This document shows, in pieces, positions 1 to 64,000 of a stretch of 64,000 bases of DNA (position 1 is its first letter; each line of letters opens with the position of its first letter). Both the position numbers and the translations under genes were made by a program. Origin of the DNA: Thiocapsa marina 5811. Lineage in GTDB: Bacteria > Pseudomonadota > Gammaproteobacteria > Chromatiales > Chromatiaceae. The notes beneath the pieces are model-generated. The model did not search any database, was not told the DNA's origin, and saw only the letters and a program-made list of their open reading frames with translations. Where the stretch lies: assembly GCF_000223985.1 (NCBI RefSeq), contig NZ_AFWV01000006.1, forward strand, positions 186,001 through 250,000, in the 5' to 3' direction.

Positions 1-585
1 ACCTTGGCGGGCACGCTCGCGCTATGCCCCCTTCTGCTCTCGGCACAGACCGCGACCGACAACGTCCCGGTGGCCGCGGGGGCGACGGTGAAGGAAGTCG
101 AAGGCACGGTCGTGGTGGTCAACACCGAGACCCGCATGCTGACCATCCGCAAACCGGACGGCGTCTTTCAGGTCATCCATGTCCCGGCCGAGGTGACACG
201 ACTCGATGAAGTGAGGATCAACGACACGCTGACGATCGCCTATATGGAGGCCGTCGCGATCGATCTTCAAAAGGGAGATGCCGCGGCCGGCGCACCCTCG
301 GCCACCGCCACGATGGATGTCGACCGTGCAGCGGGGCGTCTGCCCGCCGGCAGCATGGAGGAGACCGTCCGGATCGTCGGTATCGTCGAAGGCGTTAATC
401 GCGCCAACTCGACGGCCACCATCCGAGGCCCCGAGAACACGGTCACGGTCAACGTGCGTGATCCCGCCATGCTCGAAGGCGTTCGCGCAGGAGACAGCGT
501 CACCGTCACCTACATCAGCGCGGTCGCGGCCCGGGTTGATCGGAGCAGCAGCGCAACTCGACCGATGCGGCCGGGCTCGCAGTGA
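1..585 (+). CDS. Periplasmic protein with two repeated beta-type domains (5' partial)
   Basis: The frame is open from the first base of the window, so the true start lies upstream; a TTG at base 4 is the first start-like codon but probably not the real one. The visible N-terminus (LALCPLLLSAQTA) looks like the end of a signal peptide, so the product is likely periplasmic. It consists of two similar units of about 60 residues, each reading like V-x-G-x-V-x5-T-x2-L/A-TIR, then a run ending V-x-DTL/DSV-T-[IV]-x-Y-[MI]-x-AVA. I see no catalytic motif and do not know a function. It is followed by a perfect 10-bp inverted repeat (605-631) and lies just upstream of a decayed chloride-channel gene. 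Confident that it is a real gene, not confident of its role. Confidence 0.75.
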   Translation, partial: TLAGTLALCPLLLSAQTATDNVPVAAGATVKEVEGTVVVVNTETRMLTIRKPDGVFQVIHVPAEVTRLDEVRINDTLTIAYMEAVAIDLQKGDAAAGAPSATATMDVDRAAGRLPAGSMEETVRIVGIVEGVNRANSTATIRGPENTVTVNVRDPAMLEGVRAGDSVTVTYISAVAARVDRSSSATRPMRPGSQ

Positions 586-604
586 TCGCCAGCCGATGAA
601 ATAC

Positions 605-631
605 GGCCCGGCGTGATCGCGACGCCGGGCC
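605..631. terminator. Inverted repeat after the first gene, possible terminator
   Basis: A perfect 10-bp stem (GGCCCGGCGT / ACGCCGGGCC) with a 7-base loop lies 20 bases after the stop codon at 585. There is no T-run after it, so a classical intrinsic terminator is not shown; it could act as a Rho-assisted stop or 3' stabiliser. Confidence 0.45.
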
Positions 632-748
632 TGGGGAGACCGCACGGCGCATCGGCACCGGTCAGCGCCGCCCAGCGAGCCAGTTGTGGACCTATTGTTG
701 CCGAACCCGGGCGTGATCCGGCCTGTCGTTCGCGACGTGCGCCGCCCT

Positions 749-1914
749 GTGACCGACTGGATCAAGATCCTCTGGCCGCTCTATCTCGCTGCAGCCCTGG
801 TCGGGGCGCTGGCCGGACTTGCCGGGGACGCCTTCCACGCCGTCCTCGACCAAGCCGACCAGGGTCCCGAGGTCTTGACGGCGTGCCTGGACTCGGCGCC
901 GGTTCCGGGCTGGCTCGCTCTGGTCGTCGCGGGTGCGCTCGTCCTGGTTGCTGCACTCTGGATCGTGCGTCGCGTCGCCCCCGAGACCGCCGGCAGCGGC
1001 GTCCAGGAGGTCGAGGTGATCCTCGCCGGACAACGCAAACTGCGTTGGCGGCGGGTTCTCCCCGTCAAATTCGTCGCGTGGACCCTGGCGGTGGGCTGCG
1101 GCCTGGTCCCGGGGTGCGAGGGTCCGACGAGCCACATGGGCGCCGCCCTCGGTCAGATGGCGTCAGAGCGGATGGCGCAGAACAATGGTCATGGGCGCGC
1201 TCTTCGCCGCCGTGCGCGCACCCTTGACCGGGATCATCCTCGTGATCCAGCTGACCGGCGCGGAAGCGATGGCGCTGCCGATTATTCTCACATGCCTCAC
1301 GGCGACCTTCACCGCCGAGGCCATGGGTGGCCACCCGATATCTACAGTCGCCTGCTTGGCCTTGGTGATCGCCCCGCGCCGCGGGCCCCGGGACGCAGAA
1401 TCCCGGCCTTCGGTATGATTCTCGCCGCGATGGTGGCGGCGGATCGCCTGTATGTCTCACGGAAGACCGTGGATGGCGCGGCACTCCCGCCAACCACCGA
1501 CCCCGGTCAGGGGCTCTCCCGGCATCGACGCCGGATGACGAGGGCACGCCGACTGTGACGGCTTCGAACCAAGCGCAAGACGTGACGGGCACCGGGATGG
1601 AGGCGCCGGCACCCGTCGCCGAGCACTCTGCCCCGGCGCCCGCTCCGGTCGTCGACCGGGCCCGTTCCAGCATCCAGCTCATCAGCTTGCGAAAAGCATC
1701 GAGCATGGCTCCCTTCGTACGGCGCGAAGGAGTCCTCGATCAACCGCGCACACTGGACGCTGATAGAAGTCGTTCAAGCTGGTATCCAGTCTGGATCGGG
1801 GACTTCGAAAGCCGCGACGAGACCGCGCTCGCGCGGATGCCCGATCGGCTCCGCGAACTCAAGCCCTTGATCCGTCGCCTATCGCCCGAGGAGAATTTAG
1901 CGCCCCTTCGATGA
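749..1914 (+). pseudogene. Decayed ClC chloride channel with SPOR tail
   Basis: This is a broken paralogue of the intact ClC-SPOR gene at 41593-43644. From about 767 the frame matches the intact protein ([29 protein letters not shown][11 protein letters not shown]). Similarity stops near 1176 and resumes in another frame near 1185 at [17 protein letters not shown], so roughly 230 residues of the channel core are missing. The C-terminal part (1555-1914) matches the SPOR tail of the intact protein (SIQLIS, R-L-x2-LKPLIRRLSPEE). The gate motif GREGPT has become GCEGPT. A GTG at 749 or an ATG at 686 could have been the start. With the core deleted and the frame shifted at least twice it cannot make a channel. 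Confidence 0.88.
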
Positions 1915-2014
1915 CACGTCGTGCGCAACCGGCCGCAACGTCCGGCTGCGCGGTCGTGAACGAGCCGCGCCCTCCGGCACGTCCGGCGGAACCCTCGACC
2001 CCGTCACCGGATGA

Positions 2015-2283
2015 CTAATAGATGACCGCGCGCCGGAAGCTCCGGCGACCGACACCGGCGAAGGATAACGGCGTGCGCGGCATCCCGATGATGTCGATGA
2101 ACAGCGATGCCGATCCACCCGTAGCCGGCAACTCGCCCTCGAGAAGCGTGACTCGATCTGCACGAAAAAGAAGTCAGCGGTTTCGGGCTCTTTGGCCGTC
2201 GCGCGAGCCCCGCTAGGGGTCACGGCGAGCGACAACGGGACCAAGGCAACCGCTGCGGCAAGGATCTCTCGCCTAGAGTGCAT
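2015..2283 (-). pseudogene. Decayed SFAG-tail protein (Tat-like signal, internal deletion)
   Basis: The start ATG at 2283 opens MHSRREILAAAVALVPLSLA, a twin-arginine-like signal very similar to the intact relative at 14567-15106. After the conserved DFFFVQ the frame breaks: the next recognisable part (V-T-LLEGELPA-x-G, then SLFIDIIG and SFAGVGRRSFRRAVIY, stop TAG at 2015-2017) is in another frame. About 80 residues between FFFVQ and LEGELP are missing. Upstream on the same strand lies a LysM gene (2391-2780) and a beta-barrel gene (2996-3829). I call it a pseudogene; the conserved ends make the origin clear. Confidence 0.85.
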
Positions 2284-2390
2284 CACTCGATCTCCGGGTT
2301 TAGGCAGTGGCGTGAATGCTGGATGTCGTGCGGAGACACAGCTCCGGCCGGTCACCCGGCCTTTGGCGTGAAACCAGCCCGGAACGAGGA

Positions 2391-2780
2391 TCATTGAGGG
2401 ATCTTGATTGTTGCTCCGGCCTTGATCTCATTTCCCTTCATGCCGTTCAATTCTTCGATCGATGCAACGCTCGTGCCGAATCGATTGCTGATCGCATACA
2501 GATCATCACCTTTCGCGACCTTGTACGTTCCCTTGTCCGGGTTATAACGGCCTGTCGCATGCACCGGCGGAATATAGATCACCGAGCCCACTTCGATCTC
2601 TTCGGCCGTCTTTCCATTGGTCACCAAGATATCCTCGACGCTGATATCGTAAGTCCCTGCAATCGTCTCGATGTCTTCGTTTTCGCTCACCGTATAGGCA
2701 ACTGCGCTGTCGGATGCCGCGTATACCGACGTCACGCTGATGGCCAAGGTCGCAGCAACAGCAAGGATCTTGATCGTCAT
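2391..2780 (-). CDS. Secreted double-LysM protein
   Basis: The 129-residue product starts with a clear signal peptide (cleavage about residue 21, after VYA). Two LysM units follow, at about residues 28-71 (YTVSENEDIETIAGTY to VIYIPP) and 84-128 (YKVAKGDDLYAIS to TIKIP). LysM domains bind the glycan of peptidoglycan, so it probably decorates the periplasmic cell wall. The second unit with its leader (H-A-T-G-R-Y, then GTYKVAKGDDL) is close to the single LysM of the sulfatase at 11333-14182 and of the HdeA fusion at 31127-31714. There is no attached enzyme. It lies between a beta-barrel gene upstream and a decayed SFAG-tail gene downstream, all on the minus strand. Confidence 0.88.
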   Translation of the reverse strand: MTIKILAVAATLAISVTSVYAASDSAVAYTVSENEDIETIAGTYDISVEDILVTNGKTAEEIEVGSVIYIPPVHATGRYNPDKGTYKVAKGDDLYAISNRFGTSVASIEELNGMKGNEIKAGATIKIPQ

Positions 2781-2995
2781 AGTGTTCTCTTATTGGATGG
2801 ATGATAGCGGTTCATTCGCTTTGTTTCGGCAAAGCTGAGTTGATACCTGAATGCAGAGCTTCAAGTGAGTGAAAAATCTTCGCGCATTCCCAACCCCGAC
2901 GGCGATGCCGTTTTGTTCGAAAGGACACACCTTCTCTACTGATCGATGTCGTCATGACGCGCCACTATCCGGAAGTGTGACCGGCTGAAGACGCG

Positions 2996-3829
2996 TCACC
3001 ACCGGAAGCCCACGCCCAAAGCCGGGCCCGACAAAGTCAGATCGGCGTCGTTCCCGTCGAATTCGTAACCGATGGCGCGCCACGCCAATGTCGCCTCGCC
3101 CCAATCGAACCGATATCCTAGACCCAAAAGAGCTTGCCAGGTCAGATCGGACGAACCGGTCCCGATGTCCGCGTAAAAGGGTACGAACCAGGGGGTATTC
3201 CGGACAGAGTATTCACTTCGAATCCCGATAATACCATCCCAATTGCTCTGATCCATCGATGCTTTGGTTGAGCCGAGCAAACGACCGCGTTCATCCGTGA
3301 AATCGACCGTCAAATCATTATTCAGCTCAAGGTACCGAAAGCCGCCGATCAAGTCCAGACTCCACGGCGCTTCATCCGCCACACGATAGCCACCGGCGAA
3401 TGTCCAGATAATCGAATTCATATCCGTCTTAGTGTCGCGTGCCACACGCGGCGTGGCACCCATAGGTCCGGTCACATTGCGAATTCGGGTATCCTGACTT
3501 CCCAGGTCGGCGTAAATGATGTCGGTCAGGATCGCCCAATTTCCCTTGCGTGCCTCGCCGGTCAGCATGAACGCCATATCCAGATTACTGAGATAGTTAT
3601 CGGGATTGACCGTGCCGCTGACCTCCAGTTGTCTCGGCGTCCCACCTAAGGGTCCGGGAAGGCCTTCGACGTTGGTGTCGATGCTCCCGGTGACGGCGGG
3701 GAACCAGAGATACGGCATGAGATTGAACTGCCAACCGCCATCACCGGATTCGGCGGCTGCACCGTTTGACAGCCCGAGCGCCGCACAAGCACACACATAG
3801 GATCCGAGAGTCCTGCGTATTCGACGCAT
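2996..3829 (-). CDS. Outer-membrane beta-barrel protein ('GFRW' family)
   Basis: The start at 3829 is fixed by a strong GGAGG six bases upstream and by a signal peptide (SYVCACAALGLSNGAAA). The mature part has alternating hydrophobic/polar strands with many aromatic residues (FNLMPYLWFPAVTGSID, TDIIYADLGSQD, GYRFDWGEATLAWRAIGYEFDG split over the chain) and ends in the aromatic residue expected of an outer-membrane barrel (GFRW). About 277 residues. A second copy at 32225-33073 is interrupted by an amber codon. The transported substrate is unknown. The AraC-site-like motif at 3974-3989 lies about 145 bases upstream of the start. Confidence 0.85.
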   Translation of the reverse strand: MRRIRRTLGSYVCACAALGLSNGAAAESGDGGWQFNLMPYLWFPAVTGSIDTNVEGLPGPLGGTPRQLEVSGTVNPDNYLSNLDMAFMLTGEARKGNWAILTDIIYADLGSQDTRIRNVTGPMGATPRVARDTKTDMNSIIWTFAGGYRVADEAPWSLDLIGGFRYLELNNDLTVDFTDERGRLLGSTKASMDQSNWDGIIGIRSEYSVRNTPWFVPFYADIGTGSSDLTWQALLGLGYRFDWGEATLAWRAIGYEFDGNDADLTLSGPALGVGFRW

Positions 3830-3973
3830 TGGTGTCCTCCGCCTGAACTGATCATCGCCGTGACGGCGCCCGGCCTCATGCCCTCCGGCAAATCCCCCGC
3901 GAGCTCGGCTCGAGGACTTGCCGAAACCAAAATTGAAGCGAACGGAAGTATGCGCATTCCACAGCTCGACGTC

Positions 3974-3989
3974 TTGACATTTCGCGACA
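3974..3989. promoter_or_regulatory. Candidate regulator-binding site TTGACATTTCGCGACA
   Basis: The 16-base sequence occurs identically at 15267-15282 and, with one change, at 18633-18647. Read on the minus strand it contains two TGTC direct repeats spaced 10 bases start to start (TGTC-N6-TGTC), the spacing typical of AraC-family operators. It sits about 145 bp upstream of the beta-barrel gene at 3829. The regulator is not proven; the AraC gene at 15312-16382 is the obvious candidate. Confidence 0.55.
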
Positions 3990-4069
3990 CGACAACCGGC
4001 ATTCGGCGCGTATGCGGTTCGCTCGGTCATGAATCTGCGGCCTTAAACCTGATCGGACAGTAGGCCGCA

Positions 4070-4534
4070 TCAGACGAGGTGGCGCGTCCAGATCGCCTGA
4101 ATAACGACAAACAGAAACGCGGTCGAACATCCGAATTTGAGCAGTCCGGCAATCGCGATGAGCGGACCCAGCATGCGCCAGGGCGGCAGAAGAACCACAT
4201 CCCCGTAACCGAGGGCGGTCACCGTGACGGCCGTGAAATAGATTCCGTCCGCATAGGTCCGCGTCAGCCCTTGCCGCCAAACATAAAGGCCCCATACGGC
4301 AGCCTCTGCGAGGTGAGCGGCAAACAGCATGGCGAAGCACCCGAAGATGATCACCTTTCCGGCCCGACCTGCGCCAAGATGCTCGATCAGCGGATCAACG
4401 TTGCGCAGAATCAAAGCGGCCGACTCGAACAGCAGGTTCGCGTGGAAAAAGAACAACACGCAGGCGACGAGGACCGCGAAGCCGAATACGCGGCGGACCC
4501 GGCGCCGCCCTGTCCATTCTGCTCGATTCGACAT
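4070..4534 (-). CDS. Small potassium-type ion channel
   Basis: The start at 4534 is chosen because AGGAGG lies four bases upstream; an in-frame ATG at 4567 has no such site. The 154-residue product has two or three hydrophobic segments, then a pore segment with a TALGYGD selectivity filter (about residue 113), then a final membrane helix. This is the minimal layout of the ion-channel-2 family of potassium channels: no voltage sensor, no RCK regulatory domain. It lies at the end of a minus-strand block between an MscK-type channel and a beta-barrel gene. A second, unrelated-length channel with the filter TVGFGD is at 47830-48531. Ion selectivity is inferred from the filter only. Confidence 0.85.
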   Translation of the reverse strand: MSNRAEWTGRRRVRRVFGFAVLVACVLFFFHANLLFESAALILRNVDPLIEHLGAGRAGKVIIFGCFAMLFAAHLAEAAVWGLYVWRQGLTRTYADGIYFTAVTVTALGYGDVVLLPPWRMLGPLIAIAGLLKFGCSTAFLFVVIQAIWTRHLV

Positions 4535-4654
4535 CACACCTCCTCGCTCATTCGACAATCCCGGCAAATCATGAATCCAAGCGTTCTACCGAGAATAGTG
4601 ATCCGAGCCCTATTCCTACACGGAATGACGACGCCGATTGATTGTGCGTTGCGG

Positions 4655-7600
4655 TCAACGATCGACAGGGCTCGCGTGCTCGATCTGCACCCGCAGCGGC
4701 TTGATGGTGTCCAGATGCAGGTCGCGCTGCGGGAAGGCAATGCTGATGCCGGCGGCATTGAACTTGTCGTTGATGGCCACGTTCAGCGCGCTGATGGTGC
4801 TGACGCGCAAATCGATGGAATCGACGAAGCAACGCAGCAGCAGGCCGAGTGAATTGTCGCCGAAGGTGTCGAAGATCACCGTAGGGGCCGGGTCATCGAG
4901 CACGTTGGGGTTCTCTCTTGCCGCCTCCTCCAGCAGATCCATGGCCTGGCGCACCGGCGATCCATAGGCGACACCTATAGCGAGGACCAGTCGCGTGGTG
5001 CGATCCGACAGCGACCAATTGAGTAGGCGCCCGGTGATGAACTCTTTGTTCGGCACCAGCAATTCCTTGCCGTCCCAATTACGGATGGTGGTGGCGCGAA
5101 TCTTGATCTTGGTGACGACGCCGTCGGTTTCGCCGACGGTCACGGCATCGCCGACACGGATCGGTCGCTCGAACAGGATGATCAACCCGCTGATAAAGTT
5201 GGCGACGATCTCCTGCAGGCCGAAGCCGATGCCGACGCTGAGCGCCGCCGCCAGCCATTGCACTTGCGACCAACGCGCGCCGAGGGTGCTGAGCACCAGC
5301 AACAGACCCACCGCGACGACGACGTAAGTCGTCAGCGTGGTCACCGTATAGCGGCCGGCTGCGGTCGTCTTGAAGCGCTGCAGCAGCACGATCTCCAACA
5401 GTGCCGGCAGGCGATCCGCCAGCACCCAGGTACCGACGGCATAGAGCAGCGCCAGACCGAGGCTCCCCAACGTGATGGGCAGCGGCTGCTCCGCGCCATC
5501 GACAATGACGGTCCCGTGCCACAAGACCACCTCATCGACGATCTGCAGCGCCGGCAGGGCGCTGAACCAGATCAGATAGAGTCCGAAGATGGCCGCGGTG
5601 AGCCTCAGTATCCGGATCAGCCCGCGCGTCTCGTCGCTCAGCGCCGTAATATCCACTTCCGGTTCTTCGAATTCCAGCTCACCCATCTCACCGAGGGCCT
5701 CTTCCTCTTCGGCCTCCTCTTGCTCCGCGCGTTGCCGTTCCATGGCGGCCTCATAGGCGAGGCGACGCCTGGTCACCTGCAGCCAGCGCAGGGCGAGTGA
5801 GTTGGCCAGCAACAGCGTTAAGAGGAACCAGAGCGTCAGCAAAAACAGATAGGAAAACGCCGTGGCCGTGTAGACGTAACCGGTAAAGGCAAGGGCGATC
5901 AATGCCAACGGAGAGCCGACAGCCAGCGGGTACCAGATCATGTAAGTACGGACGACCATCGGGTAGTCGCCGCCTGATCGCAGGTGTGCAAGCACGCCAC
6001 GCCGGGGATGCAAGACTCGGTAGAGGAACCAGGACAGCGGCAGGTAGCCAAGCAGCAGACCAAGCTCGGCCAAGGTCCCGCCGCTCTGGGCCTGATCGAT
6101 ACCGAGCGCGACATCGATGATGAAGACCGAGGTCACGAACGGCCAAATGAACAGCATGAGCTGCGTTCGCAGCAGCGTCAGGTTGCGCTCCGGCCAGCGA
6201 AAATGTGCCGCCGCCAACCCCCGCGGTCGGCAACCGGCGATAAAACCGAGCAGAATGGAAAGATGCAGGGCGACCCGCGTCAGTGCATCGCCCAGGGCGT
6301 GGGACAGCTCTGTTGCGCCGCTGTCGACCTGAAGCTGCCAACCCGTGACCGCCAAGAGCAACGGCAGCGGTGCCGCCAGCATCAGGGTCAGGCCTAGGAC
6401 CCGCACGGTATAGTTCATGCGGTCCGTGGTGGGTTTACCGATACGGGGCGCGACCGCCTCAATGGCGGCGATGATCGCTCGGCGTCGCCACAGCAGGACG
6501 CCGGCGCCGATGATCGCGAGCCAGAAGGCGGGGCTGCGCGCGAGCTGCTGGCCAATCAGTTGCGGCAAGTCCAGCAGACCCGCGGCCGTGAGCCGGGCGC
6601 GGAGTTCGCTCGGCATCGCGCGGACGTCTTCGAGTTGGAGGGGTTTGGCGTTACGCAACCAGGGGAGTTGCTCGTCCAAGTAGGCGTTATACTCGGCGGC
6701 GGTTGTGAGCAAAGCCTGCTCGGCCCGATCGAGCTCCCGCAGCTTGCCGAGGTAGGTTTGATCGGTCTTCAATGCCTTGTCGAGCAGTGCCCGGCGCTGC
6801 TGCACCAGCTCTTGCAACGTGACCTTTTGTGCCTCGGTCCACGCATGAGCCGCAGCCTCGGACGTCGCCGACGCATCGGCCTGGAGCGCCAGCGCGAGCC
6901 GCTCGACGGTGGCATTTGTATCTTCGATGCGTCGAGCCTCCGCGCGATGTTTCAGCCGGCGCACGTTGAGGTCGGCGATTGTCTGCCTGCGCTGTTCGTC
7001 GTTCTGAATAAAGGCCCGCAGGTCCGGCAGGGCCTCGAACTGCTGCAGCAGGATTCTGCCAAGATCGTCGTTGACCTCACCGGACTCCAGCGTTTCACGG
7101 GCATCTTGGTAATCGGCGCCAATCTGCTCGACGAGTTGCTCCAGGTTCTGCCGCACCAGATCCTGCGCCTGAAGCTGCTGGGTGGTGTCGTTGATGTCTC
7201 GGGACAGTGCCGCGTTTTCCGCGGATAACTCGGCCAAGACCGGGTTCGTCCCCGCGAGCTCGCGCTGGGTCTGCTCGGCTTGGGTCGCTGCTTGTTCCGC
7301 CGCTTGGCGGCGTTTTCGGTCGAGCAGGTCGTTGAGTATCTGAATGCGCTCGTCGATGCCTTCGACATTGGCCGCTTCCCTATCGCGCTTTGCCTCCAGC
7401 AATTGCGTCCGCAGCGGCAGGGTCGAGAGCTCCTGCTCGAGCATCGTGGTCTCGGTGTTCAGCGCCACGTAGCGCGTTTCCAGCACCCACTTTTGGGCCT
7501 GCGCAAACGTGGGCCCTACATCATCCCCGACCGGGGTCTGAATCTGCGCCGAGGCCTCTTCGCGTTGTTGCGTTGCCTCCGCAAGGCGCTGGCTGATGGC

Positions 7601-8083
7601 CGCCGGGCGCTGATCGAAAATGGCCAGACGGGACTCGAAATCCACGCGCCGCGCATCGGCCGCGGTCAGTTCCGCCTGTTCCTTTTGCAGTTCTTGTTCG
7701 AGTTCGGGCAGCGGGGTATTCGCATCCGCCTCTAAGCTGTCGAGAGGGCCTCCCCGGGCATCCGGCGTCAGCGCCGCGCGGATGGACTGGATCTCGACCG
7801 GCGCGCGTTCGGCCCTGCGCTGGAACGTGGCCGCCGATGCGGCGTTGTCCTTTGCCGCCTGCAGATTGCTCAACGCCTTTCGGTAGAGCTCGAGAAGCCG
7901 CGTCTTCGCCTCCTCGGTCCTGTCGGTTGCCGCCTCCGTTTCCGCGATCTTCGACTCCAGCGCCTCCGAGGTGACCAACCACCCGGGCAACAGGCTGTCG
8001 GCCTCCTGAGCACAGGCGGACGAAAGCCAGATGGCCCAAAGCGCGCAGGCGGTGATGACAAAGACAAGGGTTCGCATGTTCAT
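4655..8083 (-). CDS. mscK: MscK/KefA-type mechanosensitive channel
   Basis: The product is 1142 residues, close to the length of E. coli MscK (1120). A signal peptide (residues 1-25) is followed by a long charged helical region (about 30-480) rich in Gln/Glu/Arg, the periplasmic coiled-coil part. Multiple membrane helices occupy about 520-900, with an acidic stretch of Glu residues (AEQEEAEEEEALGEM) in one loop. The C-terminal MscS module carries the typical pore and beta-domain pattern (GFGLQEIVANFISGL, FERPIRVGDAVTVG, T-x-IRNWDGKELLVPN). Such channels open on membrane tension and release ions during osmotic downshift. The start at 8083 (MNMRTLV) could also be the ATG six bases later. The symbol is by family; MscM is the alternative. 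Confidence 0.88.
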   Translation of the reverse strand: MNMRTLVFVITACALWAIWLSSACAQEADSLLPGWLVTSEALESKIAETEAATDRTEEAKTRLLELYRKALSNLQAAKDNAASAATFQRRAERAPVEIQSIRAALTPDARGGPLDSLEADANTPLPELEQELQKEQAELTAADARRVDFESRLAIFDQRPAAISQRLAEATQQREEASAQIQTPVGDDVGPTFAQAQKWVLETRYVALNTETTMLEQELSTLPLRTQLLEAKRDREAANVEGIDERIQILNDLLDRKRRQAAEQAATQAEQTQRELAGTNPVLAELSAENAALSRDINDTTQQLQAQDLVRQNLEQLVEQIGADYQDARETLESGEVNDDLGRILLQQFEALPDLRAFIQNDEQRRQTIADLNVRRLKHRAEARRIEDTNATVERLALALQADASATSEAAAHAWTEAQKVTLQELVQQRRALLDKALKTDQTYLGKLRELDRAEQALLTTAAEYNAYLDEQLPWLRNAKPLQLEDVRAMPSELRARLTAAGLLDLPQLIGQQLARSPAFWLAIIGAGVLLWRRRAIIAAIEAVAPRIGKPTTDRMNYTVRVLGLTLMLAAPLPLLLAVTGWQLQVDSGATELSHALGDALTRVALHLSILLGFIAGCRPRGLAAAHFRWPERNLTLLRTQLMLFIWPFVTSVFIIDVALGIDQAQSGGTLAELGLLLGYLPLSWFLYRVLHPRRGVLAHLRSGGDYPMVVRTYMIWYPLAVGSPLALIALAFTGYVYTATAFSYLFLLTLWFLLTLLLANSLALRWLQVTRRRLAYEAAMERQRAEQEEAEEEEALGEMGELEFEEPEVDITALSDETRGLIRILRLTAAIFGLYLIWFSALPALQIVDEVVLWHGTVIVDGAEQPLPITLGSLGLALLYAVGTWVLADRLPALLEIVLLQRFKTTAAGRYTVTTLTTYVVVAVGLLLVLSTLGARWSQVQWLAAALSVGIGFGLQEIVANFISGLIILFERPIRVGDAVTVGETDGVVTKIKIRATTIRNWDGKELLVPNKEFITGRLLNWSLSDRTTRLVLAIGVAYGSPVRQAMDLLEEAARENPNVLDDPAPTVIFDTFGDNSLGLLLRCFVDSIDLRVSTISALNVAINDKFNAAGISIAFPQRDLHLDTIKPLRVQIEHASPVDR

Positions 8084-8469
8084 CGGCCTATCGGGAACGT
8101 CTAAGCAGGGAGAACGTCAGGGCGGATCACGTCAGTCCTCAATAGAGCCGTTCCAGGTTAATGAGGGCGTCATAAATCATTGGGCTTCCGTCACATGGAG
8201 GTGCCTGTGAATGATCTGCGCTATGGCCACATCGGCGCCGCACGGCGCGACATCGTCAATGCCCCGCTGCCTCGGATGGAGAAAGCGGTCAGAAAGTATC
8301 CCCTGCGTGGGGCGCTGTTCAAGCTGAACGCAAGCGTATCGCCGCGCGCGCTTGCGGCGCTGGTGCGCGTGGATCATGACGGGTACACCGGGACCAATAG
8401 TCAACGCTGAGAACAGGGAGGGATGTCCTACCTGTTCAAACAGCGCCTGAACCCATCTCTACGGAAAGA
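8084..8469. other. Intergenic region, no supported gene
   Basis: The 386 bases hold a possible 76-codon frame on the plus strand (8180-8410), but it has no recognisable motif, no clear ribosome-binding site and an overlapping antisense frame of equal quality. It probably contains the promoter of the mechanosensitive channel gene. Nothing else seen. Confidence 0.5.
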
Positions 8470-8682
8470 CTAACAGTTGTAAACACCCACTGCGCAACGT
8501 CGCACCGTACGACGACCTACCCCGGCAACGCTCACCGGTGTGAGTGGCCGTCCGACAATGGCTTCGGCCGTCGGGATCAAACCGTGAAAACCAGGGACTG
8601 AAAGCCGCTCACCAAATTCCGAAGCGCCGATCACGATGACCAGGGCAATCAAACTGACAACAATTGGTTTCGACGCCTTCAT
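8470..8682 (-). CDS. 70-residue secreted protein with SFAG-type tail
   Basis: A hydrophobic N-terminus (PIVVSLIALVIVIGAS) serves as signal peptide or anchor. The C-terminus reads GRPLTPVSVAGVGRRTVRRC, the same tail found on three longer proteins in this window (2015-2283, 14567-15106, 31800-32154). Its start ATG at 8682 overlaps the TGA stop of the upstream DUF2092 gene by four bases, so the two are almost certainly translationally coupled. Nothing but signal and tail is present, which suggests the tail is the functional unit. No function is known to me. Confidence 0.75.
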   Translation of the reverse strand: MKASKPIVVSLIALVIVIGASEFGERLSVPGFHGLIPTAEAIVGRPLTPVSVAGVGRRTVRRCAVGVYNC

Positions 8683-9482
8683 TGGGCCTCTCCTATCTTG
8701 AAATGTTGCGGTAATTCCTCTGTCCCCTCGAGATTCTTCAGGTCGACCTTCTTGGCATCCGTCGGGTTCTTAAAGGTGAAATCGGTTGTCGTAACCTCAG
8801 CGTCTGCCTTCCAGTCCCTGATTTGAATACTGTACTGAGGCTCCCCTTTCATGGACTTCGAGGTGATGCTGAATCGGCAAGGATAAGGACGCTCTCCTTG
8901 CGCAATCCAGATCTGCCAATCGACTTCCTTTGCCCGAAAAGCGAGGTGATCACATTCGGCGCCGCCGATCACGCCGCTGCCGAGATCCTTGACGTCAACG
9001 ACATCCAGCATCAGTGTCTCGTAGGGGTCCATCAACAACAGATCCGCGGCAGGGAGCGGACGGTTGTGCTGCCGCAACTCATCGACCAGATTCTCGATCG
9101 TGCCGGGCACGTCCTGTTGCGCATAGATGTTCAGGTTTTTGCCCAGCAAGGTGAGCGTCTTCCCGTCAAACAACATCTCGACATCCGCAAAACCGCTGGA
9201 CCGCGTGGCGAGGATCTTGTCGGGCCGATTGAGGATCAGCGTGCCCGAACTTGCCAGGGCGAGCTTCTGTTGGTCCTCGGTAATGACCTCCAGGATGGCG
9301 TCGTACTCGAATGAGAGGGCCTGCTGCGCTGCCAAGTAATCGGACATGGCCTTCAGCAGCCGCTTGGCATCTGCTTCATCGGCACTCGCACCCATGGAGA
9401 TGCCCAATGAGACGATCATGGACAACGCCATAGCGGGCAAGCTCCGCACGGAGCGCTTCGCAAGGATTCTCGATGTCTTCAT
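8679..9482 (-). CDS. DUF2092 family periplasmic protein
   Basis: The start at 9482 (MKTSRILAKR) gives a normal signal peptide ending near GISMGASA. The mature part of about 230 residues has the layout of DUF2092 proteins, which resemble the LolA/LolB-type lipoprotein-carrier fold: a helical start (ADAKRLLKAMSDYLAAQQ), then strands such as SGTLILNRPDKILATR, DGKTLTLLGKNLNIYA and a C-terminal DFTFKNPTDAKKVDL. Family membership is by recognition of this pattern; a role in carrying lipids or lipoproteins is only inferred from the fold. It is coupled by an ATGA overlap to the 70-residue SFAG-tail protein. The region 9483-9696 upstream has no gene. Confidence 0.75.
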   Translation of the reverse strand: MKTSRILAKRSVRSLPAMALSMIVSLGISMGASADEADAKRLLKAMSDYLAAQQALSFEYDAILEVITEDQQKLALASSGTLILNRPDKILATRSSGFADVEMLFDGKTLTLLGKNLNIYAQQDVPGTIENLVDELRQHNRPLPAADLLLMDPYETLMLDVVDVKDLGSGVIGGAECDHLAFRAKEVDWQIWIAQGERPYPCRFSITSKSMKGEPQYSIQIRDWKADAEVTTTDFTFKNPTDAKKVDLKNLEGTEELPQHFKIGEAQ

Positions 9483-9696
9483 TTCATTGCACCTCTGCGC
9501 GCCGGAAAGAACAATCCGGTGATTTTCATTTTCTCTCTCCTGTTGTTCGAAAGTTGCCCACACGCGGGCGATTGGGCCTTCTTCCTACCGTGCTTACTCC
9601 AAAGGAATCATGAACGCCCGCTATGCGCATTCATCTGCCACTCGATAGGCATGGGTTGCCCGTCAAGCTCCCGGCAGAATCAACGATCGCAGGAGC

Positions 9697-9890
9697 TAAA
9701 CCGCGCCCGGCGCGGTATGCGTCGTTTGTTGAATTGGCTTGGCCGCGCCGGCTCCGATCATTGTCGGAGCCGGCGCAGCTTAAGGTATTAAAAAATGTAA
9801 TTTTCTAAACCGCGTCTCCGCTAAGACCGGTGGATGCACCCAACGTCGAACTCACGCGAAAGTGAGCATCTCGCTCTGGACGCGGTTTAG
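9697..9890. repeat. 194-bp dispersed repeat, copy 1
   Basis: The same 194 bases recur at 50110-50303 in the same orientation with about a dozen substitutions and no gaps. The element begins TAAACCGCG and ends CGCGGTTTA-G, so its ends are inverted repeats; in the intact copy 2 the same pair also bounds an A/T-rich middle (TTAAAAAAT). A strong hairpin lies inside (9745-9776, 13-bp stem with loop TCATTG). No protein frame. The last bases supply the TTA stop codon of the minus-strand gene at 9887. It may be a small non-autonomous mobile element or a 3'-end regulatory repeat. Confidence 0.9.
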
Positions 9891-10330
9891 CGCGGTTCAG
9901 CGCGTTCAAAATAGACATCGTACTGTTGCTGAGCGGCCGCCTGGTAGTAGACGCCGTGAAGGACGTCGTTCGCGGGGTCGTAGGAAAGGCTGTAGGTGGA
10001 CCCGTTGTAGCCGCCTGCGCGCAGCTCTAGGAAGACCTTGATCGCGTTGCCGATGCGCGACGCCTGCGCCTTAGCGAAGGGGAGCGGATTCGGATTCCGG
10101 TAGGCGGCGTCGAGCCTGCCGTCGGCGTCGACGCCCTGGATCGTGATCAGGTAGCCGCCGTCGGGCCGCACCCATCGGCCCATCAGGGTGTCGAATCCGG
10201 ATTCGGCTGCCACGGTCGGCGCCCCGGACGCTAGTTCAGACGCTGCCGTCTCCCGGGCATAGGACGACCCCGCAGACGCGCCGAGGACAAGCACGAGCAC
10301 CGACAAAAAGGGCGCCAGCCGCCTTTTCAT
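9887..10330 (-). CDS. Small secreted protein of unknown function
   Basis: The 147-residue product begins with a signal peptide (MKRRLAPFLSVLVLVLGASA). The mature part has one compact domain: FDTLMGRWVRPDGGYLITI, then a strand-rich run with G-N-A-I-K-V-F-L-E-L and SYDPANDVLHGVYYQA. The G-R-W start and the beta pattern resemble small lipocalin-like domains, but I cannot place it in a named family. Its stop codon lies inside the end of the 194-bp repeat. It is the last of a minus-strand run with a glycine-zipper lipoprotein and a Rap1a-like protein. Confidence 0.75.
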   Translation of the reverse strand: MKRRLAPFLSVLVLVLGASAGSSYARETAASELASGAPTVAAESGFDTLMGRWVRPDGGYLITIQGVDADGRLDAAYRNPNPLPFAKAQASRIGNAIKVFLELRAGGYNGSTYSLSYDPANDVLHGVYYQAAAQQQYDVYFERAEPR

Positions 10331-10402
10331 TGCTTCTCCGCTGGTGGGTTTGCGGGCATGGACTCGTCCCTGAATACGGTATGAAAGTCGACAGAAATCG
10401 CC

Positions 10403-10645
10403 TTAGTCCAGATGGCCCTTGAGATGCTGATCGTAGAGATAGCCGCCCAGGGCGCCCACGCCGACACCGATCAGAGCGCCGGCGCCGGCCTCGGCGGTCA
10501 GCGAACCGATGGCGGCACCCGTGGCCGCGCCCATGAGTGCGCCGCTCGCGGTGCGGGTTCCGGTGGTCGTACCGCAGCCGCCCAGGGCGAAGGCGGTGAC
10601 CAATAGGGCAGGAATGACGAGATGTTTTCTGGAATGGGTTGTCAT
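10403..10645 (-). CDS. Glycine-zipper lipoprotein
   Basis: The 80-residue product has a lipoprotein signal peptide with lipobox LGGC (Cys 24), so it should be lipid-anchored in the envelope. The mature part is a glycine-zipper segment (GALMGAATGAAIG, then GAGALIGVGVGALGGYLYD) of the kind found in YMGG/OsmB-like proteins, which may pack against or insert in membranes. It is similar in layout to osmotically induced lipoprotein OsmB. The role is inferred from the layout only. Neighbours are small envelope proteins on the same strand. Confidence 0.8.
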   Translation of the reverse strand: MTTHSRKHLVIPALLVTAFALGGCGTTTGTRTASGALMGAATGAAIGSLTAEAGAGALIGVGVGALGGYLYDQHLKGHLD

Positions 10646-10718
10646 CGTGGAAACTCCATCAAGTAACCGAGCTCGGCGGCAAGGCCGCGGCGAGCAATCG
10701 GGTGATTAGGTCAGTGCG

Positions 10719-11150
10719 TCAGCCCTTGCAGGGATACTTGGCGGCGAGCGCGCGGATCAGACCCACCGCCGGTTCCTCGCCCATCAGTGTCGTATCGCTG
10801 GCGTTGGCCGCAGCCCAGGCGTTGAAGACTTGTACACCGTTGTCGACGGTGCTGCCTTTGGGCGTGCAATACAGACGCTTCATCCGACCTTTGCTGACGA
10901 GGTCATGGTATTGGGCCACACCCTCGATAAAGGACCGGCATGCCTGGCGGGTGACCGGATACTCCGCGGCGCTCGCGGGCACCGAGCAGACCGCGTAGAG
11001 GTCGCCGGTGCTGTCGAGGCGAAGGTCGGAGTCTTGCACGGCGAGCGCAAGTCCCGATGTCAGGCTGAGCGCAGTGGCAACCGCGAGCGCATGCCGGCTC
11101 GTGGATTGACGTGTGGATTCTAGGTCACGGTTACGGGGCCAAAACGTCAT
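10719..11150 (-). CDS. Rap1a/Tai-like periplasmic protein
   Basis: The 143-residue product has an internal hydrophobic signal segment (HALAVATALSLTSGLALA). The mature part carries four cysteines in the Rap1a/Tai pattern: a Cys before the first helix, ACRSFIEGVAQYHD, LYCTPKGSTVDN and a final LAAKYPCKG. Rap1a is known as an immunity protein against a T6SS amidase, but many relatives are simply periplasmic proteins of unknown role, and no amidase effector is visible here. The disulfide pattern is what I see; the immunity role is not supported by context. It lies directly downstream of the LysM-sulfatase gene on the same strand. Confidence 0.65.
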   Translation of the reverse strand: MTFWPRNRDLESTRQSTSRHALAVATALSLTSGLALAVQDSDLRLDSTGDLYAVCSVPASAAEYPVTRQACRSFIEGVAQYHDLVSKGRMKRLYCTPKGSTVDNGVQVFNAWAAANASDTTLMGEEPAVGLIRALAAKYPCKG

Positions 11151-11332
11151 CTTGGTTCTTGTGCCTCAAGGTTAAGGTCGCGGTCGATGGAAAGGCAGGG
11201 TCGCCTGGTTTATGAAAGGCGTTTGAAGCGACATCCAGTCGCATCGCTTCAAACTGCTTGGATTGAGAATACCGTGGGTCGCGCCCTTTTGACAGCGGCC
11301 CACGGGGTTTCACGACTGGCTCAGTGGCTCGC

Positions 11333-14182
11333 CTATTCGCGGCCGGCTTCCACCTTCTGCAAACCTGCTTCCAGCTTCCTGATCTCCTCCGGCGACAGCA
11401 CCGGCCGATCAACCTTGATCGTCAGCTTGTCCAACCCCGCGGTGAGCGGGAACGGCGGCAGGTAGTCCGCATCGTTGACGCCCGTGATGGTGTCGGAGCC
11501 GACGTCGAAGCTCTCGTCCCACTGCAGGATGATCGGGATGGTCTTCTCCATCTTGATGGTCTGGACCTCCTTGCCGTCGACCTTCAGCGTGCCGGTGCCC
11601 GAGCGTCCAATGCCGCTGAAGTTGTTGAAGGCCATTGTTTCCGCGCCGAGGCCGTCATAGGTGAAGTCGAACTCGATGTTGTGTTTGCCGGGCGCCAGGG
11701 CCTCCGGTCCTTCCCACTTGATGCGCTCCAGATCGAGCAGGTTCCACAGGAAGACCGGCTTGCCTTCGAGCAGGTAGAAGCCGAATCCAGCGAACCGCCC
11801 GCCCGAGGTCACGATCATGCCCTCGGCACCACCCTCGGGAACGGTGATGTCCGCGGTGACGGTATAGGAGGTGTTGAGCAGATAAGGCGCATCGCCCTGC
11901 GGCAGACCGGTCATCGGCGAGGTGTAGACATACTCGTTGCGGCCGGCGGTGAGGCTCGGACGTGGGGCGGCCACGCGGGCGCCCACCGAGGCATCCAGCG
12001 GCAGCACCTGATACTTCTTCGCCTCCGCGAGGAACATCGCGCGCATTTCCGTCACCTTCTCCGGATGCTGCGCGGCGATGTCGTCGGACTGGTTCCAACT
12101 GGTGGTTAGGTCGTAGAGCTGGAACACCTGGTTGTTCAGCGGGTCCGGGTTGGCTGAGGAGAAGGCATCCCAAGGCGCGCGGTCCACCTTGGTGCTCATC
12201 AGCCAGCCGTCATGGTAGATCGCCCACTGGCCCATCATCTCGAAATACTGGGTGGTGTGCCGGGACGGGGCCTTGGCATTCTCCGCGTCGAAGGTGTAGG
12301 CGTAGCTGGTGCCTTCGATGGGCCGCTGCTTGATGCCGTCCACGACCTCGGGGGCCGCGATGCCGGTGACCTCCAGGATCGTCGGCACGTGGTCGATGAC
12401 ATGCATGAACTGCTCGCGCAGGGCGCCCTTGTCTTTGATACGCGCCGGCCACTGAATGACCATGTTCTGGTTGATGCCGCCGAGCCGGGAGGCGTTTTGC
12501 TTGAACCAGTCGAACGGCGTGTCGAAGGCCCAGGACCAGCCGGCCGACATGTGGTTGTAGGCGAGTTCCGTCCCCCATGCCTCGTAGAACTTCATCTGTA
12601 CGTCCACCGGCGGCTTCACGCCATTGAAGAATGCAACCTCGCTGAAGGTACCTTCCGGCCCGCCCTCGGCGCTGGTGCCGTTGTCGCCGTTCTGGTAGAT
12701 GACGAGCGTGTTGTCCAGCCTGCCCAGGTCCTCGAAATGCTGGATCACGCGACCGATCTCATAGTCGCTGTAGGCAACAAAGGCGGCAAACACCTCGGCC
12801 TGGCGGATAAAGAGCTTCTTCGCATCGTCCGAGAGCTCGTCCCAGGGCGTCAGGATGTCCTTCGGCCAGGGCGTGAGTTCCTGATCCGGCGGAATGACGC
12901 CGAGTTTCTTTTGATTCTCGAAGATCCGCTCGCGCAGTTTCTCGTAGCCGTCGTCGAAGAGATGCATCGCGCTGATCTTGTCCACCCATTCTTTAGTCGG
13001 GTGGTGCGGCGCGTGCGAGGCGCCGGGGCAGTAGTGGAGGAAGATCGGCTGTGTGGGGTCGGTCTGGTGAATCCGATCCATCCAGGAGATGGCGTCGTCG
13101 GCCATGGCAGTGATCAGGTTCCAGCTTGGCTCCTCGCCGGTGACGGGCCAGATCGCCGCCTTCGGGTCGGACCGATCCATCTTCAGGGTGCCCTCGTGAC
13201 CGATCCAGGGATAGATCTGCGTGGTGTTGCGGAACAGGTTCGGTCCCCATTGGTTGGCGTCGCCGCCGACGAAGCCATAGAAGTAGTCGAAGCCCATGCC
13301 GGTCGGCCACTGGTTGAACGGCCCGGCTTGGCTGGCCTCGTAGGTCGGCGTGTTGTGGTTCTTGCCGAACCAGCTGGTCGCATAGCCGTTGTCGCGCAGG
13401 ATGCGTCCGATGGTCGCGTTGTCCGCGCCGATGACGCTGTTGTAGCCGGGGAATCCGGTCGCCTGTTCGGCGATGACGCCGAAGCCCACCGAGTGGTGGT
13501 TGCGCCCGGTGATGAGCGCGGCGCGGGTCGGCGAACAGAGCGATGTGGAGAAGATCCGGTTGTAGCGCAGCCCGTTCTCCGCGATGCGGTCCATCGACGG
13601 TGTCGGGATGACGCCACCAAAGGTGCTAGGCACGCCGAAGCCCGCGTCGTCGGTCAGGATCAGCAGGATGTTTGGCGCATCCTTGGGCGGCACGATGCGC
13701 GGCGCCCACCATTGCTTGGATTGGAGCGCGTCGTCCTTGATCACACCGCCAAAGGCAGGCTGGGGCGCGGGCAATTGGTTGCCTGAGATGGTGGTGGTCG
13801 CGCTGGGCGAGCCGAGGACGCCTGTGACCTGGGGGGGTGCCTGGGCGCTGTCCTGGAGGGCGCCTTTCGCCGCGCCTTCGGTCGCGGTGGCGCTGGTGCT
13901 CAGCACCAGTTCCTGACCGATATTGATCAGGTCCGAGTCGAGCTTGTTGGCTTCCTTGATGTCCGCGACCGGGACACCGAAACGTGCGGCGATTCCCGCG
14001 AGATCGTCGCCCTTGGCCACCTCATAGCGACCGGTAGCGGCATCGAATGCGCCTTCTGCGTGATTGCGTGGGCCATTGTCGGCGGCTTGAAGGGCGCCGG
14101 AGCAGAGAAAGACCGCGACCACTAGGGCTGCGGCGAGTCGCCGCCATGGGGGCGACGCTGGTTCCGAGAGGTTGACAGCCAT
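11333..14182 (-). CDS. LysM-arylsulfatase fusion
   Basis: The start at 14182 (MAVNLSEPAS) gives a signal peptide ending near SGALQA; the frame is open further upstream but without support. A LysM unit (about residues 52-95, YEVAKGDDLAGIA to GQELVLS) follows, then a Pro/Ala-rich linker, then a large sulfatase of about 770 residues. Sulfatase hallmarks are the metal-site LLILTDDAGFG and the formylglycine motif CSPTRAALITGR near residue 215; the Cys is oxidised to formylglycine by a maturase in known enzymes. The enzyme would hydrolyse sulfate esters in the periplasm, held on peptidoglycan by LysM. Substrate unknown. Attachment of a LysM to a sulfatase is unusual. Total 949 residues. Confidence 0.92.
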   Translation of the reverse strand: MAVNLSEPASPPWRRLAAALVVAVFLCSGALQAADNGPRNHAEGAFDAATGRYEVAKGDDLAGIAARFGVPVADIKEANKLDSDLINIGQELVLSTSATATEGAAKGALQDSAQAPPQVTGVLGSPSATTTISGNQLPAPQPAFGGVIKDDALQSKQWWAPRIVPPKDAPNILLILTDDAGFGVPSTFGGVIPTPSMDRIAENGLRYNRIFSTSLCSPTRAALITGRNHHSVGFGVIAEQATGFPGYNSVIGADNATIGRILRDNGYATSWFGKNHNTPTYEASQAGPFNQWPTGMGFDYFYGFVGGDANQWGPNLFRNTTQIYPWIGHEGTLKMDRSDPKAAIWPVTGEEPSWNLITAMADDAISWMDRIHQTDPTQPIFLHYCPGASHAPHHPTKEWVDKISAMHLFDDGYEKLRERIFENQKKLGVIPPDQELTPWPKDILTPWDELSDDAKKLFIRQAEVFAAFVAYSDYEIGRVIQHFEDLGRLDNTLVIYQNGDNGTSAEGGPEGTFSEVAFFNGVKPPVDVQMKFYEAWGTELAYNHMSAGWSWAFDTPFDWFKQNASRLGGINQNMVIQWPARIKDKGALREQFMHVIDHVPTILEVTGIAAPEVVDGIKQRPIEGTSYAYTFDAENAKAPSRHTTQYFEMMGQWAIYHDGWLMSTKVDRAPWDAFSSANPDPLNNQVFQLYDLTTSWNQSDDIAAQHPEKVTEMRAMFLAEAKKYQVLPLDASVGARVAAPRPSLTAGRNEYVYTSPMTGLPQGDAPYLLNTSYTVTADITVPEGGAEGMIVTSGGRFAGFGFYLLEGKPVFLWNLLDLERIKWEGPEALAPGKHNIEFDFTYDGLGAETMAFNNFSGIGRSGTGTLKVDGKEVQTIKMEKTIPIILQWDESFDVGSDTITGVNDADYLPPFPLTAGLDKLTIKVDRPVLSPEEIRKLEAGLQKVEAGRE

Positions 14183-14265
14183 TGTGGCGTTGTCTCCAGT
14201 GGTGGGTTGGACGTTGGAAGGCTCAAATCGCTCGCGGCGTGGGCGAGCGACCGGGTTGCTAGGCG

Positions 14266-14510
14266 TTAGACCTGGAGCTGCAATTGGATCTCGCTCGGTC
14301 GCCGGGTCTGGTCGAACCAGGGCTCCAAGGGACCGTATCGACGGTGGAGGCGATGCCGATATCGGCCACCCACCTGTACCAAACGTCATCGATCAGCCCC
14401 GGGGCCATGGGCTGAACATCGACGACCAACGGTTCCTTGCGCCTGTCGATCCAGGCTGCCGTAGATCGTCTCGATGGTGTCGGGCTTCGGAAAGCCGTCG
14501 CTCAATCGCG
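14266..14510 (-). pseudogene. Relic of a DUF1254/DUF1214 gene
   Basis: Two pieces in minus-strand frames match the intact relatives at 34373-38613. The upstream piece (about 14440-14500) reads DGFPKPDTIETIYGSLDRQ, matching DGVPTDATIGTVYDNLDRM. The downstream piece (14266-14340) reads RYGPLEPWFDQTRRPSEIQ and stops with TAA, matching MYGPLEPWINKTWRPGEIE at the end of the 499-residue protein. The roughly 400 residues between are gone. It lies between the SFAG-tail gene and the LysM-sulfatase gene, so these probably once formed one operon with a DUF1254 gene. Confidence 0.8.
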
Positions 14511-14566
14511 CGGCAACCGGCGCCTCGTGTATTCAAGGCGCAATCAGCGCGCCCGCGTCTGCGGCC

Positions 14567-15106
14567 CTATCGGTAAAAGGCCCTACGCCGCCACATACGC
14601 CGGTTGGCACCAGCAAAAGAGATCGGCGTGAGCGGCCGACCGATGATGTCAATGAAGAGCGAGGCTGGACCGCCGACGGCCGGCAGCTCGCCTTCCAGCA
14701 CCGAGACCTCGTAACTGAGGTCGCTGCCGGTCAGTCGCGGGCTGCGCAGCTCGACAACGATGTCCTGCATAGCGTCACCGTCCAGTACCGATAGGTTGGC
14801 ATTGGGCGGATCGGACGCGAAGCTATTGTCGCCCTCGTCCCAGAAGGGAACGAAGCTGGCGGTGGTCATATGGCCGGCGAGCCGATCCGGACGGTCCGAG
14901 AACAGCACCGTGATCGGACTCACGCCGGTCAGGGTAAGGCGCCCGTCGGAAAAGGTGACGCCCTCGGCGCTTTGCACGAACAGAAATTGCGGGGCATCCT
15001 CGTTTTTGTCGCCCTTCGGGTGATGCTCTGCCGCAACGCTCTGGTTCAAAGCCAGGGCCATGGGTGCGAGAGCCGCACCGGCGATCAGTTCACGTCTGGT
15101 GGTCAT
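14567..15106 (-). CDS. SFAG-tail protein with Tat-like signal (intact copy)
   Basis: The start at 15106 opens MTTRRELIAGAALAPMALAL, a twin-arginine-type signal; the same type is kept in two broken copies. The 179-residue product then has DAPQFLFVQSAEGVTF, a strand-rich middle (LTLTGVSPITVLFSDRPDR, HMTTASFVPFW) and a C-terminus ASLFIDIIGRPLTPISFAG followed by N-RRMWRRR. It looks like a folded periplasmic beta domain with a basic tail. I know no function for the family. It is the reference copy for the pseudogenes at 2015-2283 and 31800-32154. The motif at 15267-15282 lies about 160 bases upstream, between it and the AraC gene. Confidence 0.8.
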   Translation of the reverse strand: MTTRRELIAGAALAPMALALNQSVAAEHHPKGDKNEDAPQFLFVQSAEGVTFSDGRLTLTGVSPITVLFSDRPDRLAGHMTTASFVPFWDEGDNSFASDPPNANLSVLDGDAMQDIVVELRSPRLTGSDLSYEVSVLEGELPAVGGPASLFIDIIGRPLTPISFAGANRRMWRRRAFYR

Positions 15107-15266
15107 GTCGTTCTCCGTTGTCGAGTTGGAAGCGGACGGCGGGGCGGCGCGGCGCGTATCGGGCCCGCGGCGGCAGCCGATGCCCACGCGAGGTATAAGG
15201 TCCGGGCGCCGTTGACATCGGATCGGTATCGATGCGGCAATTGTGCAGATGCGCCGCAGTCGGACA

Positions 15267-15282
15267 TTGACATTTCGCGACA
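15267..15282. promoter_or_regulatory. Candidate regulator-binding site TTGACATTTCGCGACA (second copy)
   Basis: Identical over 16 bases to 3974-3989, in the same orientation relative to the downstream gene. It lies in the 205-bp gap between the AraC regulator gene and the SFAG-tail gene, about 160 bases before the start of the latter. This placement next to a regulator gene is what suggests an operator. Confidence 0.6.
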
Positions 15283-15311
15283 GTCTTCGCCGTCGCGGGG
15301 GATGCGATCTT

Positions 15312-16382
15312 CTACGGCGGCGGCAGCGATCGACGCCAAGCGCCGGGCGAGACACCGGACCAGCGCTTGAAGGCGCGCGAGAAGGCAGCGGCGTCGGCAT
15401 AGTCGAGCGAGGCGGCGATGTCGACCACGGGTAGGCTGGTATCGCGCAAAAGCTGCCGGGCAACGTCGTAACGGGCCTCGTCAATCAATGTCTTGAAGGT
15501 CGTACCGAGCGACTGCAGCCGCCGATTCAGGGTGCGCCGATGCAGTGAAAACAGGCGTGCGATATGGGCCAGCGAGGTGTCCTCGGGAGCGACACCCTGG
15601 ACCAAGATGCACCGTATCACTCGGCGCAGGTTCGCGACGAGGTTCTCCTCCCCACGCACGTCGGCGAATTCAATGATCTGCAAGAGCTGTTTATGCAGCA
15701 CCCCATCGGCGCCGTCGAGCGGACGTTTCAACCAATCGGCGGAAAACACCACGGCGGAGTGCTCGGCGCCGAAGCTGATGCGGGAGCGATAGAAGCGCCG
15801 GTAGGGCTCGACATCGGCGGGGCGAGGCCGGCTGAGGCGGACTTCGATGGGCTCGAACCCGGCGCCGCAGAGCAACTTGACGATGTTGAAGGTGATCGCG
15901 ACCGCACCGTCGTAAATGTGCTCGATACCAGGAACCTCCGCCTGATAGACGACATAGGCCATCACCACCCGGTCCGCGGAGATCCAGAGCGCGGGGACGG
16001 CCCCGCGATCGTGCAAATGCAAATAGAGGACGACCTGGTGCAGGGCGGTGGAGACGTCGGGCGCGCTCTTGGCAAGCTGTCCGATCCGACCCAATGCGTC
16101 GAGGCCGACCTGCTCTCCCAGTCGGTGCCCGAAGCTGGGGCAACCGCTTCGCTCGGCGGCGAGCGCGAGGAGTCGGCCGGCAGCGGCGAGCGGAATGCCC
16201 TGCTCCGGGTCGTCGAACAGGCCGATATCCAGACCAGCCTCGGCGGTGATCGACGCCGGGTCCAGGCCAAACTCGACGAGCAGGTTTGGTACCTGCAGAA
16301 AGGGCGCGATGCGCAGCGAGCCTTCCATGACCAAGGGCAGATCGCTCGACATGTAGGACAGCGGGGCGTAGTCCACTTGCAT
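15312..16382 (-). CDS. AraC-family transcriptional regulator
   Basis: The C-terminal 100 residues form a two-helix-turn-helix AraC domain (SLAHIARLFSLHRRTLNRRL and VVDIAASLDYADAAAFSRAF, then KRWSGVSPGAWR). The N-terminal 220 residues resemble the arabinose-binding-type domain of OruR-like regulators (EAGLDIGLFDDPEQGIP, CPSFGHRLGEQVG). Ligand unknown. I use the ATG at 16382; a GTG at 16457 and an ATG at 16352 are possible. AraC members such as GadX and GadW control acid resistance in E. coli, but this one has a different N-terminal domain. The motif found three times in the window lies just downstream of its gene and may be its site. Confidence 0.87.
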   Translation of the reverse strand: MQVDYAPLSYMSSDLPLVMEGSLRIAPFLQVPNLLVEFGLDPASITAEAGLDIGLFDDPEQGIPLAAAGRLLALAAERSGCPSFGHRLGEQVGLDALGRIGQLAKSAPDVSTALHQVVLYLHLHDRGAVPALWISADRVVMAYVVYQAEVPGIEHIYDGAVAITFNIVKLLCGAGFEPIEVRLSRPRPADVEPYRRFYRSRISFGAEHSAVVFSADWLKRPLDGADGVLHKQLLQIIEFADVRGEENLVANLRRVIRCILVQGVAPEDTSLAHIARLFSLHRRTLNRRLQSLGTTFKTLIDEARYDVARQLLRDTSLPVVDIAASLDYADAAAFSRAFKRWSGVSPGAWRRSLPPP

Positions 16383-16851
16383 CAGACGTTCGTGGAAATC
16401 ATCGCGTAGCCATCGGGAAGGATAGTCTACGCTACGCGGCCGTGGCTTCAAATGCACGGTGATGTGGTCGAGCGTGTGTGGGCGAGATACGATGGACGAC
16501 GAGGTCGGCGTCGCGCCGTCTGGCCGACTGCATTTTTTGCGAGAGGGCCGCAGTGAACGAAAAACACATTCAAGAGGCCCAGGTCCTCGACGCCGAATGG
16601 GTCAAGGCTTCCGTGATCAGGTCGAAGTCCCGCGAGACCATCGCCGCGACCGTCCGGTAAACCGGGCAGAGGGTCTGAAGCTGGAGCTGAGAAGCACCGC
16701 AGTCGCCGACGCCGGATATCCCGAATCCTGTCGCCGCCATTGCCGGGGGAGCGAGCCCTGCCAAGCCGATTACCGAACGCAACCGATCGTATACCGTTAA
16801 GATTGGAATCGATCTCCGCCCTTGGAATGTTCCATCCACGAGGGATAACAA
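16383..16851. other. Intergenic region, no supported gene
   Basis: About 470 bases. A short frame 16551-16660 (from a GTG; N-E-K-H-I-Q-E-A-Q onward) has gene-like codon use but is only 35 codons and has no family match I know. The rest shows nothing. Confidence 0.4.
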
Positions 16852-17142
16852 TTGAGCTTTAAGAACCTGCCAGTCGTGACCGTCGGCCCACTGCTGATGG
16901 CGATCGCGCTTGCCGCCCCTGCTGACCAGGAGGTCATCTCCGACGGGATCGATGTGGATGTCCGCCAGTTTATCGACGAGAACCCGCAAGGCCAAACCTA
17001 CCCGGGCATCGACAATGTCCAGGATCTGGGTGACGGGATTACGGACGACGGCGGAGCACCGGACGCCGTTTTCGACCCGCGCGACGCCGCCCTCGAGGAC
17101 GAGAAGAACCTCGGTCCCAACGCCCCGGGTTACATCCCTTGA
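16852..17142 (+). CDS. Possible small secreted acidic protein
   Basis: A TTG start with GAGGG seven bases upstream gives a 96-residue product. The N-terminus (LPVVTVGPLLMAIALAAPA) could be a signal peptide. The rest is rich in Asp and Gly (DGIDVDVRQFIDEN, NVQDLGDGITDDGGAPDA). An antisense frame covers the same bases, so this call is uncertain. No family recognised. Confidence 0.4.
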   Translation: MSFKNLPVVTVGPLLMAIALAAPADQEVISDGIDVDVRQFIDENPQGQTYPGIDNVQDLGDGITDDGGAPDAVFDPRDAALEDEKNLGPNAPGYIP

Positions 17143-17294
17143 GGGCAAACGCCCGGGAGGAGTCGGCCCCGCTGCCCGTGTCCGTATCGGCGAGTGTCAG
17201 GGTCGCGCCGTGGCCACCGACGTCGAACTTGCCGCCGAATCGATCGGTCTGGAATCTGTCGGCGAGCGTCGATAAATCTCGGTGGTGATCGAAC

Positions 17295-17428
17295 AGGGTC
17301 CAACTCCGCAGACCGGATTTCAGATAGAACCCGCTCTTGACGTTGTTGTTGAGAAAGGGCTGGATCGGACCGTTGTTGTCGCAGCCGCCATGCTGATCCC
17401 TGGTTAGGGAACAGATATTGTTGATGGA
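17295..17428 (-). pseudogene. Fragment of a neuromedin-U-like outer-membrane protein
   Basis: On the minus strand one frame reads INNICSL, then NNGPIQPFLNNNVKSGFYL. This matches VNNIWSL and NNGLIQPFLNYNLPGGTYI in the longer fragment at 33834-34265. Only about 45 residues are recognisable; nothing of the rest is present. It is a relic between a small hypothetical gene and the CorA-like gene. Confidence 0.7.
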
Positions 17429-17449
17429 GGCAAGGAACCCCGGAATTAT

Positions 17450-18388
17450 TCAGCGCCGCTTGTCATGCATGCGACGCCGGAGCACCAACCAAGCCAAGAG
17501 CGCAACCAGAAGCGACAGGCTCGTCACGAACCAGAATCCCCAGGGATCATGCTCGTCGGGGATGCCGGCGACGTTCATCCCGAGGAGTCCCGTGATGAAG
17601 GTCAGCGGCAGGAAGACCGTCGCGACGACGGTGAGTTCGAGGCTCGAGCGAGTCATGCTCTCGGCGCGCTGCGCCTCGATCTGATCCTCGAGCATCCGAA
17701 GACGGGTCCTGCAATCGTCAAGCGCTTCGATATAGCGGTTCACGTGATTGGATGACCGAGCCAGTGTCTCGCGATCGCGGGAGGCCAACGCCACGGCCGG
17801 ATCGGTCGCAATGGGCGAGAGCACCTGCTGAACGGTCTTGATCTGCCGACGTGCCCGAAAGACACGCTGCTGCAGGCCGATGAGAGCCTCCGGCGGCGGC
17901 GCGGTCCCAACGTCAAGCAGTTGATCTTCGAGGGCGTCGGTCGCCATTGTCAGATCGAAAATGACGGTCTCCAGACGCTTGGTCATGCCCGAGATCATGA
18001 ACGCGAGCAGGTCGACCGGTGTCTTGAGGCTGCTGTTCGAACGAAGATACCGGCGCAACTCATCGACGGGCGCGGCGCTGCCGGATCGCACGGTGACAGC
18101 GTCCGTCTTCCCGATCAGCAGCCTGAAATCGGTCGGTTGGTCGAAGCCATCCGCTTTATCGCCACGCACGGCCTTGAGGCTCAAGAGCACGCCTTCATGG
18201 ACGGGCTCGCTGTGACTGAATCGAACAGGGCCGAGCAAGAGGCTCTTGGTGTCTTCGCCGAGTTGCGCCCATGACCTCAGCCAATCACGTTCCCGCTCGT
18301 CGGAGATGTCGATGTCGGTCCATGTCATCCCCGGGGCATCCCGGCCATTCCCTCTGGTTTCGGTCGCGAATCGCGTAATCTCAGGCAT
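17450..18388 (-). CDS. CorA/ZntB-like divalent-cation transporter
   Basis: The product has 312 residues from the ATG at 18388. The N-terminal 240 residues form the cytoplasmic funnel (helical, LRRYLRSNSSLKTPVDLLAF, charged helices RARRQIKTVQQVL). Two C-terminal membrane helices are linked by the family signature GMNVAGIP, preceded by VFLPLTFITGLL. The order and signature are those of CorA/ZntB proteins. The sequence after GMN (VAGIP) is like ZntB, so zinc or magnesium are both possible. A copy of the CATTTCGCGACA motif lies about 245 bases upstream in the divergent gap. Confidence 0.88.
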   Translation of the reverse strand: MPEITRFATETRGNGRDAPGMTWTDIDISDERERDWLRSWAQLGEDTKSLLLGPVRFSHSEPVHEGVLLSLKAVRGDKADGFDQPTDFRLLIGKTDAVTVRSGSAAPVDELRRYLRSNSSLKTPVDLLAFMISGMTKRLETVIFDLTMATDALEDQLLDVGTAPPPEALIGLQQRVFRARRQIKTVQQVLSPIATDPAVALASRDRETLARSSNHVNRYIEALDDCRTRLRMLEDQIEAQRAESMTRSSLELTVVATVFLPLTFITGLLGMNVAGIPDEHDPWGFWFVTSLSLLVALLAWLVLRRRMHDKRR

Positions 18389-18878
18389 GGCAGATTGTCT
18401 TCTCGGTTGATAATGTCGGGCCCTATCGACGCTCATCGGGCCTCCGTCACCATCTTGATCCTCTCCGCCTGTGTTCCGTCTGTCTGCTCATCGGCCCATC
18501 TCCGTGGTACGAAACGATTGGTCGCCAATCGCTTGGGATGCTGAATCGCCGCGTCTTCACGACCCGGAATGCCAGCGGCGCTCGCAAATAGAAGCGTTTC
18601 TACGATTGTGTGCGGTCATTCGGGACCTTGCATGTCATTTCGCGACAAGCGCGACAGTGCCGGAGTCATTGGCAGGGGTCCAGGCATCGGCCAGCCATGA
18701 CGCGACGGATGTCGCATCATGTCAAGCGCAGGCCGCCGCCAAGCTGTATCCTCAGCAGGTCAATACCCGGCGGCATTCCGCGCCGGTACAATGCCGCTCG
18801 ACGACTGCCGGGCTTTCTGCACGACGACAGCCCGAACACTCCTTTCCATCGATCCCGGGATCCCTAGCCGTTCATCCG
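18389..18878. other. Divergent intergenic region between corA-like and pqiA-like genes
   Basis: About 490 bases without a supported gene; the plus-strand frame extending back from 18879 has no coding look. It contains the third copy of the candidate operator (18633-18647) and presumably promoters for both directions. Confidence 0.5.
18633..18647. promoter_or_regulatory. Candidate regulator-binding site, third copy
   Basis: TGTCATTTCGCGACA differs from the other two copies by one base over the shared 15 (TGACATTTCGCGACA). It lies in the divergent gap, 245 bases from the CorA-like start and 232 bases from the PqiA-like start; its orientation relative to the CorA-like gene is the same as in the other two cases. 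Confidence 0.5.
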
Positions 18879-19577
18879 ATGTCGCCGACCATCCCACCCT
18901 CGCCCCTCTCGATGGCCGATGTGGTCGCCTGTCCCGGCTGCGACCTGCTTCAACACCTGCCGCCGATCCCGCCGAAGGGTCGGGCGCGCTGCCCCAGGTG
19001 CGGCGAGATCGTTGCCACGACGCCGGCCGACCCCATCGAGCGTCCCCTCGCGCTTGCCCTGGCTGCCGCGATCACCTTGGTCGTCGCGAACGCGATGCCG
19101 CTGATGACACTCTCGGTGGTCGGGCGTTTCGCAGAAACGACCATCCTGGGCGGGGCCGAAGTGATGTGGAGACAGGGCCAACCCATCACGGCCACGCTCG
19201 TGGCGTTCTGCACTGCAGTGGCCCCGACAATCTATCTCGTCTTGATGTGTACGCTTCTGGTGGCGGCACGCCGCGCACCGGCCCCCGCCTGGGTCGGTCC
19301 GCTGCTGCGTCTTGCGGAACACGCAAAGGCGTGGTCGTTGCCCGAGGTCATGTTGCTCGGGATCCTGGTCGCCCTGGTCAAGATCGCCGATCTGGCGACG
19401 GTCGAGCCCGGAATCGGGCTGTTCTCCACCGGAGCCCTGCTGGTGCTGCTGGCGACCCTCGCGGTTCAATTCGATCCCGAAGCCGTCTGGCATCGAATTG
19501 CCTGGGTCAACCCGGCCGCCTTGCATCATCGGGGTAAGGGCATCGCGGCGGTGCCGGACGGTGATCCGAACGCATGA
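18879..19577 (+). CDS. PqiA-like membrane protein, first half-protein
   Basis: The ATG at 18879 gives a 232-residue product. It starts with a rubredoxin-like zinc ribbon (CPGCDLLQ and CPRCGE, about residues 19-43), then four membrane helices (LALALAAAITLVVANAMPLM, ILVALVKIADLATVEPG). This is one half of E. coli PqiA, which is a tandem of two such units. PqiA works with PqiB and PqiC in lipid movement between inner and outer membrane. The stop overlaps the start of the next gene by four bases. Confidence 0.87.
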   Translation: MSPTIPPSPLSMADVVACPGCDLLQHLPPIPPKGRARCPRCGEIVATTPADPIERPLALALAAAITLVVANAMPLMTLSVVGRFAETTILGGAEVMWRQGQPITATLVAFCTAVAPTIYLVLMCTLLVAARRAPAPAWVGPLLRLAEHAKAWSLPEVMLLGILVALVKIADLATVEPGIGLFSTGALLVLLATLAVQFDPEAVWHRIAWVNPAALHHRGKGIAAVPDGDPNA

Positions 19578-20212
19578 GCACGACGCCCCTAACCGCAGCC
19601 CGGCTGGGTCTGGTTGCCTGCGGCACCTGCGGGCTGCTGTCGCGCCCGGCCGGTCCCGGCGAGGCGGGCTTCTGCCGACGTTGCGGTTCCAAGCTCCATG
19701 GGCGGCACCCCAACTCCCTTCAGAGCACCTGGGCTCTGGCGGTCGCCGCGGCGGTCTGTTTCCTGCCCGCCAATGCCCTGCCGGTGATGGTGACCAACGC
19801 GTTCGGATCCTCCACGCCCGATACCATTCTCGGCGGCGTCGTGTTTCTGTTCACCACGGGCTCTTGGCCCTTGGCCCTGATCGTGCTCGTGGCAAGCTTC
19901 ATGATCCCGCTGGGAAAGCTGATCGCCCTCGCCTGGCTTCTCATCTCGATCCAGCGCCGCACGCGCGGCGGTGAACGCCGGCGTATGCGGCTCCATCGTG
20001 CCGTCAGGGCGGTCGGGCCTTGGTCCATGCTGGACGTCTTCGTCGCTACCTTTACCGTCGCCCTGGTGCAGCTCGACCCGCTCATGTCGGTCGAGCCCGG
20101 AATGGGCGTCCTCTTTTTCGCCTCCGTCGTGGTGCTGACCATGCTGGCGGCCGAATCCTTGGATCCCAGACTACTCTGGGATCGTGATCCAGTGGATATC
20201 AAACGTGCCTGA
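19574..20212 (+). CDS. PqiA-like membrane protein, second half-protein
   Basis: The 212-residue product repeats the layout of the gene before it: zinc ribbon (CGTCGLL and CRRCGSKL, about residues 16-41) and four membrane helices including ALPVMVTNAFG and FMIPLGKLIALAWLLIS. Together the two genes correspond to one full PqiA split into halves. Overlapping start (ATGA at 19574-19577) and near-overlapping end with the MCE gene show one operon. Confidence 0.87.
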   Translation: MSTTPLTAARLGLVACGTCGLLSRPAGPGEAGFCRRCGSKLHGRHPNSLQSTWALAVAAAVCFLPANALPVMVTNAFGSSTPDTILGGVVFLFTTGSWPLALIVLVASFMIPLGKLIALAWLLISIQRRTRGGERRRMRLHRAVRAVGPWSMLDVFVATFTVALVQLDPLMSVEPGMGVLFFASVVVLTMLAAESLDPRLLWDRDPVDIKRA

Positions 20213-21869
20213 CCCGATTGCCATCGATGCGCTCCCGCAAGCCAGCCTCGACCCTCCGCGGCGTCGAGGCCCGTCGTTCATTTGGTTTATTCCGATCCTC
20301 GCCGCCGCGGTGGCCATCGGGATCGGCGTGCAGCGCATCATGACCGAAGGGCCGACCATCACGATCCTGTTCAAGCAGGCCAGCGGGGTTCAGGCCGGAA
20401 AAACCGTCGTCAAGTATAAGGACGTCGATATCGGGCAGGTCACGGCGGTCGAGCTCGCGGACGGATTCTCGAAGGTCAAGATCACCGCCAAGATGGACCG
20501 CAGCGCCGCCGGGCTCTTCGTCGAAGACACTCGACTCTGGATCGTCGAGCCGCGGATCACATTGAGCGGCGTGACCGGTCTCGGCACACTGATCTCGGGA
20601 AACTTCATCGGCCTGCAACCGGGTCAATCGACGAAGGAGGAGCGCGCCTTTGTCGGACTCGACACACCGCCGCCGATTACGGACCAACCGGGCAAACGCT
20701 TCGTCCTCACGGCGCCCGATCTCGGTTCCCTGGGTACCGGCGCACCGCTGTACTTCCGTCGACTCAGGGCCGGCGAGGTCTTGAGCTACGCACTCGCCGC
20801 AGGCGGAAGCGGGATCGACGTGACCGTCTTCGTCAACGCCCCTTACGATCAGTACGTCACGCCCGAGACACGCTTTTGGGACGCGAGCGGCATCGACGTT
20901 TCACTCAATGCGGAGGGGCTCGCCGTCCGCACCCAGTCGCTGGTCTCCATTTTGGCCGGTGGCGTGGCCTTTGACCTGCCGTCCTTCGCGTCGACGGAAG
21001 CACCTTCGGCCGAAGGTGCGACCTTCACCCTCTATAAAGACCAAACCAGCGCGATGAAGCAGCCCGACCCCGTCGCGCGGCGTTTCATCCTCTACACAGA
21101 TTCGATGCAAGGGCTGAGCGTGGGGTCGCCCGTAAAGCTCTTGGGCCTAACCGCGGGGGAGATCGCCGGGGTCGATCTAACCCTGGATCCCGAGACCCGC
21201 GCGTTTCGCCCGCGCGTCCTCATCAGCTTTTTCCCCGAGCGCTTGATCGCCCGAGTCATCCCGGAACAGACCGCCCTTGCCACAGCCCTGTTACACGAAA
21301 ATCAAGCCGAACGGCTCGCGCTGATCCGGCATCAGTTTGACGACCTGGGTCTGCGCGCCGAGGTCCGCACGGGCAATCTTCTCACCGGCGAGCGCTATAT
21401 CGCGTTCGACTACGACCCCAAGGCACCCAAGGTCAAGATCGATTGGAGCCAAGACCCACTGGTGCTCCCCGTAACGCAGAGTGGGCTGGAAGACCTGGAG
21501 TCCAAGGTGACCGGCATCCTGGAGCAGGTCCACGCGATCCTCGCCACGGTCGAGAAGATGCCGCTCGAAGGCATCGCGGTGGATCTCGACGGGGCGATCA
21601 AGACATTCGACCGGCTGCTCAAGGGCGTCGACACCAAGACACTGCCCGAGCTCGACCAGGCACTCGGCGCCATGCGCAGCGCCATGACGACGGCCGATCG
21701 GGTTCTCAAAAACACGAATCAAACACTGTTGGGAACAGACGCCCCGGGCCAACAGGAATTTCGCGATGCGATGCAGGAGATCGTGCGAGCCGCGCGCTCC
21801 GTTCGCGTGCTGGCCGACTATCTGGAACGCAACCCGTCCGCCCTGATCCGCGGCAAGGGCAAGGAGTGA
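20205..21869 (+). CDS. pqiB: PqiB-like MCE-domain protein
   Basis: I start at the GTG at 20205, which overlaps the stop of the preceding gene; an earlier GTG at 20184 is also in frame. One N-terminal membrane helix (FIWFIPILAAAVAIGIG) is followed by three MCE units (starting near EGPTITILFKQASGVQAG, GKRFVLTAPDLGSLGTG and RRFILYTDSMQGLSVGS), then a helical C-terminus. E. coli PqiB has the same three-MCE layout and forms a tube across the periplasm for lipids. Length 554 residues, as expected. Confidence 0.92.
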   Translation: MPDPIAIDALPQASLDPPRRRGPSFIWFIPILAAAVAIGIGVQRIMTEGPTITILFKQASGVQAGKTVVKYKDVDIGQVTAVELADGFSKVKITAKMDRSAAGLFVEDTRLWIVEPRITLSGVTGLGTLISGNFIGLQPGQSTKEERAFVGLDTPPPITDQPGKRFVLTAPDLGSLGTGAPLYFRRLRAGEVLSYALAAGGSGIDVTVFVNAPYDQYVTPETRFWDASGIDVSLNAEGLAVRTQSLVSILAGGVAFDLPSFASTEAPSAEGATFTLYKDQTSAMKQPDPVARRFILYTDSMQGLSVGSPVKLLGLTAGEIAGVDLTLDPETRAFRPRVLISFFPERLIARVIPEQTALATALLHENQAERLALIRHQFDDLGLRAEVRTGNLLTGERYIAFDYDPKAPKVKIDWSQDPLVLPVTQSGLEDLESKVTGILEQVHAILATVEKMPLEGIAVDLDGAIKTFDRLLKGVDTKTLPELDQALGAMRSAMTTADRVLKNTNQTLLGTDAPGQQEFRDAMQEIVRAARSVRVLADYLERNPSALIRGKGKE

Positions 21870-21877
21870 CGACCACC

Positions 21878-22492
21878 ATGAGCCCCGACACAGCGCTGCA
21901 CCGCTCCAAGATCCTCATCCTCGTGCTCTGCGCCCTGGCGACAGGCTGTGCGTCGGCGCCGACACGCTTCTACACCCTGAGCAGCACGCTGACGCCGACC
22001 GGCGTAACGGACGCGATGTCGGTGTCGGTCGGACCCGTCTCGATCCCCGCACAAGTCGACCGGCCCCAGATCGTGGTGACCGAAGGCCCCAATCGGGTGG
22101 CCGTCGACGAGACAAGCCGCTGGGCCTCGCCGTTGAGCGATGCCATCGCCGGCGTGGTCGCCGCAAACCTGATCGCCCTGCTCGGCACCCAGCAGGTGAC
22201 GCTGTTTCCACAGGTCACGTCTGCGAACGCGGACTATCGCGTCGCGATCGAGGTGCAGACGTTCGAGTCGGCACCGGGTTCGGCGGCCGCTCTCTCCGCC
22301 GTTTGGAGCGTCCGCCGCAAAGAGGACGGCAAGACGCAGTCGGGCCGAACCAGCGTTCGCGAGCCGGTCTCCGGTGCCGGCTTCGAGGCGCTCGCAGCCG
22401 CTCACAGCCGCGCCCTGACGACCTTGAGCCGAGACATCGCCGACGCCCTCCGATCCCTCAGCCGCAGCCCGGCACTCGCCACGCCCGACTGA
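21878..22492 (+). CDS. pqiC: PqiC-like outer-membrane lipoprotein
   Basis: The 204-residue product has a lipoprotein signal peptide with lipobox LATGC. The mature part starts S-A-P-T-R-F-Y-T-L-S, the usual opening of the PqiC/DUF330 family, and continues VSVGPVSIPAQVDRPQIV and the R-W-A-S-PLSDAI helix. PqiC forms a ring that docks the PqiB tube on the outer membrane. It begins eight bases after the MCE gene stop and closes the four-gene operon. A GAGTGAC stretch lies in the spacer. Confidence 0.9.
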   Translation: MSPDTALHRSKILILVLCALATGCASAPTRFYTLSSTLTPTGVTDAMSVSVGPVSIPAQVDRPQIVVTEGPNRVAVDETSRWASPLSDAIAGVVAANLIALLGTQQVTLFPQVTSANADYRVAIEVQTFESAPGSAAALSAVWSVRRKEDGKTQSGRTSVREPVSGAGFEALAAAHSRALTTLSRDIADALRSLSRSPALATPD

Positions 22493-22630
22493 TCCCTGCG
22501 GCTCGGCCGGAGGCTCCGCGGTCTCTCGGACGCACGATTGTCGGCCGCAGCAGCGATATTGAGCTACTTTGAAGTATCGCGTGCGTGTCTTCCGGATGCA
22601 GTCCACGTCGCGCAGACCAGGAGACCGACG

Positions 22631-25600
22631 ATGAGCGACGCGGCCCCACCGAGGGAAACAAAGAGAGCTTGTGGCCTCGAAGAACGCCCGCAGGACGCGC
22701 GACGACGCCCGATGATGACGAGAACGCGACGCTCCGAGCGGATCGGTATTCTCGCCGGCCTCATCCTTCTCGGATTGTTCGGTCCCGGTCACGGTCAAGA
22801 TGCCGTCGCGGCGGTCTGTACGTCGGGCGACCTGGGTCCGGGCGAAGGCGAGGACCTGGAGGTGACGGGGCCCTGTCGCGTCGGCCCCGGGATCTATCGC
22901 TATCGGGATGTCAACATCCACAGCGGCGGGACCCTGCGGTTCGCCGACTCGGTCGTCGATTTCTGGGCGCGATCCATCTTGGTCGAGAACACCGGCGCGC
23001 TCATCGCCGGCGGTCCGGGCGCCGGCGAGCGTATCGGCAGCCAAGGCGGACGCTTGACCATCTATCTGTACGGCCGTGATCAGGGGGCCGCGCCCTTCGG
23101 GCATGCCATGGGCGGGGGCGGTGTCGGCATTACCTGCAAGACGCCCGTGACGCCCGGGGTCGGACCTTGCGGCGTCCCGAGCGACATTTGGGATGGCTCC
23201 GACGAGCAGAAGCGTGATCTTCCCGGCGGCGTGCGCGACTACTTCTATCGCTACCATCCCTTGCCCTACGACGGCGGGACGGATGCCGAGGGCACCGCCG
23301 GCTTCTTCGGCTACAAGGTGCTTGCGGTCTCCTACGGCGGAACACTGAAGCTGTTCGGGGACAAAGGGGCGAGCGACGACGCGACCATGGCACCCGAGGA
23401 TTCGGGCACCAGTTGGGTCCGGCTCTCCACCGATCCGGCCGATACCGGCGATCACGGTTTGGATCCCGGAGAAGATCTGGTGCACCTCGATCGACCCGTC
23501 GATTGGCAGGTCGGCGACCGCCTTGTGGTCACGACGACGGACTACATGCCGGGCCACTCCGAGACGCTCGAGATCGCGCAGATCATCGATGCCCGGACCA
23601 TCCGGGTGCGCAACGACTGTCTCGATCAAGACAAACCCGCGCCCTGCGTTCGGCACTTCCATCGCGGAACCCTCTACGATCTCGGCGAGGCGTCGCATCC
23701 CGGGATCAGCCGTCTGGATCTCGCCATCAAGGTCGAGGGTGAGCCGGCTGCGGATACCCGGGCCGCCGTCGCCTTGCTCAGCCGCAGCATCCGCATCCTG
23801 TCCGCCGGCGACGCCCTCGGCGAACCCTTTCCGGACCCCTCGGTGTTGGTGGATTCCACCGAGCAGCCCGGCGAGCAGCACCCGTATTATTTCGGCGGTC
23901 ACACGATCGTGCGCCAGGGTGTCGAGCAGGTTCAGGTTCAGGGCGTCGAGTTTGGTCAGCTCGGTCAAGGCGGCCGCATGGGGCACTACCCGGTTCATTT
24001 TCACATGGCGCGGTTGCTCCCTGACGACAGCTTCGTGAAGGACAGCTCGATCCACGACTCCATGACGCGTTGGGCGGTGCTGCACGCCACCCAAAACCTC
24101 ACCTTGGCGCGCAACGTGGGCTACCGCTCCATCGGTCACGGCTATTACCTCGAGGAGGGGACCGAGACCGACAACCGGCTCTACGCCAACATCGGGATCT
24201 CGGCGCGAGCGGCGGTGGACAATGCGGAGAATCCACGCCGTGTTCCCGGCATCCTCGCCTCCCCGGAATTAACGCCGGAGATCGACCAGCAGCCGGATTA
24301 TCGCGGCGGGGAGGTCTTTCCCTACCACTCGGACTTCGACCACCCGTCGGTGTTCTGGATCATGAACGGCTGGAACGATTTCCAGGGCAACATGGCCGTC
24401 GGCGCGGGGACCTGCGGGGCCTGCTATTGGCTGGTCCCGGGCGCCAACAGCGGCATGTCGCAACAGATGCGCTGGGAATCCTATGCCTCGATGCAGAGCG
24501 GCATCGCCAAAGCGGGCACGACGCCCTTGATGCGCTTTCGCGGGAATCACTGCTCGACGGCGATGACCTCGTTTCAGACCGTCGGCGACACCACGGCCTG
24601 CCTCGGCGTCGATGGCCCGCGCTTTCCCGTATCCGCACCGCAGAAGGGCGCACCCATCGATGTCGTGCTGCATTCCATACCCAATCCATTGGCACCCGCC
24701 CGCCTCCTGGATCTCGGCAAACCCTTGGACAACCCGGCGGTGCCGCCCACCAAGAACCCGATCGCGGATGACTACTATCCGCTGGTGGATCCGGGTGGAC
24801 AGCGCTTCGCGACCACTTGCGATGCCTCGGCGACAGGCGCGGTCGTCGCGGATCCCGCGACCGGCGCGCTCGATTGCAGCGGGGTCAGGAAATGCGCCAA
24901 CGACAATGTCGAAACCAACTGTCAAGTGACCGTGCTTGACCGCTATACATCCTCGTTTCATTGGGCCGAAACCAATTTCGCCGCCATCTGGCTTCGCCCG
25001 CAATGGTATCTCGTGACCGACAGCGTCCTGACCGATACGCAGAATGCCGGATTGACCTTCGTCACGGGCGGCGACTATACGCGCTCTTCGGCGATTCGCG
25101 GCCATTGGATGCTTTTGCGCAAGAGTGCGCTGATCGGCAATACCCAGCCCACCAAGGCGCAGGATCCGCTGCACTACAACCCCTACGCCGATCATGCCGG
25201 CCCATTCAACCCCGACGGCGCGTCCTGCGACAACCGGATCGCGTCCAACTACTGCCTGTCTCGGGATCAGGGCATCAGCATGCCGTTGAGTAACTTCGGC
25301 GTCATGCAGCGCATGTTCAACATCTACGACGGTCCGGCGCAGCAGGAATCCAACGCCTATCTGGATATCACGACGACGCCCTTGAGCGGCTGCAGCCCCA
25401 ACGCCGACCCGAGCATCGGCGGTCATAGCGGCTGTGTCGACAGCGGCTGGATGTATGGCCGCACACTCGGTGTCCCGGGCTCGGGAAGCGACTGTTATCT
25501 GCCGAATGCCGCGATCGGATGGAAACAACCCAACGGGTTTTACTATCCCCCGGCATTCCACTCCAACGATCTCTACTTCAACAATGTCGATATCCGTCAT

Positions 25601-26848
25601 TTCGTGATCCAACCGCTGTTCCAACCCGACACCTTCAAGACGGACAAGACCTCTGCGCGGTCCGCCTATTGCAATTGGAACGATAGGATGTTCGACAACT
25701 TCACGGACATCGATCGCCAGACGGTTCTCAACGACGACGACGGCTCGATGACGGGGCTGGCCGACACCATTTCGGTGAACCTGGATCCCTTCTTCAGCGC
25801 ACCGGTCGAGGCCGTTCAGTGTCTCTCCGACGGCACCGCCAAGACGAGCCCCTACCAACATGTGACCAGCGTGATCTATCCCGGCTGCGCAGCCAACCAG
25901 ACCGACATCGGGCGCGCGGAAGGCGACTGCAACGCGCAGGATTGGGCCAAGGACTGCGCCAACCAACTCTGCTACGGGATCCCCATGTATCGACAGCTCA
26001 TCACCGGCTCGGAGGCCGCGGCGAACCGTCCGGGCGCGCAGATCCGAATGATGCAGCAGAGTATGTGGCAGCGAAACAACCTGACCGCCAACAAGGGCCT
26101 GTACTACCTCGACACCACGATGGATGCCGGCACGCAACGCGCGGCCGGGGCCGCGAATCTGAATACGTTCCAACCCGGAGCCGATTACTATTTATTCCTC
26201 GTTTACGCCAAGCCCGATACGCGACAGACCTATCAGATCTACGTCGGCCAAGGTGCCGACCGGGCAGACGTCGAGGCATCCGTCGTCATGGTCAGGACCG
26301 GGCTCGAGTCACAACTGCTCGCCTTTCAAGAAGGGGCTTGGCCCCAAGGCTGGCGCAAGCGCTACGACCCCAAGGACGGGACTTTAACGCTTGAGTTGGG
26401 AATGGAATTCCCCGAGTTCGAGGAAGCCTACCGGCGTGCAGGCGCCGACGCCTGCCAACCGGAGAGCTTCTGCGCCTGGACGGGAAGCTCCTGTGGTTGC
26501 TCGCAGAGCCTGCTCGACTCCGACCCCGAGCTCTATGCGGAATGCCTCGGCGGAGCGAGCGGGCAATCGGAGCCGATCTGTTCCTGGGCCGGCCGCGACC
26601 TGGACTGCCCGCAAGGCGGCTGCTACGGGGTGCGCTTCACCATGCCGTCGACCTTTCATCCGGACAATCTCGGCGGAATCCTGCAAGCCGACGGCGGGCA
26701 TCGCCCGTCCCCTCTTTGCTTCCGCCGTTCGAGCGACTGGGACGTCGACTGGAAGCGTGCCGATGCCGATCTCGCCGGCCCCGAGTGTTACAACCCGAAG
26801 GTCGTCGACCCCCCCGACTTTTGTCTCGGTCGGACGCGGCGACAATAA
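22631..26848 (+). CDS. Giant CEMIP-like G8-domain secreted protein
   Basis: The start at 22631 has AGGAG eight bases upstream; the N-region is long (signal helix IGILAGLILLGLFGPGHG near residue 40) and a start at 22712 is possible. The 1405-residue product opens with a G8-type domain (about 60-350: DVNIHSGGTLRFAD, VDWQVGDRLVVTT), then a right-handed beta-helix region with VEFGQLGQGGRMGHYPVHFH, the pattern of animal CEMIP/TMEM2 proteins (there linked to hyaluronan cleavage). Many cysteine pairs suggest an oxidised periplasmic or extracellular protein. The C-terminal 450 residues, with a Cys-rich end, match nothing I know. Substrate unknown; a polysaccharide is the natural guess. Confidence 0.8.
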   Translation: MSDAAPPRETKRACGLEERPQDARRRPMMTRTRRSERIGILAGLILLGLFGPGHGQDAVAAVCTSGDLGPGEGEDLEVTGPCRVGPGIYRYRDVNIHSGGTLRFADSVVDFWARSILVENTGALIAGGPGAGERIGSQGGRLTIYLYGRDQGAAPFGHAMGGGGVGITCKTPVTPGVGPCGVPSDIWDGSDEQKRDLPGGVRDYFYRYHPLPYDGGTDAEGTAGFFGYKVLAVSYGGTLKLFGDKGASDDATMAPEDSGTSWVRLSTDPADTGDHGLDPGEDLVHLDRPVDWQVGDRLVVTTTDYMPGHSETLEIAQIIDARTIRVRNDCLDQDKPAPCVRHFHRGTLYDLGEASHPGISRLDLAIKVEGEPAADTRAAVALLSRSIRILSAGDALGEPFPDPSVLVDSTEQPGEQHPYYFGGHTIVRQGVEQVQVQGVEFGQLGQGGRMGHYPVHFHMARLLPDDSFVKDSSIHDSMTRWAVLHATQNLTLARNVGYRSIGHGYYLEEGTETDNRLYANIGISARAAVDNAENPRRVPGILASPELTPEIDQQPDYRGGEVFPYHSDFDHPSVFWIMNGWNDFQGNMAVGAGTCGACYWLVPGANSGMSQQMRWESYASMQSGIAKAGTTPLMRFRGNHCSTAMTSFQTVGDTTACLGVDGPRFPVSAPQKGAPIDVVLHSIPNPLAPARLLDLGKPLDNPAVPPTKNPIADDYYPLVDPGGQRFATTCDASATGAVVADPATGALDCSGVRKCANDNVETNCQVTVLDRYTSSFHWAETNFAAIWLRPQWYLVTDSVLTDTQNAGLTFVTGGDYTRSSAIRGHWMLLRKSALIGNTQPTKAQDPLHYNPYADHAGPFNPDGASCDNRIASNYCLSRDQGISMPLSNFGVMQRMFNIYDGPAQQESNAYLDITTTPLSGCSPNADPSIGGHSGCVDSGWMYGRTLGVPGSGSDCYLPNAAIGWKQPNGFYYPPAFHSNDLYFNNVDIRHFVIQPLFQPDTFKTDKTSARSAYCNWNDRMFDNFTDIDRQTVLNDDDGSMTGLADTISVNLDPFFSAPVEAVQCLSDGTAKTSPYQHVTSVIYPGCAANQTDIGRAEGDCNAQDWAKDCANQLCYGIPMYRQLITGSEAAANRPGAQIRMMQQSMWQRNNLTANKGLYYLDTTMDAGTQRAAGAANLNTFQPGADYYLFLVYAKPDTRQTYQIYVGQGADRADVEASVVMVRTGLESQLLAFQEGAWPQGWRKRYDPKDGTLTLELGMEFPEFEEAYRRAGADACQPESFCAWTGSSCGCSQSLLDSDPELYAECLGGASGQSEPICSWAGRDLDCPQGGCYGVRFTMPSTFHPDNLGGILQADGGHRPSPLCFRRSSDWDVDWKRADADLAGPECYNPKVVDPPDFCLGRTRRQ

Positions 26849-26943
26849 GCGCAATCGGGCATTCTCATTACACCATTGACGGCCGGCCGGTTTATTTCGG
26901 CCGATCCCCCCACGGCATCTCATGACATGTTCGGGTGATTAGG

Positions 26944-27456
26944 ATGAAAGAGTCTTATGTGATCCTCGCGGCGTGTACCGCACTCGTCGCCACAAGCTAT
27001 TCGGCCGAAACCTTTGCAAGGCGAAACGTGACGGGCGTAGAGCAAGCGACGCCGGCTCAGGAGCGCGTTGTACAGACGGAACAGCTCGACGAGATGGCTG
27101 TGTCTCAGAGACCGGTTTGGTTCTGCTCACCGCGGTCCATGATCGGCACCTATCAATATCGGGAAGACGGGTATTGGGAGGGCGTGCCCTACAGATCCTC
27201 CGGACTGGAAACCTACGACGGACGAGGCAATATCGTCGGCATGGCGACCGACAGCGATACCGGAGAATCCTATCGCTTCACGGGCACCTACCAGATCAAC
27301 GGTGATTGCAGCGGTCGCGTGATGTACACGGGTGGCTTTTACTACGATGTCTACATCAGTCCGGACGGATCCTCAGTCGAATTCATTTCGACCGATTTGG
27401 GTACGGTGCTCTCCGGACCCTCTCGGCGCATTTCGACACGTGCGATCGTCAGGTAG
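26944..27456 (+). CDS. Small secreted protein of unknown function
   Basis: The ATG at 26944 gives 170 residues (a GTG nine bases earlier is possible). The first 25 residues look like a signal peptide (YVILAACTALVATSYSAE). The mature part is Tyr- and Gly-rich with two cysteines (VWFCSPRSMIGTYQYRED, INGDCSGRVMYTGGFYYD) and looks like one small beta-barrel domain, of the type of avidin- or lipocalin-like folds. No family recognised. It follows the G8 gene by 95 bases on the same strand. Confidence 0.7.
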   Translation: MKESYVILAACTALVATSYSAETFARRNVTGVEQATPAQERVVQTEQLDEMAVSQRPVWFCSPRSMIGTYQYREDGYWEGVPYRSSGLETYDGRGNIVGMATDSDTGESYRFTGTYQINGDCSGRVMYTGGFYYDVYISPDGSSVEFISTDLGTVLSGPSRRISTRAIVR

Positions 27457-27559
27457 CCGATCGAGCGATCGCACGGCGTTTCGGCCCGATCCAACCCCGC
27501 AAGCCCTCGAGATGCAACGCCGAAGCGCCTGATGCGGCCCCGCATCTCGAGAGGCAACC

Positions 27560-28626
27560 TCAATCGCCGGAGCGCTCCTCCACGACCCGCAGACAGTGCA
27601 CGCTGAAGAGCTCCTGCTCGTCGGTCCAGATCTTCTCGGCGACGAAGCCGGCCTCCCCGGCGAGCCGATGGAAGGCGTCGATTCCGTATTTGTACGAATT
27701 TTCCGTATGAATGGTCTCGCCGGCACGAAACTCGAAGCGCTCTCCCGCAACCTCGACCTTCTGCTCGACCCGGCTGACCAGATGCATCTCCACACGACTG
27801 CGCTCGGTGTTGAAAAAGGCCCGATGGTAAAAGGCATCCGGGTCGAAGTGACCGTCAAGCTCGCGATTGATCCGGATCAGTAGGTTCAGGTTGAACGCCG
27901 CAGTGATCCCTTGGGCGTCGTCGTAGGCTGCGTTCAAGATCGCCGGATCTTTCGGCAGGTCGACGCCGATCAGCAATCGCCCTCCGACACCGAGCAGGCC
28001 GGCGACACGCCCGAGAAGACGCCGCGCCTCGTCGGGATCGAAATTGCCGATACTCGACCCCGGAAAGAAGGCGGCCAGATCGGTCCAGTCCGCCTTCAAA
28101 GGGAGTTTAAAGGGGGCTGAGTAGTCCGCGCAGGCGGCACGGATCGACAGACCCGGGAAGCGCTCGGCCAGGGCATGCGCGGATTCCAGCAGATGCTCTT
28201 TGGAGATATCCACGGGCATGTAGACGCTGGGCTGCAGCGCGGCGAGCAGGGTTTGAATCTTAAGACTGCTGCCGCTTCCGAGCTCGATCAGGACGTTGTC
28301 CCGGCCGAGCAGATCGGCCATCTCGGAGCCGTATTCCCGTAGGATCCCGATCTCGGTTCGCGTCGGGTAGTACTCGGGCAGCTCCGTGATGGCATCGAAA
28401 AGCTGCGAGCCACGCTGATCGTAGAAGAGCTTCGGCGACAGACGCTTGACCGGACGTCCCAACCCTGCCAACACCTCGGCACGCACGTCGGCCGGGGTCG
28501 GGCGGTAGTCGAAGAAGCGGATCGAGCCGGGGGTCTGAAGCGATCGGCGTGCGCTCGCCGCCTCCCCGTCCGCCGTCTCCCGCGGGAACAGCTCGCGCTC
28601 GGAGCGTTGCAAGGCGCTGAAATGGG

Positions 28627-28630
<4 letters not shown>
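27560..28630 (-). CDS. egtD: L-histidine N-alpha-methyltransferase EgtD
   Basis: The 356-residue product carries the EgtD pattern: SPKLFYDQRGSQLFDAITEL, PEYYPTRTEIGILREY, the SAM-binding IELGSGSSLKI and FFPGSSIGNFDP. The enzyme adds three methyl groups to histidine to give hercynine, the first step to the thiol ergothioneine. The start ATG at 28630 overlaps the stop of egtB by four bases (ATGA), a two-gene operon. The start is also supported by the conserved distance to SPKLFYDQ. Confidence 0.94.
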
Positions 28631-29934
<1,304 letters not shown>

Positions 29935-30457
29935 GTGAGTCTCGCTCTCGGTTGTTGACGGATCGGGTTCCATAGACACGTGCAGCCGAAGCGGCGACTC
30001 CTCGAGGCTCAGGGGTCAACCGAACCGTTCGATGCCTCACCGCCGAGCCCGGAAGATCTTGGACGCGGCCCGCACCCTCGGGCGGGACGCAACCATCGTC
30101 GATCACCGATCACCGGCTCGCCAGCAATGGTGCGTCCAGGTCGCCGGATTTCCAGCACGAAAACGAAGAATGGTGAATCCGGATGCTCTGGCCTTGCGGG
30201 ATCCGGATGCTCTGGGCTTGCGGGATAAGGAAAGATCCGACCCTGTCATCGACTCTGCCGCGCTCGAACCTGTTGCCGCTTGAGCGCCGAGAATGGTCTC
30301 GCGGTTTCTCGAGCCGAGCGCTAGCTCGCCGAATAAGCCGGTTCGGGTCGATGCAACGCCTCCAGCGCGCTGGAGGTGTCTCGGCTCATGCTCTGCGGAG
30401 CCAGGCCGTGGGCGCCGACGAGATCTACAATCTTCGCCGGCGCGACCACGAAGGTGA
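29935..30457. other. Intergenic region with a short tandem repeat
   Basis: About 520 bases without a supported gene, between egtB and a membrane-protein gene that ends at 30458. It holds the 24-bp tandem repeat at 30177-30224. Frames through it are short and not conserved-looking. Confidence 0.5.
30177..30224. repeat. Two tandem copies of a 24-bp unit
   Basis: Unit 1 is 30177-30200 and unit 2 is 30201-30224; they differ in one base (CTGGCC against CTGGGC). The unit begins ATCCGGATGCTCTGG. It lies in a gene-free gap; such short duplications are prone to slippage. Confidence 0.85.
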
Positions 30458-30967
30458 TCATCGCCGCAACGGCAAGGGCCCGAAGAACAGCTGTTTGGCC
30501 TTGTCCTTGCCGATCAGGCGCACCAGCTCATGCAGGGTGCAGTACATCAGAATCAGCAGGAACAGCAGGATTTGAATGGCCCAGAAATGCGGCCAGACGA
30601 TCTCGGCGAGCAGTTTCTCGTTGCCGGCGACTAGACCGCCTGCTTGGCGAGCGAAGTCGACGAGACGCTCGGCATAGTGCACCGCCGCGGCGACCATCTG
30701 ATACAGCAGCGTCTTCCAAAGCACGTTGTAGATCAGCGGTTTCTCGGGGAAACGATTGATGATGGGCAGCAAGTCTGCAATCAGCACGGCCTTGCCGAGG
30801 ATGAGGGCCGCAAGCGCGATCGAGACCGATGTGGTCGCCCGGATGTCGGTCCCCTCGAGCATCAAGACGCGGATCACGACCACCAGATGCAGTGCGACGA
30901 AGAAATAGAGCGTCGGCGGCAGGATCGCCAAAAACTCTTCTTTAAGCTTGGACAAAACTCGGTTCAT
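30458..30967 (-). CDS. Four-helix membrane protein of unknown function
   Basis: The 169-residue product has about four membrane helices (TLYFFVALHLVVVIRVLML, SIALAALILGKAVLIADLL, YNVLWKTLLYQMVAAAVHY and IQILLFLLILMYCTLHEL). The N-terminus is short and polar, the C-terminus basic. No enzyme or transporter motif is seen. It is located 160 bases downstream of the LysM-HdeA gene on the same strand. In E. coli the hdeAB genes sit beside the membrane protein HdeD, but this protein is not obviously an HdeD. Confidence 0.75.
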   Translation of the reverse strand: MNRVLSKLKEEFLAILPPTLYFFVALHLVVVIRVLMLEGTDIRATTSVSIALAALILGKAVLIADLLPIINRFPEKPLIYNVLWKTLLYQMVAAAVHYAERLVDFARQAGGLVAGNEKLLAEIVWPHFWAIQILLFLLILMYCTLHELVRLIGKDKAKQLFFGPLPLRR

Positions 30968-31013
30968 GTGTCAGCGATTCCTGCCGGGCGGAATACCCGG
31001 CGCCGTCCAGGTC

Positions 31014-31039
31014 GCCCGATCCGCAAGCACGGATCGGGC
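31014..31039. terminator. Inverted repeat between LysM-HdeA and the membrane-protein gene
   Basis: A perfect 10-bp stem (GCCCGATCCG / CGGATCGGGC) with the loop CAAGCA. It lies 88 bases after the stop of the LysM-HdeA gene and 47 bases before the start of the next gene. No T-run on either strand, so termination is possible but not shown. Confidence 0.45.
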
Positions 31040-31126
31040 ATCATCCTAAATCGGGTCCAGCGCCGGGGCCGTGCGTGGCACGGCGTGAATGATCACTGAA
31101 ACATCGATTCTCGCTCGGGACACGGT

Positions 31127-31714
31127 TTAGATCTTCGCCTCGAGCTTCTTCATCTCCGCCTTGGCCTTTTGCCAGAAGGTCTCCTTGGGTGCCTTCTTGC
31201 ATTCCTCGACGACGAAGGGGACGACCGTCTCGATGCCCTCGACGTCCACCGCCTCCGCCTCGGGTTCGCCCGCGGCGTTGTAGGCGACGGCCCAAGACAC
31301 CGCCTCGGGCTGGAAGCTCTCGTCCAGACCGAGGAACTCCTCGCACGTCATCTTGGAATCGGGTTTCTTAGACGACGCATGCCGGCTCGCGGACGTGTCG
31401 GCTTTGCCGGCCGCGTGCGCACCGCCAGATGCAATCCGCAGCTTCTCGCCGGTCTTGACGACGTCGGAGGTCAGGTTGTTGGCAGCCTTGAGTGCATCGA
31501 CCGAGACCTTGAAACGCTGGCTGATCGCGAACAGGTCGTCGCCCGCGACCACCACATAGGTGGCGGTGGCGGAGTCGTACTTGCCTTCGGCGTGGGCGCG
31601 CGGGCCGGTGTCTGCTGCTTGGGCGCTTCCGAATGCCAGACAGGCGGTCAAGGCCACGACCGAGCAGACCGTTCTCAGTGCGGATTGACGGGCGGGGGTT
31701 TGCTTCTGATTCAT
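31127..31714 (-). CDS. LysM-HdeA fusion: wall-anchored acid chaperone
   Basis: The 195-residue product has a signal peptide (to about residue 33), a LysM unit (about 53-94, YVVVAGDDLFAIS to GEKLRI), a Ser/Lys-rich linker and a complete HdeA domain (about 122-195). The HdeA part follows E. coli HdeA closely: MTCEEFLGLDESFQP, VDVEGIETVVPFVVEEC and a Lys-rich end. Both cysteines of HdeA are kept, Cys124 and Cys172, 48 apart as in the E. coli protein. HdeA is a periplasmic chaperone that unfolds at low pH and keeps proteins from aggregating. Here it would be fixed to peptidoglycan. The stop TAA falls inside a CGGTTTAG sequence like the end of the 194-bp repeat. Confidence 0.93.
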   Translation of the reverse strand: MNQKQTPARQSALRTVCSVVALTACLAFGSAQAADTGPRAHAEGKYDSATATYVVVAGDDLFAISQRFKVSVDALKAANNLTSDVVKTGEKLRIASGGAHAAGKADTSASRHASSKKPDSKMTCEEFLGLDESFQPEAVSWAVAYNAAGEPEAEAVDVEGIETVVPFVVEECKKAPKETFWQKAKAEMKKLEAKI

Positions 31715-31799
31715 TGCTGAGGTGCACCTTGGGTTGAGTTGACTGGGGTTTGAACCTTGACTCGGTCAGGCGATGTCGACCGGTCCTGATAGCCGTGCC

Positions 31800-32154
31800 T
31801 CAATAGATCACGGCGCGGCGGAAGGAGCGACGACGCGCGCCGGCAAAGGACACCGGGGTGAGGGGCATGCCGATGACGTCGATGAAGAGCGACGCCGGTC
31901 CGGCTTCGGCGGGAAGCGTACCCTCCAGAACCCGAACTTGGTAGCTCAGATCATCCCCGACGAGCTCCGGCTCCTGGAGCACCAGCACCACGTCCTCCAT
32001 TCTGAACGAACAGGAAATCCGCGTTCTCGCCGGATCCATGGCCCGTCGTGTCTTGCGCGCTCCCGCCCTCGTCGGCCATCGCAGACCGAAAGGCGAAAGC
32101 CAGTGGTGCCAGCGCGGCGGCGCCGGCAAGCAGATGTCTTCTCGTGGTCATCAT
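31800..32154 (-). pseudogene. Broken SFAG-tail protein (second decayed copy)
   Basis: The start ATG at 32154 opens MMTTRRHLLAGAAALAPLAF, the same Tat-like signal as the intact copy. After ENADFLFVQ the frame breaks; the C-terminal part resumes in another frame as EDVVLVLQEPELVGDDLSYQ and ends DVIGMPLTPVSFAG then RRRSFRRAVIY (stop at 31800). About 65 residues are missing. The break comes after the same FxFVQ point as in 2015-2283. It lies between the LysM-HdeA gene and the broken beta-barrel gene. Confidence 0.83.
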
Positions 32155-32224
32155 CGTCTCCGAGTCGGGGGTTGGGTTGTCGGGCGAGGTGTCGGTGACT
32201 GGCGGGCGTCGTCGTGGCGCCTCC

Positions 32225-33073
32225 CTACCAACGGAAGGTCGCCCCGAGCACGGGGCCGGTAAAACGGATGTCCCCATCGTTCTCGTCGAACTCATAGGAC
32301 AGCGAACGCAGGGCGAGCGTGACGTCGCCCCAATCGAAGCGATAACCGGCGCCCAAGGCGGCCTGCCAGGTCAGGTTCGACGAGCCGGTGCCCGCATCCA
32401 AGTAGTAGGGCATGAACCAATGCGTGTCCCCGAACAGGATCTAGCCTTTGACGCCCAGGATGCCGTCCCACTCATCCTTGTTCGAGGAGACCTTGCCGGT
32501 GCGATCAAGCCGATCGTCGCTCCCCGCGAGCTGCCACTTCAAATCGGTGTCCAGGCCCAGATAGCGGAAACCGGCGAGCAGATCGACATTGCCCCAGGCG
32601 CCCCGGGACAGGGTATAGCCGCCGGCCAGGGTCCATACCGTCGCACTCAGGCTCGTCTCGGCTTGATGAGACAGGTTGGGCAGGGGCTCGCCGCGAGGTC
32701 CGCGGAAGGTGCGGATGTCGGAGTCCTGATTGCCGAGGTCCAGGTAGATGATGTCGGTCAAGACCGACCAGGCCCCCTTGCGCGCCTCGCCGCTCAGCAT
32801 CAACGCGAATTGTAGGTTGGATAGATAGTCGTTGGGTCCGATCTCCGTGCCGAGGCGACGGACATCGGATTGCCGAGCGTCCGACACGCGGGGCGGCAGG
32901 TCATAGTCCAAGTTGCCGTTGACGTTCGGCAGCCAAAGGTAGGGGGTGACGCTGAAGTGCCAATTCCCGTCGAAGGGATCAACCTCCGCCGCCGCGGGCA
33001 TAGCGATCAGCGATCCGGCGCACAGAGCGGTTGCCTGCGCCAGGGCAGCGAGGGTGTATGTCGTCTGTTTCAT
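32225..33073 (-). pseudogene. Outer-membrane beta-barrel gene with in-frame amber stop
   Basis: This is a paralogue of 2996-3829, start at 33073 with signal peptide ending MPAAAEV. The frame matches throughout (FSVTPYLWLPNVNGNLDY, NDYLSNLQFALMLSGEARKG, GYRFDWGDVTLALRSLSYEF, final TFRW), but at 32441-32443 a TAG interrupts it where the intact copy has Glu. The reading frame continues unshifted on the other side (ILFGDTHWFMPYY). Only one base would need to change to restore it. Either a recent pseudogene, a sequencing error, or read-through; a truncated product would lack the last barrel strands. Confidence 0.85.
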
Positions 33074-33272
33074 AGGTGTAGAGTGAACCTCCGATGAATG
33101 CGAGAACGTCCGGGCGCGAGCCCTGGATCCGGCATGCGGCTGACGTTCCTGGCGCATCAGAGGGCTGTAGACTCGGTGGCCGAATGGGCATGGAGTAATA
33201 GGTTGATCCGCATGTGTCTGGACTCCGCCCCACCGAATGATCCGGCGGGCGGAGTCGCGGCGTCGTCTGCGC

Positions 33273-33524
33273 CTACTTCTTTTCGTCCATCGCTTTCAGG
33301 TCTTTTTCGGCCTTTTCATGGGCCGCATCGAGCTTCTTCTCTTCCTTTGCGCTCATCGTCTTGAGATCGGCTTCCGCCTTCGCGTGCGCGGGGTCAAGCG
33401 TCAGGTCCGATTCTGCCTTCTCGTGCGCCTTTTCGAGATCTTTCGCACTCTCGGCAGCGACAGCGGTCGACAGGATCAAGGCCAAGGCAGAAGCGGCAAC
33501 GGTGATCGTCTCTTTCATTTTCAT
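33273..33524 (-). CDS. Small periplasmic helical repeat protein
   Basis: The 83-residue product starts at 33524 (MKMKETITVAAS) with a signal peptide ending near TAVAAE. The mature part is one charged helix made of imperfect repeats of the type A-H-x-KAE-x-DLK-x-M (AHEKAESDL, AHAKAEADLKTM, AHEKAEKDLKAMDEKK). High Lys/Glu content suggests a soluble coiled coil or an acid- or desiccation-protective peptide. No named family recognised. It lies near the beta-barrel and neuromedin-U-like remnants. Confidence 0.72.
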   Translation of the reverse strand: MKMKETITVAASALALILSTAVAAESAKDLEKAHEKAESDLTLDPAHAKAEADLKTMSAKEEKKLDAAHEKAEKDLKAMDEKK

Positions 33525-33833
33525 CTCAGATAGCTCCGATTGGTTTCTCATTGGGTTGACGGTAAAGCTTGCGGGGCCGCTTCAGAACGGCCCGTCGTGA
33601 CGCCGTCCATGTGGACGACGGATCGGGCGTCGCGCCCTCGGGGATGGTCGCGGTGACATGGGGATTCGGTTGGCCCGCGGTGCTGCTGACCCCGGATGCA
33701 GACCCGGGGGTCGCTTGGCACCTGGACCCAAACCTCGGGGACGTCCATGCGGACCGTGCTGGGGCGGGTCCGCTTGCGCGATCGCCAGGCTGCACCCGGC
33801 ACGGAGCGTCGGTCGCCACTGCCGGCCCTCCGC

Positions 33834-34265
33834 TCATTTGGGAAACATGAGCTGCATCTGGAGGCGAATCTGCCACTCCGCGCCGTCAATGGGTTTGACG
33901 ACGTTGTAGTAGCCGCCAAGCTGGGCATTCACGGGTAGCTTGCCCAGGCGGAAGATCCGACCGAGGCCCCCGCCCACCGGTAGGGTCCACTGCTCGCCTT
34001 CCGCCTCCCAATTCACGGTGATGATGGGGGCAGTGTTGATGTAGGTTCCACCGGGGAGGTTGTAGTTGAGAAAGGGCTGGATGAGTCCGTTGTTGTAGGC
34101 GGGATCGGCATTGCTGTTGTCGAGCGACCAGATGTTATTGACCAGCATCCCGTACACCCAAGGACTGCCGTGCTCCAAGTGCAGGACCACCGCCGTGGGC
34201 CCTAAACCCCAGTTCTCGTTGCCAAGCTCGCTTCTCGTGTTGCCCACCCGCGCACGATCTCGCCC
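33834..34265 (-). pseudogene. C-terminal half of a neuromedin-U-like outer-membrane protein
   Basis: The frame reads NWGLGPTAVVL, VNNIWSLDNSN, NNGLIQPFLNYNLPGGTYI, WTLPVGGGLGRIFRLGKLP and ends QLMFPK. This is the C-terminal 130 or so residues of the proteins annotated as neuromedin U or 'transporter' in proteobacteria, which are usually about 250-300 residues. The N-terminal half with the signal peptide is missing; upstream of about 34265 the frame has no similarity. A second, shorter fragment is at 17295-17428. Confidence 0.78.
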
Positions 34266-34372
34266 GATCGTGCCGACACGACCGGACGAGCAATCAATCG
34301 GGGCTGGATCTGAACCGTTCGCATGGGGCCGACAAGCCAACCCTTTCAGCGAACATGATGACCACCGGGGAC

Positions 34373-36031
34373 CTAGTTCGCCGGTTCGATCTCGCTCGGC
34401 CGCCAGGATTTGTCGAAGAACGACGGAAGCGGGCTGTACAGCCGAAGGATCGTGAACCAGCCCTTTTCCGGATCGGTCTGGATCCAGTTGCCGCGATCCA
34501 CGCCGTCGGGTTGTTCAGGACTGAACCAGATCGTGGTGGAGCCGTCCTCGGCCGCCTTCGCCGCCGGCGAGGGGTAGCTCTGGGAGCCGGCGCGCGGGTA
34601 CTTCTGGAGCGTCTGCAGCATCGACCGTGTCTGATTGTCGTAGAGCGTGAAGGACCAGAACGCCTTGGCCGGGATATCCTTCGGCAGCGTCACCTTGTAG
34701 GTCTTCGCGCCGTCGAACACCTCGCCGTCGGCATCCAGGAATCCCATCAGATACTGCGATCCCACGCCGGGGATGTTCATGATCATGCCGGGGCTGTCGA
34801 GGGTGTAGCCGTAGTAGAAGGCCGTGCGCGAATCGAGCGTGCGTGCGCCGGTCGGCGGCAGCGGCTTGAACATGCCGTCCTCGAAGGCGGGCGGCGGGGT
34901 CTCGAAGAAGGCCCCGCCTTCCCAGAGCATGTTGCCCCACATCGACCCCTCGTAATAGGCCCAGTCCGGATGGGCGCCGTAGGGGCGCCAGTTCAGCACC
35001 CGCCCGGCCGCCTGGCCGACCGCGGCGGCGTCGGCGAGGATCTTCTTCATCCGCTCGTCAGGCGCGAATTCCTTGCCCTTGACGATGCCGATGGCGGCGA
35101 GTTGCCCGGAGAGCTCCACGTCATAGCTGGTGGCGGGCTCCGCCTGGACGTTCTCGTTGATCCACTCATAGAACCCGAAATCGCTGGGCGGGATGGTGTT
35201 GAACGACAGGTTGCTCGCCTCGACGAACGTGGTCTCGGGGATCTTCGGATCTGCCCCGAGGCGGACCGCGCCGGTCAGCGCTTCGGCGATGCTCGTTCCG
35301 TAACCGCCCGGCGTAAAAGGGTAGATCTTCATGCTCGCCTTGACGTTCTCGACCGCCGGCTTGGGATCGTTATCGACCAGATAGGCACGCGAGGCGTAAA
35401 GAACCCGGTTCGTCTTGGAATGGGCAACGAAGTATCCACCCTCGGGCAGCGGCCCGTCGTAGTCGGGACCGACGATCAGATACTTGCCGCCACGGCCGCG
35501 ATCCGGTCCCGGGCCGCCGACGTCGATGATCCACGAGAACCACATGTCGTTGATGGTGCCGACGCCGTCAGACGGCTGCTCGATGACCATCGGCCCTTTC
35601 GAGAGGTCGATCACGGAGAGGTAATAGACAGTGTCGGCGTTTCCGGTCAGGAACAGCGATGTCGAATCCAGCAGCTCAGACGTGATGACGACGTCGTTGT
35701 AGTCCGCGCCGATGCTTTGAAAGCCCTTATGGAACCCCAGCGCGGACGCCCCGCGGAAGCTGTTGTTGTAGACGTTGAGCGCGCGGGTGAAGTCGAGCGC
35801 ATCGAAGACCTTCTGCGCGGTATCGGCGCTTGGAGCGCCGTCCTTGAACTCCAAGGCTCCGATCGAGGTCTCGACGCTGTCGGGTGCGCCAAGCGATTCA
35901 ATCGTCTCTTTCGACACCTCGGCCTGTGTTGTCGCGGCCAGCGACATGGCCACCACAAATCCGCAGGTCATGGGAATTCGGGGCATGGAGTGTTTCCTGT
36001 CGTCGTGTCGGGTCATATCGGTTGCTTTCAT
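34373..36031 (-). CDS. DUF1254/DUF1214 protein (1)
   Basis: From the ATG at 36031, which overlaps the stop of the preceding gene by three bases, 552 residues are read; the signal peptide (PMTCGFVVAMSLAATTQAEV) starts near residue 16, so an internal ATG at 35986 may be the true start. An N-terminal DUF1254 domain (about 35-200, DALDFTRALNVYNNSFRGAS, GNADTVYYLSVIDLSKGP) is followed by a C-terminal DUF1214 domain (about 420-550, FWSFTLYDNQTRSML, W-I-Q-T-D-PEKGWFTILRLYSP). Both occur together in many proteobacterial envelope proteins with no known enzyme activity. It is one of three tandem paralogues. Confidence 0.85.
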   Translation of the reverse strand: MKATDMTRHDDRKHSMPRIPMTCGFVVAMSLAATTQAEVSKETIESLGAPDSVETSIGALEFKDGAPSADTAQKVFDALDFTRALNVYNNSFRGASALGFHKGFQSIGADYNDVVITSELLDSTSLFLTGNADTVYYLSVIDLSKGPMVIEQPSDGVGTINDMWFSWIIDVGGPGPDRGRGGKYLIVGPDYDGPLPEGGYFVAHSKTNRVLYASRAYLVDNDPKPAVENVKASMKIYPFTPGGYGTSIAEALTGAVRLGADPKIPETTFVEASNLSFNTIPPSDFGFYEWINENVQAEPATSYDVELSGQLAAIGIVKGKEFAPDERMKKILADAAAVGQAAGRVLNWRPYGAHPDWAYYEGSMWGNMLWEGGAFFETPPPAFEDGMFKPLPPTGARTLDSRTAFYYGYTLDSPGMIMNIPGVGSQYLMGFLDADGEVFDGAKTYKVTLPKDIPAKAFWSFTLYDNQTRSMLQTLQKYPRAGSQSYPSPAAKAAEDGSTTIWFSPEQPDGVDRGNWIQTDPEKGWFTILRLYSPLPSFFDKSWRPSEIEPAN

Positions 36032-37050
36032 TGGCCACGCGCCACGGGCGGCCCCGGGAACGTCCAGGTGCCGTCGACGATGGATTGTTCCGGTTCATAC
36101 ATGCGAACCGCGTAGTTCCAGCCGTCCATGATGGGCAGGCAGTTCTCCACCCCATCCCCGCACCCGCCGAAGCGGATGGTATATGACCCGTCGCTGTTCG
36201 GTTTCGCGGTCAGGTTGTTCAGGCTATAGGCATTGCGCGCGTTCTTTTGAAAATAGCCCTTGGCGTTGTACAGACTGATTGACCAGAAGCCCTTGACCGG
36301 TACGTCCTTGACGGTCAATTCATAGTCTCCCACCGGCAGATCCGGCTGAACATTCACGTAGACGGCGTCCTGATCAGGCAATCCGCCCCAGGCCGAGGCC
36401 GTGCCGATCATGAAATGCACCGGATCGACCTCGTCTTTCGAGCCGAAGGTATGAATGTAGCGTTTCAGGCCCTTCGCGAGATCGAGAATGGGTTCGAGTG
36501 TCGCCTCGTAGCTCGCCTGGTCATAATCGGGCATCGAGAAGGCCGTGTCGGACCCGGCGGCGATTTCGATCTTGTCTTGCAACGCATGCGCCGCGGCGAG
36601 GTCTGCCTCATCCTCGGGGTCTGCAAGGGTGCGGATGACCAGTGCGACGACGGGGGTGTCGAATGTGTCCAGGGTCAGCTCATGCGCACCGCCGCCGTAG
36701 AAAACCTCGTTCACGTAGCCGTCGTTATTGATGACCATCAACGACATGTAGCGCTTGCCGGAGTCGGGCAGTGTGACGGTCGCGCCATTGGAGAGATCAA
36801 CAACCGCGAGACTGTAGAGCGTATCGCGGTTCATCCGAATAACGTTCTGCTTGTCGATCGGCGTCGGTGTGCGATTGTGATGCAGCTTGTTGACGCCGCC
36901 CGCCAGCTTGATGATGCCCGCAAACTCCATATCGGTCTGCGCCCGATCGAAGTTGTCGACATTGACAGTGATGGCATCGGCAGCCGCCGTGAACGGCACC
37001 GACGCGACAGCCATCACGACAGTCAGTGAAAGATACGAGAGATGTTTCAT
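36028..37050 (-). CDS. DUF1254/DUF1214 protein (2, short form)
   Basis: The 340-residue product begins with a signal peptide (LSYLSLTVVMAVASVPFTAAA). The DUF1254-like part is shorter (NRDTLYSLAVVDLSNGATVT, RYMSLMVINNDGYVNEVFYG), and the C-terminal DUF1214 part is complete (KGFWSISLYNAKGYFQKNA, GWNYAVRMYEPEQSIVDGTW). The stop overlaps the start of the next gene (36028-36031), so these two are one translational unit. It is 63 bases downstream of the third paralogue. Confidence 0.85.
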   Translation of the reverse strand: MKHLSYLSLTVVMAVASVPFTAAADAITVNVDNFDRAQTDMEFAGIIKLAGGVNKLHHNRTPTPIDKQNVIRMNRDTLYSLAVVDLSNGATVTLPDSGKRYMSLMVINNDGYVNEVFYGGGAHELTLDTFDTPVVALVIRTLADPEDEADLAAAHALQDKIEIAAGSDTAFSMPDYDQASYEATLEPILDLAKGLKRYIHTFGSKDEVDPVHFMIGTASAWGGLPDQDAVYVNVQPDLPVGDYELTVKDVPVKGFWSISLYNAKGYFQKNARNAYSLNNLTAKPNSDGSYTIRFGGCGDGVENCLPIMDGWNYAVRMYEPEQSIVDGTWTFPGPPVARGQ

Positions 37051-37113
37051 GGCGCTTGGGTCGTCATGTGTATGGTCAATGGTTCGATGCGATCGCTGCT
37101 TATTTTCAGCGAC

Positions 37114-38613
37114 CTATTGCACGCGCTCGATCTCGCCAGGCCGCCAGGTCTTGTTGATCCAGGGCTCGAGCGGGCCATACATCCGCAGGATCGTGAACCA
37201 GCTCTTGCCGGGCACGGTTTGGAGCCAGTTGCCTTCCCTGCCCTCGGGGGCTTCGGGCGCGAAATAGACGTCATAGGAACCGTCGGCGTTCCGGGTCATG
37301 CCCTTGGTCTGGCTGCCGATGGTCGGGAAGCTCTGGCCGGTCCGTAGCTGCGAGCGGGTCTGGGTGTCGTAGATCGTGACGGCCCAGAAGTCGTTGACCG
37401 GCACATCCTTGGGCAGGTGCAGCTTGTAGGTCTTGGAGCCGTCGAATGCCTGCTGATCGGCATCGAGCAAGGCGAGCGCGTAGTCGGACCCCCGCCCGGG
37501 GCTGCTGGTGGCCATGGCCGGGGTCACCCCGCCCGCATTGAAGTAATAGAGCACCCGCGCGTCGAGGTTCATGGCCCCGTCGGACTCGAAGCTGGTGTTC
37601 TTGTTGGCGAAGGCCGTGGACCAGACGCTGCTCGGATCGTCCGGATAGATCCGCACGCCGTCGATACGGGGATGGTAGGTGATGGTGCGGGCGGTGGCGT
37701 CCGCCAGCGTAGCGGCTTCGGTCAACAGCTTCTTGGTCCGCTCGTCCGGGGCGAAGGGCTGTCCCTTGACGATGCCGATGGCGGCGATTTCCCCGCGCAC
37801 CTCGGGGCTGATCGCCTCGATCGGTTCGTCCTGGATGACCCGGTCGAGGTATTCGAAATAGGTGAAATCGCTGGGGAAGACCGTGTTGAAGGCCTTGTTC
37901 GACATGTTGACGAACTCGGTCGCAACCGGGTCGGCCGCGTCTTTCAGGGGATAGACGCGCAGCTTCGAGGTGATGTTCTCGACGGCCGGCTCCAGCCCCT
38001 TGGCGATCGAGCCGCGCAGGAACAAGAAGTTTCGGTTCGTCGGCGGCTTCAACGGAAAGTAGCCGTCGGGGATCTCGCCCGCGTAGCCGGGCGGCAGCAC
38101 AAGGTATTTTCCGCCCTTGCCCTCGTCCGGTCCGGTGACGCCCATGTTGCCGACAAAGCGCTGCCAGGCATCGTTCAGGAAACCGAGCATGCCCGGCGGG
38201 ATCTCGATCACGGTCGGCCCGTCTTTGGCAAGATCGGTGTAGGTGTAGGCATACAGGGTCGAGGTGTTTGCGGTGACGACAAGCGTTTGCGAATCCAGCA
38301 GCTGCTCGAAGATGGCGATCCTGTTCGCGCCCTCGGCTCCTGCGTCGGCCAGCCCCTTGCGCACGCTGTACATCGACACGGCGCCGACATTGTCGAGAAA
38401 CACCTGCATGCCGCGCATACGGTCGAGGTTGTCGTAGACGGTGCCGATCGTGGCGTCGGTCGGCACCCCGTCAAAGAACTCGAGCGTGCCGATCCCGGTC
38501 TCGACCTTGTCGGGGATGGAGATCGCGTCGAGCTCTGCAGGAGAGACCTCCCCGAACGCCGGTCCCATGGCGAGGGCGAGTGCGCAAGCGCTCAGAGCGG
38601 TCAGGCGTGTCAT
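37114..38613 (-). CDS. DUF1254/DUF1214 protein (3)
   Basis: The ATG at 38613 gives 499 residues with a signal peptide ending near GPAFGEV. The layout matches paralogue 1 (DGVPTDATIGTVYDNLDRM, TDLAKDGPTVIEIPPG, DFWAVTIYDTQTRSQL, MYGPLEPWINKTWRPGEIE). The C-terminal pattern also identifies the relic at 14266-14510. The gene is the first of the three-gene block transcribed leftwards. The two-component genes upstream (38839-41423) are on the same strand and could control it. Confidence 0.86.
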   Translation of the reverse strand: MTRLTALSACALALAMGPAFGEVSPAELDAISIPDKVETGIGTLEFFDGVPTDATIGTVYDNLDRMRGMQVFLDNVGAVSMYSVRKGLADAGAEGANRIAIFEQLLDSQTLVVTANTSTLYAYTYTDLAKDGPTVIEIPPGMLGFLNDAWQRFVGNMGVTGPDEGKGGKYLVLPPGYAGEIPDGYFPLKPPTNRNFLFLRGSIAKGLEPAVENITSKLRVYPLKDAADPVATEFVNMSNKAFNTVFPSDFTYFEYLDRVIQDEPIEAISPEVRGEIAAIGIVKGQPFAPDERTKKLLTEAATLADATARTITYHPRIDGVRIYPDDPSSVWSTAFANKNTSFESDGAMNLDARVLYYFNAGGVTPAMATSSPGRGSDYALALLDADQQAFDGSKTYKLHLPKDVPVNDFWAVTIYDTQTRSQLRTGQSFPTIGSQTKGMTRNADGSYDVYFAPEAPEGREGNWLQTVPGKSWFTILRMYGPLEPWINKTWRPGEIERVQ

Positions 38614-38838
38614 CGTTTCAATTCTCCGCGGATCAATCCGGAAAGATGTTTTCCGAAAGCGTGCTTGAGTGACGAGCGATCGGGGACAAATCGCCGGTTC
38701 GGGCAGCATCAACGGTAACAGTGCCGACTCGGCATCAGTATCGGCCCTAAGGGCATCGACTTTGCCCCTTGGGGCAATCTCGTGCCGTACCGAGCAGATC
38801 GGGCGTCGCCGTCGCCGACTGGCCCGCGTGCACTCCGG

Positions 38839-39474
38839 CTAGGCTTCGGGAGAATAGCGGGCGCAGAGGCCCTTCAACCGTTCCGCCAGAGCACCCAGCT
38901 CGGCCGCCGAGCCGGCGCCGAGCTTGCGCATCATCTGCGCGCGCTGCAGCTTGACGGTACGTTCCGCGATACCCATGGCTTCGGCGATCTGTTTGTTGAG
39001 CTTACCGGCAACCACGCCGTCGAAGACCTCGCGCTCTCGCGGGGTGAGCGCGGCGAAGCGCGAGCGTAGATCGGCCGCCTCCCGACCGGCAGCACGCAGC
39101 GCCCGGTCGCGGGCGAGGGCTCGGCCGATCGCGTCCAGCAAGGCGTCGCGCTCGATCGGCTTGGACAGAAAATCCACCGCTCCCGCCTTCATCGCCTGCA
39201 CGCTCGAGGCCACATCGCCGTAGCCGGTCAGGAACACCACCGGCAGGGTGCAGCCCCGGAGCTGCAGGGCCGCCTGGAGCTCCAACCCGGAAGGCCCCGG
39301 TAGGTGCATATCGAGCAGGAGGCATGCGGGCCGGTCGGGCAAGGGTTGCAGCAGGAACTCGCCGGTACAGCCATAGCCGCGGGTCTCGAAACCGGCCGCA
39401 CCGAGCAGGCGCAGCAGGGCCACACGCTGGGACTCGTCGTCGTCGACCACGTGGATCAGTGCGACATCACTCAT
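38839..39474 (-). CDS. FixJ-type response regulator
   Basis: The 211-residue product has a receiver domain (1-120) with the acidic pair in HVVDDDES, phosphoacceptor Asp in ACLLLDMHLPG and Lys in VDFLSKPIE. A LuxR-type helix-turn-helix follows (LTPREREVFDGVVAGKLNKQ, ERTVKLQRAQMMRKL). The start overlaps the stop of the histidine kinase (ATGA, 39471-39474), so the pair is co-translated. Target genes unknown; the DUF1254 block lies directly downstream. Confidence 0.92.
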   Translation of the reverse strand: MSDVALIHVVDDDESQRVALLRLLGAAGFETRGYGCTGEFLLQPLPDRPACLLLDMHLPGPSGLELQAALQLRGCTLPVVFLTGYGDVASSVQAMKAGAVDFLSKPIERDALLDAIGRALARDRALRAAGREAADLRSRFAALTPREREVFDGVVAGKLNKQIAEAMGIAERTVKLQRAQMMRKLGAGSAAELGALAERLKGLCARYSPEA

Positions 39475-41423
39475 GCCGATGCCCCCTCTTTATTGAATCG
39501 CGATTCGCCCCGCGCGCCGCCGAGCGCCGGCAACTCGACCTGGAAGCGGGCGCCGCCCGCGGCCGCGTTCTCGGCCCAGATTCGCCCATGGTGCGTATTC
39601 ACCAGTGTCCGGGCGATCGACAGCCCGAGCCCCATCCCGTCCGGCTTGGTGCTGAAGAACGACTCGAACACCTGCTCGAGGTGCTCCGGCGCAATGCCGG
39701 TGCCGTGATCGGTGACGGTGATCCGATAACCTCTCGCACGCGCTTCCAGGGTCATGACCACGAGACGCCGGTCCGCAGCGCCGGCGTCCATGGCGTCGAT
39801 CGCGTCCATGGCGTTGATGACCAGAATGATCATGACCTGCTGTATCTGGATGCGATCGCCCAGGATGATCGCATGCTGCACCGCTGAATCCAGGGACAAC
39901 GTCATCCGGCGGCGCCGGGCCTCGACCCGCAGCAAGGCAACGACCTCGCCGGCCACCTCGACCAGATCCAGCGGTGTCGACTCCGTGCGTTGTTTGCCGA
40001 GCAATGCCCTCAACCGTCGGATCACCTCGCTCGCGCGCAGATCGTCCCGGCGGATATCGGCAAGAATGGCGCGCAGCTCCCGATGCCGAGCCGGGTCGGG
40101 CCACGACTCTGCTTCGGTATCCGTCCCCGCACCCGCACCGAGGATCAGCTCGGCGGCGTCGGTATTGCTGAGGATGGCCCCCAGGGGCTGGTTGATCTCA
40201 TGCGCGATCGAGCCGGTAAGCTCACCGGCCACCGACACCCGGGAGGCATGGACCAGCGCGAACCGCTGTTTCTGTTCGGCCTGCTCGGCGACGCGTCGCC
40301 GCCGGCGCTCGACCAGCAGCCAGACGATCAGGCCGCTCTGCAGCAGCATGACGACGGCGAACAGGATCGCCTCGTCACGGTGCGCCTCGAGAAAGCTCGG
40401 TTCCCGAAAATGAATGACGGCGTCCTCCGGGATCTCATCCCGGTCGAGCCGCCAGCGGCGGATTTGATTCCAGTCGAGGTTCAAGGTCGTCGGCAACACC
40501 GCGGGCAGCGCGAGCGCCTGCGGGGCCACCCCGTCGAGCAGCGCGTTGACGGATCGGCCGACCTCGCGTCCCATGACGACGTAGCTCGGACTATACCCAC
40601 CGACGATACCGGTGCCCATGGTCGTATCCGAAGGCGCGAAGACCGGCACGCTGGCGGCCCGCGCCATCGCGGCTCCCGCCGCGACGGGGATGAAGTCATC
40701 ACCGTTGCCGTCACGGAAGTAGCCGGACGTAAAGACGATGCTGTCCCGATCCAGCGCGCGCAGGCGCTCGAGCAGCTCATCCGTCGGCAGACCGGCGAGA
40801 AACTCGGGCGTCACCCGTCCCGCGAAGCGCGTGACTTCCTTGCGCAACCGTGCCTCCCACGCACGATCCCAGGGCGCTGCCCCGGTGACCAACACGAGGC
40901 GCTTCGCGCGCGGGCTCAAGCGCAAGGCCAGATCGATGGTGCGCACGGCATCGAACTCGATCGGGATGCCCACCACATCGGCCGGCAGCGGTGCGAGGGA
41001 CGCGAGCATACTCCGCCTAATCCCGAAGTGGACGATCGGCGCGTGCGGAAACAGCGCCTCGCGATGGGACAGCAGGAAGGTCAAGGCGTCTTCCCCGCCG
41101 GCGACGATCACCTGCGGCGGGCGTTGCGCATACTTGTCGCGCAGAAAACGCGTCACCGCCCGAACATAGGCTTCGCCGGAGAAGCGCGCAGAGTCGAGAA
41201 ACTCGATACTCACATCGGTGCCGGCAGCGATGGTCTCGTCCAACCCTTGCTCGACCTTGATGGTCGCAGGCAGCGCGCGCTGATAGCCGAAGAGCACCAG
41301 GATCCGAGGTTCCTCGGTCGCCGTTGCCGGGCCTGCGCTCGCCAACAGCAGCGCGCAACCGAGCAGGCCGAGCAGCCGTCGAGCACACCGCAAAGACCGC
41401 AAGAAACAGACGAACCGCGGCAT
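39471..41423 (-). CDS. Sensor histidine kinase with ABC-substrate-type periplasmic sensor
   Basis: The start at 41423 has AGAGG six bases upstream (the ATG three bases earlier is equivalent); a longer frame upstream has no support. After a signal segment, about 280 residues resemble the ABC substrate-binding sensor domain (ILVLFGYQRALPATIKVEQG, VIVAGGEDALTFLLS). A membrane helix (EAILFAVVMLLQSGLIVWLL) leads to the kinase core: phosphoacceptor His in SIAHEINQPLG, N box INAMDAID, G boxes DHGTGIAPEH and DGMGLGLSIA. It would sense a small periplasmic ligand and phosphorylate the coupled FixJ-type regulator. Confidence 0.9.
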   Translation of the reverse strand: MPRFVCFLRSLRCARRLLGLLGCALLLASAGPATATEEPRILVLFGYQRALPATIKVEQGLDETIAAGTDVSIEFLDSARFSGEAYVRAVTRFLRDKYAQRPPQVIVAGGEDALTFLLSHREALFPHAPIVHFGIRRSMLASLAPLPADVVGIPIEFDAVRTIDLALRLSPRAKRLVLVTGAAPWDRAWEARLRKEVTRFAGRVTPEFLAGLPTDELLERLRALDRDSIVFTSGYFRDGNGDDFIPVAAGAAMARAASVPVFAPSDTTMGTGIVGGYSPSYVVMGREVGRSVNALLDGVAPQALALPAVLPTTLNLDWNQIRRWRLDRDEIPEDAVIHFREPSFLEAHRDEAILFAVVMLLQSGLIVWLLVERRRRRVAEQAEQKQRFALVHASRVSVAGELTGSIAHEINQPLGAILSNTDAAELILGAGAGTDTEAESWPDPARHRELRAILADIRRDDLRASEVIRRLRALLGKQRTESTPLDLVEVAGEVVALLRVEARRRRMTLSLDSAVQHAIILGDRIQIQQVMIILVINAMDAIDAMDAGAADRRLVVMTLEARARGYRITVTDHGTGIAPEHLEQVFESFFSTKPDGMGLGLSIARTLVNTHHGRIWAENAAAGGARFQVELPALGGARGESRFNKEGASA

Positions 41424-41592
41424 CATCAACCTCTGGACTTGCGTGTCGCGGAGCGCGCCGACTAGGCATCCGGCTACGATCACCCGATCGAGCGTCGGCA
41501 CGTCGGTTGTTTGCTCGATTTCCGCTCGACCCCTTCGAGGTCGGGCGGAAATCGATCGGGTCGTGCTCACGGAAGTGGTGCCGGCGCGCGGT

Positions 41593-43644
41593 TCAGCGTG
41601 ACGCAATCGGCACCAGGCGCTCGTCGGGGGCCAGGGGGCGGATCATCGGATCGAGTCGCCGCAAGCGCGCCGGAAGGTTGGCCAATGCTGACTCGGCCGC
41701 GATGCGGTCGGCGTAGGCGCCGAGCAACACTGGATGCCAGCGCGCACCTTGTGCGTCCGTTTGCAGCTTTAATGCCTTGCCGAGCAGCCCCTCCTCCTCG
41801 GCGAAACGCGCAAGGCTTTCGATACTCCGGTAACTGATCAATTGAATACTGAAACGGGCGTCTGCCTTGATGGCGGAACCTTGATCGCTCGGCGCCGACG
41901 TCGTCCCGACGAGGGCCAAAGTTGCCTGCTCTTCAGACGGATCCGGGTCAGCAGCACGCTCCGGCGCGGACTCGGTGGACGTCGGCGGCCACGGCAGCTC
42001 TGCTGAAGCCAGCCGTTCGTCGGTCACCGACTCGCGATCACCTGTTGGGCCGAGGGTCGACTCGGAAACGCCGACCTCCGTCGACGGGGCGGACTCAACG
42101 GCAGTTGGCCTTGACCTGACGAAGGCTGGTGCTGCCGGGGCGCTCGACGCAACCAAAGGCTCATCGGCACGCGTCCCGGACACGTCGGCCGGCTGGTCCG
42201 CTACGGCCGGAATCGGCGGCTCCACCTGGGCCGGGGGCTCGGCCGGGGTCTCGGCCAGGGTCTTGCCCGGTTCCATCCCCGTCCCTTGAAACGCAACGTC
42301 GAGTCGTTCGATGGCGACGAACGCGACCAGGAGCATCGCTGCGGCCAGGATGCGCCGAGCCGGTGCGCGCGGTGGTGCCTGCTGTTGGAGCCCGAGCAGA
42401 GAACTGTAGATCGGCCGCCCGCCCAGGCCCTCGGCCGTGAAGGTGGCGGCCAGGCAGGTGATGATGATCGGCAGGGCCAGGGCTTGGGCGCCGGTGAGCT
42501 CGATCACCAGGATGATGCCGGTGAGCGGCGCGCGCACGGTGGCCGCGAAGAGCGCGCCCATGGCCGCGACCGCGAACATCTCCGGGGCGAGCGCCAGTGT
42601 CGGCGCCGCGAGCGTGATCAGGGCCGCGAAGGCTGCCCCGCAGATGGTGCCGAGCGCGAGCAGCGGCGCAAAGATGCCGCCCGGGAGACCCAGACCGTAG
42701 GAGCCGATGGACGTCAGCAGCCGCACCGCGAGCAGCGCGATCAAAAAGAACAACGCCGGTTGGCCGTGCACCAGGCTCTCGACCAAACCTTCCCCGCCGC
42801 CGACGGTATTGGGCGCGAACCACAGCAGCGCACCGAGCATCAGACCGGCGACAGCGGCGGCGCTGTAAGCCCCCGGGGTACCGAGCGCGCGGAACGACGC
42901 CACCGAGCCAAGCACCAGCCCGTTGAACAGCACGCCAAGTGCGCCGATGAGGATGCCGAGGACCAGAAACAGCGGCAGCGCCTCCAGCGGTGCCATCCCG
43001 AGATCCGGCATCGCCATATCCGGACCCTGTCCGAGCATCCAGCCGCTCACGATGACCGCGGCACAACTGGCGAGGATGACGGACTGGATGGTCTCGAAGC
43101 GATACTCGAAGTGCTCGCGCAGCTCCTCGGTGACGAAGACGATGGATGCGATCGGCGCGTTGAAGGCGGTTGCCAAGCCGGCCGCCGCACCGGCCGCGAT
43201 GAGGGCGCGATTAGCGCCGGGTCGCGGCTCGATGCGCTCGCCGGCCATCTGACCAAGCGCCGCACCCATATGGATGGTCGGCCCTTCGCGCCCGAGCACC
43301 AAACCGGAGCCGACCGCCAAAGCGCCGGCGACGAACTTCACCGGCAGCACGCGCTTCCAGCGCAATTGGCGTTCGCCGGCGAGGATGGCCTCGACCTCTT
43401 GCACGCCGCTGCCCGCGGTCTCCGGGGCGAAGCGTCGCACCAGCCACATCGCCGTGACCAGCACCGAGGCACCGAGCAGCATCAACAGCAGCCAACCGGG
43501 TACGGGTGCCGCCTCGAGAAGTGCTTTCAGATCGCCGCGGCTGGCGGCGGCTTGATCCAACAGTGCATGGAAGGCAGCGCCGATCAGCCCGGTGAGGACA
43601 CCGACGAGGGTTGCTGCGAGGTAAAGCCGCCAAGGAAACGTCAT
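41593..43644 (-). CDS. ClC chloride/proton exchanger fused to a membrane helix and a SPOR domain
   Basis: Residues 1-420 form a ClC transporter with the usual signatures: AGSGVQEVE, GREGPTIHMGAALG (gating Glu), a Glu-Glu pair in VTEELREHF, GLPGGIFAPLLALG and the anion-site Tyr in RPIYSSLLG. The Glu of the proton path is present, so exchange of Cl- for H+ is likely, as in the E. coli acid-resistance ClC proteins. An extra helix (ILAAAMLLVAFVAIERL) follows, then a Pro/Ala-rich linker and a C-terminal SPOR-like domain (about 605-683, SIQLISYRSIESLARFAEEE, W-H-P-V-LLGAYADR). SPOR binds denuded septal peptidoglycan, so the extra helix places it in the periplasm. The stop is 18 bases downstream of DedA's neighbour spacing, in one operon with DedA. 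Confidence 0.92.
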   Translation of the reverse strand: MTFPWRLYLAATLVGVLTGLIGAAFHALLDQAAASRGDLKALLEAAPVPGWLLLMLLGASVLVTAMWLVRRFAPETAGSGVQEVEAILAGERQLRWKRVLPVKFVAGALAVGSGLVLGREGPTIHMGAALGQMAGERIEPRPGANRALIAAGAAAGLATAFNAPIASIVFVTEELREHFEYRFETIQSVILASCAAVIVSGWMLGQGPDMAMPDLGMAPLEALPLFLVLGILIGALGVLFNGLVLGSVASFRALGTPGAYSAAAVAGLMLGALLWFAPNTVGGGEGLVESLVHGQPALFFLIALLAVRLLTSIGSYGLGLPGGIFAPLLALGTICGAAFAALITLAAPTLALAPEMFAVAAMGALFAATVRAPLTGIILVIELTGAQALALPIIITCLAATFTAEGLGGRPIYSSLLGLQQQAPPRAPARRILAAAMLLVAFVAIERLDVAFQGTGMEPGKTLAETPAEPPAQVEPPIPAVADQPADVSGTRADEPLVASSAPAAPAFVRSRPTAVESAPSTEVGVSESTLGPTGDRESVTDERLASAELPWPPTSTESAPERAADPDPSEEQATLALVGTTSAPSDQGSAIKADARFSIQLISYRSIESLARFAEEEGLLGKALKLQTDAQGARWHPVLLGAYADRIAAESALANLPARLRRLDPMIRPLAPDERLVPIASR

Positions 43645-43662
43645 CGCCGGGCGCGGGCCGAC

Positions 43663-44493
43663 CTACGTCGGGTGGTTCCGGCCCCGCCGTCGGATCAGGG
43701 CGATCAGCACGGAGAACACCAGGACGACGACGCCGATGATGGTGAGACCGGCGATCCACGGGTTGAGCTGACGCAACGCAGTGACCAACACACCGAAATG
43801 GAGGTCGAGATAATAGACTCCGAGCGCCCAGAAACTCGCCCAAAGGATGGCGCCGACAACATTGAGGAGCATGAAACGGCCCCAAGGCATCATGAGGACA
43901 CCTGAAAAGAGACCGATGAGCTGGCGCGGTCCATCGACGAAGCGACCGAAAACGACGAGCCATCCACCATAGCGATTGAATGCGCGCTCGATGTTCTCGA
44001 TGCCGTGCTTGGAGATCGGCAACCGATCGAGTACCGCACGCCCGCCCGAACGCCCGAGCAGATACCCGAGGGTCTGACCGAGAGAGGTCGCCAGGATCGT
44101 GACGAACAGGAGCAGGTAGACGTTGAGCTTGCTGCCGGGTGCCGCGGAGACCAGGGCGCCGGCTTCCAAGAGTGTCTGGCCGGGAGCCGGAATCCCGATA
44201 CCCTCGATCCCGACCGCCGCGAATACCGCCCAGTAGCCGTAGCGTTCCAGGTAGGGCTCGACACGTTCGATATCGTGAGTGATCGCCCCTGCAAGCCGGT
44301 GCGCTTGCTCATCGAGCTTTCGCTCGCTGCCGTGATGCAGCTCCGTCGGCTGCTGCGCCGATGCGCCGGTCGGTTGCGCAACCGCCGCGCGGCCGATGCC
44401 GAAGGCGGCAACCGCGATTGCCAGCAGGAACGCTAGGATGATCCAAGTAAAACGACCACTGAAACGCTGCGAATCTGTTTCGGGCATGGGCAT
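43663..44493 (-). CDS. DedA-family membrane protein
   Basis: The 276-residue product has a signal-like first helix, an acidic/basic linker and a DedA domain with the family patterns PAPGQTLLEAGALVS, GQTLGYLLGRSGG and GRFVDGPRQLIGLFSG, plus about five further helices. DedA proteins are flippase-like and affect membrane potential, pH and acid or alkali tolerance in E. coli. The gene lies 18 bases upstream of the ClC-SPOR gene on the same strand, so the two probably form an operon linked to ion and pH balance. The substrate here is not known. Confidence 0.88.
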   Translation of the reverse strand: MPMPETDSQRFSGRFTWIILAFLLAIAVAAFGIGRAAVAQPTGASAQQPTELHHGSERKLDEQAHRLAGAITHDIERVEPYLERYGYWAVFAAVGIEGIGIPAPGQTLLEAGALVSAAPGSKLNVYLLLFVTILATSLGQTLGYLLGRSGGRAVLDRLPISKHGIENIERAFNRYGGWLVVFGRFVDGPRQLIGLFSGVLMMPWGRFMLLNVVGAILWASFWALGVYYLDLHFGVLVTALRQLNPWIAGLTIIGVVVLVFSVLIALIRRRGRNHPT

Positions 44494-45098
44494 CAGAGGT
44501 CATTCCCGGTTTCAAGTTGCACGGCAAGTTGAAGGTCAGCTGCGGCCTCATGGCCGCATCAGTCCGGCAGGATGCGCCGACCAAGGTGCTCACGCCGAAG
44601 GTGAAGGCGCACACGAAAGACCCCGGGCAGGATGTCGTCGACCGAGAGGGGCTCGGTGGAGCCGGCCCCGACGAGCTTTGTCTTAAACCGCGCCTCACCG
44701 GGATCGAGGATATCTCCGAAGCCAAACGCACAATTAGAACGAGGCATGTCGCGCTGGACGCCAGGCGACGCCCGAGGCGATCCGCGGGTACCCTGAAGCG
44801 GCTCGAACGTTACCCCGTGCCGAGCACGTCTGCAAGCCCGGCAGGACTGGAGGGCGCATGAGTATGGAGCTCGCGGTTCCGTGGTCCGGGAGCCGAAGAC
44901 CGGCCCGCAAGCCACGTTCCCCGCGGTCGCCGATGAATCGCCGGCAGCGTGAAACGCCGGGAAGCAGACGCATGACGGAGAGCTCACCGACCTCATTGAC
45001 GGGAATCCGTCAACCGATGCGAGCGGCCGCATACCGAGACCACCCTGTGGTCTGCAGTCGCTTGTCGGCGACGGTCGGCTGTGATTGAGGGCGTCGCC
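44494..45098. other. Gene-free region of about 600 bases
   Basis: No frame here has a supported family. A minus-strand frame (44559 to about 44750) contains a plausible protein-like tail (KTKLVGAGSTEPLSVDDIL) but no start with a ribosome-binding site and no known relative. A TTAAACCGCG sequence at 44692-44701 resembles the ends of the 194-bp repeat. May be a relic like the others in this region. Confidence 0.5.
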
Positions 45099-46991
45099 TC
45101 AACCCCGATCTGCGCCGGGCGAGCCTTCGGGCGGATAGTCGAGCGTGTCGCTGATACGCTTGCGCTGCGTCTCGTCCAGGTCAGGGAAGGGTAGCTCGTG
45201 GGCGGCGGCCCATTCGCGCACCTGCTGCTCCGCCGCCGCGCGTGCTTGCGCGTCGAGTCCCGCATCGCGCGCCATGTACAGCACCCGCGCAGGGAGCCCG
45301 AAGGCCGTTCCCGCCTGCTTGACCTGCTTCATCACCCGCAACATGATGTCCTCCTGAATAGCAAGGAATTCCGAATAGCCGGTGGTGCGGATGTAGGCGC
45401 GCAGCTCGACGGTGAGCGCATGGTCGCGAAAGCCGAGAAAGCGCACCCGGATCGGCTCCTCTGCGGTATGGATGGTTTTGGGGTGTGCATGCAGCAGCTC
45501 GCGCAGCGCGGCGAGCAGATAGCGCAGTTGGTCGTCGCCGGTCTCGTGACGCACCGCGAAGCGCTGCTGCAACAAGAACCGATCGCAGGCACTGAGATTG
45601 ACGATGTTGCGCTCGGCCAGGTCGGCGTTGGGGATGGTGATCAGGGTGCGGTCGTGCTGGCGGATCTTGGTGGAGCGCAGGCCGATGGCCTCGACCCGGC
45701 CGACCGGGTTCCAGCCCTCGCCGTGACGCTCGTCGAAGCGGATCAGGTCGCCGACGCGGACGGGCCGGTCGGCGAAGAGGTTGAGCGCGCCGATGAAGTT
45801 CTCCAGCGTCGGGCGGGCAGCGAGCGCCACGGCCAGACCGCCGACACCGGCGCCCGCCACCAGGCCGTAGACCGGGATACCGAGGCCCTGCGCGGCGGAG
45901 AACAGCAGCATCAGGATGGCAAACAGTGCAACGACACGCGCGCTCCAGCGCACCAGACTCGGGTCCAGCTGCTTGGTGCCGCTGCGGGGCATGGCGTTGA
46001 GTGCATCGGGAATCCAGCGCGCGAGCAGCAGGATCGTCCAGATCAGGGCCAGCCCGGAGGCCAGCTCGGCGAGGTAATCCGGCCAGGCGGTCACCATTCC
46101 GGTGACCTGCACCTGGTCGTCGAGGAAGGCGCGCAACAGCTGCGTGGTCACCAGCATCGCCAGCGGTGCAACCAGGCGTCTCAGCAAGGTCCCGACACGG
46201 GCATCCCAGGCACGGCGCCGAGACCAGCGGACCACCACGACGATCAGGGCCAGCGTCGAGGCCAGGCTCGCCAGCAGCATGGCCCACTTCCAGGCGACTT
46301 GACCGGCAATGGGGCGCCGCGCCCAATCCGGCAGTCGCTCGATCGTGCGCGGCGGCACCATCCAACCCGAGAACCCGAGTGCGGTTCCTGTCAGGTCGTC
46401 GACATCCTCGATGCGCGATGGGCGCAGATAGTGCAGCTCGCGCGCCCGCTCTGCGTAGGTTCGTGCCGAGGCGATCGTCTCGGGGCTGAACAGGAACGCC
46501 CCGGCACGCGCTCCTTGCTCGACGCGCTGGATGACGATTCCGGTGCCCGGCAGGCGCCATCGCGGCGGTTGGTCGGCCGGTGCAACCGTGCTCGTGTCGG
46601 TTGCGGCATCGGGGATCGCCTCGGCGGGCGGGAGCTCGACCCGTGCGATCACCTCCCAGAGCCAGATGATCGTCGCGGTGGCGATCTCATGCTGCGCGGC
46701 CGGCGGGACACCGCTGAGATCCATCAGATTCATGCCTTGCTCCACCGCCCGCAGGACCGCCCGCTGGGTCTCGGCGCTCGGCGCTGCGCGGTACGCGGCA
46801 TAGCGTTCGGCGATCGTGTCGATGAGCCCGAGAAAGCCGGTGAAGGTGGCGCGCGGCGAGGATGTGTCGGGCGGGCCGAGCATGCCGGTCGCATCTGCGA
46901 AGGCCATGCCCGGTGTCCAACACAGCATCCAAATCAACAGTAGCCGGAAGACGGATGCCGACACGGTTGCGCGGAAAAAAGGGTTGTTCAT
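45099..46991 (-). CDS. MscS-family mechanosensitive channel
   Basis: The start at 46991 (MNNPFFRATV) gives a signal peptide ending near GMAFADATG; the open frame upstream to 47366 has no support. The 630-residue product has a helical periplasmic region (about 40-230), membrane helices, and a C-terminal MscS module (VAGAGVGGLAVALAARPTLE, FIGALNLFADRPVRVGD, RSTKIRQHDRTLITIPNADL). It is shorter than the MscK-type channel at 4655-8083. Its job is to release ions and small solutes under osmotic stress. A Glu/Arg-rich end is typical of the family. Confidence 0.9.
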   Translation of the reverse strand: MNNPFFRATVSASVFRLLLIWMLCWTPGMAFADATGMLGPPDTSSPRATFTGFLGLIDTIAERYAAYRAAPSAETQRAVLRAVEQGMNLMDLSGVPPAAQHEIATATIIWLWEVIARVELPPAEAIPDAATDTSTVAPADQPPRWRLPGTGIVIQRVEQGARAGAFLFSPETIASARTYAERARELHYLRPSRIEDVDDLTGTALGFSGWMVPPRTIERLPDWARRPIAGQVAWKWAMLLASLASTLALIVVVVRWSRRRAWDARVGTLLRRLVAPLAMLVTTQLLRAFLDDQVQVTGMVTAWPDYLAELASGLALIWTILLLARWIPDALNAMPRSGTKQLDPSLVRWSARVVALFAILMLLFSAAQGLGIPVYGLVAGAGVGGLAVALAARPTLENFIGALNLFADRPVRVGDLIRFDERHGEGWNPVGRVEAIGLRSTKIRQHDRTLITIPNADLAERNIVNLSACDRFLLQQRFAVRHETGDDQLRYLLAALRELLHAHPKTIHTAEEPIRVRFLGFRDHALTVELRAYIRTTGYSEFLAIQEDIMLRVMKQVKQAGTAFGLPARVLYMARDAGLDAQARAAAEQQVREWAAAHELPFPDLDETQRKRISDTLDYPPEGSPGADRG

Positions 46992-47379
46992 GCCTGCTCT
47001 ATCCGCCCGCTGCATGCGCGCCGCTTCCGATTCCTGCTCGAGAAATGACCTTTCCTGCGAGAGCATCGGGCCAAAGCGAAGCTGTTTAAGTCTGGGTTTG
47101 CCGTATTGATTGTATCGCGACGGATGGCCCGATTGCCGGCATCTCGAACGTGCTCGTTGTTCCCGTTCTGTTCGGCATCGGCTATGATCGCCCCATTGAT
47201 CGTGGACATGAAACACACTTTCAATGTCTTTTGCCCTGCATCCGGTCTCGCACCCCATGAACGAAGCGAGAGCGGGCTCCGATGCTCTCGGCTGCGTGGG
47301 TCTAGGGGTCGGTCTCCGGGTCGGATGTGGAGCGCCGATTCGGTGACGACACCAGCGTCGAGACACTCGGGAGATCCTT
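46992..47379. other. Divergent intergenic region, no gene seen
   Basis: About 390 bases between the MscS gene (minus) and the Ntn-hydrolase fragment (plus). No conserved frame or strong motif seen. The promoter for the channel gene is expected here. Confidence 0.45.
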
Positions 47380-47796
47380 ATGTGTACATCGCTCGTCTAT
47401 CGTGACGCCGCCGGCAGGTCGTATTTCGGGCGGACGCTCGAGCTCACGGTCGATCTGCCCTATCGGGTCGCCTGGTTCCCCGTGGGCTACAACATGAGCT
47501 CGCACGTCGCGGATCATCCGCCCGTAGGCTTCACGACCCGCTACGGCGTACTCGCCATCACTATGGAGGTCAAGGGTCTCGACGCGCCGGGCGGTGGTGC
47601 TGCCACCGAGTTCACCTGCTGGACGAGCATCTCGGACTTGGACCGCAAGCTCTTCCTCCTGCGCGATCACGAGACCTACAACGACACGCGTTTCGACCTC
47701 ACGGCACTGGCCGGAGCAGACAAGCTGCTGGTGTCGCCTTTTCAACGATTGAGGGGCGATCCGGCAGACGGTGCGGCAGCGCTGAAGTCGGCGTGA
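47380..47796 (+). pseudogene. Choloylglycine-hydrolase-type Ntn hydrolase with internal deletion
   Basis: The product begins MCTSLVYRDAAGRSYFGRTL, with the nucleophile Cys2 exposed after Met removal, and goes on to GYNMSSHVADHPPVGFTTRYG, both typical of the linear-amide / choloylglycine hydrolase family. It then jumps to the C-terminal TCWTSISDLDRKLFLL and TRFDLTALAG. At 138 residues it is about 200 shorter than a full enzyme (about 330-370), and the active-site Asn and Arg region is gone. So it is an internal-deletion remnant, though it still has an uninterrupted frame and could be translated. The Cys2 start is in frame with a start ATG at 47380. Confidence 0.75.
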
Positions 47797-47829
47797 GGCC
47801 CACGCGGGTCGAGGCGCAAGGTCTGGCGC

Positions 47830-48531
47830 ATGTTCAATATCCATGGCGGAAATCGAGCAACGAGCAGTTTCATGCGTAGCTCCGCACCCGAAGAGCGCCC
47901 GATTCGCTTCGCCATCCTGCTCTTCAGCCTGCTTGTTCTCGGTGCCAGCAGCGGCTTTGCGACCACCGGCATTGGGGAAATACTGGGCAACATCGCTGCA
48001 TCGGCGGTCCTGCTCGCCGGACTGGCCTCGATGTACCACAACCGGATACTGCTCGTTGTCGGTTGCGTGCTTTTGGTGCCGGCACTCGCCGCCCGCTGGA
48101 CCTTTTTCTGGCTCCAAGCCTCGGCGCTGGCGCCGGTCTCGATCCTGTTCTCGCTGCTGTTTACCGGATTCAATGCAGGCGCCCTCTTCCTCTATATCCA
48201 GCGCCGCGGATCACCTACCAACGACACGGTTTACGGCGGCATTTGCGTCTACATCCTCCTCGGCTACTGCTTTGCGCTCGTGTTCATGCTCCTGGAGATG
48301 CTTGTACCGGGTTCGTTTTATTTCGCACATGAGGCCCCGGTCGGCATCCCCCAGATCGAAAGTCAGCTCATCTATTTCAGCTTCTCTACCTTGACGACCG
48401 TCGGCTTTGGCGACATCACGCCATTGACCCCGCCGGCAAAGTCATTCGTGATGATCGAGGCCGTTGTCGGCCCGATGTTCGTCGCCGTGTTTCTCGCACG
48501 CTTGGTGGGGATACGTACATCGAGTCGCTAG
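47830..48531 (+). CDS. Potassium-type ion channel
   Basis: The 233-residue product has about six membrane helices and a pore segment with the selectivity filter TVGFGD (about residue 197), preceded by IYFSFSTLTTV. There is no RCK or voltage-sensor pattern. A start at 47830 or at an ATG at 47872 (MRSSAPEERP) is possible. It lies 150 bases upstream of the glutamate decarboxylase gene in the same direction. Potassium efflux or uptake during pH stress is a reasonable inference but not shown. Confidence 0.87.
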   Translation: MFNIHGGNRATSSFMRSSAPEERPIRFAILLFSLLVLGASSGFATTGIGEILGNIAASAVLLAGLASMYHNRILLVVGCVLLVPALAARWTFFWLQASALAPVSILFSLLFTGFNAGALFLYIQRRGSPTNDTVYGGICVYILLGYCFALVFMLLEMLVPGSFYFAHEAPVGIPQIESQLIYFSFSTLTTVGFGDITPLTPPAKSFVMIEAVVGPMFVAVFLARLVGIRTSSR

Positions 48532-48678
48532 GAGGCGATTCAAAAACAACCGACCGAACAGAATTTCAGCACACAAGCAGGATATTGGCGTTCCGCTTGC
48601 TCGATTGTTCGGCAGAGCGGCCGATCGATTGACGGGGGTTCGATTTTCACCTTTTCCATTGCCGAGGAGTATTCAACG

Positions 48679-50112
48679 ATGCCGAAGCAGGACGTGAGCA
48701 AGCAAACGGGGCGCAGCGACCGGGATCCTCTGTACGACGAGGGAGAGAACAGCAACGACGAGACCTACGGTTCAAGCGAGCTCGTGACCGGCCTTCCGAA
48801 GTCGACCTTCCCCGAAATCGAGCGAGACCCGCGACGCATTTATGCTGCGGTCCGCGACGAGCTGATGCTCGACGGGAATTCGCGTCAGAACCTCGCGACC
48901 TTCTGCCAGACCTGGGAAGAGCCCGAGATCCATCGTCTGATGGATGCCTGTATCGACAAGAACATGATCGACAAGGACGAATATCCGCAGACGGCCGAGA
49001 TTGAATCGCGCTGTGTGCAGATGCTCGCCGATCTTTGGAATGCGCCTGCCGGCGAGCAGGCGGTCGGATGCTCAACCACCGGCTCCAGCGAGGCCGCGAT
49101 GTTGGGCGGGCTGGCCATGAAGCGGCGCTGGGAGATGCGTCGCCGGGCCGAGGGCAAGCCCACCGACAAGCCGAATCTCATTACCGGGCCGGTCCAGATC
49201 TGCTGGCACAAATTCACCCGCTACTGGGATATCGAGCACCGCGAGATTCCGATGGACAAGGGGCGACTCTTGATGACGCCCGAAGAGGTCCTGAGCCGCT
49301 GCGACGAGAACACGATCGGCGTCGTGCCGACACTGGGCGTGACCTTTACCGGCGAGTACGAGCCGGTGAAGGCGATCAGCGACGCATTGGATGCCTTCCA
49401 GGCCAAGAGCGGTCTCGACATCCCGATCCACGTCGACGGCGCCAGCGGCGGCTTCCTCGCCCCCTTCTGCGCACCCGACTTGGAGTGGGACTTTCGTTTG
49501 CCGAGGGTGCGTTCGATCAACGCCTCGGGGCATAAGTTCGGCCTCGCCCCGCTCGGTGTCGGTTGGGTGCTGTGGCGCGAAGAGCAGGACCTGCCCGAGA
49601 GCATGGTGTTTTGGGTGAACTATCTCGGCGGCAACATGCGCGACATCGCGCTGAACTTTTCGCGGCCCGGCGGGCAGATCGTTTGCCAGTACTACAACTT
49701 CCTTCGCCTCGGACGGGAGGGCTACCGAAAGGTCCATACCGCCTGCTATCGCAGCGCTGAATATCTGGCCGAGGAGATCGCGAAGATGGGGCCGTTCGAG
49801 ATCGTCTTCGGCGGCGACATGGCCCGCGGCATCCCGGCGGTTGCTTGGAAGATCAAAGAGGGCACCGATCCGGGCTTCACCCTGTTCGATCTCGCCGACC
49901 GGCTCCGGGTACGCGGCTGGCAGGTGCCGGCCTATACCTTGCCGTCGAACTGTCAAGACCAAGCGGTCCAGAGGATCCTGGTGCGCAACGGCGTAAGCCG
50001 CGACCTCTGTACGCTGCTCATCGAGCACATGAAGGCGGCCTTGGATCATATCGAGGCGCATCCGATTCAGGAGTCGCTCACGAGCAAAGAGGCATCGGGC
50101 TTCCATCATTAA
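48679..50112 (+). CDS. gadB: Glutamate decarboxylase
   Basis: The 477-residue PLP enzyme starts at 48679 with GAGGAG nine bases upstream. It has the bacterial GAD pattern: [51 protein letters not shown] and the PLP lysine in [15 protein letters not shown]. It ends in HH, near the autoinhibitory HT end of E. coli GadB. It converts glutamate plus a proton to GABA and CO2, which uses up cytoplasmic protons. No GadC-type antiporter is present in the window, so export of GABA is not explained. The TAA stop lies at the first bases of the second 194-bp repeat. Confidence 0.94.
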
Positions 50113-50303
50113 ACCGCGCCCGGCGCGGTATGCGTCGTTCGTTGAATTGGTTTGGCCGCGCCGGCTCCGATCATTGTCGGAGTCGGCGCGGTTTAAGGTA
50201 TTAAAAAATATAAATTTCTAAACCGCGTCTCCGCCAAGACCCATGGATTCACCCAACGTCGAGCTCACGCGAAGGTGAGCATCTCGCTCTGGACGCGGTT
50301 TAG
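50110..50303. repeat. 194-bp dispersed repeat, copy 2
   Basis: Same length and orientation as 9697-9890, with about a dozen substitutions and no gaps. The first TAA is the stop codon of the glutamate decarboxylase gene. The internal hairpin (50158-50189) has one G-T pair in place of a G-C. The ends read TAAACCGCG and CGCGGTTTAG; the inner pair GCGGTTTAAG and CTAAACCGCG is intact here. No gene inside. Confidence 0.9.
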
Positions 50304-50442
50304 GATACGCAACGCGCGAGGTTTTCATTGGCGAGCAGACTCATCGGCGCCGGCATGGCGTGAGGGGCCTGCACGCATCGCGCGTGACGCCGGGGTATGC
50401 CTGCGGGATTTTTGGGTAGGGTTGCGCCGAACCACGGGGCCC

Positions 50443-51078
50443 TCAGTCCGCCTTCGCCTTCGTGATTAACCATTGAGGCACGGTCAAATCCCAGCGAATC
50501 GCTGCCGCACGCAGCGCGAAGATGATCGCGACACAGCAGAGCGCACCGGCAGCTTGATGCTCCGGGACCCAGGTCAGTAGCGCGACATAGAGCGTGCATC
50601 CGATCAGCACCGGCGTGGCATAGAGCTCGCGCGTCATCAAGAGCGTCTGGCGACCCGACAATACATCTCGAAGCAGGCCTCCACCGATGGCCGTGACGAT
50701 GCCTAGGATGATCGGGGCGAGCGGGCGACCGAAGTCCATCGCCCATGCCTTGTCGACGGTCTGAATCGCGAACAAGGCGGCCCCGAGGCCGTCGATATAC
50801 AGCATGAGCTGGTAGATCTCTCTGCGCGTGAACAACGACTCCGCAAAGAAGGTGACCAGACTCGCACCGATGGCGACCCACAGGTAATTCAGATCGGCCG
50901 CCCAGAAGACCGGAACATCCAAGATCATATCCCTGATGGTACCGCCGCCGACCGCCGTGATAATGCCAAGCACGATGGCGCTGAAGAGATCGATCCCTTT
51001 CGGCGCCAAAACGAGCACCGCCGTCACAGCAAAGGCGGTGATTCCCGCGAAGCCGATCCAATAGCTGAAAGACTGCAT
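50443..51078 (-). CDS. TRIC-type cation channel (UPF0126/YicG family)
   Basis: The 211-residue product has seven membrane helices in two repeats, each with a GGG motif: AVGGGTIRDMIL (about residue 40) and AIGGGLLRDVL (about residue 127). These are the hallmarks of the TRIC/UPF0126 family, whose bacterial members form potassium-permeable trimers. The start ATG at 51078 fits a full first helix (YWIGFAGITAFAVTAVLVLA). It is transcribed towards the repeat and the gad gene. A role in cation balance beside proton removal is plausible but not proven. Confidence 0.9.
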   Translation of the reverse strand: MQSFSYWIGFAGITAFAVTAVLVLAPKGIDLFSAIVLGIITAVGGGTIRDMILDVPVFWAADLNYLWVAIGASLVTFFAESLFTRREIYQLMLYIDGLGAALFAIQTVDKAWAMDFGRPLAPIILGIVTAIGGGLLRDVLSGRQTLLMTRELYATPVLIGCTLYVALLTWVPEHQAAGALCCVAIIFALRAAAIRWDLTVPQWLITKAKAD

Positions 51079-51599
51079 CCGAGGCCACCGCCAAGGGGAT
51101 TAGACAAGTCCAAGAGCGGCCGGTCGCCCCGGTAGACTCGATAACAGAAGTCGCAGTAGATTACTGGTAAAGCCTCCCGCGATCAAAACCCCGCCCCCAT
51201 TCGGAATAACGGCACGCATCCTTCAGCTCTCAGCCTCCGACGGCATGGCGAGGCGAGTCGCGCCGTCGTGCACGGCAGGCGGCGCTCGGCGGAAACAGCG
51301 ACGATCCGCTCGGGCGCACCGGCACCGCGACAACGAGCATGTTCCTGCGAAAAACCCGCATGCGCTCGGTATATCATGCTCGCGAGCGTGGCGGGTCGGC
51401 CTCCGAGCGTGGTCGCTATCGGCTCGGATCCGCCCTCGACGACTCGACCGCCCCGCGCGATCCCGGCGGCAAGGAGTTTGCGGGTCGGGAGCGCCACCGT
51501 CTAGGGAAGCGCGAGAGACGCCCCATCTATCCCGTTGACGACGCAAACGATCAACCGCATCGCCGGGACCTCTCGCGGGTTCGGGCGCTGGAGTAGCCG
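51079..51599. other. Divergent intergenic region, no supported gene
   Basis: About 520 bases between the TRIC-type gene (minus) and the Lon-like gene (plus). Overlapping frames exist on both strands but are basic, Arg-rich and unlike proteins. Nothing recognisable. Confidence 0.5.
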
Positions 51600-52262
51600 A
51601 TGACCCGCACCCCCTTCTTTCCGAAATTCTCCGACTTGCCCGCCGAGATCCCGATCTTCCCCTTGCCGGGAGCCGTGGTCATGCCGGGGGTTCAGTTACC
51701 ACTCAACATCTTCGAGCCACGCTACATCCGGATGGTGACCGATGCATTGGCGTCGAACCATCTCATCGGCATGATTCAGCCGACCAGCGAGACCATGACC
51801 GAGGAGGTCCCGGAGATTCACCGCATCGGCTGCGCGGGTCGAATCACCTCCTACAGCGAGACGACCGACGGCAGAATCGTCCTGGTCCTGACCGGGGTGT
51901 GCCGCTTCCAAGTCATCAGCGAGATCGCCGAGGAGCATGGCTATCGGCGGGTTCGGGCGGACTGGGAGCGGTTCGCGGCGGACTATCAGGAAAACGACTC
52001 TCCGATCGCGGATCGCAAAGGATTCCTCACCTCGCTAAAGGCCTACTGTGCACTGCGCGGCGTCGAGGTTCCCTGGGAGGATGTCGAGCAGATGGCCGAC
52101 AAGGACCTGACGAACCTGCTGTGCGCCCATCTGCCGCTGAGCCCGGAGGATAAGCAGGCCTTGATCGAGACCCTTCCGACCGGCGACCGGGCCGCACTGA
52201 TGCGGGGGCTTCTGGATATGTCGGCGGCCGCGAGCATGGACACCGCCGAGCACCGCCACTGA
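51600..52262 (+). CDS. Lon N-terminal-domain (LON substrate-binding) protein
   Basis: The 220-residue product opens with the LON domain pattern IPIFPLPGAVVMPGVQLPLNIFEPRY, given here in parts: PLPGAVVMPG and LNIFEPRYIRMV. It continues GMIQPTSE, IGCAGRITSYSETTDGR and VLTGVCRF. No ATPase or protease domain follows, so it is one of the small LON-only proteins (often annotated as ATP-dependent protease La-like). Role unknown; some bind unfolded proteins. Starts with ATG after GTAGCCG. Confidence 0.88.
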   Translation: MTRTPFFPKFSDLPAEIPIFPLPGAVVMPGVQLPLNIFEPRYIRMVTDALASNHLIGMIQPTSETMTEEVPEIHRIGCAGRITSYSETTDGRIVLVLTGVCRFQVISEIAEEHGYRRVRADWERFAADYQENDSPIADRKGFLTSLKAYCALRGVEVPWEDVEQMADKDLTNLLCAHLPLSPEDKQALIETLPTGDRAALMRGLLDMSAAASMDTAEHRH

Positions 52263-52399
52263 GCCGCCTCCGCGCAAACACGCGGCGCGCCTGTGCGGGT
52301 CGGCACGACACCCGGCTCAGGGCGGTGCGGGGTTGAAAAATCGTCTACAGTGCTCAGGTTCGAGTATTGAAAATCGTCAACGAGCGAAGGGTTAATCCA

Positions 52400-52726
52400 A
52401 TGGCAGTCACACTAACCGAAGCCGCCGCCAGCCACGTCGCCGGCATGCTCGACAAACGGGGACAGGGCCTCGGCCTGAGGGTCGGCACCCGCAAGAGCGG
52501 CTGTACTGGTTTTGCCTACGATGTCGACTACGCGGACGCCGTGGAGCCGACCGATCGGGTCTTCGAAAGCCATGGCGTGAAGGTCGTGGTCGATGAAGAA
52601 AGCCTCGACCGGATCGACGGGATGGAGATCGATTTCGTGCGATCCAGCTTGCTCAACCAGGGCTTCGAGTTCCGAAACCCCAAGGTGAAGGATACCTGCG
52701 GTTGCGGCGAGTCCTTCAGCGTCTGA
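52400..52726 (+). CDS. IscA/SufA-type iron-sulfur carrier
   Basis: The 108-residue product has the three conserved cysteines of A-type carriers: SGCTGFAYDVDY and the C-terminal TCGCGESFSV. It passes iron-sulfur clusters or iron to target proteins. The ATG at 52400 is chosen over a longer frame because the family starts near M-A-V-T-L-T. A sufE-type gene follows 243 bases downstream, so the pair may serve the same pathway. Whether to call it IscA, SufA or ErpA cannot be decided from sequence alone. Confidence 0.9.
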   Translation: MAVTLTEAAASHVAGMLDKRGQGLGLRVGTRKSGCTGFAYDVDYADAVEPTDRVFESHGVKVVVDEESLDRIDGMEIDFVRSSLLNQGFEFRNPKVKDTCGCGESFSV

Positions 52727-52969
52727 ATCGCGTCCTGCTCGACATGGCCTGTCTTCATGTCGCCCCGGATCGACAATCTTGAAACGGCAGTGGCGTCGAT
52801 GCGATTCAGGATATCGGATGATCTCGGGATCAACTCCAATGCCCCCGGGACCGACTCCATCGACGGCGCAACGCTGTCGATGTCGTGCCGGCGCTCGACG
52901 TTGCGCGGCCCGTATCGCTCGGAGCTTCGCTTTGAACCCTTTAGTATCAACTTGGAATAGTCCGCATCC

Positions 52970-53392
52970 ATGCTCAACGATGAAATGACCGAGATCCTTG
53001 AGAACTTCGAGCTTCTCGGTGATTGGGACGAGCGTTATCAATACCTCGTCGAGATCGGCGAACGTCTCCCGCCGATGCCGCCCGAGGAGAAGACCCACGA
53101 GAACCGCGTGGTCGAATGCATGAGCCTTGTACACACGGCGGCGCGACCCCTCCCCGAGCAACCCGGTCACCTCGCGTTCAGGGGCGATTGCGACACCGCC
53201 ATCATCAAGGGCGTCGTCGCCCTGCTGGTCGGGCTCTTTTCCGGAAAGCGCCCCGAGGAGATCGAGGCATTGGATGTCGAGGAACTGTTCGAGGCGCTCC
53301 GTCTCCAAGAGCATCTGAGCCCGAATCGGCATGTCGGCGTCTACGCCATCGTGAACAAGATGAAGGGCCAGGCCAGGGCCACGCCCTGCTGA
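52970..53392 (+). CDS. sufE: SufE-type sulfur acceptor
   Basis: The 140-residue product matches SufE: E-N-F-E-L-L-G-D-W-D-E-R-Y-Q-Y-L start, L-P-P-M-P-P-E-E-K, the active Cys in NRVVECMSLVH, and RPEEIEALD with LSPNRHVGVYAI. SufE receives sulfur from a cysteine desulfurase and passes it to the cluster scaffold. No suf or isc scaffold or desulfurase gene is in the window. Confidence 0.92.
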   Translation: MLNDEMTEILENFELLGDWDERYQYLVEIGERLPPMPPEEKTHENRVVECMSLVHTAARPLPEQPGHLAFRGDCDTAIIKGVVALLVGLFSGKRPEEIEALDVEELFEALRLQEHLSPNRHVGVYAIVNKMKGQARATPC

Positions 53393-53552
53393 GATCCGAT
53401 CACCGCCTGCACGGCTGCCGCACAGGCACGACGCGCACCCGGGATCGTCCTCGCGTGGACCTCCAACCCGGCCCCCGACGTCGGATCCAGCACTGGCCGC
53501 CGTACGGCTGGTGGATCCGCCGTGAGCCCGCCCGACAACAGGGATTCGATGT

Positions 53553-54632
53553 ATGCCAGCGTCAAGACCCGTCATCCCCTTCCTCGTGCTTCAATCGGCT
53601 CTCCTTCTCGCCGTGACCCTGACGGCACCGAGCCCCGCGACGGCCGTTGCGGTCGTCGTCGCGCAGGTCCGATCGATGCCGTGGGCCGAACGGGTCGAAG
53701 CGCTCGGGACGCTGAAGGCCAACGAGTCGGTCAACATCACCGCGAACGTCACCGAGACCATCTCGGCGATCCACTTCGACGACGGCCAGCGCGTGAGCGA
53801 AGGCGACATCCTGGTCGAGCTGACCAGCGTCGAGCAGCATGCGCTGCTCGACGAGGCGGCGGTGCGTGCGCGGGAGGCCGAGCGCCAGTACGAGCGGGTC
53901 AAGGCGCTGGTGGCGCAGGGAGCCGCATCCGAGTCGCTCCTCGACGAGCGCAAACGTGATCTCGACACGGCGCGTGCCGTCTTGGTGGCCATCGAATCGC
54001 GACTGTCGGATCGGCTGATCAAGGCGCCCTTCGACGGCGTGCTGGGTCTGCGCAACGTCAGTCGCGGTACCCTGGTCGAGCCCGCCGATACGATTACGAC
54101 ACTCGACGACGACAGCTTCATGAAGCTGGACTTCACGGTCCCGAGCGTCTATATGAGCGCGCTCGAGCCGGGACTTCGCATCGAGGCACGCGCCCGTGCC
54201 TACGGCGATCGAGTCTTCGAGGGTGTGGTGCGCGGGGTCGACAGTCGCGTCGACCCGGTGACGCGCTCGATTCAGGTCCGTGCGCTCATCCCCAACCCGG
54301 CGCGCACGCTCAAGCCGGGATTGCTCATGCGGGTCGAGCTCCTGGTGGACCCGCGCGATGCGCTGGTCGTCCCCGAGGCCGCGATTCTGCACGAAGGCCA
54401 AGAGCACTTCGTTCAGGTCGTCGTGGAGGGCGAAAAGGGACTGACCTCCGAGCGCCGCCGGATCCTGATCGGCGCGCGCAAGCCCGGCTTGGTCGAGGTG
54501 CGGGAGGGGCTTGCGGAAGGCGATCGCGTCATCGAGCACGGTCATCTCAAGGTTCGTCCGGGACAGCCCGTCGAGATTGCCGGGTCGACTGATTCCTCCG
54601 ACCCGACGGGCGCGATGGACCAGACCCCATGA
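53553..54632 (+). CDS. RND-efflux membrane fusion protein
   Basis: The 359-residue product has a signal peptide (PVIPFLVLQSALLLAVTLT) and the layout of HlyD/AcrA-type adaptors: lipoyl-like half (GTLKANESVNITANVTETI), a short helical hairpin (EAERQYERVKALVAQGAASE), the second lipoyl half (RLIKAPFDGVLGLRNVSRG) and a beta-barrel region (RVDPVTRSIQVRALIPNP). It links the inner-membrane pump to an outer-membrane channel. The stop overlaps the start of the pump gene by four bases. No outer-membrane factor is encoded next to it. Confidence 0.92.
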   Translation: MPASRPVIPFLVLQSALLLAVTLTAPSPATAVAVVVAQVRSMPWAERVEALGTLKANESVNITANVTETISAIHFDDGQRVSEGDILVELTSVEQHALLDEAAVRAREAERQYERVKALVAQGAASESLLDERKRDLDTARAVLVAIESRLSDRLIKAPFDGVLGLRNVSRGTLVEPADTITTLDDDSFMKLDFTVPSVYMSALEPGLRIEARARAYGDRVFEGVVRGVDSRVDPVTRSIQVRALIPNPARTLKPGLLMRVELLVDPRDALVVPEAAILHEGQEHFVQVVVEGEKGLTSERRRILIGARKPGLVEVREGLAEGDRVIEHGHLKVRPGQPVEIAGSTDSSDPTGAMDQTP

Positions 54633-57600
54633 TCCTATCCGACATCTCGGTAACCCGCCCTGTACTCGCCACCGTTCTCTCGCTCCTGCTCGTCGCCTTC
54701 GGCCTGGTCGCCTTCGATCGACTGCCGCTGCGCGAGTATCCGGACATCGACCCGCCGGTCGTCTCGATCGAGACCGTCTATCCGGGTGCGGCCGCCAACG
54801 TCGTCGAGACGCGGATTACCCAGCTGATCGAGGACCGCATCGCGGGTGTGGAGGGCATCCGCACGGTCGAATCCGTCAGCGAGGACGGACGCTCGGCCAT
54901 CACCATCGAGTTCAATATCGACCGCGACATCGACGGCGCGGCCAACGACATCCGCGATCGCGTCTCGGCCGTGCTCGATCAGCTCCCCGTCGAAGCCGAG
55001 CCGCCCGAGATCCAGAAGGTCGACAGCAACGAAGACGTCATCATGTGGCTGAATCTGGTCAGCGATCGCATGAGCGTCCCGGAGCTCTCGGATTACGCCC
55101 GTCGCTACCTGGTGGACCGTTTCTCGGTGCTCGACGGGGTCGCCCGCATCCGGGTGGGCGGCAATCAGGTCTACGCGATGCGCGTTTGGCTCGATCGAAC
55201 CGAGATGGCCGCACGTCGTTTGACGGTGACCGATGTGGAGAACGCGCTGCGTGCGGAGAACCTGGAGCTGCCCGCCGGCGGTATCGAGTCGGTCGATCGG
55301 CAGTTCAGCGTTCGCACGAGCCGCGCCTTCAACAACGCCGACGACTTCGCCGGTCTGGTCCTGAAGCAGGGCGCCGACGGCTACCTGGTGAGGCTCGGCG
55401 ACGTGGCGCGGGTGGAGCGCGGCACCGAGGAGAACCGGACCTTCTTCCGGGGCAACGGCGTACCCATGGTCGGCATCGGCGTGATCAAGCAATCGACCGC
55501 GAACACCGTCGCCGTGGCGGATGCGGCCAAGGCCGAGGCGGCGCGGATCAACCCGACCCTACCGGAAGGTATGGAGATCAAGCAGAGCTTCGACTCCTCG
55601 GTCTTCGTCAAGGACGCCATCAAGGAGGTTTACAAGACGCTCGCGATCGCCATCGGTCTGGTCATTCTGATCATCTTCCTGTTCCTGGGCAGCGTGCGCG
55701 CGATGCTGGTGCCGGCCGTCACCGTCCCGGTCTCGATCGTGGCGACCTTCACGGTCCTGCTCTGGCTCGGCTTCTCCGTGAACATCCTGACCTTGCTCGC
55801 GCTGGTCCTGGCGATCGGGTTGGTCGTGGACGACGCCATCGTGGTGCTCGAGAACATCCATCGCCGCATGGAGCAGTACGGCGAGACGCGGCTCGTCGCG
55901 GCCTATCGCGGGACGCGCCAGGTCGCCTTCGCGGTCGTGGCCACGACCGTCGTCTTGATCTCGGTCTTCGTACCCATCGCCTTTCTGCAAGGCGATGTCG
56001 GGCGGCTCTTCGCCGAATTCGCACTCACCATGGCCGCGGCGGTCGCCTTCTCGTCCTTCGTCGCCCTGTCGCTGTCGCCGATGCTCGCCTCCCGGATCCT
56101 GCCCCGATCGCATCGGCGCGCATCCCTCACCCACGGGGTCGACTGGGTGTTTCAGTGGGTGCGCCGCGGGTACGGTGCGATACTGCGTTTCCTGCTGCGT
56201 CAGCCCTGGATCGTCGGGTTGGCCTTCATCGGGACACTCGGTGCCGCGGTTTGGCTGTTCGAGCAGATCCCGCAGGAATACGCGCCCAAAGAGGATCGCG
56301 GTGCCTTTTTTGTCCTGGTCAACGGACCCGAGGGTGCCTCCTACGGGTACATGAGCGAAAACATGGACGAGATCGAACGGCGCCTCATGCCCTATGCCGA
56401 ATCGGGCGAGGCGATCCGGCTGCTCGTGCGCGCCCCTCGCACCTTCTCCAATACCGCGCTGTTCAACACCGGTATCGTCGTGATGGTGCTGAACGATTTC
56501 GACAAACGCCGTTCGGGCTGGGTCATCATGGACGAGGTGCGGGCGAAGCTCGCCGATCTGCCCGGCGTGACCGCCTTCCCGGTCATGCGTCAGGGATTCG
56601 GTGCGCGTATCCAGAAGCCGGTCCAGTTCGTGATCGGCGGCGGGACCTACGAGGAGCTTGCGCAGTGGCGCGATCTGCTGCTCGAGGCGATCGAAGAGGA
56701 CAATCCCGGACTGACCGGCATCGATTGGGACTACAAGGAGACCAAGCCGCAGCTCAAGGTCGAGATCGACTACGATCGCGCGGCCGATCTCGGGGTGACG
56801 GTCGGCAACATCGGGCGCACGCTCGAGACGATGCTCGGCTCGCGCAAGGTGACGACCTATCTGGATGCCGGAGAGGAATACGACGTCATCCTCGAAGGCG
56901 AGCGCGACGCGCAGCGCACGCCAGGGAGCCTCGATAATCTCTATGTGCGCTCGGATCGCAGCGACGAGCTGATCCCGCTCGCCAACCTGGTCAGGGTGAC
57001 CGAGTCGGCCGATTCACAGAGCCTGAACCGCTACAATCGGCTGCGCGCCATCACCATCGAGGCGAACCTGGAATCCGGACTGGCGCTCGGCGATGCCCTG
57101 AGCTATCTGGAGAGCAAGGTCGCCGAGCACCTGCCCGAACAGGCCCAGATCGACTACAAGGGCCAGAGCCGCGATTTCCGATCGAGCAATCAGGACATCC
57201 TCTTCGTCTTCGTCCTGGGTCTGCTGGTGGTGTTCCTGGTGTTGGCGGCCCAATTCGAGAGCTGGATCCATCCGCTCGTGATCATGCTGACGGTCCCGCT
57301 GGCCATGGCCGGGGCGCTCCTCGCCCTCTGGCTGACCGGGCAGACGCTCAACATCTACAGCCAGATCGGACTCATCATGCTGGTCGGGCTCGCCGCCAAG
57401 AACGGTATCCTGATCGTCGAATTCGCCAACCAGCTGCGCGACGAGGGGAAGGCCTTCCGCGAGGCGCTGCTCGAAGCGGCCGACGTGCGTCTGCGCCCCA
57501 TCGTGATGACGGGCATCACCACGGCCGCCGGCTCGCTCCCGCTCCTGCTCTCGAGCGGTGCCGGCGCCGAGACCCGCACCGTCATCGGTACCGTCATCCT

Positions 57601-57730
57601 CGCGGGCGTGCTCGCCGCGACGATCTTCACACTGTTCGTGGTCCCGGTCGCGTACGACCTGCTCGCCCGCCACACCGGATCGCCCGGCGACGTGAAGCGG
57701 CAGCTCGAGCGCGAAATGGAGGCATCCTGA
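54629..57730 (+). CDS. RND efflux pump (HAE1-type, AcrB-like)
   Basis: The 1033-residue product has twelve membrane helices with the proton-relay Asp pair in LVLAIGLVVDDAIVVLENIH, and the usual N-terminus (SDISVTRPVLATVLSLLLVA). The two large periplasmic loops are present. It exports drugs, metals or metabolites with the coupled adaptor gene upstream. The pattern in the second half (LGLLVVFLVLAAQFESWIHP) is typical of MdtB/MdtC-like and MexQ-like members. Substrate not predictable. Confidence 0.94.
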   Translation: MILSDISVTRPVLATVLSLLLVAFGLVAFDRLPLREYPDIDPPVVSIETVYPGAAANVVETRITQLIEDRIAGVEGIRTVESVSEDGRSAITIEFNIDRDIDGAANDIRDRVSAVLDQLPVEAEPPEIQKVDSNEDVIMWLNLVSDRMSVPELSDYARRYLVDRFSVLDGVARIRVGGNQVYAMRVWLDRTEMAARRLTVTDVENALRAENLELPAGGIESVDRQFSVRTSRAFNNADDFAGLVLKQGADGYLVRLGDVARVERGTEENRTFFRGNGVPMVGIGVIKQSTANTVAVADAAKAEAARINPTLPEGMEIKQSFDSSVFVKDAIKEVYKTLAIAIGLVILIIFLFLGSVRAMLVPAVTVPVSIVATFTVLLWLGFSVNILTLLALVLAIGLVVDDAIVVLENIHRRMEQYGETRLVAAYRGTRQVAFAVVATTVVLISVFVPIAFLQGDVGRLFAEFALTMAAAVAFSSFVALSLSPMLASRILPRSHRRASLTHGVDWVFQWVRRGYGAILRFLLRQPWIVGLAFIGTLGAAVWLFEQIPQEYAPKEDRGAFFVLVNGPEGASYGYMSENMDEIERRLMPYAESGEAIRLLVRAPRTFSNTALFNTGIVVMVLNDFDKRRSGWVIMDEVRAKLADLPGVTAFPVMRQGFGARIQKPVQFVIGGGTYEELAQWRDLLLEAIEEDNPGLTGIDWDYKETKPQLKVEIDYDRAADLGVTVGNIGRTLETMLGSRKVTTYLDAGEEYDVILEGERDAQRTPGSLDNLYVRSDRSDELIPLANLVRVTESADSQSLNRYNRLRAITIEANLESGLALGDALSYLESKVAEHLPEQAQIDYKGQSRDFRSSNQDILFVFVLGLLVVFLVLAAQFESWIHPLVIMLTVPLAMAGALLALWLTGQTLNIYSQIGLIMLVGLAAKNGILIVEFANQLRDEGKAFREALLEAADVRLRPIVMTGITTAAGSLPLLLSSGAGAETRTVIGTVILAGVLAATIFTLFVVPVAYDLLARHTGSPGDVKRQLEREMEAS

Positions 57731-57807
57731 GAATTGCGCGGCTCGGCCCAAGTGTGGCCGACACCGCCTGGAGACCGACCAGGGTCGGGGGATCGTGTCG
57801 CGATCGA

Positions 57808-58395
57808 TCAGCCGATGACCTGGACGCATGCCCTGACCGGACCAAAACTGCGTCTGTGCTCGGCACAGGGTCCGAGTCGGCGCAGTGCCTCGATGTGGGC
57901 GCGTGTCGGATAGCCTTTGTGTCCGGCAAAACCGTAGCCGGGAAACGCGAGATCCAGCTCGCACATGAGACGATCGCGCGCAACCTTTGCGAGGATCGAG
58001 GCGGCACCGATGGACAAGACCAAACCGTCGCCGCCGACGATCGCTTCGACCTCGCACCCCACATCGGGACAACGATTTCCGTCGACGAGCACCCGCGTCG
58101 GCCGCACTTGCAAGGCCGCAACGGCGCGCTGCATGGCCAGCATGGACGCTTGGAGGATATTGATTCGGTCGATCTCTTCCGCGCTCGCCCAAGCAACAGA
58201 CCACGCCAGGGCGTGCTCGCGGATCTCCAGATCCAAGGCGTCGCGCCGAGCCGGGGTGAGTTTCTTGGAATCGTCAAGGCCGACGATCGGTCGGGCCGGA
58301 TCCAAGATGACGGCCGCGGCACTGACGGGACCGGCCAGCGGGCCTCTGCCCGCCTCGTCGACACCCGCGCATAAAACCACGTCCCGGGTGATCAA
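57808..58395 (-). CDS. rnhB: Ribonuclease HII
   Basis: The 195-residue product has the RNase HII motifs with catalytic Asp-Glu in [23 protein letters not shown], and [16 protein letters not shown]. It removes ribonucleotides from DNA and RNA-DNA hybrids. It is the last gene of the lpx cluster, 165 bases after lpxB, on the same strand. Confidence 0.95.
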
Positions 58396-58560
58396 TGACG
58401 TTTCCTCATCGTCGAATCGTCGCGGATACCAAGGGACTTTATCCTCGACTCGGTTTTAGTGAAAAGGCGAAAAACGTCTTGAATCGTGTCCCCGCCGAGT
58501 CCGTTTGCACATCGACGTGCGAGCCTCAGGCGAGAGCGCAAGGACCACACCGGACGCGAT

Positions 58561-59703
58561 TCAATCCCCGATGAGATCAAGGACCGCCTGTGCCGCGCTC
58601 GCTGCGGCATCCTGTCGGAGCCAGAGATGGATACGCCGATACTCGGCCTGGATCTCGGCCACACGCTGCGGATCGTCCAGGAAGGCGAGCACGGCGGGCG
58701 CCAACAGGTCCGCGCGACAGCGGTCTTGGATAAACTCGGGCGCCAGCTCCTTCTCGGCGAGGAGATTCGCCATCGCGATGTAGGGGACCTTGACCAGACC
58801 GAGCTGTTTGACCAGGTGATACGAGACGGGGTGGACCCGATAGGCGACGACCATCGGCCGCTTCGACAACAGTGTTTCCAGCGTCGCCGTTCCCGAGGCG
58901 GTCAGCACGACATCGGCGGCGGCGAGCACCTCCCGACTGCGCCCGTCGACCAGGGTGATCGGGAGATGCGGCGCGACCTGCTCCAAGGTTTGGCTGAAGC
59001 GTTCGCGCAGGCGGACGTTGACCAGTGGGACGACGAACCGCAGGTCGGATCGGGCGGCGAGACAACGCGCGGCGGTCTCGATGAAGGGCCCGGCCAGACG
59101 CTCGACCTCGCCCGTTCGGCTGCCGGGCAGCAGGGCGACGATGGATCCGGACTGGGGCAGACCGAGGGCCCGTCGCGCACCGGCCCGATCGATCTCCAGC
59201 GGGATCTCGTCGGCGAGCGGATGACCGACATAGCGTGCCGGCACGCCGTGCTCACGCAGGAAGGTCTCCTCGAACGGGAAGACACTCAGCATGAGATCGA
59301 CGGAGCGGCGGATCGACTTGACCCGACCCGGACGCCAGGCCCAGACGGTCGGACTGACCATGTGGACGGTGCGAATCCCTGCGCCGCGCAGTCGACGCTC
59401 GAGGCCGAGATTAAAATCGGGTGCATCCACGCCGATGAAGACGTCCGGCGGATTCTCGACGAAATAGCGCACCAGCTCGCGTCTGAGACCGAGCAGCTCG
59501 CGAAGCTGGCCGAGGACCTCCATCAGCCCCATCACGGAAAGCCTCTCCATGGCGAAGAGGGTCTCGCACCCCTCCTCCTGCATCCGCGGTCCGGCCACGC
59601 CGACGAAGCGGACGTCGGGGACCCGTTTGCGGATCTCGCGCGCCAGAGCGGCACCCAAGATGTCGCCGGACGCCTCGTTCGCGACGATGCCGATGCACAA
59701 CAT
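58561..59703 (-). CDS. lpxB: Lipid-A-disaccharide synthase
   Basis: The 380-residue product has the LpxB patterns EASGDILGAAL, VGVAGPRMQEEGCETL, VWAWRPGRVK, LLPGSRTGEVERL and GTATLETLLSKRPMVVAYR. It joins UDP-diacylglucosamine and lipid X. The start at 59703 overlaps the lpxA stop by one base (TGATG). Confidence 0.95.
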   Translation of the reverse strand: MLCIGIVANEASGDILGAALAREIRKRVPDVRFVGVAGPRMQEEGCETLFAMERLSVMGLMEVLGQLRELLGLRRELVRYFVENPPDVFIGVDAPDFNLGLERRLRGAGIRTVHMVSPTVWAWRPGRVKSIRRSVDLMLSVFPFEETFLREHGVPARYVGHPLADEIPLEIDRAGARRALGLPQSGSIVALLPGSRTGEVERLAGPFIETAARCLAARSDLRFVVPLVNVRLRERFSQTLEQVAPHLPITLVDGRSREVLAAADVVLTASGTATLETLLSKRPMVVAYRVHPVSYHLVKQLGLVKVPYIAMANLLAEKELAPEFIQDRCRADLLAPAVLAFLDDPQRVAEIQAEYRRIHLWLRQDAAASAAQAVLDLIGD

Positions 59704-60497
59704 CAGCGCACGATACTGCGCGTGCTGTCGGTGATGAAGTCCGCCATCGGAGCAATCTCGGGAGTGTCGGCGGACATCCGAGTCAGCTCGGCAATCGCCT
59801 CGGCCAGCTTCAGATTCCCCAGATAGAGTGTGCGATAGGCACGCTTGATCGCCTGAATGGCCAGGTCCGAGAAACCCCGTCGCCGCAATCCCTCGGCATT
59901 GATACCCCGAGGCTCGGCCGGGTGCCCGCCGACGGTGACGTAGGGAGGGACGTCCTTGCTCAGAACCGAACCCATGGCACAGAAACCGTGGGCGCCGATC
60001 CTGCAAAACTGGTGGACGATCGTGAAGCCGCCGAGGATGGCCCAGTCCTGGATCTCGACATGGCCGCCCAGAGAGGCGGCGTTGGCCATGATGACGTTGT
60101 CGCCGATTCGGCAGTCGTGTGCCACGTGGACATAGGCCATGAGGAGATTGTCGTTGCCGATTCGGGTCACACCTCGGTCTTGGGCGGTGCCGCGGTGAAG
60201 CGTCGTGAACTCGCGGATCTGGTTGCGATCGCCGATCTCGAGGCGCGTCGTCTCGCCGCCGTACTTCTTGTCCTGGGGGTCTTCACCGACACTCGCGAAC
60301 TGAAAGATCCGATTGTCGCGCCCGATCCGGGTTGGACCCTTGATCACGGCATGGGCGCCGATCCGGCTCCCCGCACCGATCTCGACATCGGGACCGATGA
60401 CGGCGAAGGGGCCGACCTCGACATCGGAATCCAGCGCCGCCCCCGAATCCACCAAGGCGGTCGGGTGGATCAAGCGGCAAAGTCTCGGGCCGTACAC
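59703..60497 (-). CDS. lpxA: UDP-GlcNAc acyltransferase
   Basis: The left-handed beta-helix acyltransferase has [27 protein letters not shown] and the catalytic His in [13 protein letters not shown]. An ATG at 60497 or a TTG at 60473 could be the start; the TTG overlaps the fabZ stop (TTGA) and would give a tighter family-like N-terminus. It performs the first step of lipid A synthesis. Confidence 0.94.
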
Positions 60498-60979
60498 ATG
60501 ATCTCGGCGCTGGCCACGACGCGATCGTCCACGCGCGCCTCGCCGTCGAACTTCCAGATCCCTCGACGCACGGGCCCGAGCTTCACATCCAAAATCAACT
60601 GGTCGCCCGGCTCGACGGGCCGCTTGAAGCGCGCCTTGTCGATACCGACGAAGTAATACAGCTTGTTGCCGACCTCGTCCGGACGCGAGGCCATCGCCAG
60701 CAATCCGGTCGCCTGCGCCAGCGCCTCGATGATCAAGACGCCGGGCATCACCGGACGCACCGGAAAATGGCCGGTAAAGAACGGCTCGTTGTAGGAAACG
60801 TTCTTCAAGGCGATCAGATACTCGTTCACCTTGTAGTCGATGACCTTGTCGACCAATAGAAAAGGATACCGGTGCGGCAACAGGCTCAGTACCTTATGGA
60901 TGTCCATTGTGCTCACGACGTCCTCCGAGCGATCAAGACGCAAATCAGAATCCGTCGGCGTGGGATGCGATCCCTCCAT
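60470..60979 (-). CDS. fabZ: 3-hydroxyacyl-ACP dehydratase
   Basis: The hotdog-fold enzyme has [13 protein letters not shown] and the active-site region [26 protein letters not shown] nine bases before the ATG at 60979 supports this start, giving a 24-residue extension before the usual start MDIHKVL; the shorter ATG at 60907 is the alternative. It makes unsaturated fatty acid precursors. Confidence 0.94.
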
Positions 60980-60980
60980 G

Positions 60981-62039
60981 CTAGGTAGCCTCCCGCCCAG
61001 TTGTTTCGTTCATCGTATCGATACGTATCTCAAGTTGTTTAATGCGTCGCGCCAACTCGTCCAGATGCCTGAACCGAGCGACGTTGCGTCGCCAATCCGC
61101 ACTCGGCATGGCCGGGATCCCGCTGCTGTAGGAGCCGGGCGCCAGAACCGATCGGGTCACCATCGCCATCCCCGTAAAGTGAACCTCGTCGCCGATCTCC
61201 AAATGCCCCGCCATCCCGACGGCGCCGGCGATGGTGCAGTTCCGACCGATTCGGGTTGAGCCGGAGATGCCCGTATTCGCGGCCATCGCCGTATTCTCGC
61301 CGATCTCGACGTTGTGACCGATCTGGATGTGGTTGTCGAGCTTCACCCCATTGCCGATCACGGTGTCGCCGATCGCCCCCCGATCGACGGTCGTGTTCGC
61401 GCCGATCTCGACATCGTCGCCCAAGATTGCTCGCCCAACCTGCGGCATACGGACCCATCGATCGCCGTCCCGAGCGAAGCCGAACCCATCCCGCCCGACG
61501 ACACTGCCGGGGTGAAGCAGTGCGCGCTTGCCGATCAGCGTTCCCGAGCAGAGCGTCACGCGCGCCACCAAACGACTCTCCTCGCCGACCCGAACCCCTT
61601 CCCCGAGGATGCAACCGGGTCCGAGGAAGGCCCGTGGACCGACGAGCACATCGGCCTCCAACACGCAGCTCGGACCGACCCATGCCGTCGGATCGATCTG
61701 TGCGGTCGGATCGACGACGGCACTCGGGTGAACACCGCCGACAACGGCAGGCTCCGGATACAGAATCCGAGCCGCTTTCGCAAACGTCAGATACGGGTTA
61801 TCGCTCAGCAGGACCGGCGACCGACAAGCATCCGCGTCGGCATCCGAGAGGATCACGCAACCGGCCCGAGTATGCTCCAGATGGCGTCTGAAGCGCCCGT
61901 CGCCGAGAAACGTCAGACCGGTCGCGTCGGCGGAGCTCAGCGGAGCAATGCGACACACACGCGCCTCGGGATCGCCCCGTAACGGAACTCCCAGACGCAC
62001 CGCCAAGTCGCCGAGCGCGATCTCCAAGAGGTCACCCAA
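60981..62039 (-). CDS. lpxD: UDP-3-O-acylglucosamine N-acyltransferase
   Basis: The 352-residue product has an N-terminal uridine-binding domain ([34 protein letters not shown]) and a beta-helix with the catalytic His in [19 protein letters not shown]. The C-terminal helix ([17 protein letters not shown]) is as in other LpxD proteins. It is one base before fabZ and 27 bases after skp. Confidence 0.95.
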
Positions 62040-62066
62040 TAGGCCGCTGGTCTGGCGAGGACATCA

Positions 62067-62582
62067 TCACTTTTCGACGAACTCCTGTTTGAGTCGCTCG
62101 ATGACTTGGGCGGAAATATCGATACGCGGGCTGAAGTAGACCAGACCTTCGCTGATGACGAGATCGATCTTTTCTTCTTTGGCGACCTCGACGATCACCT
62201 CGCGAACCTGCAGCGCAAGCTTGGTCCGAAGCTCGTTCTGCCGCAACGCGAAGTCTTCCTGGAACTCATCCCTCGCGTACTTGAGCTTGCGGGTGCGATT
62301 TCGAATATCGTTTTGCAGGCGCTGAATCTCGCTCTCGCTCATCAAGGCACCTTCGCGTTCCAAGCGCCCTTGAAGTGCGGTGATCTGCTCCTGCTGCTCG
62401 CGCAGAATACTCTCGCGGTCCTCGACTTCGCGCTGAAGTGCGGCCCGTGCAGCCTCGTACTGCGGCGACTCCTCGACGACCGTGTTGGGATCGACCACTG
62501 CGATCCGGTAATCCGATGCGAGCACGACACCCGACAGCAGGATCAACAGGACCGTCGACGACCAAAGAACAGCTAACCTCAC
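62067..62582 (-). CDS. skp: Periplasmic chaperone Skp (OmpH)
   Basis: The GTG at 62582 is used because GGGAG lies seven bases upstream and a signal peptide follows (LAVLWSSTVLLILLSGVVLA). The 171-residue product has the Skp/OmpH start YRIAVVDPNTVVEESPQ and a long charged helical hairpin (REQQEQITALQGRLEREG). It guides outer-membrane proteins to BamA, whose gene is 11 bases upstream. Confidence 0.93.
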   Translation of the reverse strand: MRLAVLWSSTVLLILLSGVVLASDYRIAVVDPNTVVEESPQYEAARAALQREVEDRESILREQQEQITALQGRLEREGALMSESEIQRLQNDIRNRTRKLKYARDEFQEDFALRQNELRTKLALQVREVIVEVAKEEKIDLVISEGLVYFSPRIDISAQVIERLKQEFVEK

Positions 62583-62593
62583 GCATCGGCTCC

Positions 62594-64000
62594 CTAGAAG
62601 GTTTGTCCGAAACCGAATTGAAAGACTTGGGTCTCGTCGCCCTCTTCTTCGTTGAGCGGTGCCGCCAGACTGATCGACAGCGCGCCGATCGGCGACAGCC
62701 AGGTTGCCGAGACACCCGCCGAATAGCGAAGATCCCCGATATCGAATCCGGTTGGCTCGATGAGATCGGAATCGTTGGTCTGCCAAACGTTGCCGAAATC
62801 GAGGAAGGCGCCTAGCCGCAAGGTCTTGCTCAGCTGAGGCCCGCCCGGGGCGGGAGCGAAGAGCTCGATGCTGCCGGCCATTCTGAAGTTGCCTCCGACC
62901 GGATCGTCGTCGTCGGTCTCCCGAGGACCCAAGGAGTTGGCCACGAAGCCACGCACGGAGCGCGGTCCGCCCGCGTAAAAGTTCTCGAAGAACGGCAGGG
63001 AGTCGGTCTGGCCGTACCCCTCGCCGTAGCCCAAATCACCGCTCAAGGAGACCACGAACCGAGAGGTCAAAGGGATGTAGAGCTGCTCCTGATAGGTCAG
63101 CTTATAGTACTGGAGATCGCTGCCGGGTACCGTCAGGTCGGCCCTCGCGATACGCAAACTGCCTTCGGTGGGGAAGATCGCGGTGTCGCGACTGTCGTTC
63201 GTATAGCTGGCGGACAGGACGAAGTCGTTGAAGACGTTGCCGTTGTCTTCGACAAACTGCTGTGCCAACTCGGAGCTATCGCCGGCGATGAAATTCGTAT
63301 ACTGGTAGCGCACACCGAGTCCGGCCCGGCTGGTCTCGGAAATCGGCAGACCGAAGTTCATGCCGAGCACGCCGACATCGGTCGAGTAATCCGCACCGAT
63401 CAGCTCGTCGAAATCCGTTTCCCGATAGGACACGTTGAAGCCTCGACTGATACCGTCGACCGTATAGAAGGGGTTGGTGTAAGCGATCTGATAGAGCTGG
63501 GTCGCTTCGCTCGTGTTGAGACCGAACGACACGCGCTTGCCGGTACCCAGGAAGTTGTTTTGCGTCACGCTGGCATTGAACAGGATACCCTGCGACTGCG
63601 AGTACCCGATGCCGGCCGAGAGATTGCCGGCCGGTTTCTCGGTCACGGTGACGTCGACATCCACCTGATCCGCGGAGCCGGGCACCGCAGGCGTCTCGAT
63701 GGTGACGTCCTCGAAGTAGCCGAGACGCTGGAGCCGCTCGCGCGATTTGCGGACCAACTCGGCCGAGAACCAAGCCGACTCCAACTGTCGCATCTCGCGG
63801 CGAAGCACCTCGTCGCGGGTTCGGGTATTGCCCTTCATGTTGACGCGGCGTACGTAGACGCGCTGCCCCGGATCGACGAAGAAGGTCACCGAGACCTCGC
63901 GTGCCTCCTCGTCGATCTCGGGGATGGTGTTGACGTTGGCAAAGGCATAGCCACGGTCGCCGAGCAGATTCGAGATCCGCTCGGCACTTTCCGTGGTCGC
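62594..64000 (-). CDS. bamA: Outer membrane assembly factor BamA (5' partial)
   Basis: The frame runs off the right edge of the window, so only the C-terminal 468 residues are seen. Visible are the last POTRA domain (VNMKGNTRTRDEVLRREMRQ), the barrel strands, the loop-6 motif GGPRSVRGF and the C-terminal aromatic residue (FGFGQTF). BamA inserts beta-barrel proteins into the outer membrane. It heads the bamA-skp-lpxD-fabZ-lpxA-lpxB-rnhB order. Confidence 0.96.
   Translation of the reverse strand, partial: ATTESAERISNLLGDRGYAFANVNTIPEIDEEAREVSVTFFVDPGQRVYVRRVNMKGNTRTRDEVLRREMRQLESAWFSAELVRKSRERLQRLGYFEDVTIETPAVPGSADQVDVDVTVTEKPAGNLSAGIGYSQSQGILFNASVTQNNFLGTGKRVSFGLNTSEATQLYQIAYTNPFYTVDGISRGFNVSYRETDFDELIGADYSTDVGVLGMNFGLPISETSRAGLGVRYQYTNFIAGDSSELAQQFVEDNGNVFNDFVLSASYTNDSRDTAIFPTEGSLRIARADLTVPGSDLQYYKLTYQEQLYIPLTSRFVVSLSGDLGYGEGYGQTDSLPFFENFYAGGPRSVRGFVANSLGPRETDDDDPVGGNFRMAGSIELFAPAPGGPQLSKTLRLGAFLDFGNVWQTNDSDLIEPTGFDIGDLRYSAGVSATWLSPIGALSISLAAPLNEEEGDETQVFQFGFGQTF

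Follow-up and report, generated by a model that had tools for sequence, protein, structure and literature searches.

A gene on the minus strand of Thiocapsa marina 5811 (31127..31714 of the 64,000-nucleotide stretch of DNA that was analysed, here called the window) encodes a 195-amino acid protein, P0002, in which an HdeA domain sits behind an export signal and a LysM unit. The account that we favour, with moderate confidence, is that the protein is a chaperone of the HdeA type that is exported and then kept on the peptidoglycan by a LysM tag common to other envelope proteins encoded nearby. HdeA is known as a small, free periplasmic chaperone that is activated by acid, and an earlier note on this DNA had read the gene as a signal peptide, one LysM unit and a full HdeA domain that together would fix acid protection at the wall. 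The domain reading is borne out and the coordinates given there are exact, to which the strand can now be added. Acid protection at the wall is something that we, too, infer; the recurring element, however, is the tag and not HdeA, because several exported proteins encoded nearby, unrelated to each other, carry the same LysM tag, and acid protection need not be the reason why the tag arose. We rate the find as known domains, LysM and HdeA, in a new combination, together with an unexpected shared tag.

Residues 1-33 (31616..31714) make up the export signal, which from its sequence and from pattern counts ends in a cleavage-like site between AQA and AD and holds a lipobox-like LTAC at residues 22-25. 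The 61-residue tag follows at residues 34-94 (31433..31615) and comprises about 18 residues, ADTGPRAHAEGKYDSATAT, and a LysM at residues 53-94 that scores 44.9 bits against a cut-off of 20.9 (Pfam PF01476). A linker whose length differs among species (residues 95-119, 31358..31432) leads into the HdeA domain core (residues 120-182, 31169..31357), where the Pfam match (PF06411) extends over residues 108-182 and lies, with 72.7 bits and an E-value of 3.3e-20, far above the cut-off of 22. The narrower HdeA equivalog model of NCBIfam (NF007576) gives the fusion 84.7 bits and thus places it just under its cut-off of 85; the protein is a member of the HdeA/HdeB family that is not filed as HdeA proper. 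Its two cysteines, C124 (31343-31345) and C172 (31199-31201), are invariant in all 36 aligned sequences of fused and free HdeA and stand 48 residues apart, as they do in E. coli HdeA and as the earlier note had counted, and they may pair in a disulfide.

Mean pN/pS over 15 pairs from six Thiocapsa genomes amounts to 0.16 for HdeA, 0.26 for the LysM part, 0.40 for the linker, 0.48 for the signal and 0.33 for the short tail; both domains are under purifying selection, which is weaker on the linker and the signal. The nearest named relatives, from Thiocapsa roseopersicina DSM 217 (92%), Thiocapsa sp. KS1 (91%) and T. imhoffii (80%), align over nearly the full length. A chance origin is very unlikely because of the domain scores, these 80-92% relatives and the low pN/pS, and a spurious open reading frame was rejected on the same grounds. 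A promoter scan found none, and a single terminator-like site was seen, fewer than in shuffled sequences.

Structure prediction agrees with both domain assignments. The model, computed from a 36-sequence alignment that contained fused as well as free HdeA relatives, has a mean pLDDT of 72.4, with ten-residue means of 88-91 in the LysM core and 76-95 in the HdeA part, and falls below 50 at residues 97-115 of the linker; a previous model from 7 close sequences had reached a mean pLDDT of 46.9, and its HdeA part was poor. The modelled HdeA part superimposes on E. coli HdeA (PDB 1dj8) with a Z-score of 12.7 and an rmsd of 2.0 Å over 77 residues, and the LysM part on PDB 4uz2 with a Z-score of 8.6 and 1.2 Å over 50 residues. 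With a pTM of 0.42, the mutual arrangement of the two predicted domains is not fixed by the model.

E. coli HdeA is also the best solved relative in a PDB search (E 2.4e-17, aligned without gaps), with HdeB lower down and the remaining matches mostly LysM proteins. The HdeA of the fusion resembles it (PDB 1bg8, 1dj8) in fold, in both cysteines and in 37 of 84 residues. It differs in context, since the E. coli chain of about 90 residues stands alone whereas the Thiocapsa domain sits behind a LysM and a linker. According to excerpts from PMC8144458, E. coli HdeA folds as a dimer, opens up in acid and engages clients via two hydrophobic sites, with D20 and D51 as key residues. In the fusion, the client-binding sites are kept at 4 of 7 (site I) and 5 of 8 residues (site II), D51 is retained, D20 is replaced by E and W16 by M; the acid-sensitive regions are partly kept, with 2 of 6 (A), 3 of 7 (B) and 5 of 6 (C) identical residues. 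Chaperone action of the fused HdeA is therefore likely.

On the LysM side, profile and fold are those found in wall hydrolases such as the T. thermophilus NlpC/P60 protein (4uz2) and MltD (8rhf). There the partner is a wall-cutting enzyme, whereas the partner of the tag's LysM is not, and about 18 conserved residues stand in front of the latter. The other two LysM proteins that the tag profile picks out elsewhere in the T. marina genome match it only from positions 14-17. Kbp of E. coli (PDB 7pvc), a small one-LysM protein built of BON and LysM, aligns with a Z-score of 5.9, in a range deemed common by the tool, and differs in that its partner domain is not HdeA. In other proteins the LysM fold serves to bind glycans, and the family binds N-acetylglucosamine polymers such as peptidoglycan; the PDB titles of two LysM matches, 4b8v and 7r1l, mention bound N-acetylglucosamine chains. 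Most likely, then, the tag would hold its cargo on peptidoglycan.

The N-terminal part of the fusion is not private to HdeA. When a profile of seven fusions was searched against a class sample of 369 genomes, it matched other proteins of the same genome by their N-terminal part only, and this part can be described as a 61-residue signature, ADxGPRxHAEGxYD..T.TY plus LysM, in which the segment ADxGPRxHAEGxYDxxTxT comes before the LysM. The tag alone has 50 full-length matches (from position 1-2 to 60-61), which score 72 to 123 bits and come from 21 of 194 Chromatiaceae genomes, a count that includes the HdeA fusions and one copy with a stop inside (G015). A further nine matches are partial (positions 5-7 to 61) and score 53.7 to 65.0 bits; their frames are all 132-187 residues long, and those inspected are small two-LysM proteins; LysM-only matches in the same search reach at most 52.1 bits and start at positions 12-21. 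At an E-value of 1e-14, five of the 369 class-sample genomes pass, namely T. marina, G277 and G404, which are tagged, and two with LysM-only matches that begin at position 17. Of 229 genomes sampled from the phylum, T. marina alone does so.

Adding six tagged sequences from G277 and G404 to the 50 from Chromatiaceae gives 56, which carry DUF1254/DUF1214 (18), long arylsulfatases (15), HdeA (8), an unknown protein of about 840 residues (5), HAD hydrolases (4), short arylsulfatases (4), DUF2092 (1) and a truncated frame (1); this count leaves out a G277 copy interrupted by a stop as well as the small two-LysM proteins that match in part. Cargo classes were first set by text patterns with DUF1254 as the default class, and 50 of the 56 sequences were then scanned with Pfam, six of the eight HdeA rows having been assigned by the PF06411 search instead. 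Pfam recovered the two DUF domains together in 17 of 18 sequences, Sulfatase in 14 of 15 long arylsulfatases and all four short ones, HAD in 4/4 and DUF2092 in 1/1; L135 and L126, the two exceptions, run into contig ends. The cargo of about 840 residues (e.g. L117:15423-18272 and L145:3874-6888, both on the minus strand) shows nothing but LysM-type matches in all five cases. LysM itself exceeds the Pfam cut-off in 49 of the 50, the exception being L076, whose frame breaks off inside the tag and leaves 17.6 bits.

Tags have a median identity of 54% (34 to 74%, 1130 pairs) when their cargo differs and of 60% (301 pairs) when it is of one kind, while the cargo proteins themselves have a median of 26% and a maximum of 42% (61 sampled pairs, first 300 residues). 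The signal peptides look alike as well: across the signal's end and the tag, 51 of 78 residues and 72.6% of nucleotides are common to the T. marina HdeA and HAD fusions. A tag tree of 54 sequences (here, as in the identity counts, the partial G015 and the truncated G404 were left out) has 11 label changes against a minimum of 6; with only 61 columns, tests did not reject a single clade for HdeA (p 0.38), short sulfatase (0.17), long sulfatase (0.21) or DUF1254 (0.12). The tree therefore does not tell how often the tag has been swapped, and one origin per cargo would be compatible with it. The closest pair on different cargo in the same genome, the tags of the HdeA fusion and a DUF1254 gene in G133 (74%), is suggestive only.

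Comparison of related genes adds a further line of evidence. The window holds three untagged DUF1254/DUF1214 genes (34373-36031, 36028-37050 and 37114-38712, all on the minus strand, by Pfam), whose tagged relatives in G101 and G133 are 64, 75 and 74% identical. In KS1 (G071), HAD and a short sulfatase are untagged, and the same kinds are tagged in T. marina and G023. In another KS1 sulfatase (L128:13744-16593, minus strand), other sequence takes over after the front of the tag, which we read as a decayed or replaced tag. DUF2092, untagged in the window (8679..9563, minus strand, by Pfam), has a distant tagged relative in G100 at 28% identity and is a weaker case. Because related cargo occurs both with and without it, the tag has been gained or lost on standing genes.

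In T. marina, the tag is tightly clustered: five tag-like matches above 55 bits, four full and one partial, lie within 54 kb of a 5.59-Mb genome. If the matches were placed independently and at random, such clustering would have a probability of roughly 4e-8, an approximation that takes no account of tandem duplication. The window's second tagged gene encodes an arylsulfatase, 1018 amino acids as listed (11333..14389, minus strand; tag at 13901-14083), and a small exported two-LysM protein of 132 amino acids (2394..2789, minus strand) matches tag positions 6-61 with its second LysM. Directly downstream of the fusion, a 169-amino acid ORF that resembles a membrane protein and has no Pfam match (30458..30967, minus strand) recurs as a neighbour in five of the six Thiocapsa genomes with an intact fusion. 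Upstream, a small gene that looks like one for an exported protein and spans two overlapping frames (31800..32295, minus strand; frames 31800-32129 and 31951-32295) has an adjoining relative in all six. Relatives of this small gene also recur beside tagged genes at several of the loci read.

Other neighbours include the DUF1254/DUF1214 genes, a response regulator and a kinase, CorA, a mechanosensitive channel and a CLC-type chloride channel with a C-terminal SPOR domain (41593-43644, minus strand; SPOR 24.6 bits, cut-off 21). SPOR is a different wall-binding domain, and a 58% relative of the channel over query residues 1-680 lies in G023 (L116:765-2735). Two further neighbour genes carry domains that we take to be those of ergothioneine synthesis enzymes. 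None of the scanned neighbours is a clear acid-resistance gene, the chloride channel being a loose hint at most, and the genes around the fusion are no proof that it has a role in acid.

The fusion itself is rare among the genomes searched. PF06411 finds 24 HdeA matches in 19 of the 194 Chromatiaceae genomes, and eight of these are LysM fusions: intact ones in six of 11 Thiocapsa genomes and in one genome of another genus (G133), and a broken copy in G015. A search at the level of the order gave nearly the same result. Among the remaining Thiocapsa, G139 has an HdeA remnant without signal or tag and four genomes have no HdeA match. The G139 remnant (L149:7921-8145, minus strand) comes directly after a frame that is presumably MazF-like. 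T. marina and G023 have additional, separate untagged HdeA relatives. G023 also has a C-terminal HdeA remnant (L117:15226-15354, minus strand; 72% over 43 residues) just downstream of a tagged gene of about 840 residues, and in G156 (L016:1147-1767, plus strand) another extended HdeA sits behind a long Ala/Pro/Lys-rich repeat spacer.

HdeA is present in 40 of 398 phylum-sample genomes, and none of the HdeA ORFs at the 29 matched loci that were read (L043-L071) matches the tag profile; 47 HdeA ORFs compared with that profile yielded no new fusion, only the known broken one (L015). On plasmids, 22 records match, none over at least 80% of the query; one from Candidatus Thiodictyon syntrophicum bears the tag on the unknown cargo of about 840 residues. 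A common architecture, which the earlier note had named as an outcome that would refute its reading, was thus rejected within the genomes searched, given the rarity in Chromatiaceae and the lack of a new fusion in the phylum sample. The other such outcome that it named, an HdeA-like part scoring under the family threshold, is countered by the Pfam score. Among the matches listed from open-licence literature, none describes the fusion or the shared tag.

Taken together, we envisage that the protein would be exported, as its sequence features suggest, and that its LysM would fold and hold it on glycan strands, the fold being predicted and the binding expected from the LysM family. The flexible linker would then let HdeA act like its E. 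coli counterpart, as its family membership implies: folded, dimeric and inactive at neutral pH, it would open up in acid and capture envelope proteins as they unfold. The tag may have been joined to HdeA, as to the other cargo, by the spread of one 5′ gene segment, and the benefit would lie in bringing the chaperone and the neighbouring tagged enzymes together at the wall rather than leaving them free in the periplasm. Several points count against this account: the acid-sensitive regions are only partly kept, the NCBI equivalog cut-off is narrowly missed, a clear acid-resistance gene is missing among the scanned neighbours, the domain arrangement is not fixed by the model, the lipobox-like motif would provide another anchor, and a single LysM may bind weakly.

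Alternatively, the tag could be an address label for the wall or matrix that serves envelope enzymes such as the sulfatases, DUF1254/DUF1214 proteins and HAD hydrolases, with the fused HdeA as their putative dedicated folding helper instead of a general acid chaperone. The HdeA fusion does have both tag and neighbourhood in common with the other tagged genes, and the separate untagged HdeA relatives in T. marina and G023 could do the general job; all the same, we consider it unlikely that the protein is such a helper. We give still less credit to the possibility that the tag is inherited baggage, that is, a 5′ segment that provides a good export signal and was spread by recombination, its wall binding being incidental or lost. 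Similar signal peptides travelling with the tag, related cargo without it, the KS1 sulfatase that retains only its front and the L076 copy that breaks off inside it would all fit such a history, but selection on the LysM part of the HdeA fusion and the near-universal retention of an above-threshold LysM among the tagged rows scanned speak against it.

The export signal raises the further question of lipidation. If the Cys of LTAC were lipidated, the protein would be anchored in the membrane and its LysM would bridge to the wall, and the lipobox-like pattern indeed recurs in five of the seven HdeA fusions with sequence upstream of the tag, in all four HAD and in 8 of 18 DUF1254 rows. However, hydrophobic residues follow the Cys, an AxA-like site closes the signal in 7/7 HdeA rows, and the pattern is missing from the fusions of T. 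imhoffii (LTLC) and G133 (no Cys); a lipoprotein is the least probable of these readings. Attachment of an exported HdeA-type chaperone to the peptidoglycan through the shared tag remains the reading that we prefer.

More broadly, and at somewhat less than even credence, the exchangeable N-terminal module of signal and extended LysM might constitute a wall-address tag that moves between genes of one neighbourhood in purple sulfur bacteria, gathering unrelated envelope enzymes and an acid chaperone on the peptidoglycan as a shared scaffold. The presence of HdeA behind a LysM in six of 11 Thiocapsa genomes asks whether fixing a chaperone in place alters what gets protected, and the tagged and untagged relatives of DUF1254/DUF1214, HAD and the short sulfatase allow a direct comparison of what the LysM tag does to place and function. 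The tag family also offers a way to approach DUF1254, DUF1214 and DUF2092, domains whose Pfam entries give either no known function or a predicted periplasmic location.
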